From: Lachnospiraceae bacterium | GTDB taxonomy: Bacteria > Bacillota > Clostridia > Lachnospirales > Lachnospiraceae | DNA: 46,193 nucleotides | Assembly (NCBI GenBank): GCA_017938285.1 | Contig: JAGBBW010000096.1 | Location: 1 to 46,193 of the forward strand | Reading direction: 5' to 3' | Notes under the pieces: generated by a model | What the model saw: only the letters and a program-made list of their open reading frames with translations | The model's database searches: none | Told to the model about the DNA's origin: nothing | Position numbers and translations under genes: made by a program | Shown here: positions 1 to 46,193 of the stretch, in pieces | Position numbering within the stretch: the stretch's first letter is position 1 | Layout of the letters: each line of letters opens with the position of its first letter

Positions 1-21
1 AGGATAATATCAAATTATCCT
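1..21 (-). terminator. Possible terminator hairpin after the recombinase gene
   Basis: AGGATAAT and ATTATCCT form 8-bp arms around a 5-nt loop. The right arm overlaps the stop codon of the minus-strand recombinase gene. Whether a U-tract follows cannot be seen because the window ends here. Confidence 0.35.
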
Positions 22-941
22 TTATCCACCTCCATCAAATTCCTCGGATGCTTATGAAATAAAATATCCTTCTGTTTTGCACTGGATACATGAGTATAAA
101 TTTCTGTTGTGCTAATGGAACTATGCCCCAAAATTTTTTGTATATACCGTATATCCACATCCTGTTCCAGCAAAAGGGTTGCAAACGTATGCCGGAACAT
201 ATGTGGTGTAATATGCTGGTCGAGTCCGGCCAGTCTGGCGTAATCATTTATCATGAAGCGCACAGATTGGTCGGATAATTTCTGGTGCAGGCGGTTGGTA
301 AAAAAATATCCGCAGTGTTCGATGTCTTTCTGGAAGGTATTCTGGTATAGTTGTAGTGCGGCCAGAACATCCGGATTTCCAATCTGGAGAAGACGCTCTT
401 TGGCTCCTTTGCCGTAAATTAGAACCGTATGGTTTTCCAGGTCGATATTTGACGGCCGGAGGGAACAGAGTTCAGAGATACGCATTCCGGTGGCAAAAAG
501 TAATTCAATGACAGCGATATCCCGAATACAGCAATGCAGCTGATAACTGGTAGCGGCCTGGCTTTTTCTGGTATAAAGGGTGGTGAGAAATTTTTGCAGG
601 GAGTGAAATGGAATGGTTTTGGGTAAAAGCTTAGGTTCCCGAAAACGGAGTTCCAGGCGGTCAAATGGATCGTCGAGCAGGACTTCCATATATCTTAGAT
701 AATGAAAAAATGCTTTTAAGCTTGCAATTTTTCTTTTGATGGTTTTAGGCTGGAAGCGGTTATGGAGGTGGGTGATGTATTGGTCTACCGTGTTTTTATG
801 AAATGTTTCAGGGAAATTAAGACAGAACTCTGCATATTGCAGTAAATCAATACGATAAGATTTTAGTGTTTTTTTATCTAAATGCTTGCGGAGCTGGCAG
901 TAGTCCAGGTATTCGGTGATATAAGTAGTTAATGTGTTCAT
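15..941 (-). CDS. Tyrosine recombinase, XerC/XerD-like
   Basis: A 308-residue site-specific recombinase that would cut and rejoin DNA through a tyrosine-phosphate intermediate. Residues 5-90 form the SAM-like core-binding domain and about 110-295 the catalytic domain. The family's catalytic set is complete: R154 (TGMRISEL), K178 (YGKGAKER), H247 and R250 (HMFRHTF), H273 (LGHSS) and nucleophile Y282. Length matches XerC/XerD. The start has an AAAGGAG site about 10 nt upstream. No phage or integrative-element genes lie beside it in the window, so it is either a housekeeping Xer or the orphan integrase of an element to the left; the sequence does not decide. It is on the minus strand behind the glycosyltransferase gene and a terminator. 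Confidence 0.9.
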   Translation of the reverse strand: MNTLTTYITEYLDYCQLRKHLDKKTLKSYRIDLLQYAEFCLNFPETFHKNTVDQYITHLHNRFQPKTIKRKIASLKAFFHYLRYMEVLLDDPFDRLELRFREPKLLPKTIPFHSLQKFLTTLYTRKSQAATSYQLHCCIRDIAVIELLFATGMRISELCSLRPSNIDLENHTVLIYGKGAKERLLQIGNPDVLAALQLYQNTFQKDIEHCGYFFTNRLHQKLSDQSVRFMINDYARLAGLDQHITPHMFRHTFATLLLEQDVDIRYIQKILGHSSISTTEIYTHVSSAKQKDILFHKHPRNLMEVDKG

Positions 942-1037
942 TATAAAGGTACTCCTTTGAATTTTTTATAACAATTATGTGAGGTTTGTGAAAGAAAGTC
1001 CAGAGGTCATTTAAGGCAAGGAGGCATAAAAAATAAT

Positions 1038-1109
1038 GGGACTGCCAAAAAACAAAGGACTGTTGCCGATAAAAATAAATTTGCAACAGTCCTGTTATTT
1101 TACAGTCCC
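1038..1109 (-). terminator. Nested-hairpin intrinsic terminator
   Basis: Perfect 10-bp arms (1057-1066 and 1083-1092; GGACTGTTGC with its complement) sit inside shorter outer arms GGGACTG (1038-1044) and CAGTCCC (1103-1109). Read on the minus strand, the inner stem is followed by a T-rich run (TTTGTTTTTT). It would end transcripts from the minus-strand glycosyltransferase gene before the recombinase gene. Confidence 0.6.
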
Positions 1110-1147
1110 CTGGAACAGGTGAATTTAAAGTTAAAATTCAACAGAGC

Positions 1148-1279
1148 TTAGGAAGTTCTTAACACCTCTATCCTGCACTCATGTTTCTTCGTTTCTTTAT
1201 CATAAGCAATTCCTACCGCAAGTATTCTTCCGGTATATTTTCTCTGTTCTCCAATCCTTGGTTCGAATTTGAGAGCATA
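1148..1279 (-). pseudogene. C-terminal remnant of an AAA-ATPase-like/DUF1703 (PD-(D/E)XK) protein
   Basis: No full gene occupies this stretch, but the minus strand reads 43 codons ending in TAA. They contain KYTGRILAVGIAYD and KKHECRIEVL, which resemble the C-terminal end of the large paralogous AAA-ATPase-like/DUF1703 nuclease family common in gut Firmicutes. A TGA directly precedes the fragment and no start or ribosome binding site is visible, so it is a decayed tail. It lies directly behind the glycosyltransferase-methyltransferase gene, suggesting a past insertion or deletion there. Family recognition is from motif memory only. Confidence 0.5.
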
Positions 1280-1291
1280 TCATTAAATTTC

Positions 1292-3052
1292 TTAAAACTC
1301 TGTCTTCTGCGCCTTCACAATATACTGGTATGCCAGATAAGGGAACCGCTCTTTTGATTCGGAAAGAGAAACCAGTAAGTCAATCAGCTCTGATGTGGCT
1401 TCATCGGGGGTTCCTGCGGTAGTGTAACTGTAGTATTCGATATTGTGATATCCGTTGCCTGAGATAAGACGCAGGAGTTCTTCTCCGGTATACAGTTTAC
1501 GCTGTGTGGTATCAGGAATGTCGTTTTCCTTGGATGGAAAACGGTCTTTAATAATAAGTGGCAGTATATAGGAGTAGTGCTTGATGTTAGGCATACTGAC
1601 AATAATATGGCCGCCTTTTTTTACATGCCGGTGCAGTCTTCTTAGAAGGTGGGCAGGCTGGCGCAGCTGCGCCAGAACATCCCCCAGAATCACATAGTCA
1701 AAATAGTTTTCCGGCCATGGAAAATCCAGCGCTTCAATATCAGCACAAATGACATCCAGCATGTGACCGGCTATGCCGGCATGGGTTGGGGAAATTTCAA
1801 CTCCGTGTATGGTGGCGTGTGGGTATTTTCCTTTCAGAAAGGATGCGGTGGCACCACATCCACAGCCAATATCCAGGAGAGTGAACGGTGTTTCCTGGTC
1901 TTCAGTAATACGGGCTGCCAGTTCCTGACGGGGATACAGGGAATGGCTTTCGTCAATTCCCCACTTTTCTTTAAATTTCTTTCTATTTGTGTTCAGCAGA
2001 GTGTCATAATCCTGTTCTGTTTTTTCAAATGTTTTACTGCCAAAATGGATGATAAAACTGTTTTTGCAAAGGATATTTTTGTATCCTGCCTGAAGTACAC
2101 GAAGACCATAATCGGTATCTTCATAATTTCCTGGAGAGAAGCGTTCATCCAGACCGCCAAGTTTGTCAAGGACAGTCCGGCGGATGAGAAGGGCAAAACC
2201 GATAAGAAACAGTTTTTCTTCGTATGGGTGGTTCATTGGGACATTATTTTTTTCTCCAAAACTTAACTGGGCATGGATGGAGAAGTCGTTCAAAGGAACT
2301 TTCTGCAGGTTTGGTACACAGTTGGATACGCTTCCGGCAGTTCCATGTGTTTCATTTTCATACAATCCCATGCGTAACCAGAACAATGCATTTGGAGTCA
2401 GCTGGGTATCATTATTGAGGAGAAAAATGTCATTTTCCCTGGAAGCAAGTTCGATTCCTTCATTGCAGCCTTTTGGGAATCCGGAATTTTCTTTATTTTC
2501 TCTTACGATGATGTCTTTTTGTTCTTTGAGCCAGGCGATACTTCCATCGGTGGAGGCGTTGTCCACCACAATAATTTCCCTGGCAGTTTCCGGAACGGTG
2601 GCCCGGATGCTTTCAATGCAGTTTTTCGTGTAAGCCAGCAGGCTGCAGGACAGGATAATGAAAGAGGTTTTCTGGACTGTAATCCGGCATTCATTTTTTA
2701 AGTTATCGATGTAAGACTGGATGAGGGCGGAATCATCGGCATCGGTGCAGTAAAATAAGGCGTTCTCAAAGCAGAGACAGGCCTGGTCCGGGTTGGTCGG
2801 TAAGTAATATTCTCCCAGCAGAAGATACAATTCAAAATTTCTGTAGTTACAGGAGAGACCACGCTGGATGGCAGTCCACATCTGAGGGTAGTCATTGTTT
2901 AACTGGCAAAGACTGGCATCGTAAATGGCAATTGTATCATCATAAAGTTCCGGGAGTTCTCTGGCTGTTTCTATAATCTGCGCTGCTGTGGAGTATTCCT
3001 CCAGAGCGAAAAGCTGTTTCAAATTTTCAGTAATTTCATTGAGTGTAAGCAT
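1292..3052 (-). CDS. TPR-like / family 2 glycosyltransferase / SAM methyltransferase fusion
   Basis: A 586-residue three-part protein. Residues 1-125 are helical and TPR-like. Residues 128-350 are a GT-A fold family 2 glycosyltransferase: VVDNASTDGS at 162-171, NNDT at 213-216 in the DXD position, EDTDYGLR at 311-318. Residues 388-500 are a class I methyltransferase with the SAM loop LDIGCGCG at 393-400. Such fusions usually transfer a sugar from a nucleotide sugar and methylate it in surface glycan or flagellin glycosylation. No signal peptide, so it is probably cytoplasmic. The start has AAGGAG close upstream. It diverges from a second GT2 gene, so the two probably act on the same glycan. 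Acceptor and sugar cannot be read from sequence. Confidence 0.82.
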   Translation of the reverse strand: MLTLNEITENLKQLFALEEYSTAAQIIETARELPELYDDTIAIYDASLCQLNNDYPQMWTAIQRGLSCNYRNFELYLLLGEYYLPTNPDQACLCFENALFYCTDADDSALIQSYIDNLKNECRITVQKTSFIILSCSLLAYTKNCIESIRATVPETAREIIVVDNASTDGSIAWLKEQKDIIVRENKENSGFPKGCNEGIELASRENDIFLLNNDTQLTPNALFWLRMGLYENETHGTAGSVSNCVPNLQKVPLNDFSIHAQLSFGEKNNVPMNHPYEEKLFLIGFALLIRRTVLDKLGGLDERFSPGNYEDTDYGLRVLQAGYKNILCKNSFIIHFGSKTFEKTEQDYDTLLNTNRKKFKEKWGIDESHSLYPRQELAARITEDQETPFTLLDIGCGCGATASFLKGKYPHATIHGVEISPTHAGIAGHMLDVICADIEALDFPWPENYFDYVILGDVLAQLRQPAHLLRRLHRHVKKGGHIIVSMPNIKHYSYILPLIIKDRFPSKENDIPDTTQRKLYTGEELLRLISGNGYHNIEYYSYTTAGTPDEATSELIDLLVSLSESKERFPYLAYQYIVKAQKTEF

Positions 3053-3085
3053 AGTTTATCTCCTTACCAATCAGGTATTGTATTT

Positions 3086-3115
3086 AGTATATCGGAAGAA
3101 AAATGGGTGTTGCAA
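3086..3115 (-). promoter_or_regulatory. Sigma-A promoter for the glycosyltransferase-methyltransferase gene
   Basis: On the minus strand TTGCAA is separated by 18 bp from TATACT, about 35 bp before the start codon. It is back to back with the plus-strand promoter. Confidence 0.6.
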
Positions 3116-3133
3116 ATAGTTTTCCGGATTTGT

Positions 3134-3162
3134 TTGTAATTTCTTTTAATATCCGCTATACT
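3134..3162 (+). promoter_or_regulatory. Sigma-A promoter for the TPR glycosyltransferase gene
   Basis: TTGTAA, a 17-bp spacer, then TATACT, about 50 bp ahead of the start codon and its GAAGGAGAGG ribosome binding site. Confidence 0.6.
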
Positions 3163-3211
3163 AAGGGAAGGTTATAATAATTTTATCATTGATGATAGAA
3201 GGAGAGGTTAC

Positions 3212-4795
3212 ATGCCAAATTATATTCAATCCCCGATAAAACTCACAATTGGTATTCTCGTTTCCAATCGTATCCAGCATATCCGCAGTGTTATGGAAGC
3301 ACTGAAACCACTTCTTACGGCTGTTCCAAGTGAACTTATTGCGGTGGATACCAAGGGCGCAGAGTCGGATGGTTCGATTGCAATTGTCCGGGAATACACA
3401 GACAAAATATACCCGTTTATCTGGTGTAATGATTTTGCTGCAGCGCGGAATGTCTGTATGGAGCATGCGAATGGTGAGTGGTTTCTGTATCTGGATGATG
3501 ATGAAGTATTCGATGATGTGCAGGAACTGGTGAATTTCTTCCAGAGTGGAGAATACCTGCAGTATGGCAGCGGATATTATTACATAAAGAACTATAATGC
3601 GGATGGTGGCTCCAGTATGGGAATTGCAGGACGCATGGTGCGCAGAACGCAGAATACCCGGTTTGTGGGCAAGGTACATGAGCATTTTAATGAAGTATAT
3701 GATCCACACAAGGAGTTTTCCTGTTTTGCACATCATTATGGTTATGTGTTTCAGAATGAGGAAGAGAAAAAGAAGCATCAGATACGAAATGTGACTTTGT
3801 TAAAACAGGAGCTGGCAGAGCATGGCATGACTCCACGGAACTGTGCCCAGATGGTGCAGGAATTATATTCCTGTCAGGACACAAGGGATGCAGGGTTTCG
3901 GTTTTGTCTCGATAGCATGAAGGAACTGAAAGCGAAAGGACAGCTGGGGGATGCCTGTTCCCAGTGGCTTCTGGTGGCGTCTGTCCGTTATTATAAAATG
4001 AAAAAAGACTATCCGGGGGCAGTTGCCCAGGCGGCATTGGTGCGGGAGAAGTATCCTCAGAGCCAGATGGGGCAGATGGCTCTGGCGGGGCTTATGGTGG
4101 AGTTGTCGGCACCGGAGGGGAATGTGCGCCGTATTTTAGAATATGCGCCGCTTTATATGGAGGCGTGGGAATGGATTAAAACCCATCCGGAGGAGGCAAT
4201 TGTACAGAATCAGCTTGGATTGTCCAGTTATGGGGATGAAGAGTATGCCGTCCAGGTCTTTCAGGCGGCAGCAGTCTGTGCCAATGCAGTGAAGGATTAT
4301 GAACTGGCAAACCAGTTTTGGAAACGTCTGCCGTGGGAGAAGGAGGGATTTGATGGAAGTCCTTATTATAACGGTCTGCGGGAAACGCAGGAGGGGTTGA
4401 AGGCTATGCTTGCGATGAAGCAGGAGCAGGCAAAACAGCAGAAGACGGAGGATATTCCGGAGTCCCGGCAGCCAGGAAAACAGGAATTACAGGAACTGGT
4501 TTCTGTACTGAAGGAGGCAGGACCGGCTGTACGGAGTCTGCTGGCGGCAGGGGAGAAGAATACAGCAGTGGAACTGCTGGCGACCATGCAGGAAGTTATG
4601 GTTGCCCTTGGAAATAAAATTGAGGAACTGTATGGGGAAAATGAACGGACTGCAGGTGTGATTTCTTTACTGGTGGAGTGTTGTGAAAGAGTCTGGCAGT
4701 GTGCGAATATGGAGCAGACAGAAGAAGCTGTTTTGTTGTTTAGTGAAGTAGAACAAAACGTGGAGATTTGTGGAAAACTGGTGGCCGAATTATAG
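3212..4795 (+). CDS. Family 2 glycosyltransferase with helical repeat C-terminus
   Basis: A 527-residue protein. Residues 10-190 are a GT2 domain: an LTIGILVSNR beta strand, NDFAAARNVC around 73-82, and the metal/nucleotide-sugar motif YLDDDE with D95-D97. The rest is alpha-helical and TPR-like, with a charged Q/E/K-rich linker around 395-430 and a helical end. The layout is typical of SunS-like/TPR glycosyltransferases acting on proteins or surface polymers. It has no signal peptide or membrane segment. It diverges from the GT2-methyltransferase gene and has its own promoter and a strong ribosome binding site. Flagellin modification is possible in motile Lachnospiraceae, but no flagellar gene is in the window. 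Confidence 0.82.
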   Translation: MPNYIQSPIKLTIGILVSNRIQHIRSVMEALKPLLTAVPSELIAVDTKGAESDGSIAIVREYTDKIYPFIWCNDFAAARNVCMEHANGEWFLYLDDDEVFDDVQELVNFFQSGEYLQYGSGYYYIKNYNADGGSSMGIAGRMVRRTQNTRFVGKVHEHFNEVYDPHKEFSCFAHHYGYVFQNEEEKKKHQIRNVTLLKQELAEHGMTPRNCAQMVQELYSCQDTRDAGFRFCLDSMKELKAKGQLGDACSQWLLVASVRYYKMKKDYPGAVAQAALVREKYPQSQMGQMALAGLMVELSAPEGNVRRILEYAPLYMEAWEWIKTHPEEAIVQNQLGLSSYGDEEYAVQVFQAAAVCANAVKDYELANQFWKRLPWEKEGFDGSPYYNGLRETQEGLKAMLAMKQEQAKQQKTEDIPESRQPGKQELQELVSVLKEAGPAVRSLLAAGEKNTAVELLATMQEVMVALGNKIEELYGENERTAGVISLLVECCERVWQCANMEQTEEAVLLFSEVEQNVEICGKLVAEL

Positions 4796-4856
4796 CAGAT
4801 GTGGATAATTCAGCACAGCCAGGGTCTGAACGGGGATAGCCAGAAAGGAGAAATGT

Positions 4857-5075
4857 ATGGAGGAACTGTCAAGAATTATAATTGAAGAGTTCTGTAAAAG
4901 TCATGATTCTGCAAAGAGCAGAAGGTTATACAGACTGGTGCGTATGTCTTATGACATAGATGCAGAATATACGGACGATGATGGGCTTTTTATAGAAAAA
5001 CTAATCGAGCGGGAAAAGGATGCGGAGTTAAAAGAAGCATTACAGGATTTAGATGAGTTTATGTTTGGATATTAG
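4857..5075 (+). CDS. Small acidic protein of unknown function
   Basis: A 72-residue acidic protein, mostly predicted helix, with no membrane segment and no motif I recognise. AAAGGAG lies 6 nt before the chosen ATG; an ATG 4 nt earlier is out of frame. The gene lies 61 bp behind the glycosyltransferase and 12 bp ahead of the deacetylase with no terminator between, so it is probably cotranscribed. It is supported by its ribosome binding site and tight spacing rather than by homology. Confidence 0.6.
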   Translation: MEELSRIIIEEFCKSHDSAKSRRLYRLVRMSYDIDAEYTDDDGLFIEKLIEREKDAELKEALQDLDEFMFGY

Positions 5076-5087
5076 GGAGGAACAACT

Positions 5088-5768
5088 ATGAACTGGACAA
5101 AAACCTACAAAAAAGCAATTACATTCAGTTACGATGACGGAGTCACCCCCGATCTCCGTCTTATTGAAATTTTTAACAAGTACAACTTGAAATGTACCTT
5201 CAACTTAAATTACGGTCTTGGTCCGACCTCTGGTGGCTGGGAGTACAAAGGCAAACCGGTCAATCGTCTTGATTTAAGAGAACATATCCGGTCTTATGCC
5301 GGTCATGAGATTGCGGCCCATGCCCTGACCCATCAGAATCTGGTGGAAATTGGTGTGGAAGCAGCCAGGAAGGAAATGGTGGAGGACGCAGAGGGGCTGA
5401 CAAAGCTGTTTGGAAAGCGTCCGGTGGGCATGGCGTACCCGTATGGTACGTTTGATGACCCGACGGTGGAACTGCTGCGGGAGCTTGGGTTTCAGTATGC
5501 CCGGACGGTGTGGGATTCCGGTAATTTTGATGTGCAGACGGATTTATTACGGTTCCGCCCAACCTGTCATCATGATGATGAGAGACTGTTTGAGCTGGCA
5601 GAAGAGTTTCTGGCAATGGAGACGGAGGAACCGAAGATTTTTTATATCTGGGGTCACAGTTATGAATTTGAAGGAAATGAAAACTGGGACAGAATCGAGA
5701 AGCTGTGCCGGATGGTAGCCGGACGGGATGACATTTTTTATGGAACGAATGCAGAGGTACTGTTGTAA
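5088..5768 (+). CDS. Polysaccharide deacetylase-family (NodB/CE4-like) protein, cytoplasmic
   Basis: A 226-residue single NodB-homology domain. Motif 1 is TFSYDDG with D16/D17 in place of the usual TFDDG, motif 2 is the zinc-binding HALTH with H78 and H82, and motif 3 is AYPYG at 116-120. WGHSYEF near residue 185 fits the final histidine motif. Family members remove N- or O-acetyl groups from sugars in a metal-dependent way. There is no signal peptide or anchor, unlike wall-acting deacetylases, so it probably acts on a cytoplasmic sugar or oligosaccharide. The start has GGGAGGA upstream. It follows the small acidic gene and is closed by a hairpin terminator. Confidence 0.85.
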   Translation: MNWTKTYKKAITFSYDDGVTPDLRLIEIFNKYNLKCTFNLNYGLGPTSGGWEYKGKPVNRLDLREHIRSYAGHEIAAHALTHQNLVEIGVEAARKEMVEDAEGLTKLFGKRPVGMAYPYGTFDDPTVELLRELGFQYARTVWDSGNFDVQTDLLRFRPTCHHDDERLFELAEEFLAMETEEPKIFYIWGHSYEFEGNENWDRIEKLCRMVAGRDDIFYGTNAEVLL

Positions 5769-5784
5769 ATATCATGTACAAGGA

Positions 5785-5855
5785 AAAGCCTCTTCGTAAA
5801 CAGATGCAGACCGGATGAAACATGCGGTCGCAGAAATCTGCCGGGAAGAGGCTTT
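5785..5855 (+). terminator. Branched hairpin terminator between convergent genes
   Basis: AAAGCCTCTTC (5785-5795) pairs with GAAGAGGCTTT (5845-5855). Inner segments CAGAT/ATCTG and GACCG/CGGTC pair as well. It closes the deacetylase transcript and may act for the converging small gene; the U-tract is weak. Confidence 0.6.
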
Positions 5856-5896
5856 ACTTATAGGGTGTTTGGGTGTCTGACACAGAACTTAATTGC

Positions 5897-6112
5897 TTAC
5901 TGCCACTGCTTTAATACGCCCAGGGCAGTGTTGCCGTATAATTCCTTCTTTAAGTAAGTCTTTAAATCGGACTTCCAGGTAGGAATATCTACGATAAAGG
6001 CAGCTTCGAAGTCTTTCAAAATCTGGCTGATTTTGACGACATCGCGTTCACCGGAAAGCCGGTTGCTTAAGAGTGTTAAGATCATGTGTGTCTGGTTTAC
6101 TGTGAGTGCCAT
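5897..6112 (-). CDS. Small conserved-looking protein of unknown function
   Basis: A 71-residue protein on the minus strand starting at MALTVNQTHM. The start was chosen because AAAGGGGATGA precedes this ATG; a longer reading from a TTG 81 nt upstream has no ribosome binding site. Codon use (many AAG, TTA, CTG, GAA) resembles the highly expressed genes around it, which supports real coding. It looks soluble and helical with no recognised domain. It is convergent with the deacetylase and divergent from the alpha-galactosidase gene. Confidence 0.55.
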   Translation of the reverse strand: MALTVNQTHMILTLLSNRLSGERDVVKISQILKDFEAAFIVDIPTWKSDLKTYLKKELYGNTALGVLKQWQ

Positions 6113-6256
6113 GAAAAGATCATCCCCTTTGAATGTACTGCCTAAGAAAACCAGTAACCCTTTTGCAGTTACAAATAAGTTCTTTAGGTACAACTATTGT
6201 ACCGCATTTTTCGGAAAACTACAAATGATTTTTTGATAATTTTTCATAAATTTTAT

Positions 6257-6270
6257 TGTAAGCGCTTTCT
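6257..6270 (+). promoter_or_regulatory. cre-like / LacI-family operator upstream of the alpha-galactosidase gene
   Basis: TGTAAGCGCTTTCT matches the CcpA catabolite-responsive consensus TGNAANCGNTNNCA at all but the final fixed position, with the palindromic core AAGCGCTT. It lies about 160 bp before the GH36 start. It could bind CcpA (glucose repression) or the LacI protein encoded just downstream of GH36; sequence alone does not separate these. Confidence 0.6.
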
Positions 6271-6428
6271 GGGGAAAAATTAAGAAAAAAGAGTGGTAAT
6301 TTTTTGAATTGTGTGCTAACATGAAAAAGCAGAAGCCTTCGAAAAAGATCTGTAAGGCTCCTGAAAATCCGGTAATGACAGTAATTAAATCAAATGCAGT
6401 AGAATAAAAAATAAAACGGAGGAATGGT

Positions 6429-8621
6429 ATGGGAATTACATATTTTGAAAATGAGCGAATTTTTAAACTGGATACACAGAACACCAGCTATGTGATTGGT
6501 ATTGTGGACAAGGAGGGCTTTGTGGGTCATGCGTATTACGGCAAAAAGCTGGAAGAAGCAGACCTGTCTTACTTAATGCGTATTTACGAGGGTGTGAGAA
6601 CGCCGGAAAGCAACGGAAGAGACCGTTTAAGCTTTTACGATGCGTTCCCAATGGAATATCCGACCCACGGCATTGGCGATTTCCGTGAGAGTGCCCTGCG
6701 TGTGGAAGATTCCGAGGGTCACTGGGCAACCAAGCTGACGTACCGCAGTCACGAAATTTTTAAGGGAAAAAAGAAGCTGGAAGGACTGCCGGCGACCTGG
6801 TGCGAAAAGGAAGAGGATTGTGAAACGCTGGAGCTGACACTGGAAGATAAGGAAGCAAAACTTGCTGTGGTGCTTTCCTACAGTGTATTTGCGGATGTGG
6901 ATGCAGTGGTGCGCAGCGCACGTATTCTGAATGAGTCTGACAAGACCGTGTATTTAACAAAGGCAATGTCTGCTTCCTTTGATCTGGATAACAACGAATA
7001 TGACAAGATTATTTTATATGGAAGCTGGGCAAGAGAGCGTCATATTGACCGGACTCCGGTGAATTATGGGATTCAGATGTCCCGTTCCAACCGTGGGGAG
7101 GGCGGTCATCAGGAGCATGCGTTTACTGCACTGCTGGAGAAGAATGCAGACCAGAACAAGGGTGAAGTTTATGGTATGGATCTGATTTACTCCGGTAACT
7201 TCCGCACGCTGCAGGAGCGCAACCAGTTTGACAATATCCGCATGATGACCGGTATCAATCCGGAAGATTTTAAGTGGGAGCTGACTTCCGGCGCAGAGTT
7301 CCAGACACCGGAGGCGGTGCTGGTGTACTCCAATGAGGGTCTTGGCGGTATGTCCCGTAATTTCCATGACCTGTACAGAAACCACCTGATTCGCGGCAGC
7401 TACCGTGATAAGAAGCGTCCGATTCTAATTAACAACTGGGAAGCAACCTACTTTAATTTTGATACAGAAAAGCTTCTGGCGATTGCAAAACAGGCGGCAC
7501 CTCTGGGCATTGAAATGCTTGTTATGGACGATGGCTGGTTCGGCAACCGTTTCGATGATAACCGTGCCCTGGGTGACTGGGATGTCAACGAGGAGAAACT
7601 TCAGGGCGGGCTGAAGTATCTGGTAGATGAGGTAAACAAGCTTGGTATGAAATTTGGTATCTGGTTTGAGCCGGAAATGATCAGTCCGGAATCCGAGCTT
7701 TATAAGGTGCATCCGGATTGGGCAATTTCTGTTCCGGGCCGTGAGCCTGGTCTTGCAAGAAACCAGCTTGTTCTGGATATTGCAAGAGAGGAAGTGGCTG
7801 ATTATATTTTTGAAAAAATGGCGAAGGTTCTGCGCAGTGCCAACATTGAGTATGTAAAATGGGATATGAACCGTCCGCTTTCCGATATTGCCAGTGCAGC
7901 TCTGCCAAAGGAACGTCAGGGAGAGATTTTCCACCGCTATGTGCTGGGCGTTTACCGTATGCAGGAGCGTTTAATTACCGAGTTCCCGAACCTGCTGCTG
8001 GAAAACTGCTCCGGTGGTGGTGCAAGATTTGACGCAGGTATGCTGTATTACAGTCCGCAGATCTGGTGCTCCGATGATACGGATGCGATTGAGCGTCTGG
8101 AAATTCAGGAAGGTACAGCACTGATTTATCCACTGTCCGCCATGGGTGCCCATGTCAGTGATTGTCCAAACCACACTGTTGGCAGAAGTACACCGTTTGC
8201 GACCAGAGGTATTGTGGCATTGGCCGGAACCTTTGGTTATGAGCTGGATATTACAAAAATCAGTGAGGAAGAGAGAAACCAGATTCCGGAACAGACCGCA
8301 ATGTACCACAAGTACAATGATCTGGTGCGTACCGGTGACTATTACAGAATGGCTTCCTACCGGGAGAACCATACCCATGATGCATACATGGTGGTTTCCA
8401 AGGATAAGAAGGAGGCACTTGTGACCTTTGTCATGGTGAAGCGTCGTGCAAATCCACGCAGCCGTAACTTAAAGCTGCTGGGACTTGATCCGGAGAAGAC
8501 ATACCGTATCGAGGGATGGGAGAGAACCTACCTTGGAAGCACACTGATGAATGCCGGTATTCTGGTAGAGGATGGCTGGGGAGACAACCAGGCAGTTCTG
8601 TACCATGTAGTAGAGGCATAA
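6429..8621 (+). CDS. Alpha-galactosidase, GH36 family
   Basis: A 730-residue enzyme, the usual length of bacterial group I GH36 alpha-galactosidases, with an N-terminal beta-sandwich, a TIM barrel around 320-640 and a C-terminal beta domain. The nucleophile is D479 in KWDMNR and the acid/base D549 in CSDDTD; positions parallel those of characterised Geobacillus enzymes. MDDGWFG and ENCSGGG are also present. It hydrolyses terminal alpha-1,6-galactose from galactomannan, galactoglucomannan or raffinose-type oligosaccharides. No signal peptide: cytoplasmic, acting on imported oligomers. CGGAGGA precedes the start. A cre-like operator upstream and the LacI gene downstream suggest induction by substrate and glucose repression. 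Confidence 0.95.
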   Translation: MGITYFENERIFKLDTQNTSYVIGIVDKEGFVGHAYYGKKLEEADLSYLMRIYEGVRTPESNGRDRLSFYDAFPMEYPTHGIGDFRESALRVEDSEGHWATKLTYRSHEIFKGKKKLEGLPATWCEKEEDCETLELTLEDKEAKLAVVLSYSVFADVDAVVRSARILNESDKTVYLTKAMSASFDLDNNEYDKIILYGSWARERHIDRTPVNYGIQMSRSNRGEGGHQEHAFTALLEKNADQNKGEVYGMDLIYSGNFRTLQERNQFDNIRMMTGINPEDFKWELTSGAEFQTPEAVLVYSNEGLGGMSRNFHDLYRNHLIRGSYRDKKRPILINNWEATYFNFDTEKLLAIAKQAAPLGIEMLVMDDGWFGNRFDDNRALGDWDVNEEKLQGGLKYLVDEVNKLGMKFGIWFEPEMISPESELYKVHPDWAISVPGREPGLARNQLVLDIAREEVADYIFEKMAKVLRSANIEYVKWDMNRPLSDIASAALPKERQGEIFHRYVLGVYRMQERLITEFPNLLLENCSGGGARFDAGMLYYSPQIWCSDDTDAIERLEIQEGTALIYPLSAMGAHVSDCPNHTVGRSTPFATRGIVALAGTFGYELDITKISEEERNQIPEQTAMYHKYNDLVRTGDYYRMASYRENHTHDAYMVVSKDKKEALVTFVMVKRRANPRSRNLKLLGLDPEKTYRIEGWERTYLGSTLMNAGILVEDGWGDNQAVLYHVVEA

Positions 8622-8651
8622 AATCGGGGAAATATCCGGGGTAAGAAAATT

Positions 8652-8726
8652 ACAAACAGGACATTGTCCAGAATACAGGCTGTTCCGTGATGGTTCATTG
8701 TCTGTGGGGGATGATGTCCTGTTTGT
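8652..8726 (+). terminator. Hairpin terminator after the alpha-galactosidase gene
   Basis: Perfect 13-bp arms ACAAACAGGACAT (8652-8664) and ATGTCCTGTTTGT (8714-8726) enclose about 49 nt. Only a short T-rich tail follows, so termination may be partial. Confidence 0.5.
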
Positions 8727-8761
8727 TACGTTATGCCCGTTGTTAAAAAAGTGAAATCCTG

Positions 8762-8808
8762 TTGACATTTTTATTCACTTACCTTAAAATTAAGTTAATG
8801 AGATTAAC
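8762..8808 (+). promoter_or_regulatory. Promoter and palindromic operator of the lacI-family gene
   Basis: TTGACA (8762-8767), 17 bp, TAAAAT (8785-8790): a near-consensus sigma-A promoter. Just downstream GTTAAT-GAG-ATTAAC (8794-8808) is a perfect 6-bp inverted repeat over the expected transcription start, a typical place for autoregulation. The palindrome differs from the cre-like site upstream of GH36. Confidence 0.65.
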
Positions 8809-8844
8809 TGGAAGTAAAAAAATAGGTTACAGGGGGCATGACAA

Positions 8845-9852
8845 ATGGCAAAATCAGTGAAAATGTCTGACATTGCGGAGAAACTCAATGTCAGTACAGT
8901 AACCGTATCTAAAGCACTTGCCGACCAAAAAGGTGTCAGTGATGAGATGCGTAATAAAATAAAAAAATTAGCCGCGGAGATGGGGTACCAGAAGCCGGTG
9001 GCAAAGCAGGAGGAGCGTACCCAGAGCTTTAATATCGGGGTGATTGTTCCGGAGGATTATATAGAAAAATACCAGACATTTTACTGGGAGATGTATCAGG
9101 AAATTAACATGACAGCGGTAAGGAATAACAGTTTTGTCATGCTGGAAGTGCTGAGCAGCAGTGATGAAAAGGCATCGGTGCCGCCGAAGCTTTTAAAAGA
9201 AAATAAAGTGGATGGTCTGATTGTACTGGGCGGTATCCGGAGTACGTACTTAAAAATGCTCCGGGAGCATTATTCCACGCCAACGGTATATGTGGATTTT
9301 TATGATTCCAACATCAAAGAGGATTCCGTGGTTTCCAACAGTTTTTATGGCAGTTATATTGTGACGAATTATCTGTTTGACAAGGGACATGAAAATATTG
9401 CTTTTGTTGGGACACTTCTGTCTACAAAAAGTATTACTGACCGTTATCTTGGCTATGTGAAATCTCTGGTGGAGCATGGGAAAAAAATCAGGGAAGACTG
9501 GATTATTGATGACCGTGACAGGGAACGCAACAATTATGATACCATGGTGATGCCGGAAGAAATGCCGACAGCGTTTGTATGCAACTGTGATATGACAGCC
9601 AGCCGTTTAATCCGGGAGCTGAATGAGGCAGGCTACCGGGTGCCGGAGGATGTATCTGTCGTAGGATTTGATGATTTCCTGTATCCGGGACTGTGCAATG
9701 TGCCGCTGACGACGTATGCGGTAAATATGGAAGGGATGGCAGAACTGGGTGTGGATCTGCTGCTGCAGAAGATGACAGGTGGTGAGACCAGCCAGGGAAT
9801 GCATTTGATAGAAGGGCATTTTATTGAGCGGCGCAGTGTAAGAAAGATTTAA
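8845..9852 (+). CDS. LacI-family transcriptional regulator
   Basis: A 335-residue regulator. Residues 1-55 hold the LacI helix-turn-helix and hinge (VKMSDIAEKLNVSTVTVSKA). From about 62 it has a periplasmic-binding-protein-like effector domain: IGVIVPEDY, VDGLIVLGG, and VVGFDDFLYPG near 275. Such proteins bind operators as dimers and are released or activated by a sugar ligand. Next to GH36 and within a mannan locus, the likely effector is a galacto- or manno-oligosaccharide (inference). AGGGGG precedes the start, and it has its own strong promoter with a palindrome at the expected start site. Confidence 0.92.
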   Translation: MAKSVKMSDIAEKLNVSTVTVSKALADQKGVSDEMRNKIKKLAAEMGYQKPVAKQEERTQSFNIGVIVPEDYIEKYQTFYWEMYQEINMTAVRNNSFVMLEVLSSSDEKASVPPKLLKENKVDGLIVLGGIRSTYLKMLREHYSTPTVYVDFYDSNIKEDSVVSNSFYGSYIVTNYLFDKGHENIAFVGTLLSTKSITDRYLGYVKSLVEHGKKIREDWIIDDRDRERNNYDTMVMPEEMPTAFVCNCDMTASRLIRELNEAGYRVPEDVSVVGFDDFLYPGLCNVPLTTYAVNMEGMAELGVDLLLQKMTGGETSQGMHLIEGHFIERRSVRKI

Positions 9853-9901
9853 TGCAATGAGGAAGGTATGGGTTATTTAAGAAATTAAACGGGGTGTACG
9901 T

Positions 9902-11311
9902 ATGGGGCGAAAAAAACTGGTAATGTTCCGGCTGCGTTATACATTGTTTGACCGGGTGCTTCTGGCCGGGATGACACTGCTTGTTATAATCACGATGGTA
10001 CTTTTCTACCTGTATACAGGCAGGACGGAAGAGAACCAGATTGATTTTGTGCGGCTTGTAATGGAAAAGACTTCCCTGAGCCAGAAAGAACGGTTTGAAA
10101 CTTTTGTGGATGATAAGGTGGCACTGTTGCAGGCTCTGGCAGCGTATCCGGAGATTTATGAAATGAATCCGGAAGTTCAGGCGGAGTTTGTATGCGGGCG
10201 GTCGGAAAAACTTGGATTCCATCATATTTTTGTGATGAACCGGGATGGCAATGGATTTTATTTTGACGAAGGTGTCATAAAGAATCAGCGGAATGAGTCG
10301 TTTTATACCGATGTTATGGATAATGAGGTATATATTACGGAACCGTTTTATAAGGAGGAGGGTCTGACCATTATGACCGTCTGTGTGTCCGTGTATGACC
10401 GGGAAAACCAGAAAAATGGTGTGTTATGCGGCGCAGTGGATCTGAGTACGGTGCAGGAGATGATTGCCGGGGATGAGATGCTGTTAAGTGGGGACTGTTT
10501 TATACTGGACCGTTCCGGGGCGTATGTGACGGAGCCGGATTCCGGCAATATCAGAACGGAAAAAACGTTGTATGATTTGAAAAAATCCGAAGTTTCCCTG
10601 ATTCAGCAGGCCTTTTTGTGGGAAGATGACCGGAGTGGCACGATAGTCCTGGAGGACCGGGAATATCTGGCACGGGCCTGTTATCTGCCGGATTATACCT
10701 GGACGATTGTACAGTGCATCCCGATGGATAAGATAGTACAGCAGTTTGAAAGCCTGGAAGTTCTGCAGACGGTATTGTTTGCGGCGATTGTGGCGTTGAT
10801 TGCCTGTATTGCCCGCCTGATTTACTGCTGGAATAAAAGTGATAAGGAAACGTATGCGGATGCGCTGACAAAATGCAGCAATCGTGCCGCCTGTATGAAG
10901 ATGATTTCTTATCTGGAGAAAAAAACATCGGAAGACATTATGATTATCTATATGGACCTGAATAAGTTTAAGTATGTCAATGATACGTTTGGCCACGACA
11001 AGGGGGATGAACTGCTGAAAATCTTCAGCCGGGTACTGGAAGAAATTCTTGGAAAACGTGGATTTGTCTGCCGCATGGGCGGGGATGAATTTGTTTCCAT
11101 CCAGCTGGCACTGTCGGAAGCGGAGCTTTCTGTCCTGTGGCAGGCGGTGGAAGAACGTCTTCTGGAAGAAAGCAGAAAACTGGATTTTGCGTATACGATT
11201 TCTTCTTCCTATGGCTTTGCGGTCAGACCAAAGGGAGAGAATGGTTCCCTGGAAGAACTGATGCAGCAGGCAGATGAGAAGATGTATGCCTATAAACAGG
11301 CGAGAAAATAA
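9902..11311 (+). CDS. Membrane diguanylate cyclase with extracytoplasmic Cache-like sensor
   Basis: A 469-residue protein: membrane helix about 18-40, an extracytoplasmic Cache-like sensor (about 45-285), a second helix about 290-315, and a GGDEF domain to the end. The active-site loop GGDEF (393-397) is intact and DKGDELL lies upstream, so it should make cyclic di-GMP from two GTP. In the frame used by PleD, the inhibitory I-site RxxD before GGDEF is not present (glycine at both key positions), so classical product inhibition is not expected. It starts 49 bp behind the lacI gene with a GGGGTG site and may read through from it. The signal sensed is unknown. Confidence 0.9.
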   Translation: MGRKKLVMFRLRYTLFDRVLLAGMTLLVIITMVLFYLYTGRTEENQIDFVRLVMEKTSLSQKERFETFVDDKVALLQALAAYPEIYEMNPEVQAEFVCGRSEKLGFHHIFVMNRDGNGFYFDEGVIKNQRNESFYTDVMDNEVYITEPFYKEEGLTIMTVCVSVYDRENQKNGVLCGAVDLSTVQEMIAGDEMLLSGDCFILDRSGAYVTEPDSGNIRTEKTLYDLKKSEVSLIQQAFLWEDDRSGTIVLEDREYLARACYLPDYTWTIVQCIPMDKIVQQFESLEVLQTVLFAAIVALIACIARLIYCWNKSDKETYADALTKCSNRAACMKMISYLEKKTSEDIMIIYMDLNKFKYVNDTFGHDKGDELLKIFSRVLEEILGKRGFVCRMGGDEFVSIQLALSEAELSVLWQAVEERLLEESRKLDFAYTISSSYGFAVRPKGENGSLEELMQQADEKMYAYKQARK

Positions 11312-11343
11312 AGAAATATGTTTGCGCTGGAAGGGAGAAGGAT

Positions 11344-12003
11344 ATGAAGACGATTGCTATCGTAGAAGATGATGTATATATTGGAGATATGGTGGAAAAG
11401 TTTCTGACCAGTGAAGGCTATGCGGTGCTTCGTGCCTATTCGGGCACAGAAGCACTGCTTTTGTTTGAACAGAAAAAGCCGGATCTTGTATTAATGGACT
11501 TAATGCTGCCGGGAGCATCGGGAGAAGAATTGCTGCCGAAGCTGAAAGGGACTCCGGTGATTGTAGTCAGTGCCAAAGCAGGGGTAGAGGATATTGTGTC
11601 CCTGCTGATGGACGGCGCGGTGGACTATATTACGAAGCCTTTTGACACAAGAGAGCTGCTGGCACGGATTACCGTGGCGCTGCGGAAAAGTGAACCCCAG
11701 GGAGAAAACATCCGCCTGTCCCACCGGGAAATTGTCATGGATCTGGAAAAGCACAGTGTAGAGGCGGGGGGTGTCACTGTACGTCTGACCCGGACGGAGT
11801 ACGCCATTTTGAAAATCCTTTTACGGAATGCCGGGCAGGTAGTGACGAAGACAGTACTTCTGGAGCGTATTTCCCTGGAAACGCCGGATTGTGTGGAAAA
11901 TTCGCTGAAGGTGCATGTGAGCAATCTGCGCCGGAAGTTAAAGGAAGCTTCCGGGGAAGAATATATTGAATCTGTGTGGGGTGTCGGCTTTACCATTTCT
12001 TAA
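11344..12003 (+). CDS. OmpR/PhoB-family response regulator
   Basis: A 219-residue two-domain regulator. The receiver (1-115) has acidic pocket residues E8/D9/D10, phospho-acceptor D52 in LVLMDLMLPG, and the conserved lysine in ITKPFD. The C-terminal winged helix (125-219) has LTRTEYAIL and VHVSNLRRKL, typical of OmpR-type DNA binders. AAGGGAG is at the start. It heads a regulator-exporter-kinase group; the cognate kinase is the last gene of that group. It may share transcription with the diguanylate cyclase, 32 bp upstream. Confidence 0.93.
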   Translation: MKTIAIVEDDVYIGDMVEKFLTSEGYAVLRAYSGTEALLLFEQKKPDLVLMDLMLPGASGEELLPKLKGTPVIVVSAKAGVEDIVSLLMDGAVDYITKPFDTRELLARITVALRKSEPQGENIRLSHREIVMDLEKHSVEAGGVTVRLTRTEYAILKILLRNAGQVVTKTVLLERISLETPDCVENSLKVHVSNLRRKLKEASGEEYIESVWGVGFTIS

Positions 12004-12051
12004 CGTTTTCCTTAACCGCTTTCTTAACAGAGGGATGGTAGGCTGTAGCTA
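12000..12051 (+). promoter_or_regulatory. Triple TTAAC direct repeat and weak promoter ahead of the ABC exporter genes
   Basis: TTAAC occurs at 12000, 12012 and 12024, an exact 12-bp period in tandem, the arrangement expected for an OmpR-family regulator. The last copy overlaps TTAACA, which is followed 16 bp later by TAGCTA as a weak -35/-10 pair. The site begins at the response regulator stop codon and would place the exporter genes under its control. Confidence 0.5.
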
Positions 12052-12140
12052 AAGACAGAGGAACAGGTTCCAGATGGTCTGGGAATGGAAGAATGCTGTC
12101 AGAATGGATACAGCCGGAAAGCGGCGGAATGGAGGATAAC

Positions 12141-13055
12141 ATGGAATATGTATTACAGACCAGTGGACTGACCAAGCACTATGGACAGTTTAAAGCGCTG
12201 AATGGTCTTACTATGAATGTGCCGAAGGGTGCGATTTATGGTTTTGTCGGGAAAAATGGCGCAGGAAAGACGACACTGATTCGTCTGGTGGCAGGGCTGC
12301 AGCTGCCAACCAGCGGGGAATTTACCTTGTATGACTGTAAAAACAGCGGAGTTTTTATTGAACGGGCAAGGCGGCGGCTGGGGGCCGTGGTGGAAACGCC
12401 GTCTATTTTTCTGGATATGACGGCAGAGGAAAATCTGCGGCAGCAGTACATGGTGCTTGGACGTCCCTCCTTTGACGGAATCAAAGAGCTGCTGGAGCTG
12501 GTAGGGCTTTCCGATACCGGAAAAAAGAAGGCAAAGAATTTTTCCCTTGGTATGCGGCAGCGGCTTGGTATCGCCATTGCACTGGCGGGGGACCCGGATT
12601 TACTTCTGCTGGATGAACCGATTAACGGACTGGACCCACAAGGTATCATTGGTATCCGGGAGCTGATTTTAAAACTGAACCGGGAGAAACAGATTACGGT
12701 GCTGATTTCCAGTCATATTTTAGAGGAACTGTCAAAGCTGGCGACCCATTATGGTTTTGTGGACGGCGGACGGATGGTGAAGGAAATCAGTGCGGAAGAG
12801 CTGGAGGCAGCCTGCCGCAAGTGTATTCATCTTACGGTTTCGGATACCAAAATACTGGCGAGGGTGCTGGATGAATTTGGACTGGAGTATACCATTATTT
12901 CGGATCAGGAAGCGGATGTGTACGGAACCATCGGGGTAACAGAGCTGACGCTGCGTCTGGCGAAGGAACAGTGCGAAGTACGTTCCATGCAGGAGCGGGA
13001 GGAAAGTCTGGAAAGCTACTATATGAGTCTGGTAGGAGGTGGCAGTGATGAGTAA
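12141..13055 (+). CDS. ABC transporter ATP-binding protein, peptide-antibiotic exporter type
   Basis: A 304-residue ATPase. Walker A GKNGAGKTT at 37-45, signature SLGMRQRLGIA, Walker B LLLLDEPINGLDP and the H-loop SSHILEE are all present, so it should be active. The start at MEYVLQ is set by a GGAGG 6 nt upstream; an in-frame ATG 48 nt earlier lacks a site. The C-terminal extension resembles lantibiotic-immunity and bacitracin-type exporters. It overlaps the permease gene by 8 bp, indicating translational coupling. Together they would pump a peptide or lipid out of the membrane. Confidence 0.92.
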   Translation: MEYVLQTSGLTKHYGQFKALNGLTMNVPKGAIYGFVGKNGAGKTTLIRLVAGLQLPTSGEFTLYDCKNSGVFIERARRRLGAVVETPSIFLDMTAEENLRQQYMVLGRPSFDGIKELLELVGLSDTGKKKAKNFSLGMRQRLGIAIALAGDPDLLLLDEPINGLDPQGIIGIRELILKLNREKQITVLISSHILEELSKLATHYGFVDGGRMVKEISAEELEAACRKCIHLTVSDTKILARVLDEFGLEYTIISDQEADVYGTIGVTELTLRLAKEQCEVRSMQEREESLESYYMSLVGGGSDE

Positions 13056-13899
13056 GTTATTACGTGCAAATTTTGTCCGCCTCCGGAAGATGAAATCGTT
13101 CTGGATTGGAATGGCAGTGCTTGTATTTTATGGTCTGTTTATCGGCTGGGATACGGTAAGTGCCATCGAGAGCCATGGCTGGGAAACGCGGGCAGTGGAT
13201 ATTTACCAGGCGACATTTTCTACTACACTGGTGTTTGGTCTGGTGATTTCCATTGTCTGTTCGCTGTTTGTGGGAACGGAGTACAGTGATGGTGTTATCC
13301 GCAACAAACTGGCAACCGGACAGAAGCGGACTGTTGTATATCTGGCGGATTTTATTACCTGTATGGTGATGTCGGTGCTGCTGGCGGTAGTGCAGTATAC
13401 GGTCTGCGGTGCGTATGCGGTAGCAGCTATGGGAACCGAACTGGTGGATTGGAGCTACCTGTTTTCGCTGGCGGCTGTGGGCTGCATGATGGTAACGGCA
13501 TATGCGGCAATATTTACGTTTGTTTCCATGTTAAATTCCAGCAAGACCCATGGGGTAATTATTAATATGCTGTTGTACTTTGGCATTATTTTGTTTTCCA
13601 GTTATCTGTATTCCAATCTGAGCCAGCCGGAGATGATGGAAGCTCCGGTCAGTATGTCTGTGGTGAATGACAGCCAGATTGAAACAACCGTGGAACTTTT
13701 GGAAAATCCATATTATCTGGAAGGAACCAAAAGGGAAATTTACCAGTTCCTTTATGATTTTCTGCCGGGCGGCCAGGGCAATCAGGTGGCCGGTGCAGAG
13801 GCGGAGAAGCCGGGACTTTTGATGGGGTATGCTGCGCTTCTGACAATTAGTATGAATATTGCCGGGGTATTGTTGTTCCGGAGAAAGGATATCAAATAG
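13048..13899 (+). CDS. ABC-2 type permease of the peptide exporter
   Basis: A 283-residue membrane protein with about six hydrophobic segments (around 18-36, 60-82, 100-125, 140-165, 172-192 and the C-terminus) and the cytoplasmic GTEYSDGVIRNKLATG motif typical of ABC-2 permeases. The start is ATG after TAGGAGG; a GTG 9 nt earlier overlaps that site. It overlaps the ATPase gene by 8 bp. Its size matches LanE/LanG-like immunity permeases rather than the ~650-residue BceB class. Likely partner: the preceding ATPase; likely role: defence against antimicrobial peptides (inference). Confidence 0.88.
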   Translation: MSKLLRANFVRLRKMKSFWIGMAVLVFYGLFIGWDTVSAIESHGWETRAVDIYQATFSTTLVFGLVISIVCSLFVGTEYSDGVIRNKLATGQKRTVVYLADFITCMVMSVLLAVVQYTVCGAYAVAAMGTELVDWSYLFSLAAVGCMMVTAYAAIFTFVSMLNSSKTHGVIINMLLYFGIILFSSYLYSNLSQPEMMEAPVSMSVVNDSQIETTVELLENPYYLEGTKREIYQFLYDFLPGGQGNQVAGAEAEKPGLLMGYAALLTISMNIAGVLLFRRKDIK

Positions 13900-13900
13900 T

Positions 13901-14785
13901 ATGACTTCATTTCTTACCGCCCTGTGCGTTCTGTTAAGCGTTCTGGTACTGGTACTTGTGTGCTGTCTGTTTTCCATGCGCCGGGCGGTAAGGATGCTGC
14001 GGGAAGATTTTATACGGAGACTTTCGGAAGATACAAACGTTGGTATTGACAGTGCCTGTGCAGATAAGGAGATATGTCTTCTGGCAGCAGAACTGGATAA
14101 ACAGTTAAAGGTACTGCGGCAGGAGCATCTCCGGTATGTAAAGGGCGACCGGGAGTTAAAGGAGGCGGTGACGAACATGTCCCACGATTTACGGACGCCG
14201 CTGACTGCCATCTGCGGGTATCTGGATATGCTGGAAAAAGAAGAAATGTCCCCAAAAGTTCGGGAATATCTGGGGGTGATTGGCAACCGGGTGCAGGCGA
14301 TGAAGGGACTGGCGGAAGAGCTGTTCCGGTATTCCGTGGTACTGTCTGCGGGACCGGAGGAAAAAACAGAGCGTCTTTCTTTGAATGCTGCCCTGGAGGA
14401 CTGTATTGTGGCGTATTATAGTGCCTTTAAAGAGGCTGGTATTGCACCGGAAATTGAGATGCCGGAGGAAGTGGTGTACTGTCAGGGAAAGAAACAGGTG
14501 CTGTCCCGGATTTTATCAAATATTGTGAGTAATGCCATAAAGTACAGTGACGGGGATTTCCGGGTGGTGCTGACGACAGATGGTATCATGCAGTTTGAAA
14601 ACCGGGCGGAAAAACTGGACGAAGTGCAGGTGGGACGGCTGTTTGACCGCTTTTTTACGGTGGAGAATGCGAGAAATTCTACAGGGCTGGGACTTTCCAT
14701 TGCGAAACATCTGACAGAAGAAATGGGAGGTGCGATGTCGGCAGAGTATGAGGATGGGATGCTGAGGATATGGGTGAAAATTTAA
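13901..14785 (+). CDS. Sensor histidine kinase, short N-terminal anchor
   Basis: A 294-residue kinase starting at MTSFLTALC. One membrane helix (about 4-25), a short linker, then the dimerisation/phospho-acceptor domain with H95 in NMSHDLRTPL, the N-box SNIVSNAIKYS and the G2 box GLGLSIAKHL. With a single membrane helix and no external domain it probably senses through its partner exporter, as small kinases beside ABC-2 exporters do. The start follows the permease stop by 1 nt with GGAGAAAGGA upstream; a longer TTG reading overlapping the permease has no site. Should phosphorylate the response regulator at the head of the group. Confidence 0.9.
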   Translation: MTSFLTALCVLLSVLVLVLVCCLFSMRRAVRMLREDFIRRLSEDTNVGIDSACADKEICLLAAELDKQLKVLRQEHLRYVKGDRELKEAVTNMSHDLRTPLTAICGYLDMLEKEEMSPKVREYLGVIGNRVQAMKGLAEELFRYSVVLSAGPEEKTERLSLNAALEDCIVAYYSAFKEAGIAPEIEMPEEVVYCQGKKQVLSRILSNIVSNAIKYSDGDFRVVLTTDGIMQFENRAEKLDEVQVGRLFDRFFTVENARNSTGLGLSIAKHLTEEMGGAMSAEYEDGMLRIWVKI

Positions 14786-14794
14786 GAAAATATA

Positions 14795-14822
14795 TTTACA
14801 TTTAAAAGAAATAGTGTATAAT
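14795..14822 (+). promoter_or_regulatory. Promoter of the type III antitoxin RNA
   Basis: TTTACA, 16 bp, TATAAT: a strong sigma-A promoter starting 10 bp after the kinase stop codon. It points into the tandem repeats and then the toxin gene. Confidence 0.7.
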
Positions 14823-14857
14823 AAAGATAAGGAATCATTCGTTTGATTTCTTTAGTT

Positions 14858-14954
14858 GGTTACGAAGCCGGAAAATCGTATTAATAGAGGTTACAGAGCC
14901 TGTCAAAAACTGTATTAATAGAGGTTACGAAGCCTATAAAAATCGTGTTAATAG
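14858..14954 (+). repeat. Tandem repeats of the antitoxin RNA
   Basis: Unit starts lie near 14878, 14912 and 14945 (spacing 34 and 33). A degenerate first copy keeps only GGTTACGAAGCC (14858-14869). The last copy keeps GTGTTAATAGAGG and then runs into the terminator hairpin, whose loop region repeats GGTTACAG. There are no unique spacers, so this is not a CRISPR array. Confidence 0.85.
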
Positions 14955-14978
14955 AGGAGCTGGTTACAGCTCCTTTGT
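14955..14978 (+). terminator. Leaky terminator between antitoxin RNA and toxin gene
   Basis: AGGAGCTG and CAGCTCCT form a perfect 8-bp stem with the loop GTTA, followed by TTGTTAG. The weak U-tract fits partial readthrough, which in type III systems sets the ratio of antitoxin RNA to toxin message. Confidence 0.65.
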
Positions 14979-14994
14979 TAGTTTGGAGGCAAGG

Positions 14995-15513
14995 ATGAAG
15001 TGGATTAATGTAAATGAAGCTTATTTGGACTATTTAAGAAGTATGGAGAAAAGAATTCCACGAACAGACTATGGAACAAATAAATACAAACCATTTTTTG
15101 GAATCTTATTTGAAGTGGGTGATTTATATTATGTTACGCAGGTTTCACATGCCCAGCCACGTCATCAAACTTTAAAGCAGCAAAAGGATTTCTACAAAAT
15201 ATTTGATCCTAAACAGCCTGCAAGATTAATTGCAGTAGTGAATTTGAATTATATGTTTCCGATTCCCAAAGAACAAACAACGCCATTTGAGAAGAAAAAT
15301 ATACATACATATCGGACTTTTGCCTCTGATGTGGAAAAGAGTAAATATATAGATTTACTGGATACCGAATTAGTTGTCATTAATTCTATGGATATTGGAA
15401 CCAGAGCAGAGGAATTATATCAATTGAAATATGATAAGCCGGACCATGTGGTTTCAAAAAGATGTATTGATTTTAAAAATATGGAGCAGCTGGCTTTGCA
15501 GTATAGAAAATGA
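14995..15513 (+). CDS. Type III toxin, ToxN/AbiQ-family endoribonuclease
   Basis: A 172-residue protein with the ToxN/AbiQ layout: INVNEAYLDYLRS at the N-terminus, KPFFGILFEVGDLYYVTQVSH (two strands, around 32-52), then RLIAVVNLNYMFPIP, the strand that follows in ToxN-fold proteins, and a helical C-terminus. Family enzymes cut A-rich RNA and are held inactive by their repeat RNA; many act in phage defence by abortive infection. The ATG start is 5 nt behind GGAGG; an in-frame TTG 12 nt earlier overlaps that site. Upstream repeats and terminator complete the system. It seems closest to the CptN branch reported in Eubacterium rectale (inference). Confidence 0.82.
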   Translation: MKWINVNEAYLDYLRSMEKRIPRTDYGTNKYKPFFGILFEVGDLYYVTQVSHAQPRHQTLKQQKDFYKIFDPKQPARLIAVVNLNYMFPIPKEQTTPFEKKNIHTYRTFASDVEKSKYIDLLDTELVVINSMDIGTRAEELYQLKYDKPDHVVSKRCIDFKNMEQLALQYRK

Positions 15514-15520
15514 ATAGAAG

Positions 15521-15596
15521 AAAAAAATCTCCTCCTGTATACTGGCAGGCAGTGAATTGTCACTGAACAGCCTGCCAGTATACAGGAGGAGTTTTT
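15521..15596 (+). terminator. Long perfect bidirectional terminator
   Basis: 22-bp perfect arms (15529-15550 and 15570-15591), with AGTG/CACT pairing in the loop, are flanked by seven A on the left and five T on the right. It ends the toxin transcript on the plus strand and the AraC-family transcript on the minus strand. Confidence 0.9.
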
Positions 15597-15654
15597 GACT
15601 AACCTGTATGAAAATCTGATATTTTTTCTTTTTGACGTTTTATCAGGAAATGCC

Positions 15655-16536
15655 TTATCTCTTCCTCTCCCGGTAAGCTGCCGGGGTCCATCCTGTCACT
15701 TTCTTAAAATGATGTATGAACTGGTTTGTATTTTCATATCCCACCTGATAACTGATTTCATGTACTTTCAGTGTTGTTTCTGCTAAAAGAAGTCGGGCTT
15801 TTGCTATCCTGGCGGCGTGCAGATACTGCAGGGGCGGCTGGGAAAAGTGCACACGGAATTCCCGGCAGAGGCGGTAACGGTTGACACCGAACAGGGATTC
15901 CAGGCCATCCAGGGAAATATCCTTAAAAAAGTTCTGGTCCAGATATTCCCGCATCTGACGCAGGTAATCCGGTACGGTATCTCCGGGTTCGGAAGCAGAG
16001 TAGTACTCAATCAGCTCAGACAGAAAATCCGTCATGAGGCGGTGGAAAACAAAAGGAGCCATGGTCTGGGAACCGGTTGGCAGCAGCGGCCGCAGATACG
16101 AGTTTAAACCGGAGGCAGATAAGGAGGACAGGAACAGACCATTATTACTGGACAGCTCCTCGTAAAAGCATGGTGCCGGGGAACCATTAAAATAAAGAAT
16201 GTCATATTCAAAATTGGATACGGAGGAGAAGGAAAATCCTTTGCTGCCGTCAAACAGTACAAAGGAATTGGGTGCCATACTGTAGTGGTGGTCACCGAAG
16301 GTGATGTTGCCGTTGCCTCTGGCAACATACAGGAACCCAAAGGTCGGAAGCGGATGGAAGGACAGATGCAGTCCTGCCGGCATGGTAATGTGTCCGTAAG
16401 CCTGTGGATAGAAGAGATATGCGGAATGACTGCCGTCTGTGGCGGTGTTTTTAGGTAAATAGTGGGTTACAGGCATGGAAGCGGTATTGGACGGTATTTC
16501 TGTCAGACCATGCATAAGTAAATGTACAAAATCCAT
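15655..16536 (-). CDS. AraC-family transcriptional regulator with cupin sensor
   Basis: A 293-residue regulator starting at MDFVHLLMHG, chosen for AAGGAGGAAATC directly upstream; a longer frame upstream has no site. Residues 20-150 are a cupin-like sugar-binding domain (HLSFHPLPTFGFLYVARGNG). Residues 190-293 are two AraC helix-turn-helix motifs (ISLDGLESLFGVNRYRL and HEISYQVGYENTNQFIHHFKK). Divergent from the mannan operon across a 392-bp spacer, it is the natural candidate activator of that operon with a manno-oligosaccharide effector (inference). Its own promoter lies about 100 bp upstream. Confidence 0.92.
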   Translation of the reverse strand: MDFVHLLMHGLTEIPSNTASMPVTHYLPKNTATDGSHSAYLFYPQAYGHITMPAGLHLSFHPLPTFGFLYVARGNGNITFGDHHYSMAPNSFVLFDGSKGFSFSSVSNFEYDILYFNGSPAPCFYEELSSNNGLFLSSLSASGLNSYLRPLLPTGSQTMAPFVFHRLMTDFLSELIEYYSASEPGDTVPDYLRQMREYLDQNFFKDISLDGLESLFGVNRYRLCREFRVHFSQPPLQYLHAARIAKARLLLAETTLKVHEISYQVGYENTNQFIHHFKKVTGWTPAAYRERKR

Positions 16537-16634
16537 GATTTCCTCCTTGTGACAAATTAATAATAGTATATGAGTGCATATTTGTATAAAATGCTGTATC
16601 AAGAAAGTGTTTACGACTATCAAAAATCAAGTAG

Positions 16635-16663
16635 ATTATAGCATGTCCAAGTAATAAAATCAA
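16635..16663 (-). promoter_or_regulatory. Promoter of the AraC-family gene
   Basis: On the minus strand TTGATT, 17 bp, TATAAT, giving a leader of about 90 nt before the start codon. Confidence 0.55.
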
Positions 16664-16707
16664 TAGAAATTAAGTAAATTAAGTAAAATGAAAACTAATG
16701 AATTAAA

Positions 16708-16857
16708 GTTTGTACAAAAAACAGGAACTATGTTTGTGCAAAATATACAAAAACAAAGTGAAAAATTTGTGAAAAACAAGGAAACGAACAAAAAAATCAA
16801 AAATACTAGATTGAAAACAAAAAACAGTGATGATTAAACGAAAATATGAGGTATAAT
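16708..16857 (+). promoter_or_regulatory. Mannan operon promoter region with TTTGT direct repeats
   Basis: The 392-bp spacer between the AraC-family gene and the epimerase gene is very A-rich. It holds three same-strand copies of TTTGTNNAAAA-like sequence (starting near 16708, 16732 and 16765; the third is degenerate) and a clear -10 TATAAT at 16852-16857. There is no recognisable -35 at the right spacing. A good -10 without a -35 suits activator-dependent transcription, and the repeats are possible AraC-type half sites. Confidence 0.45.
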
Positions 16858-16928
16858 TAAATTAACTTTTTGGGAAGGGTGCAGATGTACACAGACAGGA
16901 GTATGGGGCACTCTGGAATGGAGGAATC

Positions 16929-18104
16929 ATGAAAACGGCAATGAGAGTCGAGATGGAGCAGCATTTAAAAGAAGTTCTGCTTCCATTCTGGGAAAAATTA
17001 AAGGATGACACCTATGGCGGTTTCTATGGATTCATGGGAACGGACTTAAAAGTAATTAAGGAATCGGAAAAGGGGTGCATTTTGAACAGCCGTATTCTCT
17101 GGTTCTTCTCAAATGCATATCTTACATTAAAGGATGAGAGTATTAAACCGTATGCGGATCATGCGTTCCGTTTTCTTGTGGATCATTGCCTGGACCGTAA
17201 GGAAGGCGGTGTGTTCTGGTCCCTGGATTACAAGGGGGAACCGTTAGATACTACAAAGCATACATATAACCAGGCATTTGCAATTTATGCCTTATCTTCT
17301 TATTATGACGCATTCCATGAGGAAGAAGCGTTACAGACAGCTACCGACTTATTCCGGCTCATTGAAATCAAGTGCCGCGATGAATATGGTTACAAAGAAG
17401 CACAGAGCAGGGAATTTTACAATGTCAGCAACGACAAGCTTTCTGAAAACGGTGTTATGGCAGACCGGACGATGAATACACTGCTTCATGTGCTGGAAGC
17501 TTACACAGAGTTATACCGGGTGACAAAACGTCCGGAAACGGCAGAGCGTCTGAAGTGGATGCTGGATACCATCGCAACAAAGATTTACAATCCAGAGCTT
17601 CACCGCCAGGAAGTGTTCTTTGACAACGACATGAACACACTGATTGACCTTCATTCCTATGGCCATGATATTGAAACGGCATGGCTGGTGGACAGAGCGC
17701 TTGAGGTGCTGGGGGATGACAATTATAAAAAGAAGCTGGCGGCAATCAACGAAGCACTGGAAGACAAGATTTACGAAATTGCCTACTACAATCACTCTCT
17801 TGCCAATGAGTGTGAAAAAGGTGTGGTAGATGAAAAGAGAATCTGGTGGGTACAGGCAGAAGCAGTGGTTGGCTTCTACAATGCCTGGGAGAAACGCCCG
17901 AAGGAAACGAGATTTTTAGAGGCAGCAGAAGATATCTGGGGCTTCATTAAAGAATATGTGGTAGACGCCAGAGTCGGCGGTGAGTGGTTCTGGTGTACAG
18001 ACAAGGACGGAAAGCCTGCCATGGAACGTCCGATTGTAGAACCTTGGAAGTGTCCGTACCACAACGGCAGAATGTGTATGGAAATTATCCGCCGGGCAAA
18101 GTAA
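16929..18104 (+). CDS. Cellobiose 2-epimerase (AGE family)
   Basis: A 391-residue (alpha/alpha)6-barrel enzyme. Conserved histidines expected for catalysis are H187 (NTLLHVLEAY), H246 (SYGHDIETAWL) and H378 (PYHNGRM). It interconverts glucose and mannose at the reducing end of beta-1,4 disaccharides. In mannan pathways it turns mannobiose into mannosyl-glucose, the substrate of the GH130_1 phosphorylase encoded 33 bp downstream, so the pairing is strong functional support. GGAGG precedes the start. Cytoplasmic. N-acetylglucosamine 2-epimerase, from the same superfamily, is less likely given the neighbours. Confidence 0.92.
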   Translation: MKTAMRVEMEQHLKEVLLPFWEKLKDDTYGGFYGFMGTDLKVIKESEKGCILNSRILWFFSNAYLTLKDESIKPYADHAFRFLVDHCLDRKEGGVFWSLDYKGEPLDTTKHTYNQAFAIYALSSYYDAFHEEEALQTATDLFRLIEIKCRDEYGYKEAQSREFYNVSNDKLSENGVMADRTMNTLLHVLEAYTELYRVTKRPETAERLKWMLDTIATKIYNPELHRQEVFFDNDMNTLIDLHSYGHDIETAWLVDRALEVLGDDNYKKKLAAINEALEDKIYEIAYYNHSLANECEKGVVDEKRIWWVQAEAVVGFYNAWEKRPKETRFLEAAEDIWGFIKEYVVDARVGGEWFWCTDKDGKPAMERPIVEPWKCPYHNGRMCMEIIRRAK

Positions 18105-18137
18105 AACGAATAACAGGAAAGCGATTGAGGGATGAAT

Positions 18138-19310
18138 ATGATTCATGCAAAATATTATGAAGAAGTAAAGAAGCAGGAAGAATTGCTCACAAAGAAAAAC
18201 AGTGTAGACACCAGTTTTTATAACGGTATTTTTGACCGTTATGAAAATCCGGTTTTAACAAGAGACCATGCTCCAATCATCTGGAGATACGATATTGACG
18301 AAGAAACGAATCCATTCTTCGAAGAAAGACTTGGCATTAACGCAGTAATGAACTCTGGTGCCATTGAACTTGATGGTAAGTACTATCTGGTAGCAAGAGT
18401 AGAGGGTGCCGACAGAAAATCCTTCTTTGCGGTGGCAGAGAGTGATAAGCCGACCGAAGGCTTCCGCTTCTGGGATTATCCGGTAGTGCTTCCGGATACC
18501 TGTCCGGAAGAGACCAATGTTTATGACATGCGTCTTACCAAACATGAAGACGGCTGGATTTACGGTGTGTTCTGTTCCGATAGCAAGGACCCGAATAATA
18601 AAGACCTTTCTGCAGCGGTGGCGGCAGCAGGTATCGTAAGAACAAAGGATTTAAAGACATGGGAGAGACTTCCTAACTTAGTAACTCTCCGTTCTCCTCA
18701 GCAGAGAAATGTAGTGCTTCATCCGGAATTTGTGAATGGTAAGTATGCATTCTATACAAGACCAATGGATGATTTTATTGATACCGGTTCCGGCGGCGGC
18801 GTAGGATTCGGTCTTTGTGAGGATATTACAAAGGCAGTGATTGACGAAGAAGTTATGACAAGTAAGCGTAAGTACCACACCATTACCGAAGCAAAGAACG
18901 GCGCAGGTGCTGTTCCAATCCGTACCGAGAAGGGATGGATTCACATTGCACACGGTGTAAGAAATACAGCAGCGGGTCTCCGTTATGTGATTTATGCATT
19001 TGCGACAGACTTAAAGGATCCGTCCAAGGTGATTGCAGAGCCAGCCGGACTGCTGATTGGACCAAGAGGACCGGAACGGGTCGGAGATGTTTCCAATGTA
19101 GTATTTACCAACGGTGCCATTGCCTGTGACAATGGTGAGGTTTACATCTACTATGCGTCCAGTGATACGAGACTTCATGTGGCAGGAACCACAATGGACC
19201 GCTTAATTGATTATGTGTTTAACACTCCGGAAGATCCATTGAGAAGTCCTGACTGTGTAAAACAGAGATGTGCATTGATTGATAAGAATAAAGCGCTGCT
19301 GGCAAAATAA
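18138..19310 (+). CDS. 4-O-beta-D-mannosyl-D-glucose phosphorylase (GH130_1)
   Basis: A 390-residue five-bladed beta-propeller enzyme of GH130 subfamily 1. D130 in NVYDMRL is the presumed proton donor. [18 protein letters not shown] and [16 protein letters not shown] fit the subfamily. It uses phosphate to split mannosyl-beta-1,4-glucose into mannose-1-phosphate and glucose, saving ATP. I chose the second of two ATGs: GAGGG abuts the first but lies 6 nt before the second. It follows the epimerase that makes its substrate. Confidence 0.92.
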
Positions 19311-19367
19311 CAGGCGGTGCAGATGATACAACAGCTTGTGTAAACCGAAAAAGGATTGAGGTTAAGA

Positions 19368-20915
19368 ATGAAAAAACAATGGATTTGTACAGCACTTCTG
19401 CTTGGGGCGCTTGCTCTGGCAGGCTGCAGTAATACAACAGAGAATCAGGGAGAGGAAACACCGATGCCGACAGAAACAATAGAAGCAACAGTGACACCAT
19501 CGCCATCGCCGACACCGACACCGTTTGTACCGGAAGTTCTGGGAGTTTTTCAGGCAGAAGAGGCCGAGCTTGCCGGAAATGTAAAAGTAACAAAGGATTA
19601 TGTGGAAGGTTTTGAAAAAGCGGAAACAGATTCCTGTACGTTTACAGTGAACGTGGAAAAGGAAGGGTTTTATGACCTGGTTTTCCGGCTGGCAAGTACC
19701 GGGGCACAAAAAGTAAATCCGGTTTCTGTAGATGGCCAGGGGGTTGGTGATATTACAGTAGACCAGAGCTTTTATGTGGATGACTCCATTGAACGAGTGT
19801 GGTTCTCAGCAGGAGAACACAAAGTTTCCGTGGGAGTGTCCTGGGGCTGGATTATCCTGGATTCCCTGACGGTACAGACTTCAGAACCGCTGCCGGCGGA
19901 TCTTTATGAGGTGGAAGCAAAGCTGATAAATCCAAATGCCAATGACGATGCAAAACGTCTGATGAGCTTTCTGACAGATATGTATGGTGAGAAGATTTTA
20001 TCCGGTCAGTACTGTGACGAGGGACCATTCGGCAAGGAAATGCAGGTAATCAAAAATGTTACCGGAAAGCAGCCGGTAATCCTTGGCATGGATCTGGCGG
20101 ATTATACTCCGGTCAATGCGGCACATGGTTCCAATCCAATGATTGTAAAGAGTGCCATCAGCTACTGGAATAACGGTGGTATCATCGAACTGCAGTGGCA
20201 CTGGAACACACCGGAGGAATATGCCACCAGGGAATGGTGGAGAACCTTTTATACCGACAGTACTTCTTTTGATTTAAAGAAGGTAATGAACGGTCAGGAC
20301 CAGGCTGGTTATGACGCATTGATGAAAGATATCGAAGCGATTGCAAAACCGCTTCAGGAGTTGCAGGAGGCAGGCGTGCCGGTGCTCTTCCGTCCACTGC
20401 ATGAGGCCAGCGGCGGCTGGTTCTGGTGGGGAGCTTCCGGACCGGAGGTTTACAAGGAATTATACATTCTTCTGTACAACCGTCTGACGAATGAATTTGG
20501 ACTGAATAACTTAATCTGGGTATGGAATGGTCAGAGTGCTGACTGGTATCCGGGTGACGAATATGTGGATATTGTGGGTGAGGATATTTACCCAGGGGAA
20601 AAGGTTTATACTTCCCAGATTGCAAAGTATCTGGAGGTTGCCTCCTATTCCACGGAACGAAAGATGGTTTATCTGACCGAGTGCGGCTGTATTTTCGACC
20701 CGGACCTCGCAGTAAGAGATGGTGCGATGTGGGGCATGTGGGCAACCTGGCAGGGTGAATTCGTCAGAAAAACCAGTGGTCTTAAAGCAACTCTTTCCGA
20801 ACAGTACACGGAAGAGTATATGATGAAAAAAGCTTATGACCATGAAACCGTAATTACACTGGATGAAATGCCTGACTTAAAGACATATCCAATCAGTGAA
20901 TCGTTTAATAAGTAG
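19368..20915 (+). CDS. Surface GH26 beta-mannanase lipoprotein with CBM35-like domain
   Basis: A 515-residue enzyme. The lipoprotein signal ends in LALAGC with C20 as the lipidated residue, followed by a threonine/proline/glutamate linker. Residues about 50-165 are a CBM35-like beta-sandwich (FQAEEAELAG, WGWIILDSLTV). Residues about 175-500 are the GH26 barrel with acid/base E346 in RPLHEASGGWFWWG and nucleophile E438 in VYLTECG. It should cut beta-1,4-mannan outside the cell while anchored in the membrane. The ATG start is set by TTGAGG; an in-frame TTG 12 nt upstream is unlikely. It lies between the phosphorylase and binding-protein genes, giving a cut-capture-import order. Confidence 0.93.
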   Translation: MKKQWICTALLLGALALAGCSNTTENQGEETPMPTETIEATVTPSPSPTPTPFVPEVLGVFQAEEAELAGNVKVTKDYVEGFEKAETDSCTFTVNVEKEGFYDLVFRLASTGAQKVNPVSVDGQGVGDITVDQSFYVDDSIERVWFSAGEHKVSVGVSWGWIILDSLTVQTSEPLPADLYEVEAKLINPNANDDAKRLMSFLTDMYGEKILSGQYCDEGPFGKEMQVIKNVTGKQPVILGMDLADYTPVNAAHGSNPMIVKSAISYWNNGGIIELQWHWNTPEEYATREWWRTFYTDSTSFDLKKVMNGQDQAGYDALMKDIEAIAKPLQELQEAGVPVLFRPLHEASGGWFWWGASGPEVYKELYILLYNRLTNEFGLNNLIWVWNGQSADWYPGDEYVDIVGEDIYPGEKVYTSQIAKYLEVASYSTERKMVYLTECGCIFDPDLAVRDGAMWGMWATWQGEFVRKTSGLKATLSEQYTEEYMMKKAYDHETVITLDEMPDLKTYPISESFNK

Positions 20916-20945
20916 AAGTGAAGAAAAAACAAGAGGAGGATTAAC

Positions 20946-23930
20946 ATGAAAGGAAAAGGCGTATGGAAAAAGGCATTGGTCCTTGCAGTCGTGGCAGTAG
21001 CGCTGTGGCTGGTGTATCCGGGTCTTTACAAAGAATCCGGTGCGCAGACCGACCTTAGCATGGATGAATTCGAAGATATTATCGGAACCTACAATATTGA
21101 CGATTCCATCTTAAGCTACAAGAATTATGTGGAACAGCACAGTACGGCAGCTTATCCGGATGCGGCTGTGGAAATTGCCGCAGGTGATTTCGTCCGTTAT
21201 GAAGAAAACGGTGCAGCTGTGCAGCCGCAGGTGTATACTGATTATGAAGGCATGGCAGGTGCCAGTGTACTGACGACAGAAAGCACACTTGTGGAATATG
21301 AAGTGAATATTGAAGAAGAAGGCTTCTACAATATGTCCTTCGTATATTATCCGGTAGAGGGCAAGAATTCCGAGATTGAAAGAAGTATTTTCATTGACGG
21401 AACCCTTCCGTTCAAGGAATTTTCCCTTGTGACCTTCTCCAGAGTATGGATGAGCCAGGTGGATACCATCTTCGTTAATGAAAATGGTGTCAGTGAGAAG
21501 TACTGGGAAAAGGATAACCAGGGTAATGATGTAAAGCCAAAGAGTGTTGAGGTTCCGGAATGGCAGAGCAGATATGTTTACGACAGTGATGGTTATATCA
21601 CAACACCGTTGTCTGTATATTTTACCAAGGGCACCCATACCATCAGTGTGGTTTCCATTAAGGAGCCAATGCTGATTAACAAAATTGTTCTTGACCATGC
21701 GGCAGAAACCGAAAGCTATGCCGATGTAAAGGCAGCCTGGGACGCCCAGGGCGCAAAGGATTCTTCCGGTAAGGTCATTACCATTGAAGCAGAATACGCA
21801 ACCAAGACTTCTTCCCAGATGTTATATCCACAGCAGGATCAGGCGTCTGCAGAAGTGGTTCCGGCCAGCGCAAAGGAACTGTTAAACAACACCATCGGTG
21901 GTAACTCCTGGAGACTGGTTGGACAGTGGATTGAATGGGATTTTGCAGTATCCGAAAGCGGTTATTATGAAATCGCCCTTCATGACAAGCAGAACTTCAG
22001 CCGTGGTGTTGCCGTTTCCAGACGTGTGACGATTGACGGTGTGGTTCCTTTTGAAGAAATGTCCAATTACGAATTTAACTATGGACAGAACTGGAGAACC
22101 GACGTATTAAGTGATGAAGCCGGCAATCCATACAAGTTCTACTTAGAGGCTGGAGCACATACCATCCGCATGGAGGTTGTACTTGGTGATTTCTCTGAAA
22201 TCGTTGGTCTTGTAGAAGAAGCAGTGCAGAGATTGAATGATATTTACCGCCGTGTCATCAAGGTAACCGGTGTTGCACCGGATACTTACCGTGACTACCA
22301 GATTGAAGCAACCCTGCCGGAATTAAATGCTGAGCTGGTGGCAACCAGGGACATTTTAAATCTGGCTCTGGAAAAGCTGGAAGTGGTAGCCGGAAAGAAC
22401 TCGGATAAGAAGACCGTACTTCTTACCATGAGAGACCAGCTGGATGACATCATTGAAGATAATGAATATTTCGTTCGTGTTATCGGCTCCTATAAAATCA
22501 ATGTCCGTGCCTGCGGTAACTGGATAACCCAGGTTATCAGTCAGCCGCTGGCTCTGGACAGCATCACGGTGTATTCCCCGGATGCGGAACCGGAAGACAG
22601 AGACGCTTCCTTCTTTGCAGGTCTGGCACACGAACTTAAGAGATTATATTACTCTTTCGTCATTGATTATAACAACATCGGAAGCGTTTCCATGGATGAA
22701 AACGCAGCAGCCCTGACACTCTGGGTTGGTTCCGGCCGTGACCAGGCAAATGTTATCAAGGCTCTTATTGATGAAACCTTCACCAATAAGACCGGTATCA
22801 GTGTAAATGTACAGTTAGTTGATATGAATACCCTCTTAAAGGCTACCCTGGTTGGCGAAGGTCCTGACGTAGCCATCCAGGTAGCAAACACCAACGGTAT
22901 TGCCGGAGCGGTATTAAATACAGGTAATGATACTCCGGTCAACTACGGTATCCGTAGTTCGGTTATTGACCTGACCCAGTTCCCTGATTATAAAGAGGTG
23001 CTGGCGCGGTTCCCAGAAGCGGCGTACACCCAGTTCCAGTATGACGGACAGTTATTTGCCCTTCCGGAAACCATTACTTACCCGGTAATGTTCTACCGTA
23101 AGGATATCTTAAAGGAAATTAACCTGGAGCTTCCGGAAACATGGGATGATGTAAAGGTTGCCATGACTGTATTGGCGAAGAACCAGATGGAATTTGGTAT
23201 GCTGCCAACCGAGCAGATTTTCGCTTCCCTGTTATACCAGAACGGTGGTTCTTACTATAACGAAGACGGTACTGCTTCCGCACTGGATTCCGATACCGCA
23301 GTAAATGTATTTAAGATGTTCTGTAATTACTACACCGATTATAAGTTAGACCGTGCAACCAGCGTGGAGGAGCGTTTCCGTACCGGTGAATCTCCAATCA
23401 TCATCGCTGACTACACAACCTATAACAACTTTGCCGTATCTGCACCGGATATCGCTGGTCTCTGGAGCTTTACCCAGATTCCTGGTACAGTACAGGCAGA
23501 CGGCAGTGTGGATTATTCCGTGGCATGTACCGGTCTTGCCAGCATGATTATGGCAGATACCGAGTATCCGGAAGAGTCCTGGGAGTTCTTAAAGTGGTGG
23601 ACTTCCGCAGAAACACAGACCATGTATGGTCGTGAAATGGAATCCTTAATGGGTTCTGCAGCCCGTGTACCTACCGCAAACTACGAAGCGTTCACCAACA
23701 TGGCATGGCCGGTAAGTGACTTCGAAGCGCTGGAAGAGTCCATGCAGTGGGCAACCGGCATTCCACAGGTACCAGGCGGTTATTATTCCTGGAGAAATGT
23801 AAACAATGCGTTCTATTCGGTAGTTACAACACCGGATACCTCCTTCCCTCGAGAAGAGCTGATGGATCAGGTACTTTATATTAACGCCGAAATCGCTTAC
23901 AAGAGAGAAGAGTTAGAGTTAGATAAGTAG
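20946..23930 (+). CDS. Large extracellular solute-binding protein with N-terminal carbohydrate-binding-like domains
   Basis: A 994-residue protein. A membrane-spanning signal segment (about 8-26) lacks a lipobox cysteine, so it is secreted or anchored uncleaved. Two beta-sandwich, CBM-like regions lie at about 40-255 and 275-420 (ITIEAEYATKTSS, GYYEIALHD), then a helical stretch 430-590. From about 600 there is a family 1 ABC solute-binding domain (LPETITYPVMFYRKDIL, PETWDDV, YPEESWEFLKWWTSAE). It is more than twice the usual length of such proteins (about 420). It probably delivers oligosaccharides to the permeases encoded 17 bp downstream, while the extra domains hold polymer near the surface (inference). 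Confidence 0.88.
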   Translation: MKGKGVWKKALVLAVVAVALWLVYPGLYKESGAQTDLSMDEFEDIIGTYNIDDSILSYKNYVEQHSTAAYPDAAVEIAAGDFVRYEENGAAVQPQVYTDYEGMAGASVLTTESTLVEYEVNIEEEGFYNMSFVYYPVEGKNSEIERSIFIDGTLPFKEFSLVTFSRVWMSQVDTIFVNENGVSEKYWEKDNQGNDVKPKSVEVPEWQSRYVYDSDGYITTPLSVYFTKGTHTISVVSIKEPMLINKIVLDHAAETESYADVKAAWDAQGAKDSSGKVITIEAEYATKTSSQMLYPQQDQASAEVVPASAKELLNNTIGGNSWRLVGQWIEWDFAVSESGYYEIALHDKQNFSRGVAVSRRVTIDGVVPFEEMSNYEFNYGQNWRTDVLSDEAGNPYKFYLEAGAHTIRMEVVLGDFSEIVGLVEEAVQRLNDIYRRVIKVTGVAPDTYRDYQIEATLPELNAELVATRDILNLALEKLEVVAGKNSDKKTVLLTMRDQLDDIIEDNEYFVRVIGSYKINVRACGNWITQVISQPLALDSITVYSPDAEPEDRDASFFAGLAHELKRLYYSFVIDYNNIGSVSMDENAAALTLWVGSGRDQANVIKALIDETFTNKTGISVNVQLVDMNTLLKATLVGEGPDVAIQVANTNGIAGAVLNTGNDTPVNYGIRSSVIDLTQFPDYKEVLARFPEAAYTQFQYDGQLFALPETITYPVMFYRKDILKEINLELPETWDDVKVAMTVLAKNQMEFGMLPTEQIFASLLYQNGGSYYNEDGTASALDSDTAVNVFKMFCNYYTDYKLDRATSVEERFRTGESPIIIADYTTYNNFAVSAPDIAGLWSFTQIPGTVQADGSVDYSVACTGLASMIMADTEYPEESWEFLKWWTSAETQTMYGREMESLMGSAARVPTANYEAFTNMAWPVSDFEALEESMQWATGIPQVPGGYYSWRNVNNAFYSVVTTPDTSFPREELMDQVLYINAEIAYKREELELDK

Positions 23931-23947
23931 AAGGGAGGAAAAACACT

Positions 23948-24892
23948 ATGTCAGATACGAATGACAGAGCCCAGGCAGCCCTGGAGAAAGCAAAGAAGCA
24001 GGGCAGACTCTGGTATCAGATCAAGAAGAACAGAGCGTCTTATATCATGCTGGCACCGTATTTTATCCTGTTCTTCTTCTTTACGGTACTGCCGGTACTC
24101 ATGGCAGTAGGATTCAGCTTTACGTATTACAACATGCTGGAAATGCCGCAGTTTGTCGGCTGGAAGAACTACATCAAGCTGTTCTTCGAGGATGACATTT
24201 TCATGAAGTCCTTAAAGAACACCCTGATTTTAGCAGTAGTAACCGGTCCGGTCAGCTACATGCTGTGTCTCCTCTTTGCATGGATCATCAATGAATTTAA
24301 GGGAAAGACAAGAGCTTTTCTGACACTGATTTTCTACGCACCATCCATTTGTGGTAATGCCTATGTGGTATGGAACCTGATTCTTACCGGTGACCGTTAT
24401 GGTTACTTAAACGGTATTCTGATGAAGCTTGGAGTTTTAGATGAAGCAGTACAGTGGATGCAGACAGAAAAGTACGTCCTTCCTGTCCTGATTGTGGTTC
24501 AGCTGTGGCTGTCCCTTGGTACCGGTTTCCTTTCCTTTATCGCCGGTCTCCAGACAGTAGACAAGAGCATGTACGAAGCGGCTGCCCTGGACGGTGTCAA
24601 GAACCGCTGGCAGGAGTTATGGTATGTAACACTTCCGGCAATGAAACCACAGTTAATGTTCGGTGCGGTTATGCAGATTACACAGGCGTTCGCGATTGCG
24701 GATGTATCCCTGCAGTTAGCAGGTAATCCATCTGTCAACTATGCCGGTGCAACCGTGGTTACCCACCTGCTGGACTATGGTACCGTTCGTCTGGAAATGG
24801 GTTATGCTTCTGCAATTGCAACCGTATTGTTCCTGCTCATGGTAGGAAGTAACCAGTTAGTACAGAAATTATTAAGGAGGGTGGGCGAATAA
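23948..24892 (+). CDS. Carbohydrate ABC transporter permease, MalF/UgpA type (first pair)
   Basis: A 314-residue inner membrane permease with six predicted helices. The cytoplasmic ATPase-contact loop reads YEAAALDGVKNRWQELWYVTLP, a classic EAA motif. Typical MalF-like start: IKKNRASYIMLAPYFILFFFF. It overlaps the next permease gene by 1 nt (TAATG), so the pair is translationally coupled. It should form the first channel with the large binding protein; no ATPase gene accompanies it, so a shared MsmX/MsmK-like ATPase is assumed. Confidence 0.93.
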   Translation: MSDTNDRAQAALEKAKKQGRLWYQIKKNRASYIMLAPYFILFFFFTVLPVLMAVGFSFTYYNMLEMPQFVGWKNYIKLFFEDDIFMKSLKNTLILAVVTGPVSYMLCLLFAWIINEFKGKTRAFLTLIFYAPSICGNAYVVWNLILTGDRYGYLNGILMKLGVLDEAVQWMQTEKYVLPVLIVVQLWLSLGTGFLSFIAGLQTVDKSMYEAAALDGVKNRWQELWYVTLPAMKPQLMFGAVMQITQAFAIADVSLQLAGNPSVNYAGATVVTHLLDYGTVRLEMGYASAIATVLFLLMVGSNQLVQKLLRRVGE

Positions 24893-25785
24893 TGGCTGAT
24901 AAAATCAAAACAAAACGCAAGTTCCGCCTCTTTAAGCACAAGGAAAAAAAGTTAAACCGTTCCATGGCGGGCAATACCCTGTTATTTATCCTGATGGGTC
25001 TCTGTGGTGTGGCAATGGCGATTCCGCTGGTTATGGTAATCAACAATGCGTTGAAGCCGCTGGATGAATTGTTCCAGTTCCCTCCTAAGATTTTTGTAAG
25101 AAACCCTACGCTGGAAAACTTCTCAGACTTATTCATCTTAATGAATGATACCTGGGTGCCGTTCTCCAGATATATGTTAAACACCGTTATCATTACCGGC
25201 GGCGGTATGGTAGGCCACGTTATTATCGCTTCCCTTGCTGCATATCCGCTGGCAAAGCATAACTTCCCTGGAAAGAAAATCCTGTTCCAGATGGTTGTCC
25301 TGTCCATGATGTTCTCCTGGACCGTAACACAGACACCACAGTACATGATTATTTCCTGGTTAGGCATTAACAACAGTTACTGGGCACTGATTTTACCGGC
25401 CTGTGCGTTCGGTATGGGTCTGTACCTGATGAAGCAGTTTATGGAACAGCTGCCGGACTCCCTGATGGAATCCGCCAGACTGGACGGAGCCGGAGAGTTC
25501 CGTATCTTCTGGAGCATTGTTATGCCGAACGTAAAGCCGGCATGGCTGACACTGGCTATTTTCCAGTTCCAGCAGATGTGGGGCAACACAGGTGGTACCT
25601 TTATCCGTGATGAGCAGTTAAAGCCATTACAGTACTCCCTGTACCAGATTTCCGCCGGTGGTGCAGCAAGAGCCGGTGCCGGTGCAGCCGTTACCTTTAT
25701 TATTGCGGCAGTGCCGATTACCTTCTTCCTGATTTGTCAGAGTAACGTTTTAGAGACCATGACATCATCCGGTATGAAAGATTGA
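24892..25785 (+). CDS. Carbohydrate ABC transporter permease, MalG/UgpE type (first pair)
   Basis: A 297-residue permease with six predicted helices and the EAA loop LMESARLDGAGEFRIFWSIVMP. Its start overlaps the previous stop by 1 nt. Partner of the MalF-type subunit. AAGGAGG is 8 nt before the ATG. The following gene begins 15 bp later. Confidence 0.93.
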   Translation: MADKIKTKRKFRLFKHKEKKLNRSMAGNTLLFILMGLCGVAMAIPLVMVINNALKPLDELFQFPPKIFVRNPTLENFSDLFILMNDTWVPFSRYMLNTVIITGGGMVGHVIIASLAAYPLAKHNFPGKKILFQMVVLSMMFSWTVTQTPQYMIISWLGINNSYWALILPACAFGMGLYLMKQFMEQLPDSLMESARLDGAGEFRIFWSIVMPNVKPAWLTLAIFQFQQMWGNTGGTFIRDEQLKPLQYSLYQISAGGAARAGAGAAVTFIIAAVPITFFLICQSNVLETMTSSGMKD

Positions 25786-25800
25786 TAGGAGGATACAAAC

Positions 25801-27282
25801 ATGAGAAAACTTATGAAATTAAAACCGTTTATCTCTCTTTGTCTTGCTCTTATGATTCTTTTCACGACAGAGGGAGTTACCGCAATGGCAGACGAGCTGC
25901 CATATGATTCTTACAATTATGACTACCGGGAATATATCCATTATACCCCGGCGCCATACATTCCGGACCGTACCGTAACAGGTCTTGACTTTACCTTTAA
26001 TGGTGAGGCTCTTGGCAAGTTTAACAATCCACAGGATTTATGCCAGGCTCCGGATGGCAACATTTACATAGCAGATACCAACAACAACCGTATCGTTGTT
26101 TTGGATTCTGCCATGAAAAACGTAGTAAAAGTAATTACCACTTTCACCAACAATGGTGCAGAGGATAAGTTCAGTTCCCCATACGGCGTGTGCGTTTCTG
26201 AACGTGGCTGGCTGTATGTGGCAGACATGAAAAACAAGAGAGTCGTTGTACTGGATGAGAACGATGCCTTGGTGCAGATTATTGAAAATCCGCAGTCCGA
26301 AAGTTTAGAGGATGGTTTCGTATTCAGCCCGATGAAGGTTACCGTAGACTATGCAGACCGTGTATACGTTATCGCACAGAACATGTTTGAAGGTATCATG
26401 GTATTTGAGAGCAACGGTCAGTTCTCCAACTTCTTCGGAACCATTCAGGTAGAAATCAGCGGCTGGGAAAAGTTCTGGAAACGTCTTGCTACCAAAGAAG
26501 AGCGTGCGAACCAGCAGCTTTACATTCCTACCGAGTTTACCGGTATTGATATCGATCCGGAAGGCTTTGTATATGCCTCCAACATTGACGCAACCGGTAT
26601 CCAGGGAGTCAGACGACTGAATCCGAGAGGTGAGGACGTTATCAAAAAAGGCTCCAATGAAAATGTCGGTGGTGATTTACAGATTGCCGGCAACAGTGAT
26701 TATGCGGGACCATCCCAGTTTACTGACGTAACATACAGGGAGAACGGTATTTACTCCTGTCTGGACAGAAAGCGTGGCCGTATCTTCACTTACGACTACG
26801 AAGGAAATCTTCTTTATATCTTCGGTGGTTTAGGAACCCAGGAAGGAACCTTCCAGCTTCCGGTAGCTGTTGAAGATATTGGAGGAAAAATCGTAATCCT
26901 GGATGCAACCAAGGGTGCCATCCTCTGCTTTACGGAAACCGAATACGGACGCCTGATTAACGAGGCAGTTTCCCTCCGTTACGATGGTGATGAAGCAGAA
27001 GCCGTGGCAATCTGGGAACGGGTATTACAGTTAGATGAAAATAATGAGCTTGCCAACACCGGTATCGGTAAGGCATACCTGACCGCAGGTGACTACGAGA
27101 AGGCAATGCACTATCTGGAAATTGGTATGGCAAGAGATTACTACTCCATCGCATTTAAGCGTTACCGCAACCAGGTGCTGACTGAGAATGCAAGCTGGTT
27201 CTTAACCGGTCTGGTGGTACTGATTGGTGGCTGGTTCGTTTATAAGCAGGTGAAAAAGAGAAAGAAAGGGGAGGTGGAATAA
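25801..27282 (+). CDS. Membrane-anchored NHL beta-propeller / TPR protein
   Basis: A 493-residue protein. Signal peptide about 1-31 (LCLALMILFTTEGVTA). NHL-type propeller blades run about 60-390 (NPQDLCQAPDGNIYIADTNN, SPYGVCVSERGWLYVADMKN). A TPR-like pair of helices at about 400-455 (AVAIWERVLQLDENNELAN, LTAGDYEKAMHYLEIG) precedes a C-terminal membrane helix near 466-482 and a lysine-rich cytoplasmic tail. Topology is therefore propeller outside, tail inside. Function unknown; the fold suggests a binding scaffold. It is coupled by a TAATG overlap to the YIP1 gene and sits inside the transporter operon, pointing to a complex with the permeases. Confidence 0.8.
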   Translation: MRKLMKLKPFISLCLALMILFTTEGVTAMADELPYDSYNYDYREYIHYTPAPYIPDRTVTGLDFTFNGEALGKFNNPQDLCQAPDGNIYIADTNNNRIVVLDSAMKNVVKVITTFTNNGAEDKFSSPYGVCVSERGWLYVADMKNKRVVVLDENDALVQIIENPQSESLEDGFVFSPMKVTVDYADRVYVIAQNMFEGIMVFESNGQFSNFFGTIQVEISGWEKFWKRLATKEERANQQLYIPTEFTGIDIDPEGFVYASNIDATGIQGVRRLNPRGEDVIKKGSNENVGGDLQIAGNSDYAGPSQFTDVTYRENGIYSCLDRKRGRIFTYDYEGNLLYIFGGLGTQEGTFQLPVAVEDIGGKIVILDATKGAILCFTETEYGRLINEAVSLRYDGDEAEAVAIWERVLQLDENNELANTGIGKAYLTAGDYEKAMHYLEIGMARDYYSIAFKRYRNQVLTENASWFLTGLVVLIGGWFVYKQVKKRKKGEVE

Positions 27283-27914
27283 TGGGTAAGTATTTCGGAA
27301 AAGACAAGTGGTCCTATATGTTTTACACCATTACCCATCCAATGGACGGTTATTACTGGATCCGTCACCGGGATTACGGCAGCGTACCGTTGGCTGTACT
27401 CATGGTGTTCCTCTTCTCCATCAGCTTTACCGCAAACCGTCTGTTATCCAGCTTTGTGGTAAATGATATTGACCCTAGAGGGGTAGATGGTCTGTTTGAA
27501 CTGCTTGGTGTTATGTCGTTCTACCTGCTGATTTGTGTCAGCAACTGGTCCGTTACCTGTTTAATGGGCGGTGAAGGACGTATGAAGGATATCGCCATTG
27601 CTGTTGGTTACGGTACCGTACCGATGACCTTCGTTATGGTGGCAGCCACTATCGTCAGCCAGTTTGTGGCAGACGAAGAGCAGGCATTTTACGGACTCCT
27701 GATTGGTGTAGGTATTGCTTATGGTGTCCTCATGATGTTAATGGGTATCATGCAGGTACATAACTACACACTCGGAAAGACATTGTTGACGTTATTTATT
27801 ACTTTTGTGGCAGCTCTGATTATCGTGTTCCTGCTGTTACTGTTAAGTAACCTGCTGGGAATGGTATATAACTTCTTCCATAGTATTTATACAGAGCTGA
27901 TATTCAGGGTTTAG
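27282..27914 (+). CDS. YIP1-family polytopic membrane protein
   Basis: A 210-residue membrane protein with about five hydrophobic helices. KWSYMFYTITHPMDGYYWIRHRD at the N-terminus (about 9-31) and the later helices fit bacterial YIP1/DUF1282-like proteins. No catalytic motif is seen. Its start overlaps the NHL gene stop by 1 nt, so the two are made together; the next gene follows after 13 nt. The role of bacterial YIP1 proteins in sugar operons is not established; a membrane adaptor for the NHL and DUF5696 proteins is an inference. Confidence 0.75.
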   Translation: MGKYFGKDKWSYMFYTITHPMDGYYWIRHRDYGSVPLAVLMVFLFSISFTANRLLSSFVVNDIDPRGVDGLFELLGVMSFYLLICVSNWSVTCLMGGEGRMKDIAIAVGYGTVPMTFVMVAATIVSQFVADEEQAFYGLLIGVGIAYGVLMMLMGIMQVHNYTLGKTLLTLFITFVAALIIVFLLLLLSNLLGMVYNFFHSIYTELIFRV

Positions 27915-27927
27915 GAGGGCTTGTACG

Positions 27928-30282
27928 ATGAAAAAATCGAAAAAAGAAAAAGTTAAGCTCCCTATGAGCCTGACAAAGAAACTGGTAATTGGAGTTTTAA
28001 GTATTGCAGCAATCGCACTGGTCGGTTATCTGGTGTATTATTTCACATACTTCGTAGGTTATGACCGTTATGAAGATTTTGTAACTTCCTATGAGTACGA
28101 AGCAGGAACCGCCTACCAGACAATGAACGACACCGATGTGAAGGTGGAGGGCATGGACCTGGTAGCAGAGAATGATTATCTGAAACTGTATACGGATACC
28201 ACAACCGGTAATGTGGCTGTGTACGACAAGAGAGATGGAAGCACGACATATTCCAATCCGTTAAATGCAGAGGAAGATGAAAAAGCAAACAAGAACAACA
28301 AGAATTACTTAAAGTCCCAGATGATGGTGTACTATTATAATGCAGATGTTAAGTCCGGTACGTATGACACCTATACCCAGTGTGTAGAAAAGGGTCAGTT
28401 GGCTGTGGAAAGCATTGCGAATGGTATCCGCTATCTTTACACGGTAGGACAGGTGACAGACAAAGACGGAAATCCGGGTATCTACTTTGAGATTCCGTTA
28501 GAGTACCGTCTGGATGGTGACAGTCTCGTAGTTTCCATTCCGACGGGCAGTATTAAGGAAAGCAAGGGAAGCGTTTACCGTATCCAGCTGCTCCGTTACA
28601 TGGGTGCTGCCCACAAGTCGGAAACCGGTTACATGGTAGTACCGAATGCATCCGGTTCCATCATCAACTTTAACAACGGAAAGCTGACATCCGCAGCGTA
28701 TTCCCAGTATATTTACGATATTGACCCGATGGCAGCGACTTACACAACAACCGAAAATCTGGATGCGGCAAGACTTCCGATTTACGGTATCTGCCGTGAG
28801 GACAGAAGCTTACTGGTAGAAGTAGAAGACGGTGCGGCAACGGCAGTACTGAATGCGGAAATTTCCGGCAAGTACAACGATTACAACTATGCTTATCCGA
28901 TTTTCGTATTACGAAATGTAGATAACCTCCGTAACTTCGGTGAATCCAGCCAGGACGTATTCGTACTGGAAGAAGATATCTACGATATCAATGCCACTGT
29001 CCGTTACACTTTCTTGAATGAAGACTATTCCGGTTATGCCGGACTGGCAAATTACTACCGTGAAAAACTGATTGCCAAGGGTGTTTTAACTCCGCAGAAG
29101 GACGGCGGCGACCTTCCTTTCTACTACGATATTATCGGTGGTGTAAAGGAAACCGCACACTTCCTTGGTATCCAGCGTCTGGACACTTTTGCCATGACAA
29201 CGTATGCTGACGCAGAGAAGATGGCAAAAGAACTGGCAGACAGAGGTATTACCAATCAGGTAATGAACCTGCAGGGCTGGTTTAATGAAGGTTATTATCA
29301 TGACGCTCCGCATGACATCCGTCTGGTAAAGGATGTAGGAAGCAAGGCAGAGCTGGAAGACCTGAATGATTTACTGACAAACCTTGGCGGTACGATGTAT
29401 GCAGATGTGGAATTCCAGAGAGTAACTTATGCAGATACCGGTTTTAACTGGGGTGCAGAAGGTTCCCGTTATTATGGAGCAGGTTATGTGGCAGGTTTTG
29501 GTCTCATCAATCCAACCACACTCCGAAATACTTCCGGTCTTGGCTATGCAGAACCACAGTATGATTTGCTTTCTCCAAAGTTCCTGCCAAGATATGTAGA
29601 GAAGTTTGCAAAGAAGATTGATAAGTATGATATTTCCGGTCTGACGTTACGTGACCTGGCAAGCTACTTAACATCCGATAAGAAGCGTACCAATGTCATT
29701 ACAAGAGAAGAGGCTCTGGATGTTGTTCTGGCACAGCTTGACCTCATGAAGTCTACTGGAAAGAAGCTGATGACAAACAGCGCAAATGCGTATGGATTTG
29801 CCTACAGCAGTGATATTATTAACGTACCAATGGGAGATAATGCATTTGCGATTGTGGATAAGAACATTCCGTTATACCAGATGATTATCCACGGCTGCAT
29901 CTCCTACTCCACGGATTTATTAAACTATGATGACTCCGAGGATATGACACTTACCGTATTACGGATGATTGAAACCGGAACTGCTCCTCACTATGTATTT
30001 ACCGAAGAGGCGTCCAGCCGCATGAAGAACACCGGTATGAACCAGTTCTATGCGACAACCTATGAAGTATGGAAGGACGAAGCAGTGGAAGTTTACAACA
30101 GAGTCAATGCAGCTCTTAAGTATGTAACCGGTGCCGAAATCATTGACCATGAAATTTCCGGTGATGTCAGAAAGGTTACTTACAGCAATGGCGTAACCAT
30201 TTATATTAACTACAGTGATGATACAGAAACAATGGATGGAAAGACCATTCCTGCAATGTCTTATGAAATGGAGGGGATTTAA
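27928..30282 (+). CDS. Membrane-anchored DUF5696 protein, glycosidase-like fold
   Basis: A 784-residue protein with one N-terminal membrane helix (about 15-38) and an outside body. Residues about 60-390 look beta-rich (ENDYLKLYTDTTTGNVAVYD; GYMVVPNASGSIINFNNG, a signature I associate with DUF5696). Residues about 400-720 look like an alpha/beta barrel, with SGLTLRDLASYL and KLMTNSANAYGFAYSSDIIN. A beta-sandwich plus barrel resembles several glycoside hydrolase clans, but I cannot name catalytic residues. It ends directly at the next permease start. Possibilities: an uncharacterised surface glycosidase, or a non-catalytic sugar-handling partner of the transporters. Confidence 0.7.
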   Translation: MKKSKKEKVKLPMSLTKKLVIGVLSIAAIALVGYLVYYFTYFVGYDRYEDFVTSYEYEAGTAYQTMNDTDVKVEGMDLVAENDYLKLYTDTTTGNVAVYDKRDGSTTYSNPLNAEEDEKANKNNKNYLKSQMMVYYYNADVKSGTYDTYTQCVEKGQLAVESIANGIRYLYTVGQVTDKDGNPGIYFEIPLEYRLDGDSLVVSIPTGSIKESKGSVYRIQLLRYMGAAHKSETGYMVVPNASGSIINFNNGKLTSAAYSQYIYDIDPMAATYTTTENLDAARLPIYGICREDRSLLVEVEDGAATAVLNAEISGKYNDYNYAYPIFVLRNVDNLRNFGESSQDVFVLEEDIYDINATVRYTFLNEDYSGYAGLANYYREKLIAKGVLTPQKDGGDLPFYYDIIGGVKETAHFLGIQRLDTFAMTTYADAEKMAKELADRGITNQVMNLQGWFNEGYYHDAPHDIRLVKDVGSKAELEDLNDLLTNLGGTMYADVEFQRVTYADTGFNWGAEGSRYYGAGYVAGFGLINPTTLRNTSGLGYAEPQYDLLSPKFLPRYVEKFAKKIDKYDISGLTLRDLASYLTSDKKRTNVITREEALDVVLAQLDLMKSTGKKLMTNSANAYGFAYSSDIINVPMGDNAFAIVDKNIPLYQMIIHGCISYSTDLLNYDDSEDMTLTVLRMIETGTAPHYVFTEEASSRMKNTGMNQFYATTYEVWKDEAVEVYNRVNAALKYVTGAEIIDHEISGDVRKVTYSNGVTIYINYSDDTETMDGKTIPAMSYEMEGI

Positions 30283-31209
30283 ATGAAAACGAAGAAAAAG
30301 AAAATGTCCCTGATGCGTAAGAGAATGGTGGCAGGTTATCTGTTTATCCTTCCATGGCTCGTTGGTTTTATTATCTTCTATGTGCGTTCGTTGTTTATGA
30401 CAGCCCAGTTTTCGCTGTCAACCATGACCATGGATGCACAGAACGGAGGATATGTCCTTGATTTTGTCGGACTGGAAAACTTCCGGTATGCGTTCTTTGA
30501 ACACGGCAGCTTCAAGCAGACGCTGACCAGTTCCATCGGCAACATGCTGATTGACGTTCCACTGATTACATTTTTCAGCTTATTCATGGCAATGCTTCTG
30601 AACAAGAAGTTCCCAGGAAGAGCGGCTGTCAGAGCCATCTTCTTCCTGCCGGTTATCTTAGGTTCCGGAGCCATCGTGGATGCCATGGAACTGAGCGCAC
30701 AGATGATGCAGGGCGGTGTGTCCGGCCAGGTGGCAGAAACAACTGCCAGCGCCAGCTCGGCAATTGCCTTTGACATTGACTACTTAATCAGTATGTTTAT
30801 GAATCTGGGTCTTCCGGCTTCGGTTCTGGATTACATAACCGCAGCGGTGTCCCGTATCAATGACATTATTTCCATGTCCGGTGTACAGATTGTCCTGTTC
30901 ATCGCAGCATTACAGTCCATTCCGGGCTCCATGTACGAGGTAGCAAAGATTGAAGGTGCTACCGGTTACGAAACTTTCTGGAAGGTAACGTTCCCAATGG
31001 TAATGCCTCATATCATTACCAACGTGGTATATACCATCGTGGACAGCTTCGAAGAAAGTGCAGTTCTGGAACTGGCAGATACCGTTACCTTCGGTCAGTT
31101 CAACTATGGTCTTGGTTCGGTATTCAGCTTAGTCAGCACCGTTGTGACCTGTGTCATTCTGGTTGTTGTGGTTGGCTTCATCCAGAAGAGAACATTCTAC
31201 TATAACTAG
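30283..31209 (+). CDS. Carbohydrate ABC transporter permease, MalF/UgpA type (second pair)
   Basis: A 308-residue permease starting immediately after the DUF5696 stop codon, so the two are translationally linked. Six predicted helices; EAA loop MYEVAKIEGATGYETFWKVTFP. It carries an extra stretch of about 60 residues between the third and fourth helices (ELSAQMMQGG to INDIISMSG), not seen in the first-pair subunit. This outside insertion may dock a partner such as the DUF5696 protein (inference). Confidence 0.92.
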   Translation: MKTKKKKMSLMRKRMVAGYLFILPWLVGFIIFYVRSLFMTAQFSLSTMTMDAQNGGYVLDFVGLENFRYAFFEHGSFKQTLTSSIGNMLIDVPLITFFSLFMAMLLNKKFPGRAAVRAIFFLPVILGSGAIVDAMELSAQMMQGGVSGQVAETTASASSAIAFDIDYLISMFMNLGLPASVLDYITAAVSRINDIISMSGVQIVLFIAALQSIPGSMYEVAKIEGATGYETFWKVTFPMVMPHIITNVVYTIVDSFEESAVLELADTVTFGQFNYGLGSVFSLVSTVVTCVILVVVVGFIQKRTFYYN

Positions 31210-31222
31210 GAAAGGAGGAAGA

Positions 31223-32197
31223 ATGATTATGAAAAAGTTCAGCATTAAAAAGGCTTTTCAGGACCCATACCAGACAAAGCTTTTAATGAATGATGTGAAG
31301 AAGTTCTGCCTGACAGTACTGCAGATTGCGATTATTGTCGGTGTAAGCTATGTCATTCTCTCTCCGGTAATAGGTATGCTGGTCAATTCCTTTTCCTCTG
31401 ACCGAGATGCCTTTAACCCAATGGTGTTTGTAGTTCCGGAATATCCAACCCTGGAGAGATACCAGCTGGCCATACTTCGTATGGATTACTGGCCAACAAT
31501 TGGAAGAAACATTCTCTATGTACTGTCCCTTACCCTGATTCAGGTATTCATCTGTTCCATGGTAGGTTACGGATTTGCGAGATTTGACTTCCCATTTAAG
31601 AAACTTTTATTTGGATGTGTGGTAGTAATGATTGTTATTCCATCCCATACGATTATGCTTCCACTGTATACAACGTTCCGTAATTTTGATCCGGCAGGTA
31701 TTGCAACTGCCATTACGGGAGCTCCGATTAACCTGATGGGTACACCATGGCCGATGTATGTCATGTCCTTCTTAGGATGTGGTGTCCGCGCCGGATTATA
31801 CATCTACATCTTCAACCAGTTCTTCCGTGGACTTCCGAAAGAAATTGAAGAAGCAGCATTTGTAGATGGCGCCGGAATGTGGTATACTTATTTCAGAATT
31901 ATGTTAATGAACGCTTCACCGGCGGTAATTACCGTTACCGTGTTCTCCATGGTGTGGCAGTTCAATGACACTTTCTTCTCGAATTTATTTCTGGTCAGCC
32001 CGGATATCGTTATCAGTAAGAAGATTTCCACTTTGCAGTCTGTAATTGCAAATCAGGATAAGATTCTGAACGTAACGATTCAGGAACTGTATCTGCATGC
32101 AGGTATTATTCTGGTACTGTTACCAATTATATTGATTTACCTGCTGCTCCAGAGATATTTTATAGAAGGCGTAGAGCGAAGCGGTATCGTAGGCTAA
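31223..32197 (+). CDS. Carbohydrate ABC transporter permease, MalG/UgpE type (second pair)
   Basis: A 324-residue permease with six predicted helices and the EAA loop EEAAFVDGAGMWYTYFRIML. AAAGGAGG lies 4 nt before the chosen ATG; a second ATG two codons later (10 nt from the site) is equally possible. A longer frame overlapping the upstream gene lacks a site. It ends the unbroken run of transporter genes; hairpins follow. Its binding protein may be the lipoprotein encoded about 2.1 kb downstream. Confidence 0.92.
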   Translation: MIMKKFSIKKAFQDPYQTKLLMNDVKKFCLTVLQIAIIVGVSYVILSPVIGMLVNSFSSDRDAFNPMVFVVPEYPTLERYQLAILRMDYWPTIGRNILYVLSLTLIQVFICSMVGYGFARFDFPFKKLLFGCVVVMIVIPSHTIMLPLYTTFRNFDPAGIATAITGAPINLMGTPWPMYVMSFLGCGVRAGLYIYIFNQFFRGLPKEIEEAAFVDGAGMWYTYFRIMLMNASPAVITVTVFSMVWQFNDTFFSNLFLVSPDIVISKKISTLQSVIANQDKILNVTIQELYLHAGIILVLLPIILIYLLLQRYFIEGVERSGIVG

Positions 32198-32234
32198 GCT
32201 TAAAGCTTTCACCCCAACAAGAACATAAGGCGCC

Positions 32235-32276
32235 AAAGCAGGCATGCCTGCTTTGTTAGATACAGGTATCTAACAA
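32235..32276 (+). terminator. Tandem hairpins inside the operon
   Basis: Two abutting palindromes: AAAGCAGGCATGCCTGCTTT (32235-32254) and TTGTTAGATAC/GTATCTAACAA (32253-32276). No strong U-tract follows. They lie between the permeases and the abundant surface lipoprotein genes, where partial termination or a stabilising end would let expression differ. Confidence 0.5.
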
Positions 32277-32349
32277 AACCTCCTTAGCGGTTGTAAAAAA
32301 GCAGCTGCCTGCCGCGGACGCTTTAATGTAAAAAAAGGAGGACAAACAC

Positions 32350-34239
32350 GTGAAAAAACAGAAACTTTTCGCAGTAGCAATGGCGGCTGCCATGACATTG
32401 TCTATGGCTGCGTGCGGTGGGGAAACGCAGACAAACAACGAGACAACGTCCACACCGGCTCCAACAGCCACAACAGCGCCAACAGCAACACCGGTTCCAA
32501 CACAGGCTCCAGTAGCTGATCCAACAGCAACTCCTGTTCCGGAACCACAGAATGTCACAATCGAAGGTGCAAGTGTAAACTTCGAAGACGGCAACATGGG
32601 ATTCGTGGCAGCTTATATGCAGCATGCGACATCCGCAGATGTGGAGCTTTCCATCGTTGATTTCAATGGAAGCAAGGCTTTACAGGTAACAAACTTAAAC
32701 GGCAAGGTTCCATTTGTAGCTATCGATGCAACAAGCCTTCTGGGTGCAAATGTTGCTAACGTGGCAGGTGTGGAACTGGTAATGGGTATTTCCCATCCAG
32801 ATGGTTCTTTCAACGCTGTAGCAGGTAAGATTATGACCTGGGACAACGATAACAAGAAAGAAGTAGAAATTGCTGACTGGTCCGTTTATATGGCCAAGAA
32901 GAATCCAAAGGTAACAAAAGTAGATTTTACTAACAGCTTTTCCGCTGATGTAAGCAACATCGTTATGTTCAGCTTAAAGGAAGATAATGGTGCGGCTAAG
33001 GCAGGTAACGCTACCATGTACATTGATGACATCCGTTTCTATGACAAGGATGGCAACACAATTACAGCAGATACTACCGTTGCTTTCGTAGAACCAGAAG
33101 GTTTCTCCGGCGGCGGTGCAGACTACTCCAACCTGTATCTTGTACAGAATGCAGTAGAATTCCCAGGCTTTGCAACAAGTGCAGGAGCATGGGCACAGGC
33201 AGGTTTTGACATGCCACAGGAAATCATCGATGCATTAGTACCAGGTTCCGTTGTTGAAATCTCCTACAAGAGTGATGACGGTGCAATGTGGGTTGTAATG
33301 CCGGGTGCAGCAGTAGGCTGGTCCAGAGTGGCAGATGGCGGCAAGTCCTATACAAACAATTCCAAGAATGTATGTCAGGTAACTTATGAGCAGATTGCAG
33401 CAGTATGCGGTGAAGACAAGAGCACATGGGGAACAACCATGCAGTGTGAAGGTTCTTCCAACTGGGAAGTTTACTCTGTAAAGGTTGGTACTGCCGTAAA
33501 TCGTGTAGATGCAGCAGCAGCAGTAGAATTTGATGGATTTACTGCAAGCGCAGGAGCATGGACACAGGCAGGCTTTGATATGCCTCAGACAATTATTGAC
33601 GCATTAGTACCAGGTTCCGTAATCGAAATTGATTACAGCAGCGAAGATGGTGCAATGTGGATCGTAATGCCGGGTGCAGCAGTAGGCTGGTCCAGAGTAG
33701 GTGATGGCGGCAAGGCTCTTTGTGCAGGCGGTAAGTGCTATGTAACTTATGAGCAGATTGCAGCAGTATGCGGCGAAGACAAGAGCACATGGGGAGCAAC
33801 TCTTCAGTGTGAAGGTTCTTCCGCATGGGAAGTATATGGATTAAGAGTTGGTACTAAGGCTGAATTCCCAGTATTAAACAGCTTTGTTCAGTTCCCTGAT
33901 TTTGCTGCAAGTGCAGGAGCATGGACACAGGCAGGTTTTGATATGCCACAGGAAATCATTGATGCATTAGTTCCGGGTTCCGTAGTTGAAATTGCCTACA
34001 CCAGTGAAGACGGTGCAATGTGGCTTGTAATGCCAGGTGCAGCAGTAGGCTGGTCCAGAGTAGGTGACGGCGGCAAGGCTCTTTGTGAGAATGGTATCTG
34101 TTATGTAACTTATGAACAGATTGCAGCAGTATGCGGCGAAGACAAGAGCACATGGGGAGCAACCATGCAGTGTGAAGGTTCTTCCGCATGGGAAGTTTAT
34201 TCTGTAAGAGTAGGTCAGACACCTGCAAAGGCAGAATAA
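32350..34239 (+). CDS. Surface lipoprotein with three tandem carbohydrate-binding-like repeats
   Basis: A 629-residue lipoprotein. The signal ends LSMAACGG with C22 lipidated, then a threonine/proline/alanine linker (about 30-75). Residues 75-240 form a beta-rich domain. Then come three near-identical units starting near residues 268, 391 and 513, each about 105 residues plus linker, with AGAWTQAGFDMPQEIIDAL, DGAMWVVMPGAAVGWSRV and VTYEQIAAVCGEDKSTWG. Conserved tryptophans and aromatic residues suit sugar binding; I do not recognise the family. It is read from GTG with AGGAGG upstream. Likely a non-catalytic surface glycan-binding protein serving GH26 and the transporters (inference). Confidence 0.82.
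   Translation: MKKQKLFAVAMAAAMTLSMAACGGETQTNNETTSTPAPTATTAPTATPVPTQAPVADPTATPVPEPQNVTIEGASVNFEDGNMGFVAAYMQHATSADVELSIVDFNGSKALQVTNLNGKVPFVAIDATSLLGANVANVAGVELVMGISHPDGSFNAVAGKIMTWDNDNKKEVEIADWSVYMAKKNPKVTKVDFTNSFSADVSNIVMFSLKEDNGAAKAGNATMYIDDIRFYDKDGNTITADTTVAFVEPEGFSGGGADYSNLYLVQNAVEFPGFATSAGAWAQAGFDMPQEIIDALVPGSVVEISYKSDDGAMWVVMPGAAVGWSRVADGGKSYTNNSKNVCQVTYEQIAAVCGEDKSTWGTTMQCEGSSNWEVYSVKVGTAVNRVDAAAAVEFDGFTASAGAWTQAGFDMPQTIIDALVPGSVIEIDYSSEDGAMWIVMPGAAVGWSRVGDGGKALCAGGKCYVTYEQIAAVCGEDKSTWGATLQCEGSSAWEVYGLRVGTKAEFPVLNSFVQFPDFAASAGAWTQAGFDMPQEIIDALVPGSVVEIAYTSEDGAMWLVMPGAAVGWSRVGDGGKALCENGICYVTYEQIAAVCGEDKSTWGATMQCEGSSAWEVYSVRVGQTPAKAE
33145..34224 (+). repeat. Three in-frame ~366-bp gene repeats
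   Basis: Three direct repeats inside the lipoprotein gene, with period 369 then 366 bp. DNA identity stays high over long runs (for example around GCAGGAGCATGG and GTAGGCTGGTCCAGAG), indicating recent duplication or gene conversion. Confidence 0.85.
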
Positions 34240-34271
34240 TAGAAAAGAATACGATTGTTAAGCAATGAAAA

Positions 34272-34340
34272 CTAATCATATTGTCCCTCCTTCTGCCATA
34301 GAGTGGAAGGAAGGCAGTATGACACATAATGATTAGGAGG
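34272..34340 (+). promoter_or_regulatory. Stem reaching the ribosome binding site of the second binding-protein gene
   Basis: CTAATCATATTGT (34272-34284) pairs with ACATAATGATTAG (34324-34336) apart from two mismatched central bases, with CTCCTTC and GAAGGAAG able to pair inside. The right arm ends on the first base of GGAGG, so folding could limit ribosome access or protect the message end. No U-tract, so not a plain terminator. Confidence 0.4.
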
Positions 34341-34348
34341 ATTACATA

Positions 34349-35911
34349 ATGAGATTGAAAAAAGTAATGGCTGTAGTACTTGCAGCTGCATTAACCTTCT
34401 CTATGGCAGCCTGCGGCGGCAAGGACACTACTGCTGACCCAACCAAGGCACCATCCAGCACAAACACAAATACAAACACAAACACAAATACAAACAGTGA
34501 AGACGCAGGTAAGACAGATACCGGCAAGACAGATAATTCCTCTGTACCAAGTACTCCTGCAACCGGAACAAACAAGGAAATTACCATTGGTTCCTGGTGG
34601 GTACAGTACTATGACAGTATGAGTGAATCCATGGATGAATCTTCTGACTGGGTAAATGCCCAGGAAAAGCCGGAAGATGATGAAGCTGCCAAGGAGCAGA
34701 AGGCAATCAATCGTCAGATTGCACAGTTAAAGTGGGATAACGTATCCAAGATTGAGCAGGAGTACGGTGTTGAATTCTGGTGGGAAAACTTAACCTACGC
34801 TGGTGTTCAGGACTCCATCAATACTTCCATTCTGGCTGGTTCTCCAGACTGTGATATTTACCTGGTTGATGCTGGTATGGCAGTTCCTGCACAGGTAAAT
34901 GGTCTTGCTATGGACTTAAAGACATTCCTTCCAGCAGACCACGATATCTTTACAGAGCAGAAGATTGCTTCCTACTATGACTTAGGTGATGGCAAGGCCT
35001 GCATCTTCTACAACGTAGCAGCAGAAGGTCTTGTAGCAAATACCTATCCTTTAGGTTTCAATCTTCAGATGTTACAGGACAACAACTTAGAAGATCCTAG
35101 AGCACTCTGGGAGCGTGGCGAATGGACATGGGATAAGTTCATTGAGTACTGCCAGGTTCTGACACAGGATACCGATGGTGACGGACAGATTGACCAGTAT
35201 GGTTACTGTGGTTACCAGAATGAAACTTTCGAACAGTTAATGATGAGTAACGGTGGTAATATTGCTAAGGGTACTACCGAAGGCTTATCTTCCGCTCCTG
35301 TTGGTGAAGCTCTTCAGATGATGTCTGATATGTATAATGTATATAACGTATGTTATCCATACGACTTCGAAGGTGATGCTTCCTCCAGTATGAGAAACCA
35401 GTACACAGAAGGTAATATCGGTTTCTTCCCAATTGCCTGCTGGATTAACAACGCCAACGGTGACTACTCTGCGGATTCCGAGAACTTAACATGGGATGTT
35501 GTATACGTTCGCTGGCCAGTTGGTCCGTCCGGTAACAAGGATACCAACGCTGGTAAGAATGATATCCCATCCGGCGCATTCATTATTCCGGCTGGTGTTC
35601 AGGAGCCAGAAAAGGTATTCAACGTTATGTACGATTTCTGGGATTGGAACGATGGTGACACATCCCTTCGTGATAACAAGGCAGCTCTGAACTGGTGGTA
35701 TAATGAAACTTCCAACAAGGAAGAGTTACAGGTTTCCAACTTCGACTGCATGGCTGACTGTGGTGCACATGCAACCTTCGACTTATGGAACAGTATCAAT
35801 GTTCCTTATGACATGCTTTCCCTTATCAAGGGTGAAATGACACCTGCTCAGTTCCAGGAAACTTACAAGCAGCAGGTTCAGGATGGTCTTGATTCCTACT
35901 TTGGTAACTAA
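34349..35911 (+). CDS. ABC transporter solute-binding lipoprotein (family 1)
   Basis: A 520-residue lipoprotein with C22 in SMAACGG. A low-complexity linker has six threonine-asparagine pairs (about 37-48), encoded by a short DNA repeat. From about 75 the mature binding domain follows, with EQEYGVEFWWENLTYAG, ILAGSPDCDIYLVDAG and WERGEWTWDKFIEYCQ, typical of carbohydrate-binding family 1 proteins. It probably delivers manno-oligosaccharides to the second permease pair, being downstream of it and without its own permeases. AGGAGG precedes the ATG. The 461-bp structured spacer after it suggests its message ends there. Confidence 0.9.
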   Translation: MRLKKVMAVVLAAALTFSMAACGGKDTTADPTKAPSSTNTNTNTNTNTNSEDAGKTDTGKTDNSSVPSTPATGTNKEITIGSWWVQYYDSMSESMDESSDWVNAQEKPEDDEAAKEQKAINRQIAQLKWDNVSKIEQEYGVEFWWENLTYAGVQDSINTSILAGSPDCDIYLVDAGMAVPAQVNGLAMDLKTFLPADHDIFTEQKIASYYDLGDGKACIFYNVAAEGLVANTYPLGFNLQMLQDNNLEDPRALWERGEWTWDKFIEYCQVLTQDTDGDGQIDQYGYCGYQNETFEQLMMSNGGNIAKGTTEGLSSAPVGEALQMMSDMYNVYNVCYPYDFEGDASSSMRNQYTEGNIGFFPIACWINNANGDYSADSENLTWDVVYVRWPVGPSGNKDTNAGKNDIPSGAFIIPAGVQEPEKVFNVMYDFWDWNDGDTSLRDNKAALNWWYNETSNKEELQVSNFDCMADCGAHATFDLWNSINVPYDMLSLIKGEMTPAQFQETYKQQVQDGLDSYFGN

Positions 35912-36372
35912 ACAGTTTAAATAATCGTAACTCCATGAGCAGAACGTAAGCTGCAGGGCAGCACTTCCCGGCTTCTAGCCGGGAGGTTCTGCGAATGGAA
36001 GTTACGGTTCTGTAAACAGAAAATTATTACAAAAACCGTAACAGATTCCGGCGGGAAAGCGCTGCCGGGTCCGCTAAAAAGAAACAGAAAGAAGCAGACA
36101 GTAAAAATGCAGGTAAAAAAAGATACATAGTATACGGCAGGGAGGGTAAAAAGAAGCTATTGCCCCGGCTTTGCCAGAAGAAACCATAAGGTGGGGAGTG
36201 GGTGTTTATCCTGCCTGCTGTATACTATGGAGCACACCATTTTATGGTGTGTATGGTAACAGTAAAAGTAATTGTCCGGTACAGACCAAAACAATGGTTG
36301 CGGGGAACGTATGACAGTGAACGTACTGAACAGTGAATGTAAATTATTATAATAGAAATGAGGATGTAAACA
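35912..36372 (+). other. Gene-free 461-bp region with several inverted repeats
   Basis: No convincing gene. Three structures are visible. First, a three-layer stem at 35926-36006 (CGTAACTCCAT with ATGGAAGTTACG; GCAGAAC with GTTCTGC; TCCCGGCT with AGCCGGGA). Second, a long-range stem at 36126-36229 (CATAGTATAC with GTATACTATG; GGCAGG with CCTGCC). Third, ACACCAT-TTT-ATGGTGT at 36234-36250. A -10 TATAAT at 36348-36353, without a good -35, could start the following phosphorylase gene. It may hold the message end of the binding-protein gene plus a leader for the next gene. Confidence 0.5.
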
Positions 36373-37395
36373 ATGAGTGATATTAAGATGATTGCTCCTG
36401 CACTTCCAAATGTGCCATGGCAGGAGAAGCCGGAAGGCTTAAAGAATGCTCCAGTATGGAGATATACAGAAAATCCGATTATCGGAAGAAATCCGGTAGA
36501 AGGTGTAGCACGTATTTTCAATAGTGCTGTTATGCCTTATAATGGAGAATTTATCGGTGTGTTCCGTGGCGAGCAGACTAATGGTATTCCTTACATTTAC
36601 CTTGGACGCAGCAAAGATGCGATTCACTGGGATTTCGACAAGGACAAGATTCCTTTCGTAGATGAAGACGGCAACCCATTTATGCCGGTTTACGCTTATG
36701 ACCCAAGACTGGTAAAGGTGGAAGATACCTATTATATCATCTGGTGCCAGGATTTCTACGGTGCTGCGATTGGTATGGCAAAGACAACAGATTTCAAGAC
36801 ATTTACCCGTCTGGAAAATCCATTCCTGCCATTCAACCGTAATGCGGTTCTGTTCCCAAGAAAGGTGAACGGTAACTTCATGATGTTAAGCAGACCTTCC
36901 GATTCCGGTCATACACCATTCGGTGATATTTTTGTCAGCGAAAGTCCTGACCTTGTTTACTGGGGCAAGCACAGACATGTGATGGGCCGCGGTAACGAGT
37001 GGTGGGAGTCCTTAAAGATTGGCGGCGGCGCAGCTCCAATCGAGACAAGCGAGGGCTGGTTATTATTCTACCATGGTGTAAGCGGAACCTGCAACGGTTA
37101 TGTATACTCCATCGGTGGTGCTATCTTAGATTTAGAGAACCCATCCAAGGTATTATACCGTTGTGAAACCTTCCTGCTCACTCCGGAAGAGTGGTATGAA
37201 GAGAGAGGCTTCGTTCCGAACGTATGCTTCCCATGCGCTACCCTTCATGATCCGGAAACCGGAAGAATTGCAATTTACTATGGTGCAGCGGACAGCTATG
37301 TTGGTCTTGCTTTCTGTAACTTCGAGGAAATCGTGGCTTACATCAAGGAGCATAGTGTGGTAACAGGTACTGATACAGAAATCGGTAAGAGATAA
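36373..37395 (+). CDS. Beta-1,4-manno-oligosaccharide phosphorylase (GH130_2)
   Basis: A 340-residue five-bladed propeller enzyme of GH130, subfamily 2 by length and by the motif YDPRLV with D110 as likely proton donor; NPIIGRNPV and GGGAAPIETSEGWLLFYHG agree. It phosphorolyses beta-1,4-mannosyl chains from the non-reducing end to mannose-1-phosphate. Cytoplasmic. GAGG is upstream of the ATG. It complements the GH130_1 enzyme: this one shortens oligomers, the other finishes the epimerised disaccharide. Followed by a foldback repeat, then a terminator. Confidence 0.92.
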   Translation: MSDIKMIAPALPNVPWQEKPEGLKNAPVWRYTENPIIGRNPVEGVARIFNSAVMPYNGEFIGVFRGEQTNGIPYIYLGRSKDAIHWDFDKDKIPFVDEDGNPFMPVYAYDPRLVKVEDTYYIIWCQDFYGAAIGMAKTTDFKTFTRLENPFLPFNRNAVLFPRKVNGNFMMLSRPSDSGHTPFGDIFVSESPDLVYWGKHRHVMGRGNEWWESLKIGGGAAPIETSEGWLLFYHGVSGTCNGYVYSIGGAILDLENPSKVLYRCETFLLTPEEWYEERGFVPNVCFPCATLHDPETGRIAIYYGAADSYVGLAFCNFEEIVAYIKEHSVVTGTDTEIGKR

Positions 37396-37406
37396 GACAG
37401 GAAGTG

Positions 37407-37658
37407 CTGTTCACAGAGGCTTATGGAATCAGGGCAGTTTTTGAGGTTCAAAATCCATGTTTGCCTGGCTCTTCCTACATGTGTTCGCTCCAGTCGGACA
37501 CAGCCGGAGTAAGTAGTTTTTAGCAGTGGTTTATGACGGCTGCGTCCGTCTGAAACGTACACATGTGTCAGAGATGTCAAACATTTGGATGTTTGAACCT
37601 CAAAAACTGCCGCCAGAGGTTGTGATAAGCTACTGGAAAATAGAATGTCTGTGAACAG
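37407..37658 (+). repeat. Foldback repeat, copy A (~252 bp)
   Basis: An imperfect palindrome with terminal arms CTGTTCACAGA (37407-37417) and TCTGTGAACAG (37648-37658). A 20-bp perfect inner pair runs 37433-37452 with 37592-37611. Further in, ACATGTGT and CGGACACAGCCG pair with their complements. It carries the shared core GCTCTTCCTACA found in two other intergenic copies in this window. No ORF inside is credible. Looks like a MITE or transcribed foldback element. Confidence 0.8.
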
Positions 37659-37675
37659 TATAAGAGAAAAGAGTG

Positions 37676-37711
37676 CCGTGCGGCGGGTTTTCGCCTGCTG
37701 CACGGTTTTTT
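37676..37711 (+). terminator. Intrinsic terminator after GH130_2 and copy A
   Basis: CCGTGCGGCGGG pairs (two wobbles) with CCTGCTGCACGG, followed by six T. Copy A lies between the gene and this terminator, so the repeat is probably transcribed as a 3' untranslated region. Confidence 0.8.
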
Positions 37712-37854
37712 CTACCAAAAATGTGGAAAACTGCAAAAATCAGCAGGATTTTTGTGAATAACAGGAGAGAAAAAAGACAAGAAAAGAGTGGTACCGGCTG
37801 CTGCAGAATTTGCCGGAGAAGAATAGAGAAATTATGAGTACGGAGGAATCCCAG

Positions 37855-38907
37855 ATGAACGAGAATCCAATGAAGAATTTAACAGCAAAAGAAGTAGTAG
37901 CAGGTATGAAATTAGGATGGAGCCTTGGTAATACCATGGATTCCTTTGATGACAGTATTGACAGAGCTTCGGCACCGTCCGCCTGGGAAACTGCCTGGGG
38001 AAATCCGGTGACAACGGAAGCATTGATTGAGAAAATGATTAACGAGGGATTTAATGTGATTCGTTATCCGGTCAGCTGGAGAAATCACATTACGGATTCT
38101 GAGAATTATAAAATAGATGAGGCATGGATGAACCGTGTCCAGGAACTGGTGGATTATGCTTACAATCGTGGAGTGTATGTTATTCTGAACATTCACCATG
38201 AAGGCTGGCATGACCCTTATTATGACAACAAGGACGCAGCAGAAAAGAAGCTTCGTGCCGTGTGGGAGCAGATTGCGGACCGTTTTAAGGATTACGGAGA
38301 GCGTCTGGTTTTTGAATGCATGAATGAGCCAAGAAAACGTGACACGGAATGGGAATGGAATGGCGGCGATGAAGAAGGCTGGGAAGTAGTAAACTATTTC
38401 AACCGTGTATGTATCGACACCATCCGCAGGACCGGCGGCAACAATCCATACCGCTGCCTGATGATTCCTGGTTATGCAGCAAACTGTACCGTGGGAATCC
38501 GCCATCTGGAAATTCCAGAAGGGGATGATAAGCTGATTGCTTCGGTACACGCTTATGAACCTTATGACTTTGCACTGAATATTCAGGGTCGTGGTCTGTG
38601 GGAAAATGATACAAAAATTATAGACAGTATTTTGAAAGAAATTGACGAACTGTTCTTAAGCAAGGGCACTCCGGCAATTATTGGAGAATTCGGTGCTATG
38701 TATAAGCCGGTGGAAGGCAATGAGGCTTCCCGTGGTGAATGGGTGGAATATTATGTAAAGAAAGCAAAAGAATACGGAATTCCATGTGTCTGGTGGGACA
38801 ACGGTCTCTTTGAAGGAGACGGCGAGTTGTTCGGACTGATTGACAGAGAGAAACTGGAATGGAAGTATTCCAAAGTAGTGGAAGGATTGAAAAAGGGAAT
38901 CCAATAG
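37855..38907 (+). CDS. Cytoplasmic GH5 endo-glycanase
   Basis: A 350-residue GH5 barrel. Signature LGWSLGNTMDS, ETAWGNPVTT and RYPVSWRNHI near the N-terminus; acid/base E158 in CMNEPRK; nucleophile E278 in IIGEFGAMY. These N-terminal motifs resemble subfamily GH5_4 (endoglucanase, xyloglucanase, mixed-linkage glucanase), but mannanase activity is also possible. There is no signal peptide, unusual for GH5, so it should act on imported oligosaccharides such as glucomannan pieces. CGGAGGA lies 8 nt before the chosen ATG; earlier in-frame starts exist. The esterase gene follows after 31 nt. Confidence 0.88.
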   Translation: MNENPMKNLTAKEVVAGMKLGWSLGNTMDSFDDSIDRASAPSAWETAWGNPVTTEALIEKMINEGFNVIRYPVSWRNHITDSENYKIDEAWMNRVQELVDYAYNRGVYVILNIHHEGWHDPYYDNKDAAEKKLRAVWEQIADRFKDYGERLVFECMNEPRKRDTEWEWNGGDEEGWEVVNYFNRVCIDTIRRTGGNNPYRCLMIPGYAANCTVGIRHLEIPEGDDKLIASVHAYEPYDFALNIQGRGLWENDTKIIDSILKEIDELFLSKGTPAIIGEFGAMYKPVEGNEASRGEWVEYYVKKAKEYGIPCVWWDNGLFEGDGELFGLIDREKLEWKYSKVVEGLKKGIQ

Positions 38908-38938
38908 AAAAATAATTTGCAAAAGGAGTGTACCTGTT

Positions 38939-40063
38939 ATGAAACACCTTGTAAATTTTGAAGACGGTATGGCGTTCCATGGAAATACCGAACGCATCGC
39001 CAAAGTATTAAAAAAAGCTGAAAACGGAAAATCGATCACATTAGGGTACCTGGGCGGCTCCATCACCCAGGGTTCCCTGTCCTCCACACCGGATACGTGC
39101 TACGCTGCCATGGTAACAAAGTGGTGGCGTGAGCAGTATCCACAAACAGAGTTTACTTATGTAAACGGAGGAATTGGTGGAACAACTTCCCAGTTTGGTG
39201 TATCCAGAGTGGAAAGTGATATTTTAGCCTATGAGCCGGATTTCGTTATTATAGAATTTAGTGTAAATGATGACAATTCCCTGTTCTTTAGGGAAACCTA
39301 TGAAGGTCTGGTGCGTAAGGTTTATACTTCCAAAACTGCTCCGGCAGTGCTTCTGGTACATAATGTGTTCTATCAGACAGGAACGAATGCCCAGGACCAG
39401 CACGAAACCATCGGACGTTATTACAACATCCCATGTGTCAGCATGAAAACTTCGGTTTACCAGTCCGTAGCATCCGGTAAAATTCCGGTGCGTGATATAA
39501 CACCGGATGACCTCCATCCAAACGATGCCGGTCATGCGCTGCTGGCAGATCTGGTGACTTATTTCTTAGAAAAGGTACAGAAAGAAAGCGTGGCAGCAGT
39601 AACAGACACAACCCGTCAGCCGGAAGAACTCCCGGCACCAATTACTGCCAATGCTTACCAGAACTCGGTCCGCTACCAGTCCTACAACTCCACTTCCATT
39701 CTGGAAGGTTTTGTAGCAGATACTGCGGAACAGAACCATATCACTGACATTTTTAAACGAGGATTTATCGGTACAAAGAAAGGGGATTCCATTCACTTTG
39801 AAATCGAAGGAACCGGAATCGCTGTGCAGTACCGCAAGTCTGTAAAGCACCCGGCCTGCATTGCCAAAGTAGTACTGGATGGTGACGAAGCAAACGCCAT
39901 GGTACTGGACGGCAACTTTGACGAGACCTGGGGTGACTGCCTGTACATTACCACAGTAGCAGCCCACATTGAGGACAAGAAGCATACTGTGGACATCACC
40001 ATTACCGAAGGTGACGAAAGCATGGTGCCATTTTATCTGGTATCTGTAATAGGTTCAAGATAA
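38939..40063 (+). CDS. SGNH acetylesterase, CE17-like mannan deacetylase
   Basis: A 374-residue esterase. Residues about 30-215 are an SGNH domain: nucleophile S41 in YLGGSITQGS, oxyanion residues GGIGG and FSVND, catalytic D191/H193 in DDLHPND. Residues about 235-374 are a beta-sandwich (HFEIEGTGIAVQYRK) resembling the CBM35-like module that follows the SGNH domain in the R. intestinalis CE17 mannan acetylesterase. That enzyme removes 2-O-acetyl groups from mannosyl units. Without a signal peptide it would act on imported acetylated oligomers, unblocking the phosphorylases. AAGGAG at the start. Likely cotranscribed with GH5. Confidence 0.87.
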   Translation: MKHLVNFEDGMAFHGNTERIAKVLKKAENGKSITLGYLGGSITQGSLSSTPDTCYAAMVTKWWREQYPQTEFTYVNGGIGGTTSQFGVSRVESDILAYEPDFVIIEFSVNDDNSLFFRETYEGLVRKVYTSKTAPAVLLVHNVFYQTGTNAQDQHETIGRYYNIPCVSMKTSVYQSVASGKIPVRDITPDDLHPNDAGHALLADLVTYFLEKVQKESVAAVTDTTRQPEELPAPITANAYQNSVRYQSYNSTSILEGFVADTAEQNHITDIFKRGFIGTKKGDSIHFEIEGTGIAVQYRKSVKHPACIAKVVLDGDEANAMVLDGNFDETWGDCLYITTVAAHIEDKKHTVDITITEGDESMVPFYLVSVIGSR

Positions 40064-40150
40064 GCAAATAATAGTACTATTTTTTACTTGTATACTAATG
40101 GTTAAGGAGCGAACTCATAGTAGTTCCTCCCTTCGCCAGTGAAATCTAAC

Positions 40151-40193
40151 CCAGGAAGCCGCTGACTTATCCCGGATTTGCGGCTATCCCTGG
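40151..40193 (+). terminator. Hairpin after the esterase gene
   Basis: CCAGG and AGCCGC pair with GCGGCT and CCTGG around a loop of about 17 nt. No U-tract follows, so it is a weak terminator candidate or an RNA-stabilising stem. Confidence 0.3.
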
Positions 40194-40200
40194 CGCTGCC

Positions 40201-40597
40201 GTTCACACCCAGCTTTTCACAATCGTAGAGGACAGCTTGCAGGGATACAATATTCAGGTGTCCGACATCTCTGATACATCTGTCTGTGTCTGACGAACGC
40301 AGCCGTAAACAACATGACATTTTGTTGTAAAGAATATTACGGCTGTGTCCGGCAGGGACGAACAGATGTAGGAAGAGCTAGTATGATCCACCTTAATTAA
40401 CAACCTGTTTCACATGTCTAAATTCCAGTTTGTTGCGTTGTTGTCAGTCAACGTAGCCACCGCTACGTCTCCTTCCGCCGCCTTACAAACTGAAATTTAT
40501 TCTTCGTGAAATAGGTAGTTATTAAGGGTGGGTCATACTAGGCAGACACGGATATTGTAACTCGGTACACTGTAATATAAATAACCTGAGTGTGAAC
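40201..40597 (-). repeat. Foldback repeat, copy B, interrupted by a MITE
   Basis: GTTCACAC at the left end faces GTGTGAAC at the right. Inside, ATATTCAGGTGTCC and GACACGGATAT-type arms pair, as do CGCAGCCGTAA with TTACGGCTGTG and TACATCTGT with ACAGATGTA. Read on the minus strand it has the same order as copies A and C (ATATCCGTGTC, GCCTAG, CTCTTCCTACA, GTTCG, GGACACAGCCG). A 156-bp insert splits it at CTAG; without insert and duplication it is about 237 bp, near the size of copy A. Confidence 0.75.
40382..40537. mobile_element. 156-bp MITE nested in foldback copy B
   Basis: Terminal inverted repeats TATGATCCACC and GGTGGGTCATA, then further long arms (TTAATTAAC-like, TGTTTCAC with GTGAAATA, AAATTCCAGTTTGT with ACAAACTGAAATTT) and a central ACGTAGC-CACC-GCTACGT hairpin. 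Both ends are flanked by CTAG (40378-40381 and 40538-40541). The uninterrupted copy C has a single CTAG at this place, so the flanks look like a 4-bp target duplication. No coding capacity. Confidence 0.8.
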
Positions 40598-40668
40598 GCA
40601 GCTAAAGCACTCCATCGGGATAAAACGGCGGCTTCAGCCGCAAATACCACCAACAGGGAGGAAAGACT

Positions 40669-43083
40669 ATGTTTCGTGACGATTTTGTCTGGGGCGTTGC
40701 CTCCAGTGCCTATCAGGTAGAAGGCAGAAGCCGCGATTTTGGCAGCGGTAAAATCATCTGGGAAACCTTCACCGAACAGGGCCGCATTCAGGATGGCCAC
40801 ACTGCCGATGAAGGCTGTGACCACATCGACCATTATAAAGAAGACCTTGCCCTCATGAAAGAATTTGGGGTCAGGGCATACCGTTTCTCCATCAACTGGG
40901 CAAGAATTTTACCGGAAGGAACCGGAACAGTCAACATGGAAGGCGTAAATCTGTACCGTGACATGATGGAAGAAATGATAAAGAACGGTATCACTCCATA
41001 CCTTACCATGTACCATTGGGAGCTGCCACAGGCGTTACAGGATAAAGGCGGCTGGCTTAATGAAAACATCATCGAGTGGTTTGGTGAGTACGCCAAAGCG
41101 GTGGCAGAGAATTTCTCTGACCTCTGTGAATATTTTATTACGTTAAACGAGCCTCAGTGCTTTGTAGGTATTGGTCATTTATCCGGTATCCATGCACCTG
41201 GCTTAAAGCTTCCATATAAGGATGTGTTCCAGATTGCCCACAATGCACTGCGGGCCCACGGTACTGCGGTAAAGCAGCTCCGTAAGTATGCCTGCCGTCC
41301 AATCAAGGTGGGCTATGCGCCGACCTGCGGCGTGGCGTATCCTGCTACCGATAAGCCGGAGGACATCGAGGCAGCAAGAGAATATTATTTCACCCAGAAC
41401 AATCCGATGGACAACTGGACCTGGAATGTGGCATGGTTCTCCGACCCTGTCTTCCTTGGACATTATCCGGAAGACGGTTTAAAGAAATATGCCGAGTGGC
41501 TTCCGGAAATCACCCCAGAGGACATGGAACTGATTTCCCAGCCTCTGGATTTCATGGGACAGAATATTTATAACGGCTTTATGATTCGCTGCGGAGCGGA
41601 CGGCAGACCGGAATATGTGAACCGTCCTGCAGGTCTTGCGAAGACCGCAGCCCAGTGGCCGGTGACACCGGAGTGTCTGTACTGGGGCATTAAGTTCCTG
41701 TATGAGCGTTACCAGCTTCCGGTGTACATTACCGAAAACGGCATGTCCTGCCACGATATCGTATCCGCAGACGGCAAGGTACATGACCCGAACCGAATTA
41801 CCTTCCTGGACCAGTATATCAGTGCTCTCCAGAAGGCAAATGACGAAGGTGCCGATGTCCGCGGTTATTTCGAGTGGACCTTCCTCGACAACTTCGAGTG
41901 GGACAAGGGCTACACCGAACGTTTTGGCCTGGTTTATGTGGATTTCCAGACCAAAGAGCGTATTCCAAAGGATTCCGCTTACTGGTACAAGGAGGTTATG
42001 GACACCAATGGCCGCAATCTCTCCATTAACAAGGCAGCAGAAACCTTCGTGTCTCCGGACAATGAAAAGCTGCAGTACATGGGACGTATTGACTTTGACA
42101 AGGACGGTGGTCCGGAATTTGTCTTCCCTTGTACTTATGTAAAAATGAAATTTAAGGGCACAGATGTAAGGGTTGCCCTGACCAATACAAAGAGCTGCTG
42201 GGATAACTATATGGGTTATATCCTGGACGGTAAGCAGGAAAAGTTTAAGTTAGCAGACTGGGGCAGGAAAGAGTATGCCCTTGGCGAAAACTTAGAGGAT
42301 ACGGAGCATGAGCTTATGCTGTTTAAGCGCATGGACTCCTGCCATACGGTACAGTTCCATGGCTTTACCTTAAATGGTGGTGCCGAAGTATTAGAGCTTC
42401 CGCCACTGCCGGAGCGTCGTATTGAAGTGTACGGTGATTCTGTTTCTGCCGGAGAGGTCAGTGAGGCCGTAGGTTTTGAAGGACAGCCGGACCCACAGCA
42501 TAACGGCGAGTTTTCCAACAGCTACTATTCCTATTCCTGGACACTGGCAAGAAAGTTAAATGCCCAGCTTCATGATATTGCCCAGGGCGGTATCTGCCTG
42601 TTGGATGATGCCGGCTGGTTTGCCGGTCCGGTCTGCAAGGGAATGCTTTCCATGTACGACAAGATAGAGTACCACCCGGACCTTGGCGTACAGAAGCGCT
42701 GGGATTTTAAGAAATACACCCCGGATGTCGTTATCGTGGCTATCGGCCAGAATGACAAGGATCCGTTTGATTACATGAAGGAAGATTATAACTCCGACCA
42801 GTCCGTATACTGGCGCATGGCATACCGTGACTTTATCGGCAAACTGCGTGTCCGCTATCCGGAGGCCCATATCATTCTCGCTACTACGATTTTAAATCAT
42901 GAAGCAGTCTGGGATGAGGCCATTGATGAAGTATGCAGAAAGATGAACGAAACCGATAAAAAGATTCACCATTTCCTCTACAGCAATAACGGCTGCGGAA
43001 CCCACGGACATATCCGCATTTCCGAGGCAGAGAAGATGGCAGAAGAAATGGCAGCGTTCATTGAAACTTTAGGTGCCTTTTGA
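40669..43083 (+). CDS. GH1 beta-glycosidase fused to a CE2 acetylesterase
   Basis: An 804-residue, two-enzyme protein in one uninterrupted frame. Residues 1-450 are a complete GH1 barrel: acid/base E161 in ITLNEPQCF, nucleophile E356 in YITENGMS, C-terminal FEWDKGYTERFGL. Residues about 465-585 form a jelly-roll and 585-804 an SGNH domain, the CE2 layout: nucleophile S591 in VYGDSVSAGE, GQND, catalytic histidine at H779 or H781 in THGHIR. It would remove acetyl groups (CE2 enzymes prefer 3-, 4- or 6-O positions) and terminal glucose or mannose from imported glucomannan oligomers. No signal peptide. GGGAGG precedes the start. Confidence 0.92.
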   Translation: MFRDDFVWGVASSAYQVEGRSRDFGSGKIIWETFTEQGRIQDGHTADEGCDHIDHYKEDLALMKEFGVRAYRFSINWARILPEGTGTVNMEGVNLYRDMMEEMIKNGITPYLTMYHWELPQALQDKGGWLNENIIEWFGEYAKAVAENFSDLCEYFITLNEPQCFVGIGHLSGIHAPGLKLPYKDVFQIAHNALRAHGTAVKQLRKYACRPIKVGYAPTCGVAYPATDKPEDIEAAREYYFTQNNPMDNWTWNVAWFSDPVFLGHYPEDGLKKYAEWLPEITPEDMELISQPLDFMGQNIYNGFMIRCGADGRPEYVNRPAGLAKTAAQWPVTPECLYWGIKFLYERYQLPVYITENGMSCHDIVSADGKVHDPNRITFLDQYISALQKANDEGADVRGYFEWTFLDNFEWDKGYTERFGLVYVDFQTKERIPKDSAYWYKEVMDTNGRNLSINKAAETFVSPDNEKLQYMGRIDFDKDGGPEFVFPCTYVKMKFKGTDVRVALTNTKSCWDNYMGYILDGKQEKFKLADWGRKEYALGENLEDTEHELMLFKRMDSCHTVQFHGFTLNGGAEVLELPPLPERRIEVYGDSVSAGEVSEAVGFEGQPDPQHNGEFSNSYYSYSWTLARKLNAQLHDIAQGGICLLDDAGWFAGPVCKGMLSMYDKIEYHPDLGVQKRWDFKKYTPDVVIVAIGQNDKDPFDYMKEDYNSDQSVYWRMAYRDFIGKLRVRYPEAHIILATTILNHEAVWDEAIDEVCRKMNETDKKIHHFLYSNNGCGTHGHIRISEAEKMAEEMAAFIETLGAF

Positions 43084-43133
43084 GACAGAATAAATCAGCT
43101 TTTTTCAATTTTTAATTATGATATCCTTTCGGG

Positions 43134-43165
43134 AAAAACGGCGCTTTGTAAAAAGGGCCGTTTTT
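43134..43165 (+). terminator. Intrinsic terminator after the GH1-CE2 gene
   Basis: AAAAACGGC and GCCGTTTTT form the stem, with the T-run built into the right arm. A second palindrome, TTATGCTATAG/CTATAGCATAA, follows at 43167-43202. Confidence 0.8.
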
Positions 43166-43300
43166 CTTATGCTATAGGAAAGTACTCTTTGCTATAGCAT
43201 AAAAATGCTCCGCTTGCAGAACTACCCGGTCCCTGATGTCTGTACATGAATGAATGTGGTGAAAGTGCGTCCTGATATCATAAAAACGTTGCGGTTCTGC

Positions 43301-43329
43301 TTGTAATTTTCCGGGGAACGTGTTATAGT
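43301..43329 (+). promoter_or_regulatory. Promoter of a candidate small RNA
   Basis: TTGTAA, 17 bp, TATAGT. The expected start near 43336 has no gene before the terminator 145 nt downstream. Confidence 0.55.
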
Positions 43330-43335
43330 AAAGTG

Positions 43336-43481
43336 AAAGCAGATGTTCTTATAATCTAATTCAGATGGCAGAGCGGCCCCATCTGTCTGTAGCAGCAGAA
43401 AGTTTATTTCCGGACTTTCTGTCGTCCGTTTTCTCAGAGAATTCCTGCTTTGCGATTTCATAAATCATGCAGGAGTTTTTT
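43336..43481 (+). ncRNA. Candidate ~145-nt structured RNA or leader
   Basis: Between a promoter and an intrinsic terminator lie two clean stems: CAGATGG/CCATCTG and AGAAAGT/ACTTTCT. No ORF with a ribosome binding site is seen. It ends 80 nt before the Rpn-family gene, so it is either a free-standing small RNA or a terminating leader of that gene. I do not recognise a known RNA family. Confidence 0.4.
43443..43481 (+). terminator. Intrinsic terminator upstream of the Rpn-family gene
   Basis: TCCTGC and GCAGGA form the outer stem, GATTT and AATC the inner one, followed by six T. Confidence 0.75.
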
Positions 43482-43561
43482 GAATGGAAGTAAATGACTC
43501 CTGTGTATATTAACAGACTGCAGCTTTTGAAAGTTGTATTAAAACTAAATAAGGAGGCCGA

Positions 43562-44479
43562 ATGGCAGAAGAAAAATTATTACAGTGGCATGCTGCTTTT
43601 TATGCTGGAATCCAGATTGAACTGGAGGCGGAAGCACAGGAGCTGGTGTTTGAACAGGAACACATGCTGGGTACAAAGCCAATGCAGGTGGATGTGCTGA
43701 TTATTAAGAAAAATACAGAAAAAAGAATACAGAAAAACATTGGAAGAATGTTTAAAAAACACAACCTGGTAGAATATAAAAGTCCCAAAGATTATTTGAG
43801 TATAGATGATTTTTACAAGGTGCTGGGATATGCCTGTTTCTATAAGTCGGATAGTGGTAAGGTGGATGAAATTAAAATTGAAGAAATGACGATTACCTTT
43901 GTATGCAGCCACTATCCAGGAAAAATGCTGCGGCATTTGGAAACAAAATGGAGGTTGCGGATAGAAAAGCAGGAGGAGGGAATTTATTATATTACCGGCA
44001 GTGTATTTCAGATACAATTGTTAGTGACAACAAGACTTTCGGAGGAAAATAACCTCTGGTTAAAATATCTGACGGATGATATATCAGAAAATACCGTAGC
44101 AGAAAAGCTGCTGCAGGAATATGGAAAACATATGAAAAATCATTTGTATGAATCAATGATGAACATTATTGTGAGAGCGAACGCAGAAATGTTTCAGGAG
44201 GTGAGAAGTATGTGTGAAGCATTATTGGAACTGATGAAGGATGAACTGGAGGCAAGAGAACGGGAAGTTTTGTCCCGGGGCTTATCCCAGGGTTTATCCG
44301 AGGGTCTGTCCCAAGGTCTGTCCCAGGGGCTTTTACAGGGTAGTCTGAAAAAACTGGAGGAGCTGGTACAAAAGAAAATTGCTAAGAACAAGACAATAGA
44401 GCAGATTGCAGAGGAACTGGAAAGTGATATTGAGGAAATCCAGCCGATTTATAACCGTTTAAAGGAAAATATGGTGTGA
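43562..44479 (+). CDS. Rpn-family PD-(D/E)XK nuclease/transposase-like protein
   Basis: A 305-residue protein. The nuclease core is near the N-terminus: D44 in QVDVLII, then E71-x-K73 in LVEYKSP, the PD-(D/E)XK arrangement of recombination-promoting (Rpn) nucleases. A helical middle is followed by a run of four-residue repeats (GLSQ/GLSE/GLLQ, about 239-258) and a helical end. The repeats come from 12-bp DNA units, prone to slippage. AAGGAGG precedes the start. Such genes are multicopy in Lachnospiraceae and linked to DNA mobility or defence; here it sits alone behind a candidate small RNA. Confidence 0.82.
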   Translation: MAEEKLLQWHAAFYAGIQIELEAEAQELVFEQEHMLGTKPMQVDVLIIKKNTEKRIQKNIGRMFKKHNLVEYKSPKDYLSIDDFYKVLGYACFYKSDSGKVDEIKIEEMTITFVCSHYPGKMLRHLETKWRLRIEKQEEGIYYITGSVFQIQLLVTTRLSEENNLWLKYLTDDISENTVAEKLLQEYGKHMKNHLYESMMNIIVRANAEMFQEVRSMCEALLELMKDELEAREREVLSRGLSQGLSEGLSQGLSQGLLQGSLKKLEELVQKKIAKNKTIEQIAEELESDIEEIQPIYNRLKENMV

Positions 44480-44599
44480 CTTTACAATTTTTTGCGCTCA
44501 ATATGACAATCGAAATAGAATAGACTATGCATTTGTTTAAAATCCACAAAAATTCACTGAATTAAAGCGATAAATATGTGAATTTTGTGTAAAAAACCT

Positions 44600-44628
44600 T
44601 GCTATACAGACTGTTTTGTGCTATACTT
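44600..44628 (+). promoter_or_regulatory. Promoter of the alcohol dehydrogenase gene
   Basis: TTGCTA, 17 bp, TATACT, giving a leader of about 110 nt. The leader contains GGAGTGT/ACACTCC and GCTG/CAGC pairs, so it is probably structured. Confidence 0.65.
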
Positions 44629-44746
44629 AACATTGGAGTGTAAAGGGAAGTATAACACTCCGGGTACCAATGCTGGCGAATAATTATGGGGCGTCAGCAG
44701 CTGTCGGAAACGGCACAGACTACATATTATTCAGGAGGATTATATA

Positions 44747-45928
44747 ATGGCAAGATTTACATTACCAAGAGACGTATATCATGGAAAAGGCTGTCTCGCT
44801 GAATTAAAGAACTTAAAAGGTAAAAAGGCTATCTTAGTTGTAGGTGGCGGCGCTATGAAGCGTCAGGGCTTTTTAGATAAGGCAGTCGGCTATTTAAAGG
44901 AAGCCGGTATGGAAGTTGATGTATTTGAAGGTGTGGAGCCGGACCCATCCGTAGAAACTGTTATGCGCGGTGCAGAAGCCATGCGTAAGTTTGAACCGGA
45001 CTGGATTGTTGCCATGGGCGGTGGTTCTCCTATCGATGCAGCCAAGGCGATGTGGGCATTCTACGAATATCCGGAAACTACATTTGAAGAACTCTGCATT
45101 CCATTTAACTTTCCGGAATTAAGACAGAAGGCTAAGTTTGCAGCCATTCCATCCACTTCCGGTACGGCTACAGAAGTTACCGCATTCTCCGTTATTACAA
45201 ATTATCAGACCGGCGTAAAGTATCCGCTGGCTGACTTTAATATTACACCGGATGTTGCCATCGTTGACAGCGAACTGGTAGAACAGCTTCCGGCAAAGCA
45301 GGTGGCTTACACCGGTATGGATGCTTTGACACATGCGATTGAAGCATATGTTTCCACCTTAAACTGCGCATACACGGATCCGCTGGCACTTCAGGCAATT
45401 GAAATGGTATTTGATTACCTGCCGGCTTCCTATCATGGAAACCAGATTGCAAGAGATAAGATGCATGACGCACAGTGTCTTGCCGGTATGGCATTCTCCA
45501 ATGCGTTACTTGGTATCGTTCATTCCATGGCACATAAGACAGGTGCTGCATTCTCCACCGGTCATATTACCCACGGCTGTGCAAATGCGATGTACCTTCC
45601 ATTCGTTATCAAGTATAATTCCGGTGATCCGGTAGCCCGTCACCGTTATGCGGAAATTGCCCGCAGAATGGGTCTTGACGGTACTTCCGAGCAGGCACTG
45701 GTAAACAGTCTGTGTAAGAAGATTGATGATTTTAATGTCATCCTTGGCATTCCAAAGACCTTAAAGGAATTTGGCATTATTGAGGATGAATTTAAAGAAA
45801 AGATTGCTGGTATTGCAGAGCGTGCGGTTGGCGATGCCTGCACCGGTTCCAACCCAAGAGTCATCGACCCTGCTACCATGGAAAAGCTGTTCAACTGCAT
45901 TTACTATGGAACAGAGGTTGACTTCTAA
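44747..45928 (+). CDS. Iron-containing (group III) alcohol dehydrogenase
   Basis: A 393-residue NAD(P)-dependent dehydrogenase. N-terminal dinucleotide domain with GGGSPIDAAK at 91-100 and STSGTATEVTAF at 136-147. C-terminal helical metal domain with the family's iron ligands D192 and H196 (GMDALTHAIEAY), H263 (HSMAHKTG) and H276 (THGCANAM). It reduces aldehydes to alcohols, for example acetaldehyde or butyraldehyde, to regenerate NAD+ during fermentation. Substrate cannot be set from sequence. It has its own promoter and terminator, so it is a single-gene unit outside the mannan operon. AGGAGG precedes the ATG. Confidence 0.93.
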   Translation: MARFTLPRDVYHGKGCLAELKNLKGKKAILVVGGGAMKRQGFLDKAVGYLKEAGMEVDVFEGVEPDPSVETVMRGAEAMRKFEPDWIVAMGGGSPIDAAKAMWAFYEYPETTFEELCIPFNFPELRQKAKFAAIPSTSGTATEVTAFSVITNYQTGVKYPLADFNITPDVAIVDSELVEQLPAKQVAYTGMDALTHAIEAYVSTLNCAYTDPLALQAIEMVFDYLPASYHGNQIARDKMHDAQCLAGMAFSNALLGIVHSMAHKTGAAFSTGHITHGCANAMYLPFVIKYNSGDPVARHRYAEIARRMGLDGTSEQALVNSLCKKIDDFNVILGIPKTLKEFGIIEDEFKEKIAGIAERAVGDACTGSNPRVIDPATMEKLFNCIYYGTEVDF

Positions 45929-45970
45929 GAAAGCAGGAAGTTCCGGAAAAGTACATAATCAGATATTGGA

Positions 45971-46021
45971 AACAGCTGCAGTATTCCCGCAGAGAGCAGG
46001 AATACTGTGGCTGTTCTTTTT
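45971..46021 (+). terminator. Intrinsic terminator after the alcohol dehydrogenase gene
   Basis: 17-bp arms AACAGCTGCAGTATTCC and GGAATACTGTGGCTGTT (one mismatch), followed by C and five T. Confidence 0.88.
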
Positions 46022-46056
46022 GGAGAGGTATGGACGGATAATAATCTGGACAGTTA

Positions 46057-46193
46057 CTGTTCACACTATTTTACGGTTCTGGTAGTTTTTGGAGAGAAAA
46101 TATCCATGTCCGCCTAGCTCTTCCTACAACAGTTCGTTCTTGTCGAACATGCCGATAAAAGTGATTGCCACGCACCAGGAAATGTACGGCTAT
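46057..46193 (+). repeat. Foldback repeat, copy C, cut by the window end
   Basis: Begins CTGTTCACAC, then AGTTTTTGGAG, ATATCCATGTCCGCCTAG, CTCTTCCTACA and GTTCG in the same order as copies A and B. Only the left half is visible. It keeps a single CTAG where copy B is interrupted. The rest of the last 265 bp holds the terminator and no gene. Confidence 0.7.

What the first reader, a model, noticed from the sequence alone, without database searches (positions are those of the whole stretch)
14795..15596. Complete type III toxin-antitoxin locus with a tandem-repeat RNA antitoxin
Seen: a strong promoter, about 3.5 copies of a 33-34 nt repeat, a leaky terminator hairpin, a 172-residue ToxN/AbiQ-like protein, and a strong bidirectional terminator, all in 800 bp. 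Known: type III systems have exactly this order; the repeat RNA folds into pseudoknots that inhibit the endoribonuclease, and several abort phage infection. Odd points: the repeat unit sequence is one I do not recognise, the last repeat merges into the terminator hairpin, and the locus abuts an antibiotic-peptide exporter operon. The ~34-nt unit may define a new antitoxin variant within the CptIN-like branch.
Basis: partly seen in the sequence, partly recalled or inferred. Interest (0 to 1): 0.85.

Follow-up and report, generated by a model that had tools for sequence, protein, structure and literature searches.

The report
ToxIN toxin–antitoxin with unequal RNA units
A bacterium carries a small RNA-guarded toxin gene of a known anti-phage kind, but its three guard-RNA units are not identical copies and the toxin's predicted active site differs from studied relatives, making it a distinct variety of a familiar system.

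Summary
In detail: a near-consensus promoter, three ~33-nt units, a hairpin with a weak T-run, a 172-residue ToxN/AbiQ-family protein and a long terminator-like hairpin, in window 14795-15596. By anatomy and homology it is a complete type III toxin-antitoxin locus of the ToxIN/AbiQ branch. It is not CptIN-like: PF13958 155.6 bits; four ToxN/AbiQ structures rank above CptN. Eleven of 11 close homologues with upstream sequence carry three units of the same repeat family. Across 33 aligned units (31 distinct) an H-type pseudoknot is supported by compensatory changes: 34 double-change cells against 10.8±2.5 shuffled, 0/500. New relative to the papers I could read: (1) 9 of 14 arrays, the window's included, hold units whose second stem differs on both strands, 6 of them in order A-B-A; (2) ToxN residues Ser53 and Lys55 align with His52 and Gln54, the His in 12 of 12 clade members; (3) two large viral contigs carry relatives. 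The locus ends a ~4.35-kb segment (two-component/ABC genes plus toxIN) missing from a same-genus genome. Transcription, cleavage and toxicity were not tested. A new variant of a known kind.

The parts
11297..15649 (.). segment absent from same-genus genome G002: response regulator, ABC ATPase, ABC permease, histidine kinase and the toxIN locus
   Evidence: blastn of L083 (G002) against the window: colinear match ends at window 11296 (L083 14081) and resumes at 15650 (L083 14105)
14795..14822 (+). sigma-70-type promoter TTTACA-16-TATAAT
   Evidence: 11 of 12 consensus positions
14857..14883 (+). antitoxin unit 1, pseudoknot core (S2 = ACGA/UCGU, type A)
14888..14917 (+). antitoxin unit 2, pseudoknot core (S2 = ACAG/CUGU, type B, changed on both strands)
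14922..14950 (+). antitoxin unit 3, pseudoknot core (type A)
14950..14979 (+). 13-bp hairpin with weak T-run between antitoxin and toxin (supposed read-through terminator); its 5' arm is the start of a fourth unit
   Evidence: -19.8 kcal/mol, z -6.7; not called by the terminator scan
14985..14989 (+). Shine-Dalgarno GGAGG
   Evidence: read
14995..15513 (+). ToxN/AbiQ-family toxin (predicted endoribonuclease), 172 aa
   Evidence: PF13958 155.6 bits; AbiQ; AF2 pLDDT 89.6; Foldseek ToxN/AbiQ E 1.9e-8 to 4e-7
15529..15591 (.). long terminator-like hairpin (A-run on one side, T-run on the other)
   Evidence: -49.4 kcal/mol, z -9.2; not called by the terminator scan

Best explanation
[quoted passage not shown] One promoter makes a short RNA of three pseudoknot units; most transcripts should stop at the hairpin after the units and a minority read through to make the toxin. 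The toxin is an endoribonuclease that should cut the precursor near the conserved UAAU junctions into single ~33-nt pseudoknots, which bind it back in a closed ring (by analogy three toxins and three RNAs) and block its active site. When the short-lived RNA is lost, for example after a phage shuts off host transcription, free toxin cuts cellular and phage RNA and stops growth. Shown here: locus anatomy, homology, predicted fold, conserved array, pseudoknot covariation. Inferred from characterised relatives: termination, cutting and its place, inhibition, ring assembly, phage defence.
For: Toxin family. Same three-unit array in 11 of 11 close genomic homologues with upstream sequence. Pseudoknot: 95.7% of 279 cells paired (85.5% in shuffles), 34 double-change cells against 10.8 (sd 2.5), 0/500 for both; slid controls 28-49% paired; the four core S2 pairs (columns 6-9 with 24-27) hold in all 31 distinct units. 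S1 keeps its two central G-C pairs in 28 and 31 of 31 units and L2 has two invariant A's, as described for ToxI in PMC8860590 (section 21 read). Nested folding of the window array is not better than shuffles (z -0.67), as expected if it folds as pseudoknots. UAAU follows S2 in 38 of 41 units and, after the third unit, sequence diverges beyond it, consistent with a processing site. Clade of 12 with support 100/99.
Against: Several residues whose mutation abolishes E. coli ToxN toxicity (Lys55, Trp57, Asn79, Gln117; PMC8860590 passages) align with Gln54, Arg56, Arg77, Glu125 here (alignments, mapped by hand), so activity cannot be assumed. No transcript, cleavage or toxicity data. The inter-gene hairpin lacks a good T-run and may not terminate much. 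Three units lack UAAU (L016 unit 1, both of L036). On one search's count of further pair types the structure is no better than shuffles (326/500).
Confidence: 0.87

Rival explanations
1. A decayed or retuned type III locus: the RNA still binds the protein but the toxin has lost or weakened its ribonuclease activity through the active-site changes, and serves as a regulator or is passively inherited.
For: S53 to H52, K55 to Q54, W57 to R56, N79 to R77, Q117 to E125 by alignment; one homologue (L024) has a shortened, out-of-frame C-terminus, and L016 and L023 have no in-frame ATG at the expected start.
Against: K32, S51 and H52 are invariant in the 10 clade members aligned and present in the two viral members; the array is kept with compensatory changes, which suggests selection on the RNA-protein pair. 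L022, L023 and L035 keep Lys at position 54. The window's own frame is intact.
Confidence: 0.12
2. A CptIN-branch system.
For: Many of the nearest homologues are labelled Lachnospiraceae, the family (recalled) of Coprococcus, after which CptIN is named (PMC5086642 passage); CptN shares the fold remotely (Foldseek probability 1.00 for 4rmo).
Against: CptN ranks fifth with TM 0.54 against 0.76-0.78 for ToxN/AbiQ and is not hit by sequence; CptI is 45 nt in two repeats, here ~33 nt in three.
Confidence: 0.03
3. The repeats are not an antitoxin but a cis-regulatory leader (attenuator) of the toxin gene only.
For: They lie in the 5' leader directly before a hairpin and the ORF; in viral contig L036 the last unit abuts the ribosome-binding site with no hairpin seen between (by eye).
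Against: The three ToxIN-branch systems named in PMC5086642 (ToxI of P. atrosepticum and B. thuringiensis, antiQ; passages) use such arrays as antitoxins; three units with matched pseudoknots are not expected of a simple attenuator.
Confidence: 0.04

Closest known systems
AbiQ/antiQ (Lactococcus lactis)
   Same: Same Pfam and PADLOC family, same fold (4glk TM 0.78); antitoxin 35 nt x 2.8 (PMC5086642 passage) against ~33 nt x 3
   Different: 27.4% identity to a Lactococcus plasmid homologue; active-site S-S-K in that homologue (L088) against S-H-Q; repeat sequences of antiQ itself were not compared
ToxIN of P. atrosepticum, B. thuringiensis and E. coli
   Same: Fold (2xd0, 4ato, 7d8o TM 0.76-0.78), gene order, H-type pseudoknot, unit length 34-36 nt for the first two (PMC5086642)
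   Different: T-S-K active site in E. coli ToxN (PMC8860590); in ToxI of P. atrosepticum one variable base is noted among repeats (PMC3475682 figure legend), against unequal, compensated S2 stems here
CptIN (Eubacterium rectale)
   Same: Type III logic, remote fold similarity (4rmo TM 0.54)
   Different: 45-nt units from two repeats, heterotetramer, different active-site set (PMC4627078 sections 3, 12, 14 read)
HMP2_3156 / HMP2_5421 / HMP2_14852 candidate RNAs upstream of ToxN in human microbiomes (PMC8040213, passages read)
   Same: Structured RNA before ToxN in Clostridiales or Leptotrichia
   Different: No sequence was available to me, so overlap with these arrays, or with the L012-type leader, was not tested

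Membership tests
Type III TA, ToxIN (ToxN/AbiQ) branch | Toxin homologous to ToxN/AbiQ | tested here: met
   PF13958 155.6 bits, cut-off 25; Foldseek E 1.9e-8
Type III TA, ToxIN (ToxN/AbiQ) branch | Tandem array of short repeats upstream (34-36 nt in characterised members) | tested here: met
   3.1 copies, period 34; three units in 11 of 11 homologues
Type III TA, ToxIN (ToxN/AbiQ) branch | Promoter before the array and a terminator hairpin between array and toxin | tested here: met
   Promoter 11/12; hairpin -19.8 kcal/mol, z -6.7, though its T-run is poor and the terminator scan did not call it
Type III TA, ToxIN (ToxN/AbiQ) branch | Repeat unit folds as H-type pseudoknot | tested here: met
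   Covariation count, 0/500 shuffles for cells paired, double-change cells and covariation score; no structure solved
Type III TA, ToxIN (ToxN/AbiQ) branch | Active-site residues Lys33, Thr52, Ser53, Lys55 (E. coli numbering) | tested here: inconclusive
   Lys33 kept as K32, Thr52 to S51 conservative, Ser53 to H52 and Lys55 to Q54 changed (mapped by hand); another ToxN branch also varies (L012 S-H-V)
Type III TA, ToxIN (ToxN/AbiQ) branch | Toxin is a ribonuclease, processed RNA inhibits it, closed heterohexamer | not testable with these tools
   Needs expression, RNA sequencing and a structure
CptIN branch | Toxin closest to CptN | tested here: not met
   CptN 4rmo rank 5, TM 0.54, E 1.7e-3; not hit by phmmer. 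No CptN sequence was placed in a tree
CptIN branch | 45-nt units in two repeats (E. rectale example) | tested here: not met
   ~33 nt, three units

The most novel reading that the evidence does not exclude
The three antitoxin units are functionally non-equivalent. The middle unit is kept different in its second stem by paired changes (order A-B-A in the window and five relatives; A-C-D in L022 and a viral contig), so that each position in the precursor or ring has its own unit, or so that adjacent units cannot mis-pair or slip; and the partner toxin has a rewired catalytic site with a histidine in place of Ser53.
Probability: 0.25. Interest if true: 0.6.

Novelty: new variant of a known kind. 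Interest (0 to 1): 0.42.

Why it matters
The type III antitoxins in the papers I read are described as repeats of one unit. A clade in which units of one array differ by compensated stem changes gives natural evidence for the pseudoknot inside single loci, and lets one ask whether a toxin ring needs identical RNAs. The altered active site makes the clade a test of which catalytic residues ToxN enzymes really need. Copies on viral contigs make it relevant to defence and counter-defence in these bacteria.

Tried and rejected
CptIN membership: rejected. Rfam: no family reached its gathering score in 14700-15700; the miRNA-like hits lie on the terminator palindrome and a weak L13-leader hit is below threshold. 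NCBIfam: no family for the toxin at E up to 0.1. Orphan antitoxin arrays: a sequence-only model of the array (R1) matched 21 of 397 family genomes at E<=0.01 (strict filters, 9 candidates scored per genome), but only the window's own match is strong (103 bits, next 25.9). Seven of the 22 weaker matches were read by eye and none is an antitoxin array (L091 also without tandem repeats); one, L093, is a 36-nt repeat inside a 480-residue open frame. The other 15 were not read. So no sign of orphan arrays, and the array family is rare in this sample. Phage decoy repeats: two exact-pattern scans of viral contigs found none; these patterns miss even the units of L035 and L036, so the negative is weak. 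Final hairpin as dispersed element: its core has 9 matches with up to 1 mismatch in the genome against 5 for the reversed control, and two short partial blastn matches elsewhere, so not a clear repeat element. Link between exporter operon and toxin: no ToxN match near 7 of 7 histidine-kinase relatives examined. Literature: four 12-letter forms of the repeat core gave two papers, neither about TA by title; sequences in figures and supplements are not searched, and the founding classification paper (10.1093/nar/gks231) is not held, so 'not in print' is not claimed.

Full report
Observation. The array holds three full units plus the start of a fourth that forms the 5' arm of the first hairpin. 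The consensus terminator scan called neither hairpin.

Toxin identity. The protein matches Pfam ToxN_toxin over its full profile and PADLOC AbiQ. phmmer finds the ToxN structures 7d8o, 2xd0 and 4ato. An AlphaFold2 model from 10 clade members (mean pLDDT 89.6) matches 4ato, 2xd0, 7d8o and 4glk at TM 0.76-0.78; CptN (4rmo) is fifth at 0.54 and MazF-like toxins follow. It is therefore in the ToxN/AbiQ branch, not CptIN.

Homologues. One genome-contig scan confirmed 19 loci: 11 (L016-L026; best-segment identity 51-82%) with upstream sequence, one fragment without it (L027, 65%), and 7 distant (23-30%). All 11 of the 11 carry three units of the same repeat family. A viral-contig scan gave 2 of 108 candidate stretches as relatives: L035 (159-kb contig, three units) and L036 (132-kb contig, two units, no hairpin seen before the toxin). 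In 397 genomes of the same family, 45, the window's own included, have a ToxN-like match, but only the window's genome has this array at high score. A tree of 28 proteins puts the window in a clade of 12 (100/99) whose nearest group is L039/L040 (the 14 together 92/99); these carry another repeat.

Pseudoknot. Units align as S1 (columns 1-4 with 11-14) and S2 (5-9 with 24-28). Of 41 units found, 33 were aligned; the 8 left out (L021 units 2-3, L023 units 2-3, all three of L024, L026 unit 3) are identical in the core to units kept. 31 are distinct. 95.7% of 279 cells pair, against 85.5% in shuffles and 28-49% in slid controls; 34 cells have changes on both sides against 10.8 (sd 2.5); covariation score 0.378 against 0.176; 0/500 shuffles reach any of these three. 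Pairs with a double change: 5 against 3.0, reached by 6/500. Further pair types: not above shuffles (326/500). The four core S2 pairs never fail in the 31. Pair 4-11 fails in 5, pair 5-28 in 4, pair 1-14 in 3. The '4 of 4 in 41 of 41 units' printed chose the best offset and is biased; one search is the fair count. Related loci inflate such counts, but the changes also occur between units of one array.

Unequal units. S2 types per array: A-B-A (ACGA, ACAG, ACGA) in window, L016, L017, L018, L024, L025; A-C-D (ACGA, AUAG, ACGG) in L022 and L035; A then GCAG in L036; A-A-A in L020, L021, L023, L026; B-B-B in L019. So 9 of 14 arrays are unequal (L018 and L024 have the identical array, so 8 of 13 different ones). 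In all 9, unit 1 is ACGA and unit 2 ends in AG. L019 groups with L018 inside the A-B-A group (93/84), which suggests that units are sometimes homogenised and that inequality persists against this. Drift with compensation remains possible.

Active site. By the alignments, mapped by hand to E. coli ToxN numbering: Lys33 kept (K32), Thr52 conservative (S51), Tyr110 kept (Y118); Ser53 to H52, Lys55 to Q54, Trp57 to R56, Asn79 to R77, Gln117 to E125 changed. PMC8860590 (passages) reports loss of toxicity for K33A, T52V, K55A, W57F, N79L and Q117A. H52 is invariant in the 10 and present in L035 and L036. L022, L023 and L035 keep Lys at 54. His also occurs at this place in the separate L012 branch, and Glu at 125 in L012 and L039/L040, so these changes are not unique. 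The clade uses a rewired site or is altered in activity; this is inference.

Context. In same-genus G002 the DNA is colinear with the window up to 11296 and again from 15650, with 23 bp between: response regulator, ABC ATPase, permease, histidine kinase and toxIN are absent there. G003 also lacks them next to the AraC gene, with a different local order. G001 cannot be judged (contig end). NCBIfam best hits, all below cut-off: lantibiotic protection ATPase (TIGR03740, 205.5 bits), MutG permease (29.4 bits), VanS-like kinase (109.8 bits). Neighbouring ORFs of 13 homologues were compared by eye and no shared neighbour was noticed; 8 were searched in Pfam and 6 in PHROGs: resolvase and phage integrase near L019, a penicillinase repressor after L018, a response regulator after L016, tape-measure matches after L035 (about 0.3 kb) and L036 (about 2.5 kb). 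The TA unit seems to move on its own.

Verdict. A ToxIN system by anatomy, homology and RNA structure, with a repeat class that I did not find in print in the searches made (by terms; 83 by letters); the 2012 classification paper could not be read. Papers: PMC5086642 passages and section 17; PMC4627078 abstract and sections 3, 12, 14; PMC8860590 passages and section 21; PMC8040213 and PMC3475682 passages; all others from search listings only.

Noticed in passing
L012 (G000:C12:38493-38987, own genome), 2063-2126 minus strand; relatives L003, L006, L007, L008, L011, L045, L046, L048, L056, L057, L059: A second ToxN in the same genome, like L008, has no tandem repeat by TRF. Instead one canonical unit is followed by a different element with a 7-pair helix (94% of cells paired over 12 loci, 5 of 7 pairs with double changes, one pair failing in 5; whole structure 19 double-change cells against 7.3 shuffled, 0/500, but pairs with double change 95/500 and pair types 386/500). 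It looks like a two-part, non-repeating type III antitoxin that repeat-based searches would miss.
   Followed up: partly
L036:3918-4001: On a 132-kb viral contig the toxin follows two degenerate units with no hairpin seen between; the second unit's last S2 strand sits right against the supposed ribosome-binding site, so the pseudoknot could also control translation (by eye).
   Followed up: no
L035:2-6857: A toxIN locus with three units lies between two long ORFs of a 159-kb viral contig; the right one matches the C-terminal part of a tail tape-measure family, the left one matches nothing, so the locus may lie inside the tape-measure gene.
   Followed up: partly
G000:C133:19707-19925 (L086 927-1517): A third ToxN-like ORF (196 aa frame, E 7.6e-6) in the same genome; antitoxin not examined.
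   Followed up: no
L005/L014 (G059:C14): Two ToxN-like genes in a row; in the 320 bases read before each, only the first has a repeat array (by eye).
   Followed up: no
window 11344-14785; L016 4145-5730; L018 3659-5790: Sensor or drug-response type genes lie beside several copies (two-component/ABC in the window, response regulator at L016, penicillinase repressor at L018); too few to call an association.
   Followed up: no
window 33151-34215: About 2.9 copies of a 363-bp tandem repeat inside the ORF 32350-34239.
   Followed up: no
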